Position numbers and translations under genes: made by a program. 47,514 bases of DNA from Candidatus Limicola stercorigallinarum (lineage in GTDB: Bacteria > Actinomycetota > Coriobacteriia > Coriobacteriales > Coriobacteriaceae), in the NCBI GenBank assembly GCA_018711625.1, contig DVID01000002.1:1-47514 (forward strand). The letters are read 5' to 3'. Positions 1 to 47,514 of the stretch are shown here, in pieces. A model generated the notes under the pieces. That model was not told the DNA's origin. It saw only the letters and a list, made by a program, of their open reading frames with translations, and searched no databases. Positions within the stretch are counted from its first letter, which is position 1. Every line of letters starts with the position of its first letter.

Positions 1-331
1 GCGTAGCATCTACCACGAGGATGGCACCTTCGCACGCCGCAAGAGAACGGGACACCTCGTAGGTGAAGTCCACGTGGCCCGGCGTGTCGATAAGGTTGAA
101 CTGGTACGTCTCGCCATCGTCTGCGGCATACATCACGCGCACGGCGTTACTCTTGATGGTGATGCCGCGCTCGCGCTCGATGTCCATCGAGTCAAGGAGC
201 TGCGAGGCCATATCGCGCTCTTCAACGGTATGCGTCAGCTCCAAGATGCGGTCGGAGATGGTGGACTTGCCGTGGTCGATATGGGCCACAATGGAGAAAT
301 TCCTGATATGTGAGGTGTCGTGTGTCTTCAT
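1..331 (-). CDS. lepA: Elongation factor 4 (LepA), N-terminal part, cut by window edge
   Basis: Translational GTPase that acts on stalled or mistranslocated ribosomes. Only the first 110 residues are present because the gene runs off the left edge. The protein begins [20 protein letters not shown], and the P-loop of translational GTPases is visible as AHIDHGKST. It continues with the switch I region RERGITIKS and the G3 motif DTPGHVDF, followed by [19 protein letters not shown]. The [15 protein letters not shown] stretch is typical of LepA rather than EF-G or EF-Tu. The ATG at 329-331 is the first start in frame and aligns with the usual LepA N-terminus. It lies downstream of rpsT on the same strand, with a terminator hairpin between them. 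Confidence 0.95.
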
Positions 332-349
332 GCTGCCTATCTTACAAAG

Positions 350-376
350 AAAGAAAAAGCCCCGCAATCGCAGGGC
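350..376 (-). terminator. Rho-independent terminator after rpsT
   Basis: Read on the minus strand, GCCCTGC-GATT-GCGGGGC forms a 7-bp stem (one T-G wobble) with a 4-nt loop. It is followed at once by TTTTTCTTTCTTT. It lies between the rpsT stop and the lepA start, so lepA probably depends on read-through or on its own promoter. Confidence 0.85.
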
Positions 377-428
377 CTTGGAACAAACCGATGTCGATGC
401 GCAGGCATCCGACGTTGTGGGTGTGAAC

Positions 429-692
429 CTAGTTGAGGGTCTTGAGCAGGTGAGCCACGCCCGACTTGCGGTTGCCAGCCTGGTTCTTGTGGATGATGCC
501 CTTGGCAGCGGCCTGATCGAGATGCTTGTATGCACGGGCAGCAGCGGTCTGAGCGGCCTCGGCGTTGCCCTCCTCAACAGCGACCCTGACGTTCTTCACG
601 AGCGTCTTGAGCTCGGAGCGCACAGCGCGGTTGCGCATACGGGCCTTCTCATTGGTGCGGATACGCTTCTTCTGAGACTTAATGTTTGCCAC
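429..692 (-). CDS. rpsT: 30S ribosomal protein S20
   Basis: Small-subunit ribosomal protein that binds 16S rRNA early in assembly. The 87-residue product begins [20 protein letters not shown], the standard S20 start, and ends with the family's [15 protein letters not shown]. It is highly basic throughout and of normal length. The start codon is GTG (690-692), preceded by AAAGGAA on the minus strand. It is transcribed away from holA and ends about 50 bases before the terminator that separates it from lepA. No oddities were seen. Confidence 0.97.
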
Positions 693-764
693 TTCTGGAG
701 TTCCTTTCGAGTTTCTTCACTACGAAATATTATCCGGCCTCTGAGACACGGTTGAGGTCACAAG

Positions 765-800
765 CCGAAATTGTAGCATGACCAGCAACTTCCGGGAAGT
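765..800 (-). promoter_or_regulatory. Candidate rpsT promoter
   Basis: On the minus strand TACAAT (770-775) is a good -10 match about 80 bases before the rpsT start. The -35 region is poor (TTCCCG at about 17 nt). It overlaps a hairpin, ACTTCC/GGAAGT, that could end holA transcription. Confidence 0.4.
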
Positions 801-867
801 GGTGATGCTGTGAATTATCAGAGCAATCGCCTCAGTAAGGTACTTTCCAGACGAATTGCGCCCCCTG

Positions 868-1827
868 CTACGACACAAGACGTGCGATCCAGAGCGTGAG
901 CGCCGTCTCAGAATCCTTGGAGCCTTTAAGCGCCTCTTCTACCGATATCGCCTCACGCAGCGCATCTACAAGCTCCTCCATGCGGAAGCACCGTGCCCAC
1001 ATGAGGTGGTTTTTCACCTGCCATGATTGCACACCAAGCGTAGCGGCAAGCTCGCGACCCTGCCCGCGCGCATCGAGCGCCTTGGCGCAGATAAGCTCGC
1101 GCAAGCGGGTGCAGACAAGCGAATACGTGCGCATTTCGCTATGGGGCGGCAAGAGGCGCAACAGCTCAAACGTGCGCGCGCTATCTCGGGCAGAAAGCGC
1201 ATCGAGAAAATCCCATGGCTTCACCTCTGCGGTGCGCACCACCAGTCGCTCAACATCCGTGCGCTCAATACGCTCAGACCCCACCATCGCTGCAAGCTTC
1301 TTAAGCTCGTTATCGAGCATGCGCGTGCTCTCGCCCACGCGAGCCACCAGCTCTTGTGCGGCATCCTCCGTCATGGTTTTGCCATAGCGACGCATCATGC
1401 CTTGCACTTGACGGGGAACTTCCCACCGTTTCTTGGTGGAGCAGTCAATGACCGCCTTAGGCCCCACTTTAGCTATTGCCTTGTAGAGGCGTGTGCTCTT
1501 AGCGAGGCTCGTAGCCGTGATGAGACAAACGGTGGTGGGGGCAGGGTTGGCGCAATATGCCACGAGCATCTCGCTCAAAGGCTTGGCCAGTTTATCGCAG
1601 CCGCGCAAAATGACCAGACGGAAATCGGAGCCCATGGGGAAGGTATTGAGCGATGAGAGGATATCATCGGGTTCATGTTCACCTCGATCAAGCTCTCGCT
1701 CGTCAAGGTTGAAATCGGCCATACCGCTCGCCTCAAGCCGCGTCTTGAGGCGGGAGATTGCGGCATCGCGCTTGACCTCATCGGCGCCAACCGCCAGGTA
1801 CACGGGAAGGAGCGACGCCTCAGCCAC
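868..1827 (-). CDS. holA: DNA polymerase III delta subunit
   Basis: Clamp-loader subunit that opens the beta sliding clamp. The N-terminal domain begins VAEASLLPVYLAVGADEVKR, and the central part has the family's LNTFPMGSDFRLVILRGCDK block. The C-terminal helical domain includes SVEEALKGSKDSETALTLWI. I place the start at GTG 1825-1827 because a near-perfect ribosome-binding site (AGGAGGTGA) sits 5 nt before it and the GTG overlaps the upstream gene's stop (GTGGCTGA). This gives 319 residues, close to family length. An ATG at 1848 is also in frame but lacks a ribosome-binding site. It is probably translationally coupled to the membrane-protein gene upstream. Confidence 0.88.
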   Translation of the reverse strand: MAEASLLPVYLAVGADEVKRDAAISRLKTRLEASGMADFNLDERELDRGEHEPDDILSSLNTFPMGSDFRLVILRGCDKLAKPLSEMLVAYCANPAPTTVCLITATSLAKSTRLYKAIAKVGPKAVIDCSTKKRWEVPRQVQGMMRRYGKTMTEDAAQELVARVGESTRMLDNELKKLAAMVGSERIERTDVERLVVRTAEVKPWDFLDALSARDSARTFELLRLLPPHSEMRTYSLVCTRLRELICAKALDARGQGRELAATLGVQSWQVKNHLMWARCFRMEELVDALREAISVEEALKGSKDSETALTLWIARLVS

Positions 1828-2473
1828 GGCGATCACCTCCTCGCGCATGGAGCACAAGCGATAGGTCCTCGCGCACCAAAAGCCAAATGAGGGCAAGCAC
1901 CACAAGCACGTTCATCAGCATGGCACCCCCGATTGCAAGCGCACCCTGAGTGGTGGAGATGAGAGCGATCACGGCTGCCACCACAAGCACGAAGGCCACA
2001 GACGCTCCAAGCGCCAAAACATCAATCGATGTCCGCTCCGGGTTCACTCCTGGTTGCATGCGCTGCGCTTCCTGACTAAGCAGGGTACCAGCGCGAACTA
2101 ACGCCATGAAACCCACAACGCCAAGCAAGCCCGCCATAAGCCAGGTAGCAACGTTTTCATCTGTGGCTACCACAAACGATGAAAAGCCCACGAAGGCAAC
2201 CGCGACCGCGAGCACGGCAAACGTAAGACACAGCAACGCACCCGTACGCTTTACCAACGCACGGCCGGCGCACTCATCGCTGTCGTCGAGAAACATCCAC
2301 CATACTATCGAGGTAAGACATACCAGAGAAACGAGGGCAACAAGCAACTCCTCAGCTGCCTGCGGGAGACCCAAAGCGGAAAGCACCACCGGAAAGATGG
2401 GCGTGGCATAGGCAAGTACAAGATAGAACACAAACAGCACATGGCCAACGATCAAGCTTCCCCTGTGAACCAT
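1820..2473 (-). CDS. Uncharacterised six-helix membrane protein
   Basis: A 217-residue hydrophobic protein of unknown function. About six membrane helices can be read, at residues 7-34, 41-61, 77-98, 107-128, 151-171 and 178-199. A short charged segment (DDSDECAGRALVKR) follows helix 2, and a polar stretch (EAQRMQPGVNPERTS) follows helix 4. No catalytic or binding motif is recognisable and there is no cleavable signal peptide. It lies 31 bases after comEC and overlaps the start of holA by 8 bases, so it is probably part of the comEA-comEC-holA transcription unit. The reading frame is well supported by hydrophobic periodicity and tight packing, but I cannot assign a function. Confidence 0.75.
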   Translation of the reverse strand: MVHRGSLIVGHVLFVFYLVLAYATPIFPVVLSALGLPQAAEELLVALVSLVCLTSIVWWMFLDDSDECAGRALVKRTGALLCLTFAVLAVAVAFVGFSSFVVATDENVATWLMAGLLGVVGFMALVRAGTLLSQEAQRMQPGVNPERTSIDVLALGASVAFVLVVAAVIALISTTQGALAIGGAMLMNVLVVLALIWLLVREDLSLVLHARGGDRRG

Positions 2474-2504
2474 GGCACCCCCTGCCCCTCTTGAACACGT
2501 TGCC

Positions 2505-4856
2505 TCATTCTACCCTGCCGCGGCGTGTCGATTCCACATCATAGCCTCCGGCACGTGGAGTGATGTACACGTCTCCCACCTCAGCAGTGCAAATGGCAAC
2601 GGCCCCCGCCTCCTCTACAAGCGCCATAGACTCAGGAGCAGGATGACCATAAGCGTTATCTTTGCCGGCGCTTGCCACCGCCACCGCAGGATCAAGCGCA
2701 TCAAGGAGCTCCTTTGATACCGATTCCTTTGATCCATGATGTCCCATCTTCAGAACATCGATATGGCCAATCTCATCTGCAACATCCTCCAACACGGGAG
2801 CCTCGGCGTCACCTGTCAGGAGCATCGTCAACGCTGCATCCCCGCCGGTGTAGCCCACATCAAGCACCAACGAGTCCTCGTTTTCCTCTCCCACCACCGG
2901 CTCGTCGGGTAACACCATCTCGCAGAAAAACCCTCCTACGTAAAGGCCATCGCCCAACGAGAGCTCCACCACAGGTATGTCAAGCTCCGCAACCTCAGCA
3001 GGAATGGCATCGCAAGCGCCCTCCGCCACCACGAGCCGGTCTATAGCAACCCCCGCCGCCACGGTAGGCAGACCACCCCAATGATCGCGGTCCCAATGCG
3101 TGATCACCACCGCATCAAGATGGCTCACATGATTGCGCGACAGCGCCGCAGCGGTAGCCTCGTCAATCCCGGCGTCCACCATGATGCACGCAGCCCCTTC
3201 GCGAAGCACAATCGCGTCTCCCTGCCCCACATCGAGCACAATGGCCTGCGCGGGCGCCATATATGTCCAGCGTACCGTCGAGGCGACAACCGTCACCGCA
3301 ACAAGCGCACAACCACTCGCCAACACGGGGAGCGAGGCGTCCCACCACCCCAGATACAGCGCGGCAGCACATACGTAGGGGGCAAACGCCACCATGCCGT
3401 CAATATCCACCGCAAGAGAAGCGCCCGGAATGGACGCAAGTATTGCAACAAGAAAGAGCGAAAGCCGCGCAAGCGCAAGCGGCAGTACGAGCAACCACCC
3501 CAAAAGCTGAGGGGCCGAGGCCACGAGAAGCACCACGGGCAGGCCCACCGTCAAAAGCGCACTCATCACTGGCCCGAGAACCAAGTTAGCAAGCGGAGCG
3601 ATAAGAGAAAGCTCTCCGAAGAGCGGCAATGTGAGAGGAAGCGTAGCTGCTTGCGCCACGAGCGTGAGGGCCAACGCAGCTGCAAGCGTTTGTGGGAGAC
3701 GCAAGCGTTGGAGCACATAGGTGAGGTAAGACGCAAACGTCAAGATGAACAGAACGCTTGCCGCCGAAAGCTGAAACCCAAGGTCATATGCAACGCCGGA
3801 ATCGAGCGCGACCAACACCACAATGGCAACCATAAGTCCCGAAAGCCCGTGGCCCCGCCGACCAGATAAGGTGGAGACCATGGCTACGAGCACCATGACA
3901 AACGAACGTACCGCAGAGGGCGCCGCTCCCGTAAAGAGCACATACCAACCCATACCCACCGCCACGACGGCGGTGGTGATGCGCCGTCCACAGCCCAGAC
4001 GCTCAAGCACCATCATCACAAGGGCCGACACCAGCGTGAGATGGCTTCCCGACACCGCAATGAGATGCGTGGTTCCCGTGCGCGAAAATGCCTCCGAAGA
4101 GGCCGATCCACTTTGCTCGGTGGTGCGTCCGCATACAATACCTGCAATAAGTGCATGGGCATCCGACGTATCCGGGTCAATGCCAGCGAGTATGCGCGAC
4201 CGCAGTGCGTCAATGGGACCAGAACGATCGGCCGAGCGCCGAACGCGCACCATCGTCACACCGCACACCGTGCCCGCCATATAGTCGCGTTTGCCCCAGG
4301 CGTTTGCATCAAGCGGTGTGAAACGACCCACCAGCGAAAGCTCGGTCCCCGCTTCAAACGTCGTATCTCCTGTAAGCTCCACAACCGCGCCTGTGTTCTG
4401 GCCATCCAGATATACCTCAGCCGTCATCGATACGCCAAAGGTTGTGTTCGCAGGGTCACCTTGTACAACAAAGACATAGGCACTCACGGGATTCCCCGAA
4501 AGCGCCTGAACGCCCAAAGACCGCTGCTCGATGCCGCTCCATCCACCAAGAGCGCCCACCGCAAGGCCAGCACCCAAACAAACAAGATAGACACTAAAGC
4601 GTGTTAAGGCCTCGGCTCCAAAACGCCATCTCCGTATGCATACTGAAAGAAGGACCACGCATGCCCCAAGGCCCACAAACGCGGCCACACACGCCGGACT
4701 TCGCGCAATGGCACCGGAACCCTCGTGTGTCCAATCGCTCCAGCCCGCCTCCATCACGGCCACCGAACTCAAAAGCGCGCCGGCCGCCATGCCGGTCATG
4801 GGCGGCAGATATGGGCGCGGCGGCTTCACCACATCCCGGGAGCGCGTCATACGCAT
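2505..4856 (-). CDS. comEC: ComEC/Rec2-family DNA uptake channel
   Basis: Predicted inner-membrane channel that carries single-stranded DNA into the cell during transformation. The 783-residue product has N-terminal membrane helices and an OB-like extracellular region (about 100-210). The competence core contains HLIAVSGSHLTLVSALVM, the family hallmark. The C-terminal metallo-beta-lactamase-like domain has ITHWDRDHWGG and LKMGHHGSKESVS, which retain the metal-binding His/Asp set and suggest nuclease activity. ATG 4854-4856 has AAGGA at 6-nt spacing and overlaps the comEA stop by 10 bases. A second ATG at 4850 would give an ATGA overlap. Coupling to comEA supports a working DNA-uptake pair, but no pilus genes are in the window. 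Confidence 0.93.
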   Translation of the reverse strand: MRMTRSRDVVKPPRPYLPPMTGMAAGALLSSVAVMEAGWSDWTHEGSGAIARSPACVAAFVGLGACVVLLSVCIRRWRFGAEALTRFSVYLVCLGAGLAVGALGGWSGIEQRSLGVQALSGNPVSAYVFVVQGDPANTTFGVSMTAEVYLDGQNTGAVVELTGDTTFEAGTELSLVGRFTPLDANAWGKRDYMAGTVCGVTMVRVRRSADRSGPIDALRSRILAGIDPDTSDAHALIAGIVCGRTTEQSGSASSEAFSRTGTTHLIAVSGSHLTLVSALVMMVLERLGCGRRITTAVVAVGMGWYVLFTGAAPSAVRSFVMVLVAMVSTLSGRRGHGLSGLMVAIVVLVALDSGVAYDLGFQLSAASVLFILTFASYLTYVLQRLRLPQTLAAALALTLVAQAATLPLTLPLFGELSLIAPLANLVLGPVMSALLTVGLPVVLLVASAPQLLGWLLVLPLALARLSLFLVAILASIPGASLAVDIDGMVAFAPYVCAAALYLGWWDASLPVLASGCALVAVTVVASTVRWTYMAPAQAIVLDVGQGDAIVLREGAACIMVDAGIDEATAAALSRNHVSHLDAVVITHWDRDHWGGLPTVAAGVAIDRLVVAEGACDAIPAEVAELDIPVVELSLGDGLYVGGFFCEMVLPDEPVVGEENEDSLVLDVGYTGGDAALTMLLTGDAEAPVLEDVADEIGHIDVLKMGHHGSKESVSKELLDALDPAVAVASAGKDNAYGHPAPESMALVEEAGAVAICTAEVGDVYITPRAGGYDVESTRRGRVE

Positions 4857-5629
4857 ATGAGGTCCTTGAGATTCTCGAACTTCTTCTCCCCTATGCCCGA
4901 GACGCGCATAATGTCTTCAATTGACGTGAATGGCCCCTGCTCTTCACGGTCCTTCACGATCGCCTGTGCTGTTGAGGGCCCTACGCCTGGTAAGGTATCG
5001 AGCTCGTCAACACCAGCTGTATTGATATTGACCGGCGAAGACGCAGTGTCTGTGGCCAACGAACCCGTTGAGCCCGTACCCGCACCCGAGGTCCCATCTG
5101 TTATGCCTGCCGAGGGAAGCTCCTCACCCTCCTTAGGAACGATGATTTTCTGACCGTCAGTGAGTATCGCCGCACGGTTGATGGCGCCTAAATCCGCGTC
5201 AGCGGTAGGACCACCTGCCGCTGTCAGGGCATCTGCAACACGTGAACCAGCAGGTAAGGTCACCACTGAAGGTGTTACCACAGCGCCCGAAACATCTACC
5301 ACTACGAGGTCAGCAGGTTCTTCAGATTCATCCTCGACGCTCGCAGATGAAGGCTCTTCCTCATCTGTATCGTCATCCTGCTCAACGCCGGTATCTTGAT
5401 CAGTGTGCCATGCTCGTGCCCCCTGATCATCGGCGCGCACGATGGCAATGGTCTCGCGCTGCGCACATTGGTATCCCAACAGTGCCGTCACAAACGCCAC
5501 AATCGCCAGCACACATACCGCAATAACCATGCCTGGCCTTAGACGCGTGCGAGCAACCGCATGCCTGAGGCCATCCAACGCCTTATCTTGAACCTGCTGT
5601 GCCAACAAGCATCGCCCCCTCATAACCAT
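4847..5629 (-). CDS. comEA: ComEA-family DNA-binding protein (SLBB plus helix-hairpin-helix)
   Basis: Membrane-anchored receptor that binds incoming double-stranded DNA outside the membrane and hands it to ComEC. A single membrane helix is near residues 33-52 (GMVIAVCVLAIVAFVTALLG). An acidic low-complexity linker (about 75-105) follows, then an SLBB-type domain (VVTLPAGSRVADALTAAGG). The C-terminal pair of helix-hairpin-helix motifs contains VNINTAGVDELDTLPGVGP and IMRVSGIGEKKFENL. The product is 260 residues. Two in-frame ATGs, at 5629 and 5623, are equally possible starts because neither has a clear ribosome-binding site. It is the first gene of the competence unit and overlaps comEC. Confidence 0.92.
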   Translation of the reverse strand: MVMRGRCLLAQQVQDKALDGLRHAVARTRLRPGMVIAVCVLAIVAFVTALLGYQCAQRETIAIVRADDQGARAWHTDQDTGVEQDDDTDEEEPSSASVEDESEEPADLVVVDVSGAVVTPSVVTLPAGSRVADALTAAGGPTADADLGAINRAAILTDGQKIIVPKEGEELPSAGITDGTSGAGTGSTGSLATDTASSPVNINTAGVDELDTLPGVGPSTAQAIVKDREEQGPFTSIEDIMRVSGIGEKKFENLKDLICV

Positions 5630-5759
5630 GCTCGCACGGTCATGAGAGGGCGATGAGATCAGGCAGAAAAACTTGATTGCGACCTTACGGGAATCTTCCC
5701 AAAATCTAGCCTACGTTTCCGCTCACCAAAGCTTAAGAACGGAACACCGGAGAGGCTGG

Positions 5760-6989
5760 CTAGGCGCGCGGCAGCAGCTCGTCGTGACGCTCGCGAAGTG
5801 CACGTGGTGGACGGTAGGAGCCACTTTCAAAGTCGATGTATTCCACGCGTTCGAGCAGTTCTTCAATCATCACGTCGTGGTCAAACATATCCCACGCCGC
5901 ATGCACTTCATCTAGACGTGCGTGAGTCTCCGGACGGCGCGGCATAAAGAGCGTGCAGCAATCAGGGGCCGTCTCGCAGGAGATGTCGTAGGTGCCGATG
6001 CGCTGCGCACGCTCGATAATCTCCTGCTTGTCCGAACCAATAAGTGGTCTAAACACCGGAATATCGACAACCTCGTTCACGGCCATGATGTTCTCAAGTG
6101 TCTGCGAAGCCACCTGACCAAGTGATTCGCCTGTCACGATGGCCTTCGCGCCCTCAATGCGAGCAATGCGTTCGGCCAGCGCATACATAACGCGGCGGTA
6201 CATGATCACGCGCAAATCGCTCGGGCACGCAAGCGAAATCTGACGCTGGCAATCTCCAAAGGGTACAACGTACAGACGTCCGATTTGAATAGCTGGTGCG
6301 TATGCCTTGATGATGTCTTGGCAAAGCATCTCGCTCGTATCGGCAGTTTGGGGACGTCCCGAGAAGTGAATGGGGACGCAGACAGCTCCACGGCGCGCGA
6401 GCATCCAGGTTGCCACCGGCGAGTCAATACCCGAGGAAAGTAGCGTGACAACCTTGCCTGCACTCCCCACGGGAAGACCGCCCACGCCGCGATCGGAGCG
6501 AGCATACACGTAAACACTCCCCTGCACCACGAGCACATGCACAATAACATCAGGCGCGTGCATGCGCACCGTCTTCTCGGGGAACGCCTCGCAAAGAACC
6601 TCGCCTACCTGAGCATTAAGCTCAAGTGAAGTAAGCGGATAATCGGTGTTTGAACGCTTGGCCTGCACCTTGAAAGTTTGATAGGGCTCGCATTCCCTCA
6701 GGGCGGCAACCGCAGCACGACAATACTCGTGAGGCTCACGATTGGTGTGATACGCAAGCGACACGCGTGCTACACCAGGAATACGTAAAAGCACCGGGAA
6801 AGCGCGCTCCGCCTCGCCGGGGCGCGAAAAGGTAACCAGCAGATGGCCCGAGATTCTCGTCACGCACGAAACGGAAAAGGCGGCCAGAGCCGCCTTGATG
6901 GAGTCCATGAGGATATGTTCAAAATGGGACCGGTTCTTTCCCTTAAGACCCACCTCATGATAATGGATCAAACAGACCCGGCTCGCCAT
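5760..6989 (-). CDS. thiI: tRNA 4-thiouridine synthase / sulfurtransferase ThiI
   Basis: Uses ATP to activate U8 of tRNA for sulfur insertion and can feed sulfur to thiamine thiazole synthesis. The 409-residue product has an N-terminal ferredoxin-like and THUMP region (about 1-165) and a PP-loop ATPase motif, LSSGIDSP, at 184-191. The distal motif ETAPDCCTLFMPRRPETH contains the conserved catalytic Cys. There is no C-terminal rhodanese domain, so this is the shorter form found in Gram-positives and archaea. The ATG directly abuts the rpoZ stop with no gap, which indicates translational coupling. A thiamine pyrophosphokinase gene lies far away at 36385, so thiamine genes are not clustered here. 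Confidence 0.95.
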   Translation of the reverse strand: MASRVCLIHYHEVGLKGKNRSHFEHILMDSIKAALAAFSVSCVTRISGHLLVTFSRPGEAERAFPVLLRIPGVARVSLAYHTNREPHEYCRAAVAALRECEPYQTFKVQAKRSNTDYPLTSLELNAQVGEVLCEAFPEKTVRMHAPDVIVHVLVVQGSVYVYARSDRGVGGLPVGSAGKVVTLLSSGIDSPVATWMLARRGAVCVPIHFSGRPQTADTSEMLCQDIIKAYAPAIQIGRLYVVPFGDCQRQISLACPSDLRVIMYRRVMYALAERIARIEGAKAIVTGESLGQVASQTLENIMAVNEVVDIPVFRPLIGSDKQEIIERAQRIGTYDISCETAPDCCTLFMPRRPETHARLDEVHAAWDMFDHDVMIEELLERVEYIDFESGSYRPPRALRERHDELLPRA

Positions 6990-7274
6990 TTACGCGCCCA
7001 CCGCCTTGTTGTGACCCAAAGCGCGATGGAACTTCTCATGATCAAAGGAGATGTCTCCGTCAACAATCTCCTCCATAGCCATGGAGATCGTATCCTTGCC
7101 CGAAAGCGCGATGGTGATGTCATCGATATCCTGGGCAGCAAGCACGCGATTGTGCTGACCGCGCAGCATGCTGTTAATGTCGCATGCGCGTTTAGAAGCA
7201 AGAGCCGCAAGCAAGAAACGATTGTTTTCGGTCTTTTCGAGCAGATCATCAATAGGGGGCTTGACGACAGACAT
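6990..7274 (-). CDS. rpoZ: RNA polymerase omega subunit
   Basis: Small RNA polymerase subunit that helps fold and stabilise beta-prime. The 94-residue product begins MSVVKPPIDDLLEKTENNRF and contains LAALASKRACDINSMLRG, matching the conserved omega block in which the family's KRA-(R/D)-IN segment is clear. The length is typical. The ATG is preceded by AAAGGAATTGAGG. It sits between gmk and thiI, the common actinobacterial gmk-rpoZ order, with 3 bases to gmk and none to thiI. Confidence 0.95.
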   Translation of the reverse strand: MSVVKPPIDDLLEKTENNRFLLAALASKRACDINSMLRGQHNRVLAAQDIDDITIALSGKDTISMAMEEIVDGDISFDHEKFHRALGHNKAVGA

Positions 7275-7277
7275 GCC

Positions 7278-7847
7278 TCAATTCCTTTCGTGCCGTTCAA
7301 TTATGGAAACAAGCTCATCGGTCGCCTGATCAAGATCGTCGTTTACAACAATCTCATCATACGCATCGGCGAGCTCCAGCTCTTTTTTCGCTGTTGCAAG
7401 GCGCAACTCAACAACGTCAGGCGATTCGGTGCCACGGCCCGTCAGGCGCTCACGCAATACCTCCATTGAAGGCGGTTTGATAAAAATCAAAACCGCGTCG
7501 TGGAATTTCTCACGCACCTGAAACGCGCCCTGGACATCAATCTCCAAAATAACCGAATGCCCTTTGTCCAGCTGCTGTTCAACCTCACTCACCAATGTGC
7601 CGTAGAGGTGGTCGAACACATGCGCCCACTCAACAAACGCACCCGCATCCACGCGTTTCATAAACTCATCATGCGTGAGGAAATGGTAGTTCACACCATC
7701 AACCTCGCTAGGACGTGGCGCGCGCGTAGTAGCCGAAACCGTCAGGCCGAGACGGGGCAGACGTTCGCGCGCGCGCGCGACAACGGTACCCTTCCCTGCA
7801 CCTGACGGTCCAGAAATAACAAAGAGCCTTGAAGTCACACAGGCCAC
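7278..7847 (-). CDS. gmk: Guanylate kinase
   Basis: Phosphorylates GMP to GDP with ATP. The 189-residue product has the P-loop SGPSGAGKGTVV near the N-terminus. The GMP-binding segment is SATTRAPRPSEVDGVNYHF, followed by FVEWAHVFDHLYGT and LEIDVQGAFQVRE, all signature blocks of the family. The GTG at 7845-7847 is contiguous with the mihF stop. A second GTG at 7836-7838 (giving MTSRLFVISG) is an equally good start by alignment. Neither has a strong ribosome-binding site, so translation is probably coupled to mihF. The mihF-gmk-rpoZ order is a conserved actinobacterial arrangement. Confidence 0.96.
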   Translation of the reverse strand: MACVTSRLFVISGPSGAGKGTVVARARERLPRLGLTVSATTRAPRPSEVDGVNYHFLTHDEFMKRVDAGAFVEWAHVFDHLYGTLVSEVEQQLDKGHSVILEIDVQGAFQVREKFHDAVLIFIKPPSMEVLRERLTGRGTESPDVVELRLATAKKELELADAYDEIVVNDDLDQATDELVSIIERHERN

Positions 7848-8156
7848 TTACTTGGTGAGCGCTTCGAGGAGCTGCTCGCGCTGACGAATGCCCAGACCCT
7901 GCACGCGACGAGTGGCGGAGATGCCCAGCTCATCCATGATCTTGGCAGCCTTGGCCTTGCCATAGCCCGGGAGCGACTCGATGAGGGTGGAAACCTTCAT
8001 ACGAGAAGCGATGGGGTCATCGGAGTTGAGCACAGACTCGAGGGAAACCTCGTTCTTCTTGATCTTCTCACGGAGCTCGGCACGGGCGTGACGGGCGGCA
8101 GCGGCCTTCTCGAGAGCGGCCTTGCGCTGCTCGTCAGTAAGCTGAGGAAGCGCCAT
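7848..8156 (-). CDS. mihF: Integration host factor, actinobacterial type (mIHF)
   Basis: Small DNA-binding, DNA-bending nucleoid protein unrelated to the HU/IHF fold. The 102-residue product begins MALPQLTDEQRKAALEKAAA. It contains the typical block PIASRMKVSTLIESLPGYGK, followed by the helix-two-turn-helix segment AKAAKIMDELGISATRRVQG and LGIRQREQLLEAL. ATG 8154-8156 has GGAGGT at good spacing. A longer in-frame extension upstream is not protein-like and contains the promoter, so it was excluded. It is the first gene of mihF-gmk-rpoZ-thiI. This family is essentially restricted to Actinobacteria and is the best single taxonomic marker in the window. Confidence 0.94.
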   Translation of the reverse strand: MALPQLTDEQRKAALEKAAAARHARAELREKIKKNEVSLESVLNSDDPIASRMKVSTLIESLPGYGKAKAAKIMDELGISATRRVQGLGIRQREQLLEALTK

Positions 8157-8243
8157 TGTTACCTCCAAATAACTATGTATCGTTACAAATGAAACGGACG
8201 AATGCGCACGTAAAAGGGCACGCGTCCAAGGTCGACCCCTTAC

Positions 8244-8270
8244 ATTATACGAATGCCTATCAAAGTTCAA
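8244..8270 (-). promoter_or_regulatory. Promoter of mihF-gmk-rpoZ-thiI
   Basis: On the minus strand a perfect -10 TATAAT (8244-8249) lies 15 nt from TTGAAC (8265-8270), a 4-of-6 or better match to the -35 box. The leader to the mihF ATG is about 80 nt. The short spacer is the only weak point. Confidence 0.65.
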
Positions 8271-8360
8271 GCACATCATGCACCCTACATGCGCGTTGAG
8301 CAGGCATTCCATAAAATGAGCTTGCATTTGCGCAGGTAAAATGGGGTGTACTAACGCATA

Positions 8361-9086
8361 TTACTGAACCTCGGAGCAAAGCTCGTCAACGATAGCTTCA
8401 TATGCTTGTACGGGATCATCTGCGCCGGTAATTGGCCTACCGATGACCAGGTGACTCGCGCCGGCCGAGATGGCCTGTGCAGGCGTGGCAACGCGGCTCT
8501 GATCACCTACGTCCGAGCCGGCAGGTCGAACACCCGGTGTCACAATCAGCGCTTCGGACCCCAGAAGCTCCCGCATGTGCGCGGCCTCTTGCGGCGAGCA
8601 CACCACGCCGTCGGTACCGTTAGCCACCGCAAGGCGCGCCAAGCGATCAACCTGGTCGGCCACGGGGGCCTCAACGCCTACCTCAGCAAGCGCTGCTTGA
8701 TCCATACTCGTAAGCACCGTGATGGCAACAAGCTTGGGACGCTCCGCGCGAGCCTCGCCCGCAGCCTCAGCACCCTCTCGGCACGCAGCGAGCATAGCAG
8801 CACCGCCCGAGCCATGCACCGAGAGCAGATCTGCCCCCGCAATACCAGCCGACTCAGCGGCACCGCGCACCTGATGCGGGATGTCGTGGAACTTCAAGTC
8901 CAAAAAGACGTTGAACCCGCGCTCCTTAAGTTCGCGCACGATTTGCGGCCCCGCAAGGTAGTAGAGCGTCATGCCCACCTTGAGCCACTTCGCATGGCCA
9001 CGCAAAGCGTCGGACAGTGCGAGCGCGGTGTCGTAATCGCAATCGAGCGCAACGATGATGCGCTCACGTGCTTCGGCATCTAGCAT
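8361..9086 (-). CDS. pyrF: Orotidine 5'-phosphate decarboxylase
   Basis: Last step of UMP synthesis, decarboxylating OMP. The TIM-barrel protein begins MLDAEARERIIVALDCDYDT and has the catalytic motif FLDLKFHDIPHQVRGA with the Asp-x-Lys-x-x-x-Asp arrangement. VTPGVRPAG and ASHLVIGRPITGADDP form the phosphate-binding end. ATG 9084-9086 overlaps the pyrD stop by 7 bases and aligns with the normal N-terminus, giving 241 residues. A longer in-frame extension inside pyrD was rejected. It is the last gene of the pyr operon; the 204 bases after it contain the mihF promoter and no clear terminator. Confidence 0.95.
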   Translation of the reverse strand: MLDAEARERIIVALDCDYDTALALSDALRGHAKWLKVGMTLYYLAGPQIVRELKERGFNVFLDLKFHDIPHQVRGAAESAGIAGADLLSVHGSGGAAMLAACREGAEAAGEARAERPKLVAITVLTSMDQAALAEVGVEAPVADQVDRLARLAVANGTDGVVCSPQEAAHMRELLGSEALIVTPGVRPAGSDVGDQSRVATPAQAISAGASHLVIGRPITGADDPVQAYEAIVDELCSEVQ

Positions 9087-10003
9087 TCGAGAGCTCCAAT
9101 CAACTCGGTGATGCTCGAGACACCCTGCGACTCTGCCCAAGCCTCAAGCTCTTCCAAAATGCGGACAGACGACGTGGGGTCAACAAAGTTGGCCATACCG
9201 ACCGACACCGCAGAGGCACCCGCCAGGATGAACTCCGCTGCATCAGCGCCGGTCATCACGCCACCTACGCCGCACACCGGGATATCAACCGCGTTCGCAA
9301 CCTCCCACACCATGCGGACCGCAATGGGGTGAAGGAGGGGACCAGAAAGACCACCCGTAGGCTTGGAGAGCTTGGAGCGACGCGTGTTCACGTCGATCGC
9401 CATACCGGGAATGGAGTTGATAACCGTTAGGCCATCGGCACCCTCGGCCTCAAGCGCACGGGCAATCTCGGGTAGGCGCACCGGCGCCATCTTCACCAAA
9501 AGCGGACGCTTCGTGATGGGACGGCAGGCACGCATAACCTCCGCTGCGCCCTCAGGGGTGGAGCCGCACGCAGCGCCACCCGCCGCAATATTGGGACAAC
9601 TCACGTTGAGCTCGAAGGCAGCAGCCCACGGGCAAAGCTCTTCAAAGAGCTCAAGCGCGGCAACATACTCGGCAACCGAGTGGCCAGCGACCTGGCAGAT
9701 CACAGCAGTGCCCTTGGCAGAAAGATCGGCCAGATACTCCCCCGACTCTGCAGCAAAGGCGCGCACACCCGGATTCTGCAGGCCCACCGAGTTCATCATG
9801 CCGCCCGGAACCTCGGTCATGCGGGGCTTAGGATTTCCCGGCCACGGCTCGGCGGCACAACCCTTGGTGGTGATAGCGCCCAAGCGCGAAACGTCGATGA
9901 AGTTATCGAACTGCCAACCCTGTCCAAACGTGCCGGACGCGGTGTTGATAGGGTTTTTCAGTTTGATGCCGGCAAAATCGACGGCCATATCGACCTTACT
10001 CAC
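9080..10003 (-). CDS. pyrD: Dihydroorotate dehydrogenase, class 1B catalytic subunit
   Basis: Oxidises dihydroorotate to orotate using FMN, passing electrons through PyrK to NAD. The 307-residue product begins MSKVDMAVDFAGIKLKNPIN and has the FMN-binding TASGTFGQG. The catalytic loop is ELNVSCPNIAAGG, with the Cys base that marks class 1 enzymes, and the C-terminal FMN phosphate region is GVGGVMTGADAAEFI. Its ATG overlaps the pyrK stop (ATGA), so the two subunits are translationally coupled. The adjacent pyrK supports the heterotetrameric 1B form rather than the fumarate-linked 1A or membrane class 2 enzyme. Confidence 0.96.
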   Translation of the reverse strand: MSKVDMAVDFAGIKLKNPINTASGTFGQGWQFDNFIDVSRLGAITTKGCAAEPWPGNPKPRMTEVPGGMMNSVGLQNPGVRAFAAESGEYLADLSAKGTAVICQVAGHSVAEYVAALELFEELCPWAAAFELNVSCPNIAAGGAACGSTPEGAAEVMRACRPITKRPLLVKMAPVRLPEIARALEAEGADGLTVINSIPGMAIDVNTRRSKLSKPTGGLSGPLLHPIAVRMVWEVANAVDIPVCGVGGVMTGADAAEFILAGASAVSVGMANFVDPTSSVRILEELEAWAESQGVSSITELIGALEC

Positions 10004-10791
10004 CAGACAACCTCCTTCGCATCAAAGACCGGTCCGCACATGCAAGCACCCTTCATACCGCTCTTGGTTTCCACAGCGCAAGTAGCACATGCACCAAAGC
10101 CACAGCTCATCATGCGCTCAAGCGAAGCCTCGCAGAACACGCCCGCCTCACTGGCTGCCGCGGCAACCTTGGCCATCATAGGCTCAGGTCCGCAGGTGGC
10201 AACATAGCTATAGCTGTTCTGGGCAAGCAGCCCCTGGACAGCGTCGGTGCAGAAGCCATGATGACCAGCCGTGCCGTCATCGGTTGCCACGTTGACCGAA
10301 GCAGCGCCAAGCGCCTCAAAGTCAGCAACACCCACAAGCTTCTCGGCCGTGGCAGCACCAACACACACATCAAAGGACACGCCCGCATGCGCAAGCTCGC
10401 GCGCCAAGCAGAGCACCGGCGGCACACCAATGCCTCCGGCTACCAAAAGCGCACGGCCACAGCCCTCAGGAATGGTCCAGCCATGACCACCGGGACCCAA
10501 GAGGTCTGAATTATCTCCTGGCTGCATTTGCGATAGGCGGTGCGTACCATCGCCCACAACCGCATACCAAAGGGTCACGGTTCCAGCATCCGCATCGGCA
10601 ACCTCATAGCTCAGCGGCACACGAAGCAGCGACATAGCATTACCCGGAACGGCAAGGTTGACAAACTGACCCGGCTTGATGGCTCGCGCAAGCTCGGGGG
10701 CCGAAATGACAAGCGAGAAGATGCCATCGGCAATCTTCTCGTTAGAAACGACCTCAAAGCTGTGCATGCGAGCGGGAGAAGGCGAAGGCAT
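10000..10791 (-). CDS. pyrK: Dihydroorotate dehydrogenase electron-transfer subunit PyrK
   Basis: FAD and [2Fe-2S] subunit that moves electrons from PyrD to NAD. An N-terminal FAD-binding barrel (SYEVADADAGTVTLWYAVVG) is followed by the NAD-binding GRALLVAGGIGVPPVLCLA. The C-terminal cluster-binding region SCGFGACATCAVET, followed by GACMCG, supplies the four Cys ligands. I start at ATG 10789-10791 (MPSPSPARMHSFEV), preceded by GGGGAAAGGGG. This gives 263 residues, normal for the family. Upstream in-frame ATGs lie inside two stable hairpins in the pyrC-pyrK gap and are unlikely starts. Confidence 0.93.
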   Translation of the reverse strand: MPSPSPARMHSFEVVSNEKIADGIFSLVISAPELARAIKPGQFVNLAVPGNAMSLLRVPLSYEVADADAGTVTLWYAVVGDGTHRLSQMQPGDNSDLLGPGGHGWTIPEGCGRALLVAGGIGVPPVLCLARELAHAGVSFDVCVGAATAEKLVGVADFEALGAASVNVATDDGTAGHHGFCTDAVQGLLAQNSYSYVATCGPEPMMAKVAAAASEAGVFCEASLERMMSCGFGACATCAVETKSGMKGACMCGPVFDAKEVVW

Positions 10792-10813
10792 TGGCGCCCC
10801 TTTCCCCATGCAG

Positions 10814-10860
10814 CGCATGGAATCGAGAATCCATGCGGCCCCGATGAGCCGGGGCCGCAT
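10814..10860 (-). promoter_or_regulatory. Two overlapping, mutually exclusive hairpins between pyrC and pyrK
   Basis: On the minus-strand transcript the first hairpin pairs ATGCGGCCCCG with CGGGGCCGCAT (11 bp, 10833-10860, loop GCTCAT). The second pairs CGCATGGA with TCCATGCG (8 bp, 10814-10837). They share the bases at 10833-10837, so only one can form at a time. No U-run follows, so this is not a plain terminator. It could be a processing site, an RNA-stability element or a translational control element for pyrK. Confidence 0.6.
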
Positions 10861-10875
10861 GACGCTAGATTGATG

Positions 10876-12165
10876 TTAGCAGATGGCGCCGTTGGCGAGC
10901 GTACGCTTACCACCCACGAAGACATCGGTGGCGCGTCCGGTCACCGCAGTGCCCGCAAAGCCACAGTTATTGGCTTTGGACTCATAACCGTCCTCGCCAA
11001 CCGTCCAGGCAATCTCGGGGTCGAAGACCGTGATATCGGCAACAGAGCCAGCCGCGATGCTCACCGGCTCCAGACCGAGAATCGAACGCGGATTGATAGA
11101 CATGAGCTCGACCATCTTGGCGTAATCGATAACGCCCGTCTTCACCAGATTGGTGATCACAAGCGCGAGCGATGCCTCGATGCCCGTCATGCCAAAGGGA
11201 GCGAGCTCGAACTCGCGAGACTTCTCCCAATCGGCATGCGGGGCATGATCGGTTACGATGGCGTCGACCGTACCATCAGCCACGCCAGCAACCAAAGCGG
11301 CTGCGTCCTCGGCCGTACGGAGCGGCGGGTTCACCTTGAGCGACGTGTCAAAGGTCTCGCCGATCGCGTCCTCGGTAAGGAACATATGATGCGGCGTTGC
11401 CTCGCAGGTCACCGGAAGACCCTCGGCCTTAGCCGCACGCACGAGCTCAAGACTGCGCGCCGTAGAGATGTGCTGGATGTGAAGCTTCGCACCCGTGAGG
11501 CGGGCAATGGCGATATCACGGGCGATCTGGATCTCTTCGCCCTCAGCCGGCCAACCCAAAAGGCCCAGTCGCGTAGAGACAACACCCTCGTTCACTTGAC
11601 CGTCGCCCACCAGATCATCATCCTGGCAATGGCTCATGAACACCTTGTCGAACATCTTGCCGTAGTCCATGGCGCGACGCAGCATGCCAGCACCCTGCAC
11701 GCCGTGACCGTCGTCGGTGAAGGCAACAGCACCGTGGGCAACCATGTCGCCCATCTCGGAGATGATCTCGCCCTTGAGGCCCTTAGTCATAGCGCCCGCC
11801 GGGAACACACGGCAATGGCCCTCGCGCTCGGCAACCGACTTCACGTACTCAACGGTAACGCCGTTGTCGGTCACAGGGTCGGTGTTGGGCATCGAGCACA
11901 CGCCCGTCATGCCACCCTTGGCAGCCGCACGGGTCTCGCTCTCAATGGTGCCTTTGTGCTCATAGCCCGGCTCACGCAGGTGCACGTGCATGTCCACCAA
12001 GCCAGGAACCAGCACCTTGCCGGTAAGATCGAGCTCCTCGGCGCCAGCAGCATCAAGCGAGGAGCCAACTTCTGCGATGCGATCGTTTTCAATCTTGACG
12101 TCGAAGATGCCATCGAGCTTAGCGGCAGGGTCGACGACGTGGGCATTCTTAAGAAGCAAGGCCAT
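10876..12165 (-). CDS. pyrC: Dihydroorotase
   Basis: Zinc enzyme that cyclises carbamoyl aspartate to dihydroorotate. The 429-residue product begins MALLLKNAHVVDPAAKLDG and has the metal-binding motif DMHVHLREPG near residue 60. The second metal region is around HCQDDDL, then TCEATPHHMFL, and the catalytic Asp lies in VTDHAPH. This is the longer class I type, as in Bacillus. ATG 12163-12165 has GGAGGT and overlaps the pyrB stop by 17 bases. The following pyrK gene is separated by the hairpin pair at 10814-10860. Confidence 0.96.
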   Translation of the reverse strand: MALLLKNAHVVDPAAKLDGIFDVKIENDRIAEVGSSLDAAGAEELDLTGKVLVPGLVDMHVHLREPGYEHKGTIESETRAAAKGGMTGVCSMPNTDPVTDNGVTVEYVKSVAEREGHCRVFPAGAMTKGLKGEIISEMGDMVAHGAVAFTDDGHGVQGAGMLRRAMDYGKMFDKVFMSHCQDDDLVGDGQVNEGVVSTRLGLLGWPAEGEEIQIARDIAIARLTGAKLHIQHISTARSLELVRAAKAEGLPVTCEATPHHMFLTEDAIGETFDTSLKVNPPLRTAEDAAALVAGVADGTVDAIVTDHAPHADWEKSREFELAPFGMTGIEASLALVITNLVKTGVIDYAKMVELMSINPRSILGLEPVSIAAGSVADITVFDPEIAWTVGEDGYESKANNCGFAGTAVTGRATDVFVGGKRTLANGAIC

Positions 12166-13093
12166 TATCGGCACCTCCAAGCAGCAGATACAGGGCGGCC
12201 ATGCGCACGCAGATGCCCGCATAGACCTGATCGAGGATGACCGAACGCTCGGGGTGGTCGGCCATGTAGGAGTCAAACTCAACGCCACGGTTGATGGGAC
12301 CCGGGTGGCAGATAATCGCGTCGGGCTTCATGAGGCGCTCGCGCTTCTTGGTAAGACCAAAGAGCTCGTGATACTCACGCAGGCTCGGGAACGGGGCACC
12401 CTCAAGACGCTCGCGCTGAATACGCAGCATGTACACCACATCAAGCTCGGGCAACACGTCATCGAGCGAATAGCTCACATGATCGGCACCAAGCACATCG
12501 GGGCGCGCCGGAAGCAAGGTACCAGGCGCCACAACCGTAACCTCGGCGCCCATAATCTTGAGCGCAGGAATGAGCGAGCCGCACACGCGGGAGTGGCCGA
12601 TGTCGCCCACGATGCCCACCTTGAGGCCTTCGAAGCTCCCCTTGCGCTCCCAAATGGAGTAAAGGTCGAGCAGGGCCTGCGTGGGGTGACCATGCTTGCC
12701 GTCACCGGCGTCGATAACAGCTGCCGGCGAGTGCTGCGTCACCATGTACGGGGCGCCCGCATGCTTATCGCGGATGATGATCATGTCGATCTTGTAGGAG
12801 TTGAGCGTCATCACGGTATCGATAAGGCTCTCGCCCTTCACGGTACTCGTGGAAGAGCCGCCGAAGTTCAGGCTGTCGGCAGAAAGGCGCTTCTCGGCCA
12901 GCTCAAAGGAGCTGCGGGTACGCGTTGACGGCTCGTTGAACATGTTCACGACCGTCTTGCCCTTGAGCGTGGGGACCTTCTTGATGGCACGCTCATTCAC
13001 CTCAGAGAACGCCTTGGCGGTCTCGAGAATCGTCATGATGTCGGAATCGGAATATTCGGTGATGTCGATCAAGTGCTTGTGGTTGAAGGCCAT
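12149..13093 (-). CDS. pyrB: Aspartate carbamoyltransferase catalytic subunit
   Basis: Condenses carbamoyl phosphate with aspartate. The 314-residue product has the carbamoyl-phosphate-binding STRTRSSFE motif at residues 56-64, the HPTQALLDLYSI block and HPGPINRGVE near the C-terminus. No regulatory pyrI gene is present, so the enzyme is probably an unregulated trimer with control at PyrR. The ATG has GGGAGGTGAG upstream and starts 3 bases after the pyrR stop. Confidence 0.97.
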   Translation of the reverse strand: MAFNHKHLIDITEYSDSDIMTILETAKAFSEVNERAIKKVPTLKGKTVVNMFNEPSTRTRSSFELAEKRLSADSLNFGGSSTSTVKGESLIDTVMTLNSYKIDMIIIRDKHAGAPYMVTQHSPAAVIDAGDGKHGHPTQALLDLYSIWERKGSFEGLKVGIVGDIGHSRVCGSLIPALKIMGAEVTVVAPGTLLPARPDVLGADHVSYSLDDVLPELDVVYMLRIQRERLEGAPFPSLREYHELFGLTKKRERLMKPDAIICHPGPINRGVEFDSYMADHPERSVILDQVYAGICVRMAALYLLLGGADNGLAS

Positions 13094-13096
13094 CGC

Positions 13097-15404
<2,308 letters not shown>

Positions 15405-15415
15405 GAAAAGCGTCC

Positions 15416-16246
15416 TTAGATATACAGAATGAACTTGTGCTCGGTTTTGTGGAACACAAGGTAGCCAATGATGAAGAAGAGGATCGCCCAGCCAGCACAG
15501 AGCGCAATGGTGATGGGCTCAGGGCTTGTTTGCCACAGAATGACCTGACGCATGAAGTTGAGATAGTTGTACATAGGATTGGCGTACATCACAAGCTGCA
15601 GCAGGTGCGGCATGGCCTTGATGTAGTCATCGGTCCAGAAAATGGGCGTGAAGTAGGTCCACGCGGTGATGATAACGCTCCACAGATGGCGAACATCGTG
15701 GAAGAACACCATCAGCGCTGAAAGCAAAAGGCCCAGGCCAGCGCAGAAGATCAACAAGAAGAGGAGCCCCACCGGCACCCAGATGAGGTGCCACGTGGGC
15801 ATAACGTGGAACCACAGCATAACGAGGGCTACGGCGATGAGCGAGAAGGCGTAGTTCACCAGAGCGAAGAGCACCTTCTGGATGGGGAACACAAAGCGAT
15901 GGATCTTGACCTTCTTGAGCAGAGAGGAGGCATCGACGATGGAAGAGAGGGCCGTCGACGTGGCCTCGTTCATGAGCGAGAAGGTAACGTTGCCGATAAT
16001 GAGGTATAGCGGGTACAGCTCCGGAGTGACGCTACCGTTGCGACCCTGCGCAAAGATGGTGCTGAAGACCACCGCCATGACAATCATCATGAGCAGCGGG
16101 TTGAGTACGCTCCATGCTACGCCCAGCACCGAGCGGCGATATTTGATCTTGAAATCTTTAGTAACCAGCTCGCGCAGGATGAAAATATCCTTTTCAAAAT
16201 CGGAGCGAGCGTGCGAAACCGATACCGTATCTGAGGTTTCTGCCAC
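15416..16246 (-). CDS. Polysaccharide-type ABC exporter permease
   Basis: Membrane subunit of the exporter whose ATPase follows. The 276-residue product has the ABC2-type permease layout: an amphipathic N-terminus (FILRELVTKDFKIKYRRSVLG) and the coupling segment GVAWSVLNPLLMMIVMAVVF. Helices lie near 30-55, 65-90, 110-140, 150-170, 180-200 and 240-265, and the C-terminus is FHKTEHKFILYI. The family resemblance is to TagG/Wzm/RfbD proteins. I start at GTG 16244-16246, which has GAGAGG at about 8 nt; an in-frame GTG three codons earlier is possible. No glycosyltransferases are next to the pair, so the substrate is unknown. Confidence 0.9.
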   Translation of the reverse strand: MAETSDTVSVSHARSDFEKDIFILRELVTKDFKIKYRRSVLGVAWSVLNPLLMMIVMAVVFSTIFAQGRNGSVTPELYPLYLIIGNVTFSLMNEATSTALSSIVDASSLLKKVKIHRFVFPIQKVLFALVNYAFSLIAVALVMLWFHVMPTWHLIWVPVGLLFLLIFCAGLGLLLSALMVFFHDVRHLWSVIITAWTYFTPIFWTDDYIKAMPHLLQLVMYANPMYNYLNFMRQVILWQTSPEPITIALCAGWAILFFIIGYLVFHKTEHKFILYI

Positions 16247-16322
16247 GAGGAGCACCTCTCAATTACCGTTGGGTCAATCACGGTCAGTCATTCTATCACA
16301 GCAATTTTTTTCAAATTTCTCC

Positions 16323-16350
16323 TTGCGCTTCGTCACGAGTTTTGTATACT
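16323..16350 (+). promoter_or_regulatory. Promoter of tRNA-Asn
   Basis: TTGCGC (16323-16328), a 16-nt spacer and TATACT (16345-16350) lie about 28 bases before the tRNA. The -10 box matches consensus at 5 of 6 positions. Confidence 0.7.
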
Positions 16351-16378
16351 AATTTCTGTTGCTTGAGAGCACACCAAT

Positions 16379-16453
16379 TCCTCGGTAGCTCAATGGTAGA
16401 GCACGCGGCTGTTAACCGCGCTGTTGTAGGTTCGAGTCCTACCCGGGGAGCCA
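16379..16453 (+). tRNA. tRNA-Asn (anticodon GTT)
   Basis: A full cloverleaf can be folded by eye. The acceptor stem TCCTCGG pairs with CCGGGGA with one T-G wobble, and the D arm is GCTC-AATGGTA-GAGC. The anticodon stem CGCGG/CCGCG holds the loop CTGTTAA (anticodon GTT). The T arm is GTAGG-TTCGAGT-CCTAC. The discriminator is G, and CCA is encoded at 16451-16453. It has its own promoter and terminator, so it is a single-gene unit on the plus strand, divergent from the ABC exporter. Confidence 0.97.
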
Positions 16454-16464
16454 TTGATTGTTCA

Positions 16465-16490
16465 ACCCCACCGGAAACGGTGGGGTTTTT
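16465..16490 (+). terminator. Terminator of tRNA-Asn
   Basis: ACCCCACCG-GAAA-CGGTGGGGT gives a 9-bp stem with a GNRA-type loop and is followed by TTTTT. It starts 12 bases after the tRNA CCA. Confidence 0.9.
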
Positions 16491-16515
16491 GCTTATCAGG
16501 GCCTTTAGGCTTGTA

Positions 16516-16622
16516 GGACAAATAGTGTGTCCGTTTTAGGGGTGTCGACGCAGGTCGACACCCTTTTTCATGCGTTTAAATCCATAGGGCGAATGTAACC
16601 ACTCGGACAGGAAGTGTGTCCG
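16516..16622. repeat. Pair of GGACA-N8-TGTCC(G) palindromic repeats
   Basis: Two near-identical 18-bp palindromes, GGACAAATAGTGTGTCCG (16516-16533) and GGACAGGAAGTGTGTCCG (16605-16622), are direct copies 89 bases apart in an otherwise gene-free region. Each can also fold on itself (GGACA with TGTCC). They could be protein-binding sites or the ends of a small decayed mobile element. I recognise no specific family. Confidence 0.6.
16540..16568 (+). terminator. Strong hairpin with T-run (orphan terminator)
   Basis: GGGTGTCGAC-GCAG-GTCGACACCC forms a perfect 10-bp stem followed by TTTTT on the plus strand. It is the second terminator-like structure after tRNA-Asn. No gene precedes it between 16491 and 16539, so it is either a back-up terminator or part of the repeat element flanked by the two GGACA palindromes. 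Confidence 0.7.
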
Positions 16623-16693
16623 GATTGATGGATGGAGACGAGGTCATTTCATCCGCTTTGACGTCGGTTGCCACGTCCCCCACTCCAGGTGTC

Positions 16694-16835
16694 AACTCAT
16701 GCCGGAAAACGGCGCCCGGAGCTGGGCGCTCCGGGCGGACCGGCCTGCATGCCTGAAGAATGCGCAGGTCAGAAGGTTGGGCAGTTTTGTCTGCCCAGAG
16801 GCCTGCGGTCCCCGCACCGTTTTCCGGCATGAGTT
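16694..16835. repeat. 142-bp palindromic element with three internal hairpins
   Basis: A perfect 19-bp inverted repeat closes the element: AACTCATGCCGGAAAACGG (16694-16712) pairs with 16817-16835. Inside are CCCGGAGC-TGGGC-GCTCCGGG (16715-16735), CCTGC/GCAGG (16744-16768) and TGGGCAG-TTTTGT-CTGCCCA (16778-16797). GGACCG at 16737 also pairs with CGGTCC at 16806. The result is a four-way, cloverleaf-like fold. It has no coding potential. It could be a miniature transposable element, a REP-like sequence or a structured RNA. Confidence 0.7.
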
Positions 16836-16841
16836 CGCGAT

Positions 16842-16869
16842 GGATGGAACGGCCCTGCCCCGTCCATCC
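16842..16869. repeat. Stable hairpin next to the 142-bp element
   Basis: GGATGGA-A-CGG pairs with CCG-TCCATCC (10 bp, one bulged A, 7-nt loop). It lies only 6 bases after the 142-bp palindromic element and may belong to the same repeat. Confidence 0.5.
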
Positions 16870-16963
16870 GCGCAGATGCATCGGCCGCACCGAGTGGGCT
16901 CAATCAAAAACTTTTCGATTAGTTGCAGTTTGACGGGATAGACAGCCCCGCCTCCATCCGCCT

Positions 16964-17116
16964 CCAGAAAAAAGTACGCCATTTCAGAACGTACTTCAAA
17001 TTATTGCTGGAAGACGTGACTTGGAGGGGCCCGCCAACTGGGGTTTTGTCGAGCGCGGGCGGCGGTGTACCCGGCAAAACGCGAATCACGTACTGAAATG
17101 GCGCACTTTTTTCCAG
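16964..17116. repeat. 153-bp inverted-repeat element with nested hairpin
   Basis: Imperfect terminal inverted repeats of about 30 bases (16964-16994 and 17087-17116) share the core AAAAAAGT-A/G-CGCCATTTCAG and the ACGT end. A nested hairpin, GTTTTGTCG (17043-17051) with CGGCAAAAC (17072-17080), sits inside. The element is non-coding, and no target-site duplication was obvious. The layout suggests a small non-autonomous mobile element or a genome-wide intergenic repeat. Confidence 0.65.
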
Positions 17117-17158
17117 CGGGCGGCCCCCGCATGCCTGCCCACCCCATGCGTAGCAACA

Positions 17159-17189
17159 AGGGCGCCGCTACCCATGGCAGCGACGCCCT
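17159..17189 (-). terminator. Terminator after plsX
   Basis: On the minus strand AGGGCG-T-CGCT pairs with AGCG-G-CGCCCT (11 bp, one T-G wobble, 9-nt loop). It lies about 60 bases after the plsX stop. The following T tract is weak (TGTTGCT). Confidence 0.65.
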
Positions 17190-17246
17190 CAAACACAGCT
17201 CGGACTCCGGTAACACGCATTCGGTCGCGCAGCAACCGTGTAGCCC

Positions 17247-18266
17247 TTACTCCACCAAGCCCTCGATAGAGCTTGCGACAGCCTCAACCAGGCCAGCGCG
17301 TACCGCCTCGGCAGTCGCAAGCGTGCCGTTCTTGACCGCCTCAACAGAGGTGGCACCATGACCAATAAGCACAACGCCCTTGAGTCCCAGCAAAATGGCG
17401 CCACCCTTGGCGTCGCCCGAGAACTTCTGCTTCAATGCCATCAGCTGATCTTTCAGGAGCAGAGCGGCGATCTTGCCCTTGAGCGAGCCCATCAGCGCGC
17501 CCTTAAGCTCATGCATGAGCGTTTTGGCCGCACCCTCCGTAGCCTTAAGGGCAACGTTTCCAGCAAAGCCATCGGACACCACAACATCCACTGAGCCCGA
17601 AAGGATATCCGTGCCTTCGCAGTTACCCACAAAACCAGGCACCTGCTCCTTCATGGGAGCAAAGCACGACTTGGTGAAATGAGAGCCCTTGGTGTCTTCC
17701 GTACCGTTAGAAAGCAGGCCCACGCGCGGCCTTGCAACACCGCAGACCACACGGGAGTAAGCCGCGCCCATCTGGCCAAAACGCACCATATCGCCCGGCT
17801 CAACATCGGGGTTCGCGCCCATGTCACAGAGCACAGTAAGACCACCCGCACGATTAGGAATAGCCGTGGTGATGCAGGGGCGAACGGGTCGACGCTCGTC
17901 ACCCTCCATGAACCTAAAGGGCGTCACATAGGCTGTAGCTGCAGCGGTGACCGCACCGGTGGCACCAGCAGAGAAGAATCCATCAGCCGCACCCTTCTTT
18001 ACGGCACGGCATGCAACCACAATGGACGATTTCCGCTTAGACATAACCGCCTTGAGTGGATCGTCCTCCATGGAAATAACCTGGGGTGCCACGAGCGGCT
18101 CTACGCGGTCGCGCTTCTCGGCAAACGGCACCACCAGCTCTTCCGGGCCAACAGCGATCACTTCAATATCGGCGTCTGCCGCAAGCGCGGCGTCAATACC
18201 ATCCAGGACAACCTGGGGCTCTTCGTCGCCGCCCATAACGTCAACGCAAACTTTTACCTTCTTCAT
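17247..18266 (-). CDS. plsX: Phosphate acyltransferase PlsX
   Basis: Makes acyl-phosphate from acyl-ACP, the first step in phosphatidic acid synthesis with PlsY. The 339-residue product begins MKKVKVCVDVMGGDEEPQ, the family start (VDxMGGD). It contains SAGATGAVTAAATAYV, LCDMGANPDVEPGDMVRFG, LLSNGTEDTKGS and VSDGFAGNVALKATEG, all conserved blocks. ATG 18264-18266 has GAGGTGG upstream; an in-frame extension further upstream was rejected. It follows rpmF on the same strand by 99 bases, the usual rpmF-plsX order. No acpP or fabH gene follows, unlike in many Firmicutes. Confidence 0.95.
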   Translation of the reverse strand: MKKVKVCVDVMGGDEEPQVVLDGIDAALAADADIEVIAVGPEELVVPFAEKRDRVEPLVAPQVISMEDDPLKAVMSKRKSSIVVACRAVKKGAADGFFSAGATGAVTAAATAYVTPFRFMEGDERRPVRPCITTAIPNRAGGLTVLCDMGANPDVEPGDMVRFGQMGAAYSRVVCGVARPRVGLLSNGTEDTKGSHFTKSCFAPMKEQVPGFVGNCEGTDILSGSVDVVVSDGFAGNVALKATEGAAKTLMHELKGALMGSLKGKIAALLLKDQLMALKQKFSGDAKGGAILLGLKGVVLIGHGATSVEAVKNGTLATAEAVRAGLVEAVASSIEGLVE

Positions 18267-18365
18267 GGCAAACCACCTCGATAGTGAAATGGCCGACTCA
18301 CTGAGCCGGCCATACATCTCTCTACATCCGCAGAGCCATCATCTGGGAAACTCCCGGTAGCTATG

Positions 18366-18545
18366 CTACTCGGTGATGATGACCTCACGGTCCTTGTAAT
18401 ACCCGCAGTTGGGGCACACGTGGTGAGGAAGCTTCACGGCACCGCAACGAGGGCAGGTGGAACGCGCGGGAGCCTCGATCTTCATGTTGGCGGAACGGCG
18501 GGAATGAGTTGCTCCGCGGCCCTTCTTTTGCTTTGGTACTGGCAT
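18366..18545 (-). CDS. rpmF: 50S ribosomal protein L32
   Basis: Small zinc-binding large-subunit protein. The 59-residue product begins MPVPKQKKGRGATHSRRSAN and has the zinc ribbon CPRCGAVKLPHHVCPNCG with four Cys ligands, so it is the zinc-dependent (C+) form. ATG 18543-18545 follows AAGGA. It is too small to judge alone, but DUF177 upstream and plsX downstream form the conserved cluster. Confidence 0.96.
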   Translation of the reverse strand: MPVPKQKKGRGATHSRRSANMKIEAPARSTCPRCGAVKLPHHVCPNCGYYKDREVIITE

Positions 18546-18682
18546 GATGACCTTCCTTAACAACCTAACGAACAGGTAAGAATATGCACGAGCAGCGATA
18601 ATAGCACAGCCCGGGGCAGGATGTACAGCACGAACTCTCGCACGTCATGGCTTGACCACAAAGGTCGGGCTTTACGCGCGGA

Positions 18683-19237
18683 TTATTCGTCGAGCTTAAG
18701 GTTCTTAAGCGCGGCAAAGGGGTTCTCGTCAGAAGCAACCCACTCCTCTTCGGCACGCACCGCACAGTCGCACTGCTCACGATTGAGGTTGCACCCGCAT
18801 GTGGGGCAAAGCCCAGCACAGTCGGGGCGGCAGAGCACCACAAAAGGCGTATCCATGATCACCGCATCTGAGATGGGGCCAGAAAGGTCAACCGAACGGT
18901 TCTCGCCTACCAGCTCAAACCCATCTTCATATTCCTCGGGATCGTCGGGGGCCTGGAAGAGAAAGTACTCCTCAATCTCACCAGCGATGTCGATGTGCGC
19001 CGGATCGAGGCAACGGTCGCAGGTACCGGTTGCCTGGGCGCGTACAATCCCCGTAGCAAGAATGCCATCACCAGCGTTGGTGAGCATCACGTCGTAGGCG
19101 ATACCGTTATCGAGCGTGAACTCCTTCTCGCCCACAGCATATGAGGCAACATCGAGCACGCCCTCAACACGAACGCTCTCGCCGGGGGATTCAATACGGC
19201 CCTCAAGCTCAATCACTAACGGTTCTGTAAACGCCAT
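18683..19237 (-). CDS. DUF177 / YceD-family protein
   Basis: A conserved protein almost always encoded beside rpmF and linked to 23S rRNA maturation in plants and bacteria. The 184-residue product has the central acidic region (FLFQAPDDPEEYEDGF) and two Cys-rich spots. These are TGTCDRCLDPAH at about 88-99 and CRPDCAGLCPTCGCNLN at about 134-150, the family signature, which probably binds a metal. It starts 2 bases after the DivIVA-like gene and lies 137 bases before rpmF. Membership of the family is clear; the molecular role is not settled. Confidence 0.9.
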   Translation of the reverse strand: MAFTEPLVIELEGRIESPGESVRVEGVLDVASYAVGEKEFTLDNGIAYDVMLTNAGDGILATGIVRAQATGTCDRCLDPAHIDIAGEIEEYFLFQAPDDPEEYEDGFELVGENRSVDLSGPISDAVIMDTPFVVLCRPDCAGLCPTCGCNLNREQCDCAVRAEEEWVASDENPFAALKNLKLDE

Positions 19238-19239
19238 GG

Positions 19240-19740
19240 CTACCAGGCACCGTTCTGATTGTTCGAAGCACTATCGTTGAGCTGCTGGCGGCAGCGCGCA
19301 ACCGTGCCCGTGAGGCTCTTGAGGTTCTCTTCAAGGTGCGTAAATACCTGCTCGGCATAATCCTCAGCGGCATACCGCGTCTCGCGCTCATACTGCTGGG
19401 CGCGATCGCGAATGTCGTCTGCCTGCTGCTGGGCCAAACGCACGATCTCCTGCTCACCGGCAATCGTGAGCGCCTGCTGCTGCGCATCGGCGATGATAGA
19501 GTCTGCCTGAGCGGTAGCAGAAGCAATAAGCTCATCGCGCTCCTTGAGGATGCGACGCGACTTCTGCCATTCCTCGGGATAGCTCATGCGAATCTCATCG
19601 AGAATGTTGAAGAAGACGTCGGTCTCGATGACCTTGAACTGTGCGTTCTTGCCGAAAGGCGGCTTGGCCTCTTCGATGATGCCCTCGAGCTCATCGACCA
19701 AACTCTCGATCCTCTCACCAGGAAAATGGTCGCCCGGCAT
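19240..19740 (-). CDS. DivIVA-like coiled-coil protein
   Basis: A 166-residue protein with a long central coiled coil (about residues 55-150), rich in Gln, Ala and Glu (RILKERDELIASATAQADSI and later repeats). A short N-terminal segment reads RIESLVDELEGIIEEAKPPFG. The position between coaD and DUF177 and the coiled coil resemble the DivIVA/SepIVA group of actinobacterial septum and cell-pole proteins. That assignment rests mainly on context and composition, so the function is inferred. ATG 19738-19740 has AAGGAGAC at good spacing; an upstream in-frame ATG is less likely. Confidence 0.75.
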   Translation of the reverse strand: MPGDHFPGERIESLVDELEGIIEEAKPPFGKNAQFKVIETDVFFNILDEIRMSYPEEWQKSRRILKERDELIASATAQADSIIADAQQQALTIAGEQEIVRLAQQQADDIRDRAQQYERETRYAAEDYAEQVFTHLEENLKSLTGTVARCRQQLNDSASNNQNGAW

Positions 19741-19790
19741 CCGGTCTCCTTTCAACGGGTGCATATCAATCGTTCATGGTACCACATCGA

Positions 19791-20294
19791 TCAAGAGCGC
19801 TGCTTGAAGCGTTTTGCGAGCGCCTCGACCACATTAGGCGGCACCAGTTCTGACACATCTCCCCCAAAAGATGCTATTTGACGCACCACTGAAGAGGAGA
19901 GATATCCATATTCGGGTGAACTCATCACAAAGATAGACTCAAGTTGTGAGTCCAACCGGTAGTTGAGGTCGGCCTGCTGGAGCTCGTATTCAAAGTCGGT
20001 CATGGCGCGCAGGCCCTTGACCACCGCGCCTGCCCCCACTTCGCGCGCAAAATCGACGAGGAGCCCCTTGAAGGGCAGCACCTCAACACCAGAGATGTCG
20101 CTCAGAGCACACCGTGCAAGCGCAACACGATCATCGAGCGAAAACGTAGGACCGGTACCGTTTTTACCCAGCGACTCGGCAACGGCCACGGTCACACGAG
20201 GGAAAAGACGCCGCGCGCGCCGCACCACGTCCATATGGCCAAAGGTGATGGGGTCGAACGTGCCGGGAACCAGCACGTGGTCTATCGTTTGCAA
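19791..20294 (-). CDS. coaD: Phosphopantetheine adenylyltransferase
   Basis: Fourth step of coenzyme A synthesis, joining AMP to 4'-phosphopantetheine. The 167-residue product has the nucleotidyltransferase motif PGTFDPITFGHMDVV at the N-terminus. The conserved KGLRAMTDFEYELQQADLN follows, then MSSPEYGYLSSSVVRQIASF. The start is TTG (20292-20294) with GAGGAG six bases upstream; no ATG fits. It begins 13 bases after rsmD, the usual rsmD-coaD pairing. Confidence 0.96.
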   Translation of the reverse strand: MQTIDHVLVPGTFDPITFGHMDVVRRARRLFPRVTVAVAESLGKNGTGPTFSLDDRVALARCALSDISGVEVLPFKGLLVDFAREVGAGAVVKGLRAMTDFEYELQQADLNYRLDSQLESIFVMSSPEYGYLSSSVVRQIASFGGDVSELVPPNVVEALAKRFKQRS

Positions 20295-20307
20295 ACCAAG
20301 CTCCTCA

Positions 20308-20904
20308 CTATTCTTGAGCTGCCGTTCGCGCAGGGTTGAACCGCACTAGGTCAACAGCGATTTTGCCATAGTGCTTCTCGCGTACGTTCTCGAAGGAATC
20401 AAGCGTAATGCCGTGCGTTTGACGATCGTGCTCAAACACAATCAAAGCACCGCGGGCAAGCGCACCGTGGAGAGCAAGATTCTTAAGCAAGTGCTCAACC
20501 GGCTCCTCCCCAAAGGCATACGGAGGGTCGAGCAGCACCACATCAAACGGTCCACCCGGCACACGACCACGCTCTGCAGCAAGCAGCACGTCTCCCACAA
20601 CAACCTTGCAATGCAAACCATGCGCATCCAGCGTTCGAACATTCTCTTGGACCACGCGCGATGCGCGGCGATCAATCTCAAAAAAGGTGGCCGATGCCGC
20701 CCCGCGCGAAACCATCTCGAGCCCCATGGCGCCCGAACCGGCAAATGCATCAAGGACGCGTGCGCCCTCCAAGCCATCAGGCAGATTGGCATCAAGCATC
20801 GAGGCGCACGCCTCACGAACCCTGTCTGTGGTAGGCCGCGTGGTATCGCGCCCCTCAGGCTCCTGCAGACGTCTGCCGCCCCAGATGCCCCCTACGATTC
20901 TCAT
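20308..20904 (-). CDS. rsmD: 16S rRNA (guanine966-N2)-methyltransferase
   Basis: Methylates G966 of 16S rRNA with S-adenosylmethionine. The 198-residue product begins MRIVGGIWGGRRLQEPEGR. It has TRPTTDRVREACASML, the SAM-binding motif VLDAFAGSGAMGLE and the catalytic DVVLLDPPYAFG (DPPY motif of N-methyltransferases). The ATG overlaps the recG stop (ATGA), and coaD follows. Confidence 0.95.
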   Translation of the reverse strand: MRIVGGIWGGRRLQEPEGRDTTRPTTDRVREACASMLDANLPDGLEGARVLDAFAGSGAMGLEMVSRGAASATFFEIDRRASRVVQENVRTLDAHGLHCKVVVGDVLLAAERGRVPGGPFDVVLLDPPYAFGEEPVEHLLKNLALHGALARGALIVFEHDRQTHGITLDSFENVREKHYGKIAVDLVRFNPARTAAQE

Positions 20905-23078
20905 CCGCCGCTCACCTCTTTAAATACATCGCCATACCTATCAATGATGCGGTGGCGCATGGGCATGGTTGCCACCGATTGCAATGAGGAAGCATAGCGC
21001 AAAAGCTCAAGCGCGTCCTCGTGGGCGGCCTCGATAACATCCATGTCATCATCGAGATCTACAAACCGCAGCGTCACCCCACCATGCTGGCGCAAACCCA
21101 GTATTTCACCTTCATGGCGCAGTTTCAGGTCAAGCTCGGCCAGCGCAAACCCATCCTCAGTGTGCTCAAGTGCCTGAAGACGCTCGCTCGAAACGCTCCG
21201 CTTGCCCTTGGGCGGCGTAGGCGCCATCACCAAACAGGTACCGGCGTGAGTGCCTCGTCCTACACGTCCCCGCAGCTGGTGCAGGGTTGCTAGACCAAAC
21301 CGCTCGCCGTCCTCAATGAGCATGACCGTAGCGTTGGGCACATCTACGCCAACCTCTACCACGGTGGTGGACACAAGGATGTCGATGGTGCCCGCGCGAA
21401 AGGCGTCAATCGTAGCCTCTTTCTCGTGAGCAAGCATGCGTCCGTGCAAGGAAGCCACGGTGGCCTCGGGAAAGACCGTACTCAGGCGACCTACCTCGTC
21501 ATGCACATTGTGGAGCGAACGCGCTGTCTGACCGTCGTCCTCTGTATCCCCCGCCACGTCGTCCAGCTCATCAGCAGAATCGCTGGCATCCACGAGCGGG
21601 CAGATAACATAGGCTTGACGACCCTCGGCAAGAGCGCGGCGGATAGCGTCGTAGGCAAGGTCGCGGTTGGACGATGAAACAAGCGAGGTGGACACGCCTG
21701 CGCCCGCCACGGGACGATGTCGAATGATACTCGTGTCTAGGTCGCCGTAGACCGAAAGCGCAAGCGTACGCGGAATGGGCGTAGCCGTCATAACAAGCAG
21801 ATCGGCACCCGTGCCCTTCGTGCGAAGCGCGTTACGCTGGCTGACGCCAAACCGGTGCTGCTCGTCGATAACCACAAAGGTAAGCGCACGAAAAACCACA
21901 TCATCAGACAAGACCGCGTGTGTCCCAAAGAGCACGGTGAGCGTGCCGGCGCAAAGCCGAGCCGTGATATCCGCTCGTTCTGCAGGAGGCGTAGCGCCCG
22001 TGAGCAATGCCCAGGAAATACCCGCCTGGTTGAGAAGCGAGCCCAAGCTCACCGCATATTGCTGTGCCAGCACGCTCGTAGGCGCCATGACGCACGCCTG
22101 TGTGCCGCTATCCGCAGCCACCGCAAGGCCAAAGCCCGCCACAACGGTTTTACCTGTACCCACGTCACCCAAAAGCAAGCGATTCATCACGCGCGAAGCG
22201 TCGGTCATATCGCGCACGATATCGCACACGGCATCTCGCTGCTCGTCGGAAAGCGTAAAGGGCAGCGCCGCGGCGTATGCATCTACATGTGAGCCCGTCG
22301 TATGCTCCACCGGGGGCACATCGAGCAGATTGACATCATTGCGCAGCCGTAGCGCCATCTGAAGATACAGCAGCTCCTCGTAGGCTAAACGGCGGCGTGC
22401 CTGATCGCGCTCGGTCATGGTCTGCGGGAAATGAATAGCGCGCAATGCACGAGAGGCACTCATAAGACCGCGTCGCGCTCGAAATCGTGCAGGCAACGCA
22501 TCGGCAAACGAGCCAACGGTCTCAAGAGCTCCCGACACAATGCGACGCATCCATGCAGCTGAGAGGCCCTCGGTTGCCGCGTGAACCGGAATGATGCCGC
22601 CACCTTGGGCAGCATCATCCAGGCGCTCAACATGGGGCGAGGCCATCTGCTTGAACCCATAGGAAAACTCAACCTTGCCCTGAACAGCAAGGCGGTCTCC
22701 TTGTGCAAACTGCTTGGCCATCCATGGCTGCTTGAAAAACGAAAGGCGTAAAACACCCGTGTCATCAACGAGCATGATCTCCACGACCGTAAGACGCGGC
22801 CGTGGGTGCTTGAGGGTCACGCGATCAACCTGCGCCACCACCGTGCACACCTCGCCCAGAGGCGCCTGCTCAATGGTGAGGGCGTGCGTGAAATCAAGAT
22901 AACGCCGCGGAATATGGGTGAGGAGGTCCCCCACCGTCTCAATTCCCAGACGGCGAAGGGCCTCCTCGCGTGCTCCTGATACATATTTCAGCCGTCCGAC
23001 GTCCTCGCCCAGGGCAGCAGAACCCTGGAAACGCGCTGATGCCGTGGGCACCAGCAAAGAACACTCGGAAGCGCACAC
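20901..23078 (-). CDS. recG: ATP-dependent DNA helicase RecG
   Basis: Branch-migration helicase that remodels stalled forks and Holliday junctions. The 725-residue product has an N-terminal wedge/OB domain (residues about 30-200). Helicase motifs are Walker A LLLGDVGTGKTVVAGF, the DEQH box VIDEQHRFG and motif III MTATPIPRTLAL. Motif IV-VI segments include VSTTVVEVGVDVPNATVM and HQLRGRVGRG. An insertion rich in Asp and Glu (about 505-525, ASDSADELDDVAGDTEDDGQ) interrupts the second helicase domain. GTG 23076-23078 starts 2 bases after fakA; its ribosome-binding site is poor, so coupling is likely. Confidence 0.95.
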   Translation of the reverse strand: MCASECSLLVPTASARFQGSAALGEDVGRLKYVSGAREEALRRLGIETVGDLLTHIPRRYLDFTHALTIEQAPLGEVCTVVAQVDRVTLKHPRPRLTVVEIMLVDDTGVLRLSFFKQPWMAKQFAQGDRLAVQGKVEFSYGFKQMASPHVERLDDAAQGGGIIPVHAATEGLSAAWMRRIVSGALETVGSFADALPARFRARRGLMSASRALRAIHFPQTMTERDQARRRLAYEELLYLQMALRLRNDVNLLDVPPVEHTTGSHVDAYAAALPFTLSDEQRDAVCDIVRDMTDASRVMNRLLLGDVGTGKTVVAGFGLAVAADSGTQACVMAPTSVLAQQYAVSLGSLLNQAGISWALLTGATPPAERADITARLCAGTLTVLFGTHAVLSDDVVFRALTFVVIDEQHRFGVSQRNALRTKGTGADLLVMTATPIPRTLALSVYGDLDTSIIRHRPVAGAGVSTSLVSSSNRDLAYDAIRRALAEGRQAYVICPLVDASDSADELDDVAGDTEDDGQTARSLHNVHDEVGRLSTVFPEATVASLHGRMLAHEKEATIDAFRAGTIDILVSTTVVEVGVDVPNATVMLIEDGERFGLATLHQLRGRVGRGTHAGTCLVMAPTPPKGKRSVSSERLQALEHTEDGFALAELDLKLRHEGEILGLRQHGGVTLRFVDLDDDMDVIEAAHEDALELLRYASSLQSVATMPMRHRIIDRYGDVFKEVSGG

Positions 23079-23080
23079 AA

Positions 23081-24748
23081 CTACTCGATCGAGAAGATGA
23101 CGGGATAAAGCGGCTGCTCACCACGGTGAGAATCAACCTCAAGATCAGGCTGAGCCTCCTCAATAGCGTCAAGAAGGTCCTGGAATGCCTCATCATCCAT
23201 ATCGGCACCGGCAAGAATCGTGAGGGTGTCGCCCTCTTCATCCTCCTGCATCTTGTTGATGCAATCGAGCGTGACCTGCTTCACGTCAGAACCAACAACG
23301 TCGATCGAGTCGCAGATGATGCCCATCACATCGCCTGCATGAATGGGCGTACCGTCCGAGGCAGCAGAATCGCGCACAGCGCTGGTGATCTCGCCATCGC
23401 GTACCTCAGAAGCGGCCTCGGTCATAGCGGCAACGGCATCATCGAGCGTAGCGTCAGGCAAAACGGCGAAAAGCGCCGAGAACGCCTGGGGCACCGAGCG
23501 CGTAGGCACCACAGCAACCTGCTTGTCGGTGCATGCACTCGCCGCAGCCTCGGCAGCCATGCGAATGTTGCTGTTGTTGGGGAGGATGATTACCGCCTCA
23601 GCGTTGACTTTGGCAACGGCGTCGAGCAAGTCGGCCGTGGAGGGATTCATGGTCTGACCGCCCGAGACCACCACGTCTACGCCGAGAGAGCGCAGAATAT
23701 CCGCCTGACCCGAACCAGCGGCAACCGCCACAAAGCCCAGCGCCTTCGCGGGACCAGCAGGCTCGGCATCCTGGTCGGCATGAATCTTTGCCGTACGCTC
23801 CGCAGCCTCGATATCCATGTTGTGAATGAAAACCTCATAGATCTGGCCCAGCGCCAGCATGTGCTCCAGCACCAGGTTAGGCGTGTTGGAGTGTACGTGA
23901 ATCTTGTAGTCGGGATAGGCGCCTACCAAAAGCTCGCAATCGCCCATGGAGGCAAGGAACTTGAGCACCTCATCTTCATCAAAGGGGGCGTCCGCCTTGA
24001 AGAGGAACTCGTTGCAGTACCGATACTCAGAGCCCTCCCAGTCGTCGTTGGCCTCAATCTCAACACGACCGAGCGCTGCGCCACGGGCCGAATCAGCATC
24101 GGCATCGAAGGTGGTGGAGATGCTCGAGACCTCGGTGGTGCGTCCAAGCGCCGCGGCAACGAAGTGCTCCAGGAACATCGCAAAACCAAAGGCGCCCGAG
24201 TCCACCACACCGTTCTCTTTCAGAACAGGCAGCAGGTCGGGGGTGCGGGCAACCGACTGGTAGGCCTCGACCACAATAGCGTCGAGGGTCTCCTCCACCG
24301 AATCGTGTGCCTTCTCACAGGCATCGGCGCGCGTCGAGATGTCGCGAAGGACCGTCAAGATGGTGCCTTCCACCGGCTTGCGCACCGCCTTGAAGGCCAC
24401 CTTCACCGAGCGACGAAGCGCTGCGGCGATATCGCCCGCATCGGCGGGATCGGTTGCACCAACAAGGCCCTCTGCCACACCGCGCAGAATCTGCGAGGTG
24501 ATAACACCAGAGTTGCCGCGCGCACCCATGAGCGATCCATGGGTGATGGCAGCGGCGATAGCCTCCATGTCGGCGTCTGCGGGAAGGGCGGCAAGCTCTT
24601 TCACCACCGAAGCAAGCGTGAGCGACATGTTGGTTCCGGTGTCGCCATCAGGAACCGGAAAGACGTTGAGCTTGTTGATCTCTTCCGCGCGATCGGCCAC
24701 CGCGGCGGCAGCGATGGGAAAGCAGGTTCGAATAGTCTTCGCAATCAT
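23081..24748 (-). CDS. fakA: Fatty acid kinase FakA-like (DhaL plus DegV-like regulator domains)
   Basis: ATP-binding subunit that phosphorylates FakB-bound fatty acids; formerly called the DAK phosphatase family. The 555-residue product begins MIAKTIRTCFPIAAAAVADR. The DhaL nucleotide site is NVFPVPDGDTGTNMSLTL (about 29-46) and GSLMGARGNSGVITSQILRG (about 71-90). The C-terminal half has ILPNNSNIRMAAE and VPTRSVPQAFSAL, as in FakA. No fakB (DegV) gene is in the window. It begins 34 bases after the Asp23 gene and ends just before recG, the conserved Gram-positive order. Confidence 0.9.
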   Translation of the reverse strand: MIAKTIRTCFPIAAAAVADRAEEINKLNVFPVPDGDTGTNMSLTLASVVKELAALPADADMEAIAAAITHGSLMGARGNSGVITSQILRGVAEGLVGATDPADAGDIAAALRRSVKVAFKAVRKPVEGTILTVLRDISTRADACEKAHDSVEETLDAIVVEAYQSVARTPDLLPVLKENGVVDSGAFGFAMFLEHFVAAALGRTTEVSSISTTFDADADSARGAALGRVEIEANDDWEGSEYRYCNEFLFKADAPFDEDEVLKFLASMGDCELLVGAYPDYKIHVHSNTPNLVLEHMLALGQIYEVFIHNMDIEAAERTAKIHADQDAEPAGPAKALGFVAVAAGSGQADILRSLGVDVVVSGGQTMNPSTADLLDAVAKVNAEAVIILPNNSNIRMAAEAAASACTDKQVAVVPTRSVPQAFSALFAVLPDATLDDAVAAMTEAASEVRDGEITSAVRDSAASDGTPIHAGDVMGIICDSIDVVGSDVKQVTLDCINKMQEDEEGDTLTILAGADMDDEAFQDLLDAIEEAQPDLEVDSHRGEQPLYPVIFSIE

Positions 24749-24782
24749 CGGCGTGTATCTCCAACTTCAATGACGAGCGCTA

Positions 24783-25136
24783 TTACATGCTGCTCTTGAG
24801 CGCATCGACGTGGATGCCAATCGAGAGCTTAGACGGATCAATCTCGGCGATCTCTTTCAACGTGAAAGCGACAGAGCTCGAGAGGTTCTCGCACACGGAC
24901 TTCATATTGACCCCGTTCTCGAGGACCACATGCAGGTCGATCCTGAGCCCGGTGTCGGTGCTGGAGACGAGCACGCCTTTGCGGAGGCGCTGCCCTGGAA
25001 GCAAACGGACGCTCTCCGCCCCTTGCAGCTGTTCGGCCATGCCGACAACGCCGTAGCACGACATAGCGGCATACCCGGCAATATCGGCGATGACGTCATT
25101 CGATACGCTGAGGCTTCCGGTAACTGTCTCAGACAC
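24783..25136 (-). CDS. Asp23/Gls24-family envelope stress protein
   Basis: A 117-residue protein of the Asp23/Gls24 family (also called YloU), linked to cell-wall stress and almost always beside fakA. It begins MSETVTGSLSVSNDVIADI and includes AGYAAMSCYGVVGMAEQLQG, DLHVVLENGVNMKSVCENL and VDALKSS, matching the family core. GTG 25134-25136 is the start because AAAGGAGA lies just before it; a slightly longer frame upstream lacks a ribosome-binding site. It is the first gene of the asp23-fakA-recG-rsmD-coaD stretch and is divergent from murT. Confidence 0.9.
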   Translation of the reverse strand: MSETVTGSLSVSNDVIADIAGYAAMSCYGVVGMAEQLQGAESVRLLPGQRLRKGVLVSSTDTGLRIDLHVVLENGVNMKSVCENLSSSVAFTLKEIAEIDPSKLSIGIHVDALKSSM

Positions 25137-25503
25137 GGGAATCTCCTTTCGCGCGGTGAAATGCAGAGAATGCACGATAGTATCTGAAGCATTTTACTAC
25201 GTGCGTGCGAAGCATACGCCGAGAAACGGCGCGAACGGGGGTTCTGCCAGCAAATTGCATGGCTTCATCTCATTCCGCCTCTACCGGAGAGATAACGACG
25301 ATATCACACGCAGCTCAACTCGCTTCGTGTGAAGAGCTTGCAACTTCTACCACCTCGCCTGCAGCTTCTCCGCGCGTTACGCTACGCTGAAGGACAATAG
25401 GATGTGCCGCACCCCGCGTGCCCCTCACCAACTGCAGGCGGGGCAGCCAATCCAAAACTGTGGGCTTGCGCCTCCCAAAGACTAAATCTTGATTGGAGTA
25501 TCC
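25137..25503. other. Divergent intergenic region between asp23 and murT
   Basis: No gene is seen in these 367 bases. One hairpin stands out before murT: CCCCGCGTGC (25412-25421) pairs with GCAGGCGGGG (25434-25443), with one mismatch and a 12-nt loop. There is no T-run after it, so it may be a leader structure. I could not find convincing -35/-10 pairs in either direction. Confidence 0.5.
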
Positions 25504-26859
25504 ATGGCTCTCCCCCGTTTTGCCTGTTTTGCTGGCCGTGCTGTTCGCTCACTTGAGCATGCCCTCAATAAGCAGGCGGGTAATTTCCCGGGCGTTGTTG
25601 CCAAGCGAATTGACAGCAATGTGCTCACCTATGAAGCTCAGAAAATCCTCGATGCCGCCGTGGTAACCACAGGCACAAACGGCAAGACCACCACCAACAA
25701 CCTGCTGGCGTCTTGCATGGAAGCGGCCGGTAACGAGGTCTTCTGCAACCGCGAGGGCTCAAACCTCGAGACCGGCGTTATTACCGCTCTGCTCGATAAG
25801 CGCAAGGCACCCTTTGCACTCCTTGAATGCGACGAGATGTACACGCGCTTTGTGCTCCCGAAAGTACATCCGCGCCTCTTTTGCCTGTTGAACCTCTTCC
25901 CGGGAGACCAGATTTATCGTTTTGGCTCCATGGAGCGCATCTTTGATGCCGTTGCTGACGCCTGCAATGGTTCCACCGAAACGGTTTTGGTACTGAACGG
26001 CGACGACCCCAACTGCCGCGCCGTCACGGTTCGCGCGCCACAAAACGCCTGCATCACCTTTGGTATTGAGGGCGCCTGCGCCGACGACGGGGCGGACACG
26101 TTTGAAGGAGCAACCTGCCCCAGCTGCGGTGCGGCTCTTGACTATAGCCTGCGGCACTATGGCCAGCTGGGCCGCTGGACGTGCCCGGCGTGTGGCGAGA
26201 CGGCCCCGGCGCTTGACGTGACCGCACGCAATATCCGCGAGCAGGATGGCCACTATATCATTGACATCGCAGGCTCGACCAAACTCTTGGGCGGATGCAC
26301 CTTCGACGTTGCAGACGTCACTGTTCCGTGCACCGGCCTCTATATGGTCTACAACGTGCTTGCCGTGCGTATCGCAACTGCGCTTATGGGTTGCGACGCC
26401 GATACCTTTAAGCGAGTTGTGGCCACCTTTGATCCCAAAAACGGCCGTCTTCAGTCCTTCGAGGTTGCCGGCCGTCCCATCATGACCAACATGGCCAAAA
26501 ACCCGGTGGGCTTCAACCAAAACATCCATATGGCGCTCAAGCACACAAATCCCTCCGCCATCGCCTTCCTTATGGATGACATGGTGGAATGCAATGGCGA
26601 CTACAGCTGGGTCGACGGCATCGAGTTTTCCGCACTGGCTGAAACCGCGCTGGCAGGTACACCCATCTTCTATGGCGGCGAGATTGCCGAGCCCCTCAAG
26701 CGTGCACTTGATGCAGCAAAGATCCCCGCACGCCGGGCCGACAAGGTGGCAGACGTGCTTGCCGCGCTCGACTCGCACGACGGGCGCAAGCTTTTTGTGA
26801 TCGCCAACTATCATGCGCTGGAGCGCGTGTGCCACGAGCTTGAAGGCCTTGCTTCGTAG
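25504..26859 (+). CDS. murT: Lipid II isoglutaminyl synthase subunit MurT
   Basis: Mur-ligase-like subunit that, with the glutaminase GatD, amidates the D-Glu of lipid II. The 451-residue product has the ATP-binding VVTTGTNGKTTTNNLLA (motif at about 57-64). A zinc ribbon (CPSC at 205-208 and CPACG at 227-231) is inserted in the central domain, typical of MurT. The block KNPVGFNQNIHMALKHTNPS near residue 335 belongs to the C-terminal DUF1727 domain. ATG 25504 has GGAG five bases upstream; an in-frame TTG earlier was rejected. GatD is normally the next gene, but here the next gene is on the other strand, so any gatD must be elsewhere. Confidence 0.93.
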   Translation: MALPRFACFAGRAVRSLEHALNKQAGNFPGVVAKRIDSNVLTYEAQKILDAAVVTTGTNGKTTTNNLLASCMEAAGNEVFCNREGSNLETGVITALLDKRKAPFALLECDEMYTRFVLPKVHPRLFCLLNLFPGDQIYRFGSMERIFDAVADACNGSTETVLVLNGDDPNCRAVTVRAPQNACITFGIEGACADDGADTFEGATCPSCGAALDYSLRHYGQLGRWTCPACGETAPALDVTARNIREQDGHYIIDIAGSTKLLGGCTFDVADVTVPCTGLYMVYNVLAVRIATALMGCDADTFKRVVATFDPKNGRLQSFEVAGRPIMTNMAKNPVGFNQNIHMALKHTNPSAIAFLMDDMVECNGDYSWVDGIEFSALAETALAGTPIFYGGEIAEPLKRALDAAKIPARRADKVADVLAALDSHDGRKLFVIANYHALERVCHELEGLAS

Positions 26860-26895
26860 CACCCCTTTCCTTACGCAACAACATGCCTTGATACG

Positions 26896-26928
26896 CAACG
26901 AGCGCCGCCCATGGGACGGCGCTCGTTG
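26896..26928. terminator. Terminator between convergent murT and ABC exporter genes
   Basis: A perfect 12-bp stem, CAACGAGCGCCG with CGGCGCTCGTTG, has a 9-nt loop. It lies between the murT stop and the 3' end of the ABC gene on the opposite strand, so it may serve both. Short T-rich stretches follow (TGTTGCC on plus). Confidence 0.7.
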
Positions 26929-26991
26929 TGTTGCCATGAAAGTGCAGGCGGATAGCCGGCCCACGCACCGGGCCGGCTCGCGCGATCGAGC

Positions 26992-28812
26992 CTACTCGTC
27001 CAACGCACCGCCGTTCGCAAATTGTGCATTGTAGAGCTCTGCATAGAAGCCCTGCTTCGCGAGCAGCTCTTCGTGCGTGCCCTTCTCTACGATGTCGCCA
27101 TCCCGCAGTACCAAAATCACGTCGGCGTTGCGGATGGTTGAGAGACGGTGTGCGATCACAAAGCTCGTGCGTCCTTGCATAAGCGCGTCCATCGCACGCT
27201 GGATGCGCTCTTCGGTTCGCGTATCAACATTGGACGTCGCTTCATCGAGAATGAGAATCGGACGGTCAGCGATGAAGGCGCGCGCAATGGTGAGAAGCTG
27301 CCGCTGACCCTGGCTCACGTTTGAGGCATCCTCGTTGAGCTCGAAGTTATACCCACCTGGCAGCGTGCGGATGAAGTGATCCGCAAGCGCGGCACGTGCG
27401 GCGGCGTGCACCTCGTCGTCCGAAGCACCGGCGCGGCCATACCGGATGTTTTCCATAATAGAGCCCTTGAAGAGCCAGGTATCTTGCAGCACCATGGCAA
27501 AGTTCTGACGCAGATCGTCGCGAGACCAATCGCGCAAATCAACCCCGTCCACTGTGATGGAGCCGCCGTTTACATCGTAGAAGCGCATCAAGAGCTTCAT
27601 GAGCGTGGTCTTGCCGGCACCGGTGGGGCCAACGATAGCAACCGTCTGACCTGGCTTAACGTCACAGGTGAAGTCGTGGATGATGGTCTTTGTTGGCACG
27701 TAGCCAAACTTCACATGGTCAAACGACACCGCACCCGAGCACGCTGGAAGCTCTCCCGTTGCGGGACGGTCCTCCTCTTCGGGTTCTGCCAAAAACTCAA
27801 ACACGCGCTCCGCTGCCGCCGAGAGCATCTGGAGCATGTTCGATACCTGCGAGAGCTGCGTGATAGGCTGCGTGAAGTTGCGCACATACTGCATAAAGGC
27901 CTGAATGTCACCGAGCGTGATGGAGCCCGCAATGGCAAGTGCGGCGCCAACCGACACAACGGCAACGTAAGCAAGGTTGGCAACAAAGTTCATGATGGGC
28001 TGCATGAGGCCCGAGAAGAACTGTGCGCGCCATCCCGTCACATACAGATTCTCGTTTTGCACGTCGAAGTCCGCCACAGAACGCGCCTCGCGATTGAACA
28101 CCTTGATGACTGTCTGGCCCGAGAAGCTCTCTTCCACCATGCCATCCACGGCGCCCAGCAATGCCTGTTGACGGCGGAAATATCGCTGGGAGTACCGCAC
28201 CACAAGCACCACCAGGATGAGCGACACAGGCACCGTCAAGAACGTCACGCCGGCCAAGGCAACGGACACCGAAAGCATCATCACGGTGACACCGATGAGC
28301 TGCGTCACGGAGGTGATGAGCTGCGTCACGCTTTGGTTCAGCGACTGTCCGAGCGTGTCAACGTCGTTGGTGACGCGGCTGAGCACGTCACCCACCGAGT
28401 TGGTCTCAAAGTATCCAAGCGGCATGCGGTCGATCTTCTCAACGATCTCACGACGCATGCGATAGCACACACGCTGTGTAATGCCCGTCATGAGCCAACC
28501 CTGAACAAAGTTGAGGAAGGCCGCCGTGATGTACAGGCACAGAAGCGTTGCCAAAATGTAGCCAATCTTGGCAAAGTCAATCGATCCGGTTCCCGTCACC
28601 TTGGCGGCAATGCCCGAGAAGAGCTCGGTGGTCGCCTGGCCAAGAATCTTGGGGCCCATGACATTGAAAACGACCGATCCGATAGCGCACGCAATGGCAA
28701 TGACGAGTGCCACACGCTCATGAGCGATGTAACTAATGAGCTTGCGGATCGTTCCTTTGAAATCTTTGGCGCGCTCTGAAGCTACGCCACGCCTTCCCAT
28801 AGGACCGGGCAT
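26992..28812 (-). CDS. ABC exporter half-transporter B (fused membrane and ATPase domains)
   Basis: Second half of a heterodimeric type IV ABC exporter of the MdlB/LmrA-like group. The 606-residue product has six membrane helices in residues about 30-330 and a substrate-cavity segment GYFETNSVGDVLSRVTNDVD. The ATPase has Walker A VGPTGAGKTTLMKLL, Q-loop MVLQDTWLFKGS, signature NVSQGQRQLLTIARAF, Walker B ILILDEATSN and the switch AHRLST. The catalytic Glu follows Walker B Asp, so this half is probably the active ATP site. Its ATG overlaps the upstream partner's stop by one base (TGATG). The substrate is unknown; multidrug or lipid export is possible. Confidence 0.92.
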   Translation of the reverse strand: MPGPMGRRGVASERAKDFKGTIRKLISYIAHERVALVIAIACAIGSVVFNVMGPKILGQATTELFSGIAAKVTGTGSIDFAKIGYILATLLCLYITAAFLNFVQGWLMTGITQRVCYRMRREIVEKIDRMPLGYFETNSVGDVLSRVTNDVDTLGQSLNQSVTQLITSVTQLIGVTVMMLSVSVALAGVTFLTVPVSLILVVLVVRYSQRYFRRQQALLGAVDGMVEESFSGQTVIKVFNREARSVADFDVQNENLYVTGWRAQFFSGLMQPIMNFVANLAYVAVVSVGAALAIAGSITLGDIQAFMQYVRNFTQPITQLSQVSNMLQMLSAAAERVFEFLAEPEEEDRPATGELPACSGAVSFDHVKFGYVPTKTIIHDFTCDVKPGQTVAIVGPTGAGKTTLMKLLMRFYDVNGGSITVDGVDLRDWSRDDLRQNFAMVLQDTWLFKGSIMENIRYGRAGASDDEVHAAARAALADHFIRTLPGGYNFELNEDASNVSQGQRQLLTIARAFIADRPILILDEATSNVDTRTEERIQRAMDALMQGRTSFVIAHRLSTIRNADVILVLRDGDIVEKGTHEELLAKQGFYAELYNAQFANGGALDE

Positions 28813-31130
28813 CAGCGCTCACCCCCTTCCTCGCCAGCAAGAGGCACATCGGGTGCCCCTTGCTCAGCCGAAGCATCATCAAGGCCAAGCTCGGCTGCAG
28901 AGAGCTGGCTTTTCGCGATCTCAAGATAGGCCGGGCAGCTCGTAAGGAGCTCCTCATGCGTGCCACGGCCGACAATCTTGCCGTCATCGAGCACCAAAAT
29001 CTCGTCGGCGTGCATGATGGTGGCAATACGCTGCGCCACAATAATCACCGTTGCATCGCCAGCCTTATGAGCAAGCTCGGCACGCAGCGCGGCGTCTGTC
29101 TTGTAGTCCAGCGCCGAGAATGAGTCGTCAAACACGAGCACTTTGGGGTGAATCGCCAGCGCGCGAGCAATAGAGAGACGCTGACTCTGGCCACCCGAGA
29201 CATTGGAGCCGCCCTGCGCGATGGGCGCATGATAGCCATCGGGCTTAGCCTCGATAAACTCGGCTGCCTGAGCAATGCTCGCCGCTTCAACCATATCGGC
29301 ATCGGCGAGCTCCGCGTTGCCGTACTTTATGTTGCTTTCAATCGTGCCTGAGAAGAGCATGCGCTTTTGAGGCACATAGCCTATGACGCGACGCAGCTCG
29401 TCGAGCTTGATAGAGCGAATGTCCACCCCGTCCAAGGTGATAGAGCCCTCTGTCACATCGTAGAGGCGCGGCAGGAGCTGCACGAGCGAAGACTTGCCGC
29501 AGCCCGTGGAACCGATGATCGCACAGGTCTTCCCCGGCTCCGCCGTGAAGCTCACATGCTCAAGCGTGGGCGCGTCGGCATCGGGGTAGGTGAAGGTGAC
29601 ATCGTTATACGAGATAACGCCATGCCAGCCCTCGCCCTGCTCGCGCGAAACCTGGCTCGCCGGGTCGGGATCGGCAATGCTCGAATGGCAGTTGAGCACC
29701 TCGAGCACGCGCTCGGCGGCCACATCGGCACGGGGCAGCATAACCGAGATCATGGTGATAATCATGAAGCTCATGATCACCTGCATCACATAGTTAATGT
29801 AGGCCATAAGGTCGCCCACCATCACGGTGCCGGCGTCCACGCCCTGGCCACCAAACCACACGATACCCACCGTCGCCGCGTTCATCACAATAAGCATCAC
29901 CGGCATGAGCACGCTCATACAGCGGTTCGTGAAAATATAGGTGGAGGTGAGGGCACGGTTTGCCTCGTCGTAGCGCTCCTGCTCATACGCCTGGCGACCA
30001 AAAGCGCGAATGGGCATGATGCCGGTGATGATCTCGCGCGCCACCAGGTTGTTGCGGTCCACGAGCTTTTGCATGATGCGGAACTTGGGCATGGTCACAC
30101 CCATGAGCACACCAATGGCGACGGCAATCGCCGCAACGGCAATCGCGAGAATCCACTCAAGACCAACGGGATTTGCCAGCACGCGCACCAGCGCACCGAT
30201 GCCCATGCACGGTGCAAAAAGCACAATGCGCATGCACATGACGAGCACCATCTGAATCTGCTGGATATCGTTGGTGGCACGCGTGATGAGCGATGCGGCG
30301 GAGAACTTGGTCATCTCAGCAGGAGAGAAATCGAGCACGCGCTCGTAGAGGGTATGCCGGAGGTCACATGCGATTGCAGCAGCCGTTTTGGACGCATTGA
30401 GCGCAGCAAAGATGGCGCAAAGTGCCGAGAAGAGCGCGTAGGCAAGCATGGTAAGGCCCTGGCGCACAAGGTAGCTACTCTGCACCTCGTTAAGGTCAAG
30501 CCCGGCATCACGGTACGCGCTCTTTACAAACTCAACCGCGCGCGACTCCACTATGGTGTCACCGTTATCGCCCAGCTGCTCTACGAGCGCTTCACGCGCA
30601 TCCACCAGCCGGTCGCGCGAAATCATCCCAGCGTCGACAAGCTGGGAGATGTCATCCATATCCACGGTATCGCCCAACAGTGCCTCGGTCTGCTGGCGCG
30701 CAGCAGCAACGGCCTCGGGAGAAGTGCCCGAAGAGAAGGCAGGCCCCATGCCCTCGATGAAGGTTTCTACGGGAATGCCCTGATCCAACTGATACACAAG
30801 CATCTCGGCCTCGGCAAGCGGCTCCTCAAGCGTGGAGCGCGTCTCATCATCACCCTCAAAAGCCCTGACGCCACCCTCATCGGCAGGAGCATAGGCGTCA
30901 TCGAGCGTTTGAGCCGTATCAGCATCGAGGAATAGCTCGACCTGGGCAAGATCAGCGGCGAGGATCTTCTCAGGCACCACGCTTTCGATACCGCCCTGGC
31001 TGATACCAACATCCACGATGTCGCTCATGAGCCCCGGTAGCGTGAGCTCGCAGTTTGCCTGTGCAAACAGCAGAACCAAAGCAATGAGCAGATTGATGCC
31101 ATGGCCTTTCAGAAACGTGAAGATCTTCAC
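28812..31130 (-). CDS. ABC exporter half-transporter A with large extracellular insertion
   Basis: First half of the heterodimeric exporter. The protein (about 772 residues) begins MKIFTFLKGHGINLLIALVL (GTG start). An insertion of about 170 residues (about 45-215), acidic and mostly helical, lies between membrane helices 1 and 2 and should face outward. The ATPase carries Walker A IGSTGCGKSSLVQLL, signature NVSGGQSQRLSIARAL and VFDDSFSALD, where Asp replaces the catalytic Glu. That makes this the degenerate-site partner, as in other heterodimers. I start at GTG 31128-31130 with AAGGGGG at 5 nt; an in-frame GTG at 31151 is less likely. Similar insertions occur in relatives in Firmicutes. Confidence 0.9.
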   Translation of the reverse strand: MKIFTFLKGHGINLLIALVLLFAQANCELTLPGLMSDIVDVGISQGGIESVVPEKILAADLAQVELFLDADTAQTLDDAYAPADEGGVRAFEGDDETRSTLEEPLAEAEMLVYQLDQGIPVETFIEGMGPAFSSGTSPEAVAAARQQTEALLGDTVDMDDISQLVDAGMISRDRLVDAREALVEQLGDNGDTIVESRAVEFVKSAYRDAGLDLNEVQSSYLVRQGLTMLAYALFSALCAIFAALNASKTAAAIACDLRHTLYERVLDFSPAEMTKFSAASLITRATNDIQQIQMVLVMCMRIVLFAPCMGIGALVRVLANPVGLEWILAIAVAAIAVAIGVLMGVTMPKFRIMQKLVDRNNLVAREIITGIMPIRAFGRQAYEQERYDEANRALTSTYIFTNRCMSVLMPVMLIVMNAATVGIVWFGGQGVDAGTVMVGDLMAYINYVMQVIMSFMIITMISVMLPRADVAAERVLEVLNCHSSIADPDPASQVSREQGEGWHGVISYNDVTFTYPDADAPTLEHVSFTAEPGKTCAIIGSTGCGKSSLVQLLPRLYDVTEGSITLDGVDIRSIKLDELRRVIGYVPQKRMLFSGTIESNIKYGNAELADADMVEAASIAQAAEFIEAKPDGYHAPIAQGGSNVSGGQSQRLSIARALAIHPKVLVFDDSFSALDYKTDAALRAELAHKAGDATVIIVAQRIATIMHADEILVLDDGKIVGRGTHEELLTSCPAYLEIAKSQLSAAELGLDDASAEQGAPDVPLAGEEGGER

Positions 31131-31650
31131 GCTGTCCCCCTTCCCATGCACAAACGACCCCTCTCGGCAGGAGGTACCGACCGAGAAGTCTGCGCGCGAA
31201 GGCTATTAGAATTGATTGGGCATGTATCTACCCACGATGTTTGCGATACGAAGGACAAGCGAGCGAACGTTCCCGCGGTCACAGAAACTCCACCGCCAAC
31301 TCAGCACGTCCGCCTCTTGCACGTCCGATGCAAAAGGATTGCTGGCACACATGGCCCCGCGCACTTTTATAAGAGTTGCGCCTTCAGAGGCGTGGAGAAG
31401 CCATGCATCCCCGTCAGGTATCCATAGTTCTAGGGTCTATCCTGCATAAACGCTTGCAATACCACGCGTGGGCTGCAATAATGCTGCACGCAGAACACCC
31501 TTGGCAATCACCGCCCCTCCTGCCGGTCATCTGCTCCCCCGGCTTCGGATGAGACATCGGTATGAAGATTGCACGGAGTGAGCTGCCCTGTGATATAGTT
31601 CAATTTTGTTTGTTCAAGCGGTATCCAGACCGCCCAAGGAGGGTCTAGAC
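31131..31650. other. Divergent region between the ABC exporter and rpmB
   Basis: There is no gene in these 520 bases. On the minus-strand leader, TCTCGG and CCGAGA can pair around a GGTACC palindrome (about 31170-31195). TCTAAT there is a possible -10 for the exporter but has no good -35. On the plus side a promoter for rpmB lies at 31569-31599. The rest is featureless to me. Confidence 0.5.
31569..31599 (+). promoter_or_regulatory. Candidate rpmB promoter
   Basis: TTGCAC (31569-31574) and TATAGT (31594-31599) match the consensus boxes well but are 19 nt apart. GATATA two bases earlier would give a 17-nt spacer. It lies about 50 bases before the rpmB ATG. Confidence 0.5.
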
Positions 31651-31839
31651 ATGTCCAAAGTTTGCGAGATTTGCGGTAAGCACCCCGTTGCTGGTCGCTC
31701 CATCAGCCACTCCCACCGCGTCACCAATCGTACGTTCCGTCCCAACATCCAGCGTGTGTACGTTGTGGTTGACGGTCATCGTCGCAAGATGAACGTTTGC
31801 ACCAACTGCCTCAAGTCGGGCAAGGTCGCTCGTTCCTAA
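31651..31839 (+). CDS. rpmB: 50S ribosomal protein L28
   Basis: Large-subunit ribosomal protein. The 62-residue product begins MSKVCEICGKHPVAGRSISH and has the zinc-ribbon Cys pairs CEICG and CTNC (four Cys ligands). It continues with NRTFRPNIQRVYVVVDG and KMNVCTNCLKSGKVARS. ATG 31651 follows AAGGAGG at ideal spacing; an in-frame extension upstream is not part of the gene. In many Gram-positives rpmB lies next to asp23; here about 6.5 kb of other genes lie between them. Confidence 0.96.
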   Translation: MSKVCEICGKHPVAGRSISHSHRVTNRTFRPNIQRVYVVVDGHRRKMNVCTNCLKSGKVARS

Positions 31840-31863
31840 GGACGACATCACATTGTTTTTTAT

Positions 31864-31892
31864 GCGCTCCTTCGGGAGCGCTTTTTATTTAT
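31864..31892 (+). terminator. Terminator of rpmB
   Basis: GCGCTCC-TTCG-GGAGCGC forms a 7-bp stem with a UUCG-type tetraloop and is followed by TTTTTATTT. It lies 24 bases after the rpmB stop. Confidence 0.92.
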
Positions 31893-31941
31893 ATCCCTCC
31901 CCTGGTTTTGCAGAAGCCACCCTATGAGGTGAAACCGCCTT

Positions 31942-32496
31942 ATGGAAACCTCCGACAACACAGTGCCAATGCGCCTCAAAGCAAAACTTGCCGAGCACCA
32001 TCTCCTCGCCTCAGATGGTTCGCAGACCATCTACGGCAAGCCCGTATGGCGCTCCATCGCCCCTGGGCATGAGCCCGAACGCCTCATGGATGCAACCCGC
32101 GCCCAGCGCGACCTCGTCGTCTTTGCCCACGCAACGCCCGCCACCGGCCCCAACCAATGTGCCGCCTGGGTGGAGCATGTGTTCTCACATATGAACCTAG
32201 GCGTGATTGTAGGAGATGCGGCGGACCTTGCGCGCAGGTGGTGCACGCTTACCGACACGCGCGCCCTTAACGTTGGCATGATCATGGCCACATCAGCTCA
32301 TCCCTTCGGCACCGATGGGCGCGCTTGGGGCCATGTGGGAATCTATGTAGGAGACAGGCGCGTTATGGATTCCGTTGAAGGGCGCGTGCGCACCTCACCG
32401 CTTGACGCATGGATAAGCGTTTATGGCGTTATGGCCGACGTGCAATGGGGCTGGCTCGGCGGCATCGCGCTCAATCAGCTTTCTAATACGATATAA
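31942..32496 (+). CDS. Small NlpC/P60- or CHAP-like (papain-fold) hydrolase
   Basis: A 184-residue protein with a likely Cys-His catalytic pair. Cys73 lies in NQCAAWVEHVF at the start of a helix, and His131 lies in WGHVGIYVGDRRVMDSVEGR. These have the order and spacing of NlpC/P60 and CHAP peptidoglycan amidases or endopeptidases. There is no signal peptide or membrane helix, so it would act inside the cell unless delivered by another route. The ribosome-binding site (GAGGTG) is about 11 bases before the ATG, longer than usual. It stands alone between rpmB and adhE. The hydrolase assignment is moderate; substrate and role are unknown. Confidence 0.65.
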   Translation: METSDNTVPMRLKAKLAEHHLLASDGSQTIYGKPVWRSIAPGHEPERLMDATRAQRDLVVFAHATPATGPNQCAAWVEHVFSHMNLGVIVGDAADLARRWCTLTDTRALNVGMIMATSAHPFGTDGRAWGHVGIYVGDRRVMDSVEGRVRTSPLDAWISVYGVMADVQWGWLGGIALNQLSNTI

Positions 32497-32566
32497 GTCC
32501 ATTGCTTCCGTATATTGCTAAATGAGATTTCGAGAAATACCCATTGACTTGACCTGCCTATATTAA

Positions 32567-32599
32567 TTGAAGCGTTACAAATTAATGAAACGTTTTAAT
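32567..32599 (+). promoter_or_regulatory. Two LacI/CcpA-like operator sites upstream of adhE
   Basis: Two CG-centred palindrome-like sites, TTGAAGCGTTACAA (32567-32580) and AATGAAACGTTTTAAT (32584-32599), lie 18 nt apart centre to centre. They resemble operators of LacI-family regulators, including catabolite control proteins. They sit just upstream of a candidate promoter, TTGACC (32617-32622) and GATACT (32642-32647), with a 19-nt spacer. Confidence 0.5.
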
Positions 32600-32689
32600 C
32601 TACCGTTTGCCGGAAATTGACCGTTCACCGAGAAAAGACTTGATACTATTCATGATGTAGGGTAAGTCACCGGTCACAAGGAGAGACAC

Positions 32690-35335
32690 ATGGTGAAAAA
32701 GCCAACGGCAACAGCCGCACCCGAGGTCATCGATTCCGTTGATGCCCTCGAGGCTAAACTCGCGCAGATGCGCGAGGCCCAGAAGGTCTTTGCAACCTAC
32801 ACTCAGGAGCAGGTAGATAAGATCTTCTACGAAGCCGCCATGGCGGCCAACAAGGCGCGCATTCCGCTCGCCAAGCTCGCTGTCGAGGATACCGGCCGCG
32901 GCATTGTTGAGGACAAGGTCATCAAGAACCACTACGCCTCCGAGTACATCTACAACGCCTACAAGAACACCAAGACCTGCGGTGTCATCGAGCGTGACGA
33001 GGCCTACGGTGTGACCAAGGTTGCCGAGCCCATCGGTATCGTGGGCGCCGTCATCCCCACCACCAACCCCACCTCCACCGCCATCTTCAAGTGCCTTATC
33101 TGCCTGAAGACGCGCAACGCCATCATCATCTCGCCGCACCCGGCAGCCGCCAAGTGCACCATCGCTGCCGCCAAGCTCGTGCTTGAGGCCGCCGTCAAGG
33201 CTGGTGCCCCCGAGGGCATCATCGGCTGGATCGACGTCCCCTCGCTCGACCTCACCAATATGCTTATGCGCGAGGTTGACATCATCCTCGCTACCGGTGG
33301 CCCCGGCATGGTGAAGGCCGCCTACTCCTCGGGCAAGCCCGCCCTGGGCGTTGGCGCCGGCAACACTCCGGTTGTCATCGACGACACCGCCGATATCAAG
33401 CTCGCGGTGAACTCCATCATCCACTCCAAGACGTTCGACAACGGCATGATCTGCGCCTCCGAGCAGTCGGTGACCGCTCTCGATTCCATCTATGACGAGG
33501 TCAAGCGCGAGTTTGAGTATCGTGGCTGCTACTTCGTGAAGCAGGGCAAGGAGCTCGAGGCTCTGCGCGAGGCCATGTTCAAAAACGGCGCGCTCGATCA
33601 CCGCATCCCCGGTATGCCCGCCGCGAAGATCGCTGAGCTCGCCGGCATCGAGATTCCGGCCAAAACCAAGATCCTCATCGCCGAGGTCACCTCGACCGAC
33701 CCCTCCAAGGAGGAGTTCAGCCACGAGAAGCTCTCCCCCGTTCTCGCCATGTATCACGCGAAGGACTTCCAGGAGGCCGTCGACAAGGCTGAGCACCTCG
33801 TGCTCGCCGGTGGCCCGGGCCACACCGCCTCGCTCTATGTGCACCCGGCGGAGAAGGAAAAGATTGCGCTCTTTGAAGAGACCATGAAGGCGTGCCGCAT
33901 CGTCATCAACACCCCCTCCAGCCAGGGTGGTATCGGCGATCTGTACAACTTCGCCATGAAGCCGTCCCTCACGCTGGGTTGCGGCTCCTGGGGTGGCAAC
34001 TCCGTCTCCGAGAACGTTGGGGTGAAGCACTTGCTCAACATCAAGACTGTGGCCGAGCGCCGCGAGAACATGCTCTGGTTCAGGGCGCCCGAAAAGATCT
34101 ACTTCAAGAAGGGCTGCACGCCCGTCGCGCTCGACGAGATCGGTCGCGTCATGGGCAAGAAGCGCGCCTTCATCGTCACCGACTCCTTCCTCTACAAGAA
34201 CGGCAACTGCCGCGCCATCGAGGCCAAGCTTGACGAGATGGGCGTTGCGCACGATGCCTTCTACGACATCTGCCCCGACCCGCGTCTCCAGGACGCCCAG
34301 AAGGGCGCCGAGCGCATGCGCCTTTTCGAGCCCGACGTCATCATCGCCGTCGGCGGCGGTTCTGCTATGGACGCCGGCAAGATCATGTGGCTCATGTACG
34401 AGCACCCCGAGGTCAACTTCGAGGATGCCGCCATGGACTTCATGGACATCCGCAAGCGTGTCTTCACCTTCCCGAAGCTGGGCGAGAAGGCCTACTTCGT
34501 AGCCGTCCCCACCTCCTCGGGCACCGGCTCTGAGGTGACGCCCTTCGCGATCATCACCGACGCTGAGACGGGCATCAAGTGGCCGATCACCGACTACGCG
34601 CTCCTGCCCAACATGGCCATCGTTGACGTTGACAACGCCATGACCGCGCCCAAGGGCCTCACCTGCGCCTCTGGTATCGACGTCATGACGCACGCCATTG
34701 AGTCCTATGTCTCGATCATGTCCTCCGATTACACGCGTGGCCTCTCCATGCGCGCAGCGAAGCTCGTGTTTGAGAACCTGCCCGCGGCCTACGAGAAGGG
34801 CGCTGCCGACCCGCACGCTCGCGAGGAGATGCACAACGCCTCCTGCCTCGCTGGTATGGCCTTCGCCAACGCCTTCCTGGGCGTGAACCACTCCATGGCT
34901 CACAAGCTTGGCGCCTTCCATCACCTGCCGCACGGCCTGGCCAACGCCGTCATCCTCACCCGCGTTATGCGTTACAACGCTGCCGAGAAGCCCGTTAAGA
35001 TGGGCACCTTCTCCCAGTACCAGTATCCGCACGCGCTCAAGGACTACGCCGACCTTGGCCGTTACTGCGGCTGCACCGGCGCGGATGACCACGAGGTGTT
35101 CGAGAACTTTATCAAGAAGCTCGAGGACCTTATGGAGACCATCGGTATCAAGAAGACCATTGCCGAGTACGGTGTTGACGAGAAGTACTTCCTCGAGACC
35201 CTCGACGACATGACCGAGCAGGCCTTCAACGACCAGTGCACCGGTGCCAACCCGCGCTACCCGCTCATGAGCGAAATCAAGGAGCTGTACCTCGACGCCT
35301 ACTATGGCCGCGAGCCGCAGTCCTACGAGGTGTAA
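32690..35335 (+). CDS. adhE: Bifunctional acetaldehyde-CoA / alcohol dehydrogenase
   Basis: Reduces acetyl-CoA to acetaldehyde and then ethanol with NADH, regenerating NAD in fermentation. The 881-residue product has the CoA-dependent aldehyde dehydrogenase domain first (about 1-440), with GAVIPTTNPTSTAIFKCL and the catalytic Cys255 in NGMICASEQS. A linker with SLTLGCGSWGGNSVSENVG follows, then the iron-dependent alcohol dehydrogenase domain with GGGSAMDAGKIMW and the iron-binding GVNHSMAHKLGAFHHLPHG (about 731-749). Such enzymes form spirosome filaments. The ATG follows AAGGAG. Codon use is strongly biased to C/G-ending codons, consistent with high expression. Confidence 0.97.
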   Translation: MVKKPTATAAPEVIDSVDALEAKLAQMREAQKVFATYTQEQVDKIFYEAAMAANKARIPLAKLAVEDTGRGIVEDKVIKNHYASEYIYNAYKNTKTCGVIERDEAYGVTKVAEPIGIVGAVIPTTNPTSTAIFKCLICLKTRNAIIISPHPAAAKCTIAAAKLVLEAAVKAGAPEGIIGWIDVPSLDLTNMLMREVDIILATGGPGMVKAAYSSGKPALGVGAGNTPVVIDDTADIKLAVNSIIHSKTFDNGMICASEQSVTALDSIYDEVKREFEYRGCYFVKQGKELEALREAMFKNGALDHRIPGMPAAKIAELAGIEIPAKTKILIAEVTSTDPSKEEFSHEKLSPVLAMYHAKDFQEAVDKAEHLVLAGGPGHTASLYVHPAEKEKIALFEETMKACRIVINTPSSQGGIGDLYNFAMKPSLTLGCGSWGGNSVSENVGVKHLLNIKTVAERRENMLWFRAPEKIYFKKGCTPVALDEIGRVMGKKRAFIVTDSFLYKNGNCRAIEAKLDEMGVAHDAFYDICPDPRLQDAQKGAERMRLFEPDVIIAVGGGSAMDAGKIMWLMYEHPEVNFEDAAMDFMDIRKRVFTFPKLGEKAYFVAVPTSSGTGSEVTPFAIITDAETGIKWPITDYALLPNMAIVDVDNAMTAPKGLTCASGIDVMTHAIESYVSIMSSDYTRGLSMRAAKLVFENLPAAYEKGAADPHAREEMHNASCLAGMAFANAFLGVNHSMAHKLGAFHHLPHGLANAVILTRVMRYNAAEKPVKMGTFSQYQYPHALKDYADLGRYCGCTGADDHEVFENFIKKLEDLMETIGIKKTIAEYGVDEKYFLETLDDMTEQAFNDQCTGANPRYPLMSEIKELYLDAYYGREPQSYEV

Positions 35336-35352
35336 ACGAGCGTTTGCCTCAC

Positions 35353-35376
35353 GCGGGTGGGCGCCTGTCCACCCGC
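35353..35376 (+). terminator. Hairpin after adhE, possible weak terminator
   Basis: GCGGGTGG (35353-35360) pairs with CCACCCGC (35369-35376) around an 8-nt loop. Only CCCATTT follows, so termination would be partial and the next gene could be read through. Confidence 0.5.
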
Positions 35377-35414
35377 CCCATTTCGCGAGCATGTATTAGA
35401 AAGGATTAGGAACC

Positions 35415-36176
35415 ATGATCCTTCCCGAGTCCAAGACCGAGATCGTCCGTCACAGCAACAAGGTGGTCTACGACCTCGGCGACAAGATTGCCAAGGTCTT
35501 CAACGAGAACAAGCCGGTCTCCGACGTTTTCAACGAGGCGCTTAACCTCGCGCGCATTAACGAGGCCGACATCCGCTCGCCCAAGGCGCTCGAAGTCAGC
35601 CAGGTTGATGGCGCTGGCTGGGGCCTGCTCACCTCGAAGGCTCCGGGTGTGACCCTCGAGGAGAAGATGAACGCCGAGCCGCAGCGCTTTGGTGAGTATC
35701 TTGAGCAGTTTGTTGACCTGCAGATTGAGATTCATGGCAAGACTTCGCCTCTGCTCAATCGTCAGCGCGACAAGTACGCTCGTATGATTGGCGGCCTGGA
35801 GGCCATCAACGCCACGCAGCGCTACAATCTCCTGGAGCGTCTTGACGGCATGAAGAAGGAGTTCAAGGTCTGCCACGGCGACTTCAACCCCTCCAACGTC
35901 ATCGTTGGTGAGGATGGCGAGCTGTATGTGTGCGACTGGGCCCATGCCACCCAGGGCTCCCCTGCCGCCGACGTTGCCATGACCTACCTGCTCTTCGCTC
36001 TTAAGTCGAAGGAGCAGGCCGAGGCGTACCTCGATCTGTACTGCGAGCGCGCCGACATGCCCAAGCAGGTCGTGCGCCAGTGGATGCCCATCGTTGCAGC
36101 ATCCGAGCTCGCTCGTAAGCGCGACATCCATGAGGACTTCCTCATGAGCTGGATCGACGTGTTCGATTACCAGTAA
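35415..36176 (+). CDS. Aminoglycoside-phosphotransferase/choline-kinase-fold protein
   Basis: Small-molecule kinase-fold protein of 253 residues. It has the catalytic-loop motif CHGDFNPSNVIVGEDGEL, matching HGDxxxxN, and the metal-binding VCDWAHATQGSPAADVAMTY (Asp-Trp). An N-terminal kinase lobe includes LGDKIAKVFNENKPVSDVF. No glycine-rich resistance-type loop is evident, and the fold covers choline, homoserine and sugar kinases, so the substrate is open and antibiotic resistance should not be assumed. ATG 35415 follows GAAAGGATTAGG. It is 79 bases after adhE on the same strand and may be co-transcribed by read-through. Confidence 0.8.
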   Translation: MILPESKTEIVRHSNKVVYDLGDKIAKVFNENKPVSDVFNEALNLARINEADIRSPKALEVSQVDGAGWGLLTSKAPGVTLEEKMNAEPQRFGEYLEQFVDLQIEIHGKTSPLLNRQRDKYARMIGGLEAINATQRYNLLERLDGMKKEFKVCHGDFNPSNVIVGEDGELYVCDWAHATQGSPAADVAMTYLLFALKSKEQAEAYLDLYCERADMPKQVVRQWMPIVAASELARKRDIHEDFLMSWIDVFDYQ

Positions 36177-36190
36177 GACGGGTCCCGGCA

Positions 36191-36271
36191 GGTGTTCCGC
36201 CAGATTTCCGCGCGAACGTCCTCGGCCTGCGGCCTGCGGAATGTTCGCTTAGGAATATCTGGCGGAACACC
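36191..36271. repeat. Long imperfect inverted repeat after the phosphotransferase gene
   Basis: GGTGTTCCGCCAGAT (36191-36205) is perfectly complementary to 36257-36271, and GCGAAC (36212-36217) pairs with GTTCGC (36243-36248). The apex contains the tandem CGGCCTGCGGCCTGCGG. There is no T-run, and a normal terminator follows 40 bases later. It may be an RNA-stabilising stem-loop or a REP-type repeat. Confidence 0.65.
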
Positions 36272-36310
36272 CTGAGCCGACTTACTTGAATCTCAACGTT
36301 GAGATGTTGG

Positions 36311-36345
36311 AAGGGCTCCTTGCTTGGCAGGGAGCCCTTTGTTGT
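36311..36345 (+). terminator. Terminator between convergent phosphotransferase and thiamine pyrophosphokinase genes
   Basis: AAGGGCTCC (36311-36319) pairs with GGAGCCCTT (36331-36339) around an 11-nt loop and is followed by TGTTGT. It could also end the opposite-strand transcript, which reaches its stop at 36385. Confidence 0.8.
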
Positions 36346-36384
36346 GGCGTGCATTGGTACGAGATGGGGGCTTGTCGCGGCGAA

Positions 36385-37071
36385 TTAGAGGAATACCCAA
36401 CAAGCCAGGGTACCGGAGTGGCAGGTGATGGTGGCGTCGTTGTGCTCGATGACGTTTGAGATGCCCAAATCGGATAGGAGCTCCACGTGTTTGTGGTCGA
36501 GCTCCCAGCGCATGTGATATTCGGAAACGACAGCCTCGGGCGTAAGGGGAATGAAAGAGAAGCGGCTGCCGACGGCGCCCGCTACGTACCATGCGTCTCC
36601 CGCATGAAGGATACGCCCCTCGTAGCCGTCCTCAATGAGCTGTACGCTCCCCTGCCAGGCGGCAAAGCGGCCCAACACACCAACGAGATGATCAGGGTTT
36701 CCGCCACCAAAACACGTAGCAGCGAGCACAGCACCCGGCCAGCGGCGAGATACCTCGGCAAGGGCAAGGCCCAGATCGGTATCGTCCTTGTGCGGGTTAT
36801 AGCGAACGACCTCAAAGGAGGTCTCGTCCCCTTCCACGTTCCCCTGCGCAGCCTCGGCCCAACGAACACGCTCGGCGCCTTCCGTACTCACCGAATCAGC
36901 ATCGCCGCAAAAAAGATCGCAGGGCACACCGGCCGCCATAAGCGCATCGAGGCCGCGATCGATCGCAACCACCACGTCTGAAGCCGCCGTAACGGCGCGC
37001 ACCGTAGCGGTAGAAGCCGCCTCGGGCGATCCGCCTACAAGCGCCACCCGCACCCTTTGCTCCAAGCTCAT
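36385..37071 (-). CDS. thiN: Thiamine pyrophosphokinase
   Basis: Converts thiamine to thiamine diphosphate using ATP. The 228-residue product begins MSLEQRVRVALVGGSPEA. It has the family motifs VVAIDRGLDALMAAGVPCDL, CGDADSVS (GDxDS), the substrate-binding KDDTDLGLAL and GGNPDHLVGVLGR. Late motifs are GSRFSFIPLTPEAVV and DLGISNVIE. ATG 37069-37071 starts 4 bases after the HAD gene stop; a longer in-frame extension inside that gene was rejected. No TPP riboswitch is visible nearby. Confidence 0.92.
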   Translation of the reverse strand: MSLEQRVRVALVGGSPEAASTATVRAVTAASDVVVAIDRGLDALMAAGVPCDLFCGDADSVSTEGAERVRWAEAAQGNVEGDETSFEVVRYNPHKDDTDLGLALAEVSRRWPGAVLAATCFGGGNPDHLVGVLGRFAAWQGSVQLIEDGYEGRILHAGDAWYVAGAVGSRFSFIPLTPEAVVSEYHMRWELDHKHVELLSDLGISNVIEHNDATITCHSGTLACWVFL

Positions 37072-37075
37072 GCCC

Positions 37076-37777
37076 CTACCCCGCAAACGAGCAGATAGCA
37101 TCGAGCGAAAGCTCGGGATACTCATCGATAAAGATATCGGAAAGGGCACGCACCTCATCACGCTCCGCACGGCCCGCAGGATCAAAAATACCCAGACGGT
37201 GATAGCCCGCTTCGCGTGCGCTCCTCAAGCCAAAGGGGGCGTCCTCAAACACCCATACATCCTCATGGGCCACATCGCCCAAATCGTACGCCGCACAAAT
37301 CTTCGAAAGTGCGAGGTTATACACGTCGGGCCGCTGCTTGGAGGCACCTGCCTCGCCTGTGGTGGTAATACTTGAGAAAAAGCCGTCCATGTTGTTGTGA
37401 CGCAAGCCCGCCTCAACCAGGAAGGCAGGGGTGGACGTGGCAATAGCCATGGGAATACCGGCGCACGCCGCCTCTTCAAGGAAGGCGTGAGCGCCCGTGC
37501 GCGCAACGATTGTGGTGGCGTATTCGTCGCGCAGCATATCCATCAGGCGCTGGTAAATCTCCTCGCCTGTGGCATCGAGGTTCCACTTCACGCGATAGGC
37601 CGCACACTCATCTTCCACGGAAAGATGCTCAAACTCAGCGAAATCGTCGGAGGTGGCCGTCACGCCATAGGTGGCAAGCAAACGAGGTTGAACCGTGAGC
37701 CACGCGCCCATGGAATCGAGGAGCGTTCCGTCACAATCAAACACAAAAGCCTGGGGACGATGCGTCGTTGATGTCAT
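37076..37777 (-). CDS. HAD-superfamily hydrolase (beta-phosphoglucomutase-like)
   Basis: Haloacid-dehalogenase-fold phosphatase or mutase of 233 residues. Motif I FVFDCDGTLLDS has the nucleophile Asp14 and acid Asp16. A helical cap follows, then motif II IPMAIATSTP, motif III Lys in GASKQRPDVYNLAL and motif IV VWVFEDAPFGLRSAREAGY. The order of cap and core matches subfamily I (phosphoglucomutase, phosphoglycolate and similar phosphatases). ATG 37775-37777 has AAAGGG upstream; the TTG before it is less likely. It is coupled to thiN. The substrate is unknown; a role in thiamine phosphate handling is only suggested by position. Confidence 0.88.
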   Translation of the reverse strand: MTSTTHRPQAFVFDCDGTLLDSMGAWLTVQPRLLATYGVTATSDDFAEFEHLSVEDECAAYRVKWNLDATGEEIYQRLMDMLRDEYATTIVARTGAHAFLEEAACAGIPMAIATSTPAFLVEAGLRHNNMDGFFSSITTTGEAGASKQRPDVYNLALSKICAAYDLGDVAHEDVWVFEDAPFGLRSAREAGYHRLGIFDPAGRAERDEVRALSDIFIDEYPELSLDAICSFAG

Positions 37778-38153
37778 CAAAGAACCCTTTCTCCCATCGT
37801 ATGGGCGCGATACATATCATGCACGCGCGAGGAACTCACGCCCGCCACGCGTACTCAAACATAGCAGTGATAGCTGCTGCGAATGCTACCAGAACGCGAC
37901 GCGCTCAACCGGGTAGCGCCTCGGAACGTTTTGCAACAATTTGTCAAGTTTTACGCATGCGCGTACGTCTACGAATCAAATTCGACCGTAACCCGGCTTC
38001 CAATATAGACAAATTGTCGACAATGTTATGCTCGATTTGAACGTTTGCGCCCGGGGGATAGCCGTGTCGGTTGCACGCCGATGCGTCTCGCCCCAGAGCG
38101 AACGCGGAACTGTCGGATGACGGGCTAACCGTCAGATCGATTGGACGTGTCGC
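37778..38153. promoter_or_regulatory. Divergent region and long leader of the glycogen operon
   Basis: There is no gene in these 376 bases. A candidate promoter for glgB is TAGACA (38006-38011) with TATGCT (38027-38032), spacer 15, overlapping the palindrome ATTGTCGACAAT. The leader of about 115 nt has a hairpin TGACGG-GCTAA-CCGTCA (38118-38134) and a second weak one, TCGG/CCGA, near 38070. No strong ribosome-binding site precedes the glgB ATG (only TGGACG). The set-up suggests post-transcriptional control, but no known riboswitch class is recognisable. Confidence 0.5.
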
Positions 38154-40475
38154 ATGAAAAAGAAGACCCAGGATACCCCTTCCGCACCTGCATCGGATAA
38201 GCCGTTGCTCATCATGACCGATGACGACATCTATATGTTTGGCAACGGCACCTGGAAGCGCAGCTGGGAGAAGATGGGTGCCCACCCCGATGTTCAAGAC
38301 GACCAAGAGGGCTGGCATTTTTGCATTTGGGTACCGGATGTAAAGAGCGTGCATGTGGTGGGCGACTTTAACAACTGGGACCCCACCGCCAACAAGCTGA
38401 GCCCGGTAGGCAAAAGTGACATGTGGCAGGGCTTTGTACCCGGCCTCCAGCAGGGTGACCTGTATAAGTACGCCATTGAGACCAACGAGGGCAACCTGCT
38501 CTATAAGGCCGATCCTTACGCGTTTTACGCCGAGCAGACGCCCGGAACCGCCTCGCGCCTCATGGACATCACGGGCTATGAATGGGGCGACGATGAATGG
38601 CTTGAGCACCGTCGCACGCATAACCACATGACGCAGCCGCTCAATATCTACGAGGTTCACCTGGGTTCTTGGCGTCGCCATGGCAACGAGCCGCAGGGTG
38701 AGCCCGACGAGAACGGCAACTATCCTGGCCCGGGCGACCCCTTCCCGGCCCAGCGCGGCACCTTCTACACCTACGACGAGCTCTCGGTTGAGCTTGTTGA
38801 GTACGTGAAAGACATGGGCTACACCCATATCGAGCTCTTACCGGTGATGGAGCACCCCTTCGATGGTTCGTGGGGCTACCAGCCCACGGGTTACTTTGCG
38901 GTAACGAGCCGCTATGGCGAGCCCAAGCAGTTCATGCACTTCATCGACGCCTGCCACCAGGCGGGCATCGGCGTCATCCTCGACTGGGTGCCGGGCGGTT
39001 TCTGCGCCAACGAAGAGGGCCTTGCCACCTTCAACGGTCGCATGCTCTACGAGCGCGAGATCCATCCCAACTGGGGCACGCACAAGTTTGACTTCGGCCG
39101 TCCCGAGGTCCGCGGCTTCCTTACCTCAAACGCCCTGTTCTGGATTGAGATGTTCCACGCCGATGGCATCCGTATGGACGGCGTGTCGAGCATGCTCTAC
39201 CTCAACTTTGGCGTAGACGACCCCGGCCAGAAGAAGTTCAACAAGTACGGCACCGAGGAAGACCTTGACGCTTCGGCGTTCATCCGCCAGGTTAACTGCG
39301 CCGTAGCCAGCCTGTTCCCCGACGTGATGATGATCGCTGAGGAATCCACCGCCTGGCCGCTTGTTACCTATCCTCCTGAGGAAGGTGGCCTGGGCTTCCA
39401 CTACAAGTGGGACATGGGCTGGATGAACGACACCCTGCACTACATGCAGACCGACTTCCCGTGGCGTCCGGGCGCGCACCGGCTCCTCACGTTCTCGATT
39501 ATGTATGCATTCAACGAGAACTTTGTGTTGCCGCTCAGCCACGACGAGGTGGTCAACGGCAAGTGCTCCCTCATGGGCCGCATGCCGGGCGACCTCTGGC
39601 GCCAGTTTGCAGGCCTGCGCACCCTCGTGATGTATCAGATCACGCACCCCGGCGCCCAGCTCTCGTTCATGGGCAACGAGATTGCCCAGTTCATCGAGTG
39701 GCGCTACTACGAGTCCATCGAGTGGTTCCTCGCCGATGAGTACGAGACGCATCGCAACCACCGCACCTTCGTGAAGGCGCTCAACCATCTCTATCTCAAC
39801 GAGCCTGCGTTCTGGGAGAACTCCTACACCGAGGACGGTTTCTCGTGGATTGACGCGAACAACTCCAACCAGTCCATCATCTCGTTTGTGCGCAAGGGCG
39901 AAAACGAAGATGACGACCTGGTGGTGCTCATCAACTTCGACCCGGCGTCTTACGAGACGTTCCGCGTGGGTGTGCCGCGTGAGGGTGACTGGAAGGTCGT
40001 CTTCAACTCCGACGATCCCGCCTTTGGCGGCAGCGGCTACATGCTCGACAGCCTGAAAGATGCGGTGTGCCCGAGCGAGCCCTATCCGTGGAACGGCCGC
40101 GAGGAGTCGGTGAGCTTTAGCGTGCCCGGCCTTGCCGGTATTGTGCTGAAGCGCGTGGGGCCGAGCTCCTACGTGCCACCCAAGCCCAAGCGTCGCACAG
40201 CGCGTAAGAAGACAACCACAACCACCAAGAAGACTGCTGCCAAGAGCACCAAGAACACAACCTCTACTACGGCTAAAAAGACGGCCACCAAGGCTTCCTC
40301 CGCGAGCGCGTCTAAGGCCACAACAGCCAAGACCACCACGTCAAAGGCCAAGGCAACCACTGCGCGCACGAAGGCCACTGCGACTACAAGCACAACGAAA
40401 AAAGCCGCTTCCACCAAGACAACGACCAAGAAGTCGGGCACGGCGGGAAAGACAAGTTCTACCGCAACTGCCTAA
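38154..40475 (+). CDS. glgB: 1,4-alpha-glucan branching enzyme with histone-H1-like C-terminal tail
   Basis: Makes alpha-1,6 branches in glycogen (GH13). The CBM48 domain is near residues 40-150 (CIWVPDVKSVHVVGDFNNWD). The catalytic barrel has the nucleophile Asp342 in GIRMDGVSSML, the acid Glu396 in IAEESTAWP, and LSHDEVV. Residues 677-773, following GIVLKRVGPSSYVPP, are a Lys/Thr/Ala/Ser-rich tail of 97 residues (KPKRRTARKKTTTTTKKTAA at its start) with no acidic residue, like histone H1 or the HupB tail. The tail is not part of the known enzyme fold. The 773-residue length exceeds the usual 630-730. The start ATG lacks a strong ribosome-binding site. Confidence 0.96.
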   Translation: MKKKTQDTPSAPASDKPLLIMTDDDIYMFGNGTWKRSWEKMGAHPDVQDDQEGWHFCIWVPDVKSVHVVGDFNNWDPTANKLSPVGKSDMWQGFVPGLQQGDLYKYAIETNEGNLLYKADPYAFYAEQTPGTASRLMDITGYEWGDDEWLEHRRTHNHMTQPLNIYEVHLGSWRRHGNEPQGEPDENGNYPGPGDPFPAQRGTFYTYDELSVELVEYVKDMGYTHIELLPVMEHPFDGSWGYQPTGYFAVTSRYGEPKQFMHFIDACHQAGIGVILDWVPGGFCANEEGLATFNGRMLYEREIHPNWGTHKFDFGRPEVRGFLTSNALFWIEMFHADGIRMDGVSSMLYLNFGVDDPGQKKFNKYGTEEDLDASAFIRQVNCAVASLFPDVMMIAEESTAWPLVTYPPEEGGLGFHYKWDMGWMNDTLHYMQTDFPWRPGAHRLLTFSIMYAFNENFVLPLSHDEVVNGKCSLMGRMPGDLWRQFAGLRTLVMYQITHPGAQLSFMGNEIAQFIEWRYYESIEWFLADEYETHRNHRTFVKALNHLYLNEPAFWENSYTEDGFSWIDANNSNQSIISFVRKGENEDDDLVVLINFDPASYETFRVGVPREGDWKVVFNSDDPAFGGSGYMLDSLKDAVCPSEPYPWNGREESVSFSVPGLAGIVLKRVGPSSYVPPKPKRRTARKKTTTTTKKTAAKSTKNTTSTTAKKTATKASSASASKATTAKTTTSKAKATTARTKATATTSTTKKAASTKTTTKKSGTAGKTSSTATA

Positions 40476-40489
40476 GTCGCGCCATAATA

Positions 40490-40525
40490 GGGGGTGACTC
40501 GTTTAGTCGCTAACGGGAAACCCCC
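40490..40525 (+). promoter_or_regulatory. Hairpin between glgB and glgP
   Basis: GGGGGT (40490-40495) pairs with ACCCCC (40520-40525), enclosing GACT/AGTC (40496-40508). No T-run follows, and the glgP ribosome-binding site (AAAGGA) starts six bases later. It may protect or separate the two messages. Confidence 0.5.
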
Positions 40526-40540
40526 GTAAGAAAGGAAAGC

Positions 40541-42967
40541 ATGATTCAGATTTTTAAGGACAAGCAGGACTTCATCGACCAGTACCGCGCGATGGTCCGT
40601 GCGCACACGGGAAAAGATTTTGAGTCCTGCGGCTCGCATGACCGCTTCTATGCGCTTGCCGAGCTCATTGCAACGCGTGCTCGCCGCATCGCCAGCGACA
40701 ATGAGACCCAGATTGAGAAGCAGGGCAAGAAGCGTGTGTACTACTTCTCACTTGAGTTCCTCATTGGTCGCCTGCTCGATAACTACCTGCTGAACTTCGG
40801 CATTCGCGACATGGTTGCCGAGGCGCTCGAAGATATGGGCACCTCGCTTGAGGCGCTTGAGATCCGCGAGCCCGACGCGGCCCTGGGTAACGGCGGCCTC
40901 GGCCGCCTGGCAGCCTGCTTCTTGGCCTCCGCAGCCCACGAGGGCATCGCCTTCTACGGCAACGGCATGCGCTACGAGTACGGCCTCTTCAAGCAAGAGA
41001 TCGTGGACGGTCGCCAGGTAGAGGTTGCCGACGACTGGCTCAAGCACGGCTATCCGTGGGAGTCGCGCCGTCCCGAGAGCGCCGTCGAAGTTATTTTTGG
41101 CGGCACCTCGGTGAGCTACGAGCAGGATGGCCGCACCATGTACCGCACCGAGGGCGGGCAGAAAATCCTCGCCGTACCCTACGACATCCCCGTGGTGGCC
41201 TACGGCGGCGAGCTGGTGAACAAGCTGCGCGTATGGAAAGCCGAGCCCAACGAGGACCTCTTCAACCTCGATGCCTTCAACCGCGGCGATTACGCAAACG
41301 CCAACGCCGGCCGCGCTGAGGCTGAGGCCATCTCCACCATCCTCTACCCTGCCGACGCCGGTGAGCATGGCAAGATCCTCCGTCTGAAGCAGGAGTACCT
41401 CTTTGTGGCGGCTGGCATCAACTCCATCCTGCGCACCTTCCGCGCTGAGCATGGTACCGACTGGAAGCGCCTTCCTGAGTTTGTTGCCATCCACACCAAC
41501 GACACGCATCCTGCCATGTGCGGCCCCGAGCTCATGCGCGTCCTCATGGATGAGGAGGGCCTTGAGTGGAATGAGGCTTGGGATATCGTTACCAAGACGG
41601 TCTCCTTCACCAACCACACGGTGCTTCCCGAGGCACTCGAGAAGTGGCCCATCACCACGTTCAAGCCGCTCCTCCCTCGCCTCTATCAGATCATCGACGA
41701 GATTGCTCGCCGCTTCCGCGAGAGCTTCCCGACGGACAACCCCGAGTGGCGCGAGATGTTCCAGAAGACCGCCATCCTCTGGGATGGCGAGGTCCGCATG
41801 GCAAACCTCTCGATTGTGTGCAGCCATTCGGTGAACGGCGTGGCCGAGCTCCATACAAAGATTCTGAAGGAGCAGGTCTTCAAGGAGTTCTATGAGCTCA
41901 CGCCTGAGAAGTTCAACAACAAGACCAACGGCGTGACCCATCGTCGCTTCCTTGCAGAGGCCAACCCCTCTTATGCGAAGCTCATCACCAAGGCCATTGG
42001 CACCCGTTGGCTTGACGATGCCTTTGAGCTCAAGAAGCTCGAGCAGTTTGCCGATGACGAGGACTTCCTGCTTGCCATGGCAGCCTCTAAGCGTGAGAAC
42101 AAGGTGCGCCTGGCCTCCTACATCAAGGATGTCTGCGGCATCACCGTTGACCCGGATTCCGTCTTCGACGTGCAGGTGAAGCGCTTCCACGCCTACAAGC
42201 GTCAGCTGCTCAACATCTTCAAGGTGATGGACATCTACAACCGTCTCATCTCCGATCCGTCGTTCACGGTGCACCCCACCACCTTCATCTTCTCGGGCAA
42301 GGCAGCTCAGAGCTACTACTTCGCCAAGGAAGTCATCCGCCTCATCAACTCTGTGGCCGATGTCATCAACAACGACGAGCGCGTGAACAACCTTATCAAG
42401 GTTGTGTTCATCCCTAACTTCCGCGTCTCCAATGCGCAGCTCATTTACTCTGCTGCCGAGATCTCTGAGCAGATTTCCACCGCAGGCCAGGAGGCGTCCG
42501 GCACGTCCAACATGAAGCTCATGATGAACGGTGCCATCACGCTCGGCACGCTCGACGGTGCGAACATCGAGATCGCCAATCTCGCTGGCTATGAGAACGT
42601 CAAGATCTTCGGCCTCACCGAGCCTGAGGTGGTGGCCCTCCAGAAGAGCGGTCAATACTTCTCGTGGGATGAGTACAACGCCGACCGCGACCGTCTGGGC
42701 CGTTGCGTTGACGAACTCACCGACACCACCTTCTCGCACCTCTCGGGCACCTTTGACTCCATTCGTCGCGAGCTCATGGACAACAACGACCATGACCTCG
42801 TGCTCAAGGACTTCCGCTCCTATGTCCAGGCGTGGGAGGAGCTTGTGGGCACCTACGGCGACACGCTTGCGTGGAACCGCATGGCGCTCCATAACACGGC
42901 GAACTCGGGTTTCTTCTCGAGCGATCGCACCATCCGCGAATATCGCGATGAGATCTGGGGGGCGTGA
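40541..42967 (+). CDS. glgP: Glycogen phosphorylase
   Basis: Releases glucose-1-phosphate from glycogen ends, using pyridoxal phosphate. The 808-residue product has the GT35 blocks FLIGRLLDNYLLN, EPDAALGNGGLGRLAACFL and HTNDTHPAMCGPELMR. The cofactor Lys659 lies in EASGTSNMKLMMNGAITLG. The length is normal for bacterial enzymes. The ATG follows AAAGGAAAGC. It is the second gene of the cluster, between the branching enzyme and the ADP-glucose pyrophosphorylase genes, so breakdown and synthesis are encoded together. Confidence 0.97.
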   Translation: MIQIFKDKQDFIDQYRAMVRAHTGKDFESCGSHDRFYALAELIATRARRIASDNETQIEKQGKKRVYYFSLEFLIGRLLDNYLLNFGIRDMVAEALEDMGTSLEALEIREPDAALGNGGLGRLAACFLASAAHEGIAFYGNGMRYEYGLFKQEIVDGRQVEVADDWLKHGYPWESRRPESAVEVIFGGTSVSYEQDGRTMYRTEGGQKILAVPYDIPVVAYGGELVNKLRVWKAEPNEDLFNLDAFNRGDYANANAGRAEAEAISTILYPADAGEHGKILRLKQEYLFVAAGINSILRTFRAEHGTDWKRLPEFVAIHTNDTHPAMCGPELMRVLMDEEGLEWNEAWDIVTKTVSFTNHTVLPEALEKWPITTFKPLLPRLYQIIDEIARRFRESFPTDNPEWREMFQKTAILWDGEVRMANLSIVCSHSVNGVAELHTKILKEQVFKEFYELTPEKFNNKTNGVTHRRFLAEANPSYAKLITKAIGTRWLDDAFELKKLEQFADDEDFLLAMAASKRENKVRLASYIKDVCGITVDPDSVFDVQVKRFHAYKRQLLNIFKVMDIYNRLISDPSFTVHPTTFIFSGKAAQSYYFAKEVIRLINSVADVINNDERVNNLIKVVFIPNFRVSNAQLIYSAAEISEQISTAGQEASGTSNMKLMMNGAITLGTLDGANIEIANLAGYENVKIFGLTEPEVVALQKSGQYFSWDEYNADRDRLGRCVDELTDTTFSHLSGTFDSIRRELMDNNDHDLVLKDFRSYVQAWEELVGTYGDTLAWNRMALHNTANSGFFSSDRTIREYRDEIWGA

Positions 42968-43084
42968 TAAACGGGATAGGAAATCGATTCGGCGGCTTCA
43001 CGGCACATTGAGGCGCGGTTAGCCAATATGCGTCCGCGTGAGCAGAAAGACAACAGACAGCACGGGTTTTGAAGGAGAACATCG

Positions 43085-44230
43085 ATGAGCAAAAAAGAAT
43101 GCATCGCCATGCTCCTCGCTGGAGGGCAGGGAAGCAGGTTGGGGGCGCTCACGTCTAAGATCGCCAAACCTGCCGTCTCATTCGGAGGTAAGTACCGTAT
43201 CATCGACTTCACGTTGTCAAACTGCGCGAATTCCGGCATTGACACGGTGGGTGTGCTCACGCAGTATCGCCCCTACCGTCTCCATGCCTACCTGGGATCC
43301 GGCTCAGCGTGGGATCTTGACGAGCGTGGCGGCGGAGTATCCATCCTCCCGCCGTATGCCACGCAGGACGGCGGCGCTTGGTATGCGGGTACCGCCGACG
43401 CGGTGACGCAGAACCTTGATTACATCAAGTCGCACGATCCTGAGTACGTGCTCATCCTCTCCGGCGACGCACTGTATCGCATGGATTATCGCGAGATGCT
43501 GCAGACCCATATCGATAACAACGCCGACCTCACGGTTGCCGTCATGCCCGTGCCCTGGGAGGAAGCCAGCCGCTTTGGCATCCTTACCACCGATGACGAC
43601 GGCCGTATCGTGAAGTTCACCGAGAAGCCCGAGAAGCCGGATTCAAACCTTGCCTCCATGGGCATCTACATCTTCACGGCTGATTTCCTGATCAAGGCCC
43701 TCGAAGAGGACGATGTCGACCAGCGCTCGAGCCACGACTTTGGCGGCGACATCATCCCCAAGGCTCTCGCCGACGGCAAGCGCCTGTTTGTCCATAAATT
43801 CCATGGCTTCTGGAAAGACGTAGGCACCATCGCGAGCTATCACGAGACGAGCATGGACCTGCTGGGGCCGAACCCCTACTTCGACCTCTATGACGAGCAG
43901 ACCCCCATCATGAGCAACGACACCACGCGTCCGCCGCACTACATTGGGCCTGAGGGCCGCGTGGACGACTGCCTGGTCTCCAACGGCTGCGAGATCCTGG
44001 GCACTGCTCGCCATTCTGTGATTTCCACCGACTGCTACATTGGCGAGCGCGCCATCGTCGAGGATTCCGTCATGCTCCCCGGTGCCATCGTCAAGGAGGG
44101 TGCACATGTTTCGCGGGCCATCCTGGGCGAGAACGCCGTCGTTGAGGAGGGCGTGAAGCTCGGTAGCGTCGACACCACGAAGGACACGGCTGTCGTTGGA
44201 AACGACGTCGTCATCGGGAAGGGGGAATGA
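43085..44230 (+). CDS. glgC: Glucose-1-phosphate adenylyltransferase, catalytic subunit
   Basis: Makes ADP-glucose, the donor for glycogen synthase. The 381-residue product keeps the nucleotide-binding loop [20 protein letters not shown] and [26 protein letters not shown] has the catalytic Asp, and FTEKPEKP is also present. A left-handed beta-helix domain follows (residues about 290-381, with [20 protein letters not shown]). These intact motifs mark it as the active partner of the GlgD protein that follows. The ATG has GAAGGAGAAC upstream, and the gene ends 4 bases before the glgD start. Confidence 0.96.
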
Positions 44231-44234
44231 ACCG

Positions 44235-45341
44235 ATGATCAACCGCAAGGCCATCGGCTATATCACCGCTAACTACGCCGGCTCCGAGCGCAGTGCTCTG
44301 CTCGACAGCCGTCCGCTCGCATCCATCCCCTTCATGGGCCGCTACCGCCTCATTGACTTCCCGCTTTCCAATATGGCAAACGCGGGCATTAAGACGGTCG
44401 GCTTGGTGATGCCGGGCAATTACCGTTCCATCATCGACCATGTGGGTCACGGCAAGGACTGGGGCCTCGACCGCAAGAAGGGCGGCCTCTTCCCGCTTCC
44501 GGGTAACCCCTATGGTGCCACCAAGCAGGGCATGCGCTTCTTGCTGCGCGACATCATCTCCAACAAGACCCTCTTCGAGCGCTCCGACAAGCCCTATGTT
44601 GTGCTCATGGGCACCAACATCATCTGCAACCTCGACCTCAACGCCATCATCGAGGCGCACGAGAACTCCGGCGTGGGCATGACGCTCGTGTATGTGAAGG
44701 CCGAGCGCAAGCACACCGACTGCAGCCGCCTTATCATTGGCGATGCCGGCCGCGTGAAAGCCGTTGAGCCAGGCTGCGAGTATGGCGACAACAAGTTCAT
44801 CGACTGCTTCGTGGTCAACCGTAAACTGCTCCTGAAGATCATCGATCAATACGCCTCGGCCGACTATCTCGACATCTTTGAGGCCATCGCGCCCGACTTT
44901 GAGCGCATCGATGTGTGCAGCTACGAGTTCAAGGGTCTCGCGGTGGGCATCTTTGGCGAGGACACCTACTATGCGCGTAGCATGGAGATGCTCAATCCCA
45001 AGGTCTGCAACGAGCTCTTCATGAAGGACCGCCCGGTTCTCACCAAGGCTCACGACGCACCCCCCGCGAAGTACTCCGCCGGTTCGCTCGCTTGCAACTC
45101 GCGCATCTCCGCAGGCTGCAAGATCGACGGCACGGTGCGCAACTCCATCCTGGCACGTGGCGTTATCGTCGAGAGCGGCGCCAGCGTTCAGGACAGCATC
45201 ATCATGCAGTCCTGCGTCATCAAGCGTGGCGCACGCGTTGAGAACGCCATCGTGGACAAGAACAACACCATCTCGGCCAACACCGAGCTGCGCGGAACGC
45301 CCGATCACATCCTTGTTGTTGGCAAGGGTGCCCTCGCTTAA
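44235..45341 (+). CDS. glgD: Glucose-1-phosphate adenylyltransferase regulatory subunit
   Basis: Partner of GlgC that raises activity of the complex. The 368-residue product has the fold but a degenerate active-site loop: ITANYAGSERSALLDSRPLA replaces the GGxGxRL loop. FMGRYRLIDFPLSNMANAGI and the C-terminal beta-helix (CKIDGTVRNSILARGVIVES) remain. This pattern is typical of GlgD in Firmicutes. ATG 44235 has AAGGGGGAATG upstream, and the gene follows glgC by 4 bases. Together with glgC it implies a heteromeric enzyme. Confidence 0.93.
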   Translation: MINRKAIGYITANYAGSERSALLDSRPLASIPFMGRYRLIDFPLSNMANAGIKTVGLVMPGNYRSIIDHVGHGKDWGLDRKKGGLFPLPGNPYGATKQGMRFLLRDIISNKTLFERSDKPYVVLMGTNIICNLDLNAIIEAHENSGVGMTLVYVKAERKHTDCSRLIIGDAGRVKAVEPGCEYGDNKFIDCFVVNRKLLLKIIDQYASADYLDIFEAIAPDFERIDVCSYEFKGLAVGIFGEDTYYARSMEMLNPKVCNELFMKDRPVLTKAHDAPPAKYSAGSLACNSRISAGCKIDGTVRNSILARGVIVESGASVQDSIIMQSCVIKRGARVENAIVDKNNTISANTELRGTPDHILVVGKGALA

Positions 45342-45450
45342 CGTGACGTGTGCTCACGTTAACACCCGAATCATGAATTCGGCTCACGCACAAGGCATGA
45401 GATAGGCGTTATCATAGAATCGCCGTTCAGCTGGGCTGGGCGGCGATTCT
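45340..45450 (+). promoter_or_regulatory. Three tandem hairpins between glgD and glgA
   Basis: AACGTGA/TCACGTT (45340-45360, overlapping the glgD stop), CCGAAT/ATTCGG (45366-45382) and AGAATCGCCG/CGGCGATTCT (45416-45450, perfect 10 bp, 15-nt loop) lie in a row. The last is followed by CTACC, not a T-run. They may attenuate or stabilise, and thereby set the amount of GlgA. Confidence 0.5.
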
Positions 45451-45477
45451 CTACCTTGCTCTACTTTTGGAGGCTCC

Positions 45478-47514
45478 ATGGCTAAGAAATTGCAAGTGGT
45501 GTTTGCTTCCGCCGAAGCGGCTCCCTTTGTTAAAACTGGCGGCCTGGGTGACGTTGCCGGTTCCCTTCCCAAAGCGCTGAAGCGCGCCGGCGCCGACGTT
45601 ATCGTAATGGTTCCCAAATACAGCACCATCCCCGACGTGTTCCGCGAGAAGATGGAGCACGTTGCCGACTTTTACGTTAGCCTCGGTTGGCGCAACGAGT
45701 ACTGTGGTCTCGAGCGCCTCGATGTTGACGGAGTGACCTATCTCTTCATCGACAACGAGCACTACTTTGCTCGCAGCTACCCCTATGGCTTCTTTGACGA
45801 TGGCGAGCGCTTTGCATTCTTCTCCAAGGCCGTCACCGAAAGCCTGCAGCACCTTCCTGAAGGCTTCACCTGCGATGTGCTTCACTGCAACGACTGGCAC
45901 ACCGCCCTTGCTCCCGTCTTTTTGCGCGAGTTCTACCAGGGCCTGCCGCTCTATGAGCGCGTGAAGACGGTCTTCTCGATTCACAACATCGCCTTCCAGG
46001 GCCAGTTCTCCGACACCGTCCTGAACGACGTGCTTGGCTTGGCACACATCCCCAACGCTGCCCGTCAGCTGCGCTGCGATGCCAACTCCGTCAACTACAT
46101 GCTCGGTGCCCTCAACTATACCGACCGCATCACCACGGTGAGCCCCACCTATGCGGCCGAGATTCAAACGCCCGAGTACGGCGAGCATCTTGACGGTGTT
46201 CTGCGTCGTCGCAACAACATCCTGCGCGGTATCCTGAACGGCATCGACACCGTTGATTGGGATCCTGCAACCGATTACCAACTCACCGAGAACTATCACG
46301 TGGGCGATATGGAGGGCAAGGCTGCCTGCAAGGCTGCGCTCCAGCAGGAGCTGGGTCTTGAGGTGCGCGCCGACCGCCCGCTCATGGTCATGGTCACCCG
46401 CCTTACGCGCCAGAAGGGCATGGACCTGGTCACCTACTCGCTCGATCGCATCCTTTCCGGCGGCGTCCAGGTTGCCGTTCTGGGCACGGGCGATTACGAG
46501 GAGTCCATGCGCTACTTCTCCAACAAGTATCCGGGCTCCATGGCAGCGCGCATCACTTTCGACTCCGCCCTCTCCCGCCGCATGTACTCCGGCGCCGACA
46601 TGTTCCTCATGCCGTCGCTCTTTGAGCCCTGCGGCCTCTCGCAGATCATCGCCATGCGCTACGGCACCCTGCCCATCGTGCGCGAAACCGGCGGTTTGCG
46701 CGATACCGTTATCCCCTACAACCAGTTCACCGGTGAGGGCACCGGCTTCTCGTTCACCCACTTCAACGGTGACGAGATGGGCGATGCGGTCTTCCGCGCC
46801 GCACGCCTCTTCTGGGACAACCGCGACGCGTGGAACAAGGTCGTTGAGCAGGCCATGACTAAGGACTTCTCGTGGACCCGCTCGGCAGACGAGTACATCA
46901 AGCTCTACCTTGAGCTTGCCGGTGATACCGAGGTGATGCCCGAGCCGGTATCCACGCCTGAGCCGGCACCTGAACCCGAGCCCGAGGTTGTTCCCGCTCC
47001 GGAACCCGAGCCCGTGCAGGAGCCGGCAGAAGAGCCCCAGACCGCAGAGGCTGCTGACGTTGAGGCAGACGTAAAGCCTGTTGAGGCTGAGGAGAAGCCC
47101 GCCGAGGTTGAAGCACCCGCGGCAGAGAAGGCCGCTGAGCCGGAACTTGAGAAGGAAGCCCCGGCTGCCAAGCCTGCTGCTAAGACCACTACGGCCAAGA
47201 AGACGGCAACCAAGACCACGGCTGCGAAGGCAACCACCACCAAGGCAAAGGCTGCCACTACAAAGACGAAGACGACTACTGCCAAGGCTACCGCTACCAA
47301 GACAACTGCGACCAAGACTGCGTCCAAGACCGCAGCGAAGGCCACGACCACTAAGGCTGCGGCAACAAAGACCGCCACTAAGGCTGCTGAGAAGCCGGCA
47401 ACGGCCACCAAGGCTGCAGCTTCCAAGACGACCGCGACGAAGGCTGCATCCACCACGGCAACAAAGACCACGGCAGCGAAGGCTACCGCCACAAAGGCAG
47501 CCCCTAAGACCGCG
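45478..47514 (+). CDS. glgA: Glycogen synthase (GT5) with acidic linker and histone-like tail; cut by window end
   Basis: Extends glycogen using ADP-glucose. The protein begins MAKKLQVVFASAEAAPFVKT, with the ADP-binding KTGGLGD at 19-25. HNIAFQGQF, LNGIDTVDWDP, TRLTRQKGMDL and the catalytic-end motif FEPCGLSQIIAMRYG follow. The enzyme domain ends near residue 484. A Pro/Glu-rich acidic linker (485-561, e.g. PEPAPEPEPEVVP) follows. From residue 562 a Lys/Thr/Ala-rich basic tail (AKTTTAKKTATKTTAAKA and onward) reaches the last base with no stop, so at least 118 tail residues exist and the true end is outside the window. The ATG has TTGGAGG upstream. The tail parallels that of GlgB. Confidence 0.96.
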   Translation, partial: MAKKLQVVFASAEAAPFVKTGGLGDVAGSLPKALKRAGADVIVMVPKYSTIPDVFREKMEHVADFYVSLGWRNEYCGLERLDVDGVTYLFIDNEHYFARSYPYGFFDDGERFAFFSKAVTESLQHLPEGFTCDVLHCNDWHTALAPVFLREFYQGLPLYERVKTVFSIHNIAFQGQFSDTVLNDVLGLAHIPNAARQLRCDANSVNYMLGALNYTDRITTVSPTYAAEIQTPEYGEHLDGVLRRRNNILRGILNGIDTVDWDPATDYQLTENYHVGDMEGKAACKAALQQELGLEVRADRPLMVMVTRLTRQKGMDLVTYSLDRILSGGVQVAVLGTGDYEESMRYFSNKYPGSMAARITFDSALSRRMYSGADMFLMPSLFEPCGLSQIIAMRYGTLPIVRETGGLRDTVIPYNQFTGEGTGFSFTHFNGDEMGDAVFRAARLFWDNRDAWNKVVEQAMTKDFSWTRSADEYIKLYLELAGDTEVMPEPVSTPEPAPEPEPEVVPAPEPEPVQEPAEEPQTAEAADVEADVKPVEAEEKPAEVEAPAAEKAAEPELEKEAPAAKPAAKTTTAKKTATKTTAAKATTTKAKAATTKTKTTTAKATATKTTATKTASKTAAKATTTKAAATKTATKAAEKPATATKAAASKTTATKAASTTATKTTAAKATATKAAPKTA

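Follow-up and report, generated by a model that had tools for sequence, protein, structure and literature searches.

Several bacteria are already known to possess histone H1-like tails and to employ them on storage granules. The C-terminal histone-like domain of PhaF and PhaM binds DNA non-specifically and ties PHB granules to the nucleoid (PMC13052382, PMC3574117), and AlgP of Pseudomonas aeruginosa possesses an H1-like tail that is needed for the spacing of polyphosphate granules (PMC9239181). The C-terminal domain of mycobacterial HupB is required for stable association with DNA in vivo (PMC5676037). Actinobacterial topoisomerase I carries H1-like lysine repeats that stabilise its binding to DNA and raise its processivity (PMC7398561). 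Here, we describe a polycationic tail of H1-type composition on the branching enzyme GlgB of Coriobacteriia and a second tail on the glycogen synthase GlgA of Coriobacteriaceae. To our knowledge, such tails are new on glycogen-building enzymes. Full-text searches of open-licence papers for GlgB or GlgA tails that are rich in lysine or disordered, and for Collinsella GlgB, yielded no report, though mention elsewhere is possible, and a 2024 review on the alpha-glucan enzymes of prokaryotes does not, in its accessible part, mention such a tail.

The analysed window is one whole contig (C8; 47,514 nucleotides) of a 1.96-Mb genome in 49 contigs (G000), and its right end is occupied by a glycogen operon of glgB, glgP, glgC, glgD, and glgA (Table 1). 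The glgB product scored above the cut-offs of the NCBIfam equivalogs PRK12313 (808.8 bits, cut-off 577, residues 21-667), PRK05402 (801, cut-off 741), and TIGR01515 (729, cut-off 464), and these full-length matches identify it as a GlgB with predicted branching activity. Only the three Pfam domains listed in Table 1 exceeded their cut-offs. Alpha-amylase_C spans residues 565-667, the NCBIfam GlgB models stop at 666-667, and solved bacterial GlgB chains align to query residue 667 at most, with the solved E. coli enzyme reaching only as far as the core end. In an AlphaFold2 model built from 27 relatives, the last predicted strand comprises residues 661-669. The tail makes up exactly the last 97 codons of the gene (residues 677-773), followed directly by the stop at 40473-40475. 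It is predicted to be disordered, with pLDDT below 50 over residues 681-773 and at about 27-35 through the tail. A glucan-branching core with CBM48 and a polycationic tail are hence present in a single protein.

Table 1. Features of the glycogen operon and of one further tailed gene. Positions refer to the window unless another contig is given.
Feature	Position	Strand	Basis
glgB, 1,4-alpha-glucan branching enzyme (GH13 with CBM48), 773 aa including tail	38154..40475	+	PRK12313; Pfam CBM_48, Alpha-amylase, Alpha-amylase_C
Junction from last beta strand of GlgB core to tail, contains SSYVPP	40161..40181	+	strand 661-669, then coil (model)
GlgB C-terminal polycationic tail, predicted disordered, 97 aa, net +26, no D/E	40182..40472	+	composition, pLDDT, class-wide conservation, lysine constraint
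glgP, glycogen phosphorylase, no tail	40541..42967	+	TIGR02093 1024.5 bits, residues 8-807 of 808
glgC, glucose-1-phosphate adenylyltransferase, no tail	43085..44230	+	PRK05293 538 bits
glgD, adenylyltransferase-like subunit, no tail	44196..45341	+	TIGR02092 317 bits
glgA, glycogen synthase, core to about residue 480, then tail	45478..47514	+	PRK00654 650 bits (cut-off 603), residues 6-480
GlgA tail, acidic Pro/Glu-rich first block, about 86 aa, net -18	46933..47190	+	composition
GlgA tail, basic Lys/Thr/Ala block; window ends inside	47191..47514	+	composition; tandem array
DNA topoisomerase I, short H1-like lysine-rich C-terminus	G000:C35:68159-70741 (L194:8159-10741)	-	genome scan

The first-pass annotation of this DNA had described 97 residues dominated by Lys, Arg, Thr, Ser, and Ala and free of Asp and Glu, lying outside the known branching-enzyme fold. 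The composition count (T35 K22 A20 S12 R4 G2 P1 N1, i.e., 26 Lys/Arg) and the domain and model boundaries agree with this description. Its comparison with the tails of histone H1 and HupB holds for gross composition, as the tail is a Lys/Ala-rich, nearly acid-free C-terminus (K22 R4 D0 E0 of 97) with predicted disorder, but does not extend to the motifs PAKK, KAAK, and KPAA, each of which occurs zero times in the window tail. The Pfam search of GlgB detected neither a phasin domain of the PhaF type nor an HU domain (PF00216), and no solved structure resembling the tail was found. A search for a phage relative of the tail gave no match with the low-complexity filter on, which makes it uninformative.

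Codon usage in the tail is mixed for Thr (ACC12 ACA10 ACG7 ACT6) and Ala (GCC8 GCG6 GCT4 GCA2), and skewed for Lys (19 AAG versus 3 AAA). Repeated 9-mers in the tail DNA (3) were not in excess over synonymous-codon permutations (mean 5.2). The tail in its present state is therefore not a product of recent slippage, as had been argued from the mixed Thr codons in the first place. Selection on protein composition, likewise proposed at that stage, is borne out by 22 Collinsella relatives of the C. aerofaciens type. In their tail columns, conservation was 95% for Lys, 83% for Ala, 76% for Pro, and 67% for Thr. Among single-nucleotide nonsynonymous codon pairs, those involving Asp or Glu were rarer than expected (6 of 98 versus 13-15%; p about 0.01-0.02, a rough value because the counts ignore the tree). 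The pN/pS ratio was 0.45 in the tail versus 0.027 in the core. The composition, lysine above all, is held by selection while residue order drifts.

The homologue survey across Coriobacteriia that the first-pass annotation had called for yielded 109 distinct GlgB tails, which have a median length of 74 aa and a median net charge of +20, with 100 of them at +9 or above. Composition is common to these tails as a set, their sequence is not, and length (7-267 aa) and residue order vary. At least one PAKK, KAAK, or KPAA motif is present in 76/109 tails (KPAA in 56), and YVPP or YKPP opens 44 of them. Aromatic, aliphatic, and Cys residues together amount to about 6% of tail residues. Thr contributes 12% class-wide, which makes the window tail a Thr-rich variant; a Thr phosphorylation switch as common function was rejected on this ground. 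Net charge is +5 or lower in 5/109 tails, so the function of the tail can be lost. Among the exceptions to a charge of +9 or above are Atopobium fossor (L055) and Collinsella massiliensis (L020), the latter with almost no GlgB tail and yet a GlgA tail of 295 aa and net +29. Close relatives do carry the tail, throughout the class, and their frame stays open into a similarly composed tail, which excludes a frameshift artefact. A terminal motif like RSAAAKKAAATRKANAAKKAAE ends the GlgB tails of nine gut and rumen Coriobacteriia (L036, L038, L039, L041, L044, L047, L048, L050, L067) and is the only well-conserved sequence motif seen among distant tails.

The sampled Firmicutes and other outsiders have a median GlgB tail of 8 aa with net +1, and eleven GlgBs of other Actinomycetota (L311-L321) have tails of at most 12 aa without basic character. 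Where Coriobacteriia genomes encode a second GlgB paralogue (about 40-46% identity), it lacked a basic tail in 7/7 cases with a readable C-terminus; thirteen further paralogue fragments had no readable C-terminus. A general property of branching enzymes is thereby ruled out; the tail is a property of this GlgB orthologue in this class.

Such stretches are rare within the genome. We scanned all 49 contigs (two short ones reading N) and about 1,700 greedily chosen ORFs for 50-aa windows with at least 9 Lys, at most 3 acidic residues, and at least 38 residues of K/R/A/T/S/P. Only GlgB, GlgA, and topoisomerase I contained one, which rules out chance. The glgB neighbourhoods of 51 Coriobacteriia loci comprise 663 ORFs. 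A 40-aa basic window was present in 49 of them; each of these was glgB (34) or glgA (15), and no third gene was found. A general habit of basic tails in the proteome is ruled out by both results. Basic tails in this genome are restricted to the two glucan-building enzymes and topoisomerase I. Two own-genome matches of the tail search, on contigs C3 and C7, are attributable to chance (E 0.08 and 0.5).

Attention had initially been confined to GlgB, and that account of a tailed enzyme stands for GlgB but missed GlgA, which is encoded in the same operon and is likewise tailed. GlgA runs off contig C8 and continues on G000:C5:1-237. The contig ends share a 54-nt identical, in-frame overlap, and the joined protein has 740 aa, with a tail of 255 aa that ends in KKAASRGRK. 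Its exact tail length is uncertain because the contig breaks inside the tail, probably as a result of the repeat. Including the part on C5, the basic block has 169 aa and net +34, and the acidic-then-basic arrangement is segregated more strongly than in shuffled sequences (z 2.4). Most Coriobacteriaceae have a GlgA tail with a negative first quarter; some Collinsella tails (L015, L023, L057, L068) are not net-acidic there. GlgA open frames, as stop-to-stop lengths, are 612-882 aa in Coriobacteriaceae, except for genus g5 (505-532 aa), and mostly 492-592 aa in Atopobiaceae. The readable Atopobiaceae GlgAs end at the core, and the GlgB tails in that family are strongly basic. Compared with the GlgB tail, that of GlgA is younger or more narrowly distributed. 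Short basic GlgA tails also occur in three Clostridia-type genomes (L059, L072, L074), two of which (L072, L074) have them on GlgB, too; these are perhaps convergent.

What could a selected polycation contribute to a branching enzyme? Glycogen is a neutral, uncharged polymer. The tail is therefore unlikely to serve the active site or to raise processivity by electrostatic substrate binding, and more likely links the glycogen-bound enzyme to a negatively charged partner. We consider a tether to some polyanion probable. A polycation of +26 would bind any polyanion, so it is analogy that singles out DNA, and the nucleoid as main partner is a tentative choice to which we give somewhat less than an even chance. 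In E. coli, glycogen forms condensates that collect at the old pole and displace the nucleoid (PMC12706056), a difficulty that tethering would remove. Together with the storage-granule precedents, this makes a glycogen-nucleoid tether our preferred model. It is intriguing to propose, just short of even confidence, that the tail is a selected, disordered polycation which anchors newly made glycogen on a polyanion of the cell, with chromosomal DNA as the likeliest one. Briefly, the folded part of GlgB would sit on the storage polymer and the H1-like tail on the nucleoid, thereby holding the branching enzyme, and hence the growing glycogen particle, on chromosomal DNA. Tethered glycogen might then stay dispersed along the nucleoid and be shared between daughter cells instead of coalescing at a pole. 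GlgA of Coriobacteriaceae (Collinsella, Enorma) would later have gained its second tail, adding valency. We infer polyanion binding, DNA as main partner, and granule positioning from composition, conservation, and precedent.

Several findings count against the tether, namely the absence of PAKK, KAAK, and KPAA from the window tail, the five tails at net +5 or lower, and the lack of an HU/IHF match (PF00216) in this genome (the nucleoid surface of this class is poorly understood). Tblastn with HU of E. coli and B. subtilis also returned nothing from the own genome. PF00216 matched in 1/248 Coriobacteriia genomes, in a search whose control was positive in 9/14 named genomes; one paper, at odds with this, lists HU proteins of Coriobacteriia (PMC5683647). 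The apparent scarcity of HU in the sampled genomes provides the setting for a more far-reaching and rather doubtful proposal, in which GlgB, and in Coriobacteriaceae also GlgA, would be polymer-building enzymes, nucleoid tethers, and possibly nucleoid-organising proteins at once, with a mutual influence between glycogen stores and the packing of the chromosome.

Other anionic partners could be bound in place of DNA. The tail might bind polyphosphate and either couple both storage polymers or localise glycogen to polyphosphate granules, which is unlikely but the foremost of the alternatives. PPK1 (PF02503) is encoded by this genome and by most species with a tail, tails of PPK1-less species are shorter and less charged (median net +12.5 versus +22, Mann-Whitney p 0.03; p 0.02 within family f2), and AlgP shows that such tails reach polyphosphate granules (PMC9239181). 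This correlation is weak and confounded by phylogeny and genome reduction, with genus g15 supplying several of the PPK1-less cases. In addition, three PPK1-less species (G125, G157, G224) retain tails of +37, +29, and +25, and polyphosphate made by PPK1 is thus unnecessary for keeping a long tail. The anionic partner could also sit within the operon itself, if the acidic block of GlgA serves as binding site for the basic GlgB tail and elongation and branching proceed in one condensate on glycogen. The shared operon, the segregated charges of the GlgA tail, and its negative first quarter in most Coriobacteriaceae fit such co-assembly, which we nevertheless regard as unlikely too, given the four Collinsella tails without a net-acidic first quarter and the strongly basic GlgB tails of Atopobiaceae whose readable GlgAs end at the core. 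Since GlgB tails occur where GlgA has none, co-assembly can only be a later addition, a plausible extra in Coriobacteriaceae. Association with RNA and ribosomes or with an anionic membrane, which would bring the synthesis of glycogen close to polysomes or to the membrane, seems fairly improbable. Tail charge and predicted disorder permit it, and no result separates RNA from DNA binding, but the low content of aromatic, aliphatic, and Cys residues leaves no amphipathic or hydrophobic element for membrane insertion.

The tail might instead require no partner. As an entropic bristle or solubility tail, it would prevent aggregation or coalescence of the glycogen-bound enzyme, and its free length and order are in accordance with such a role. 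However, a bristle could just as well be acidic or neutral, Lys is more constrained than other residues and acids are under-represented, and other folded enzymes of the genome do without such a tail; we thus consider this role very unlikely. Still less credible is the idea that repeats expanded neutrally, without any function, at the 3' terminus of glgB. It would agree with the low-complexity composition and with a tail pN/pS far above that of the core, but is largely refuted by the constraint analysis, i.e., Lys conservation and depletion of acidic changes, and is further opposed by the mixed codons, the lack of DNA repeat excess, the class-wide retention, and the rarity of such stretches among the genome's ORFs.

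How bacteria place glycogen and share it between daughter cells is largely open. The charge-conserved GlgB tail, kept on the branching enzyme throughout a class of bacteria that are common in the gut, suggests a convergent answer, in parallel to the H1-like tails that unrelated bacteria use for PHB and polyphosphate granules. It also suggests that H1-like tails deserve more than dismissal as low-complexity sequence. As a single deletable domain with a clear readout, the GlgB tail is, moreover, a transplantable module.

Among the closest known systems, canonical GlgB (E. coli, M. tuberculosis, cyanobacteria) shares the catalytic core and the C-terminal beta domain, but models and solved chains align only to query residues 661-667 and the tail has no counterpart there. 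HupB is also an actinobacterial protein with a Lys/Ala-rich, H1/H5-like tail, yet it has an HU domain that GlgB lacks, and PAKK and KAAK are missing from the window tail. Topoisomerase I resembles GlgB as an enzyme extended by H1-like lysine repeats, a feature that the own-genome topoisomerase I shows as well, but its substrate polymer is DNA, whereas that of GlgB is uncharged. AlgP likewise has a long, disordered, Lys/Ala/Pro-rich C-terminus resembling the H1 tail; it differs in its helical N-terminal domain in place of an enzyme core and in 25 perfect KPAA repeats, as opposed to none in the window tail. Like PhaF and PhaM, GlgB would be a storage-granule protein with one part on the polymer and another that is histone-like. 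Unlike in these proteins, the polymer is glycogen, the tail is part of the very enzyme that builds the polymer, a phasin domain is absent, and DNA binding is putative.
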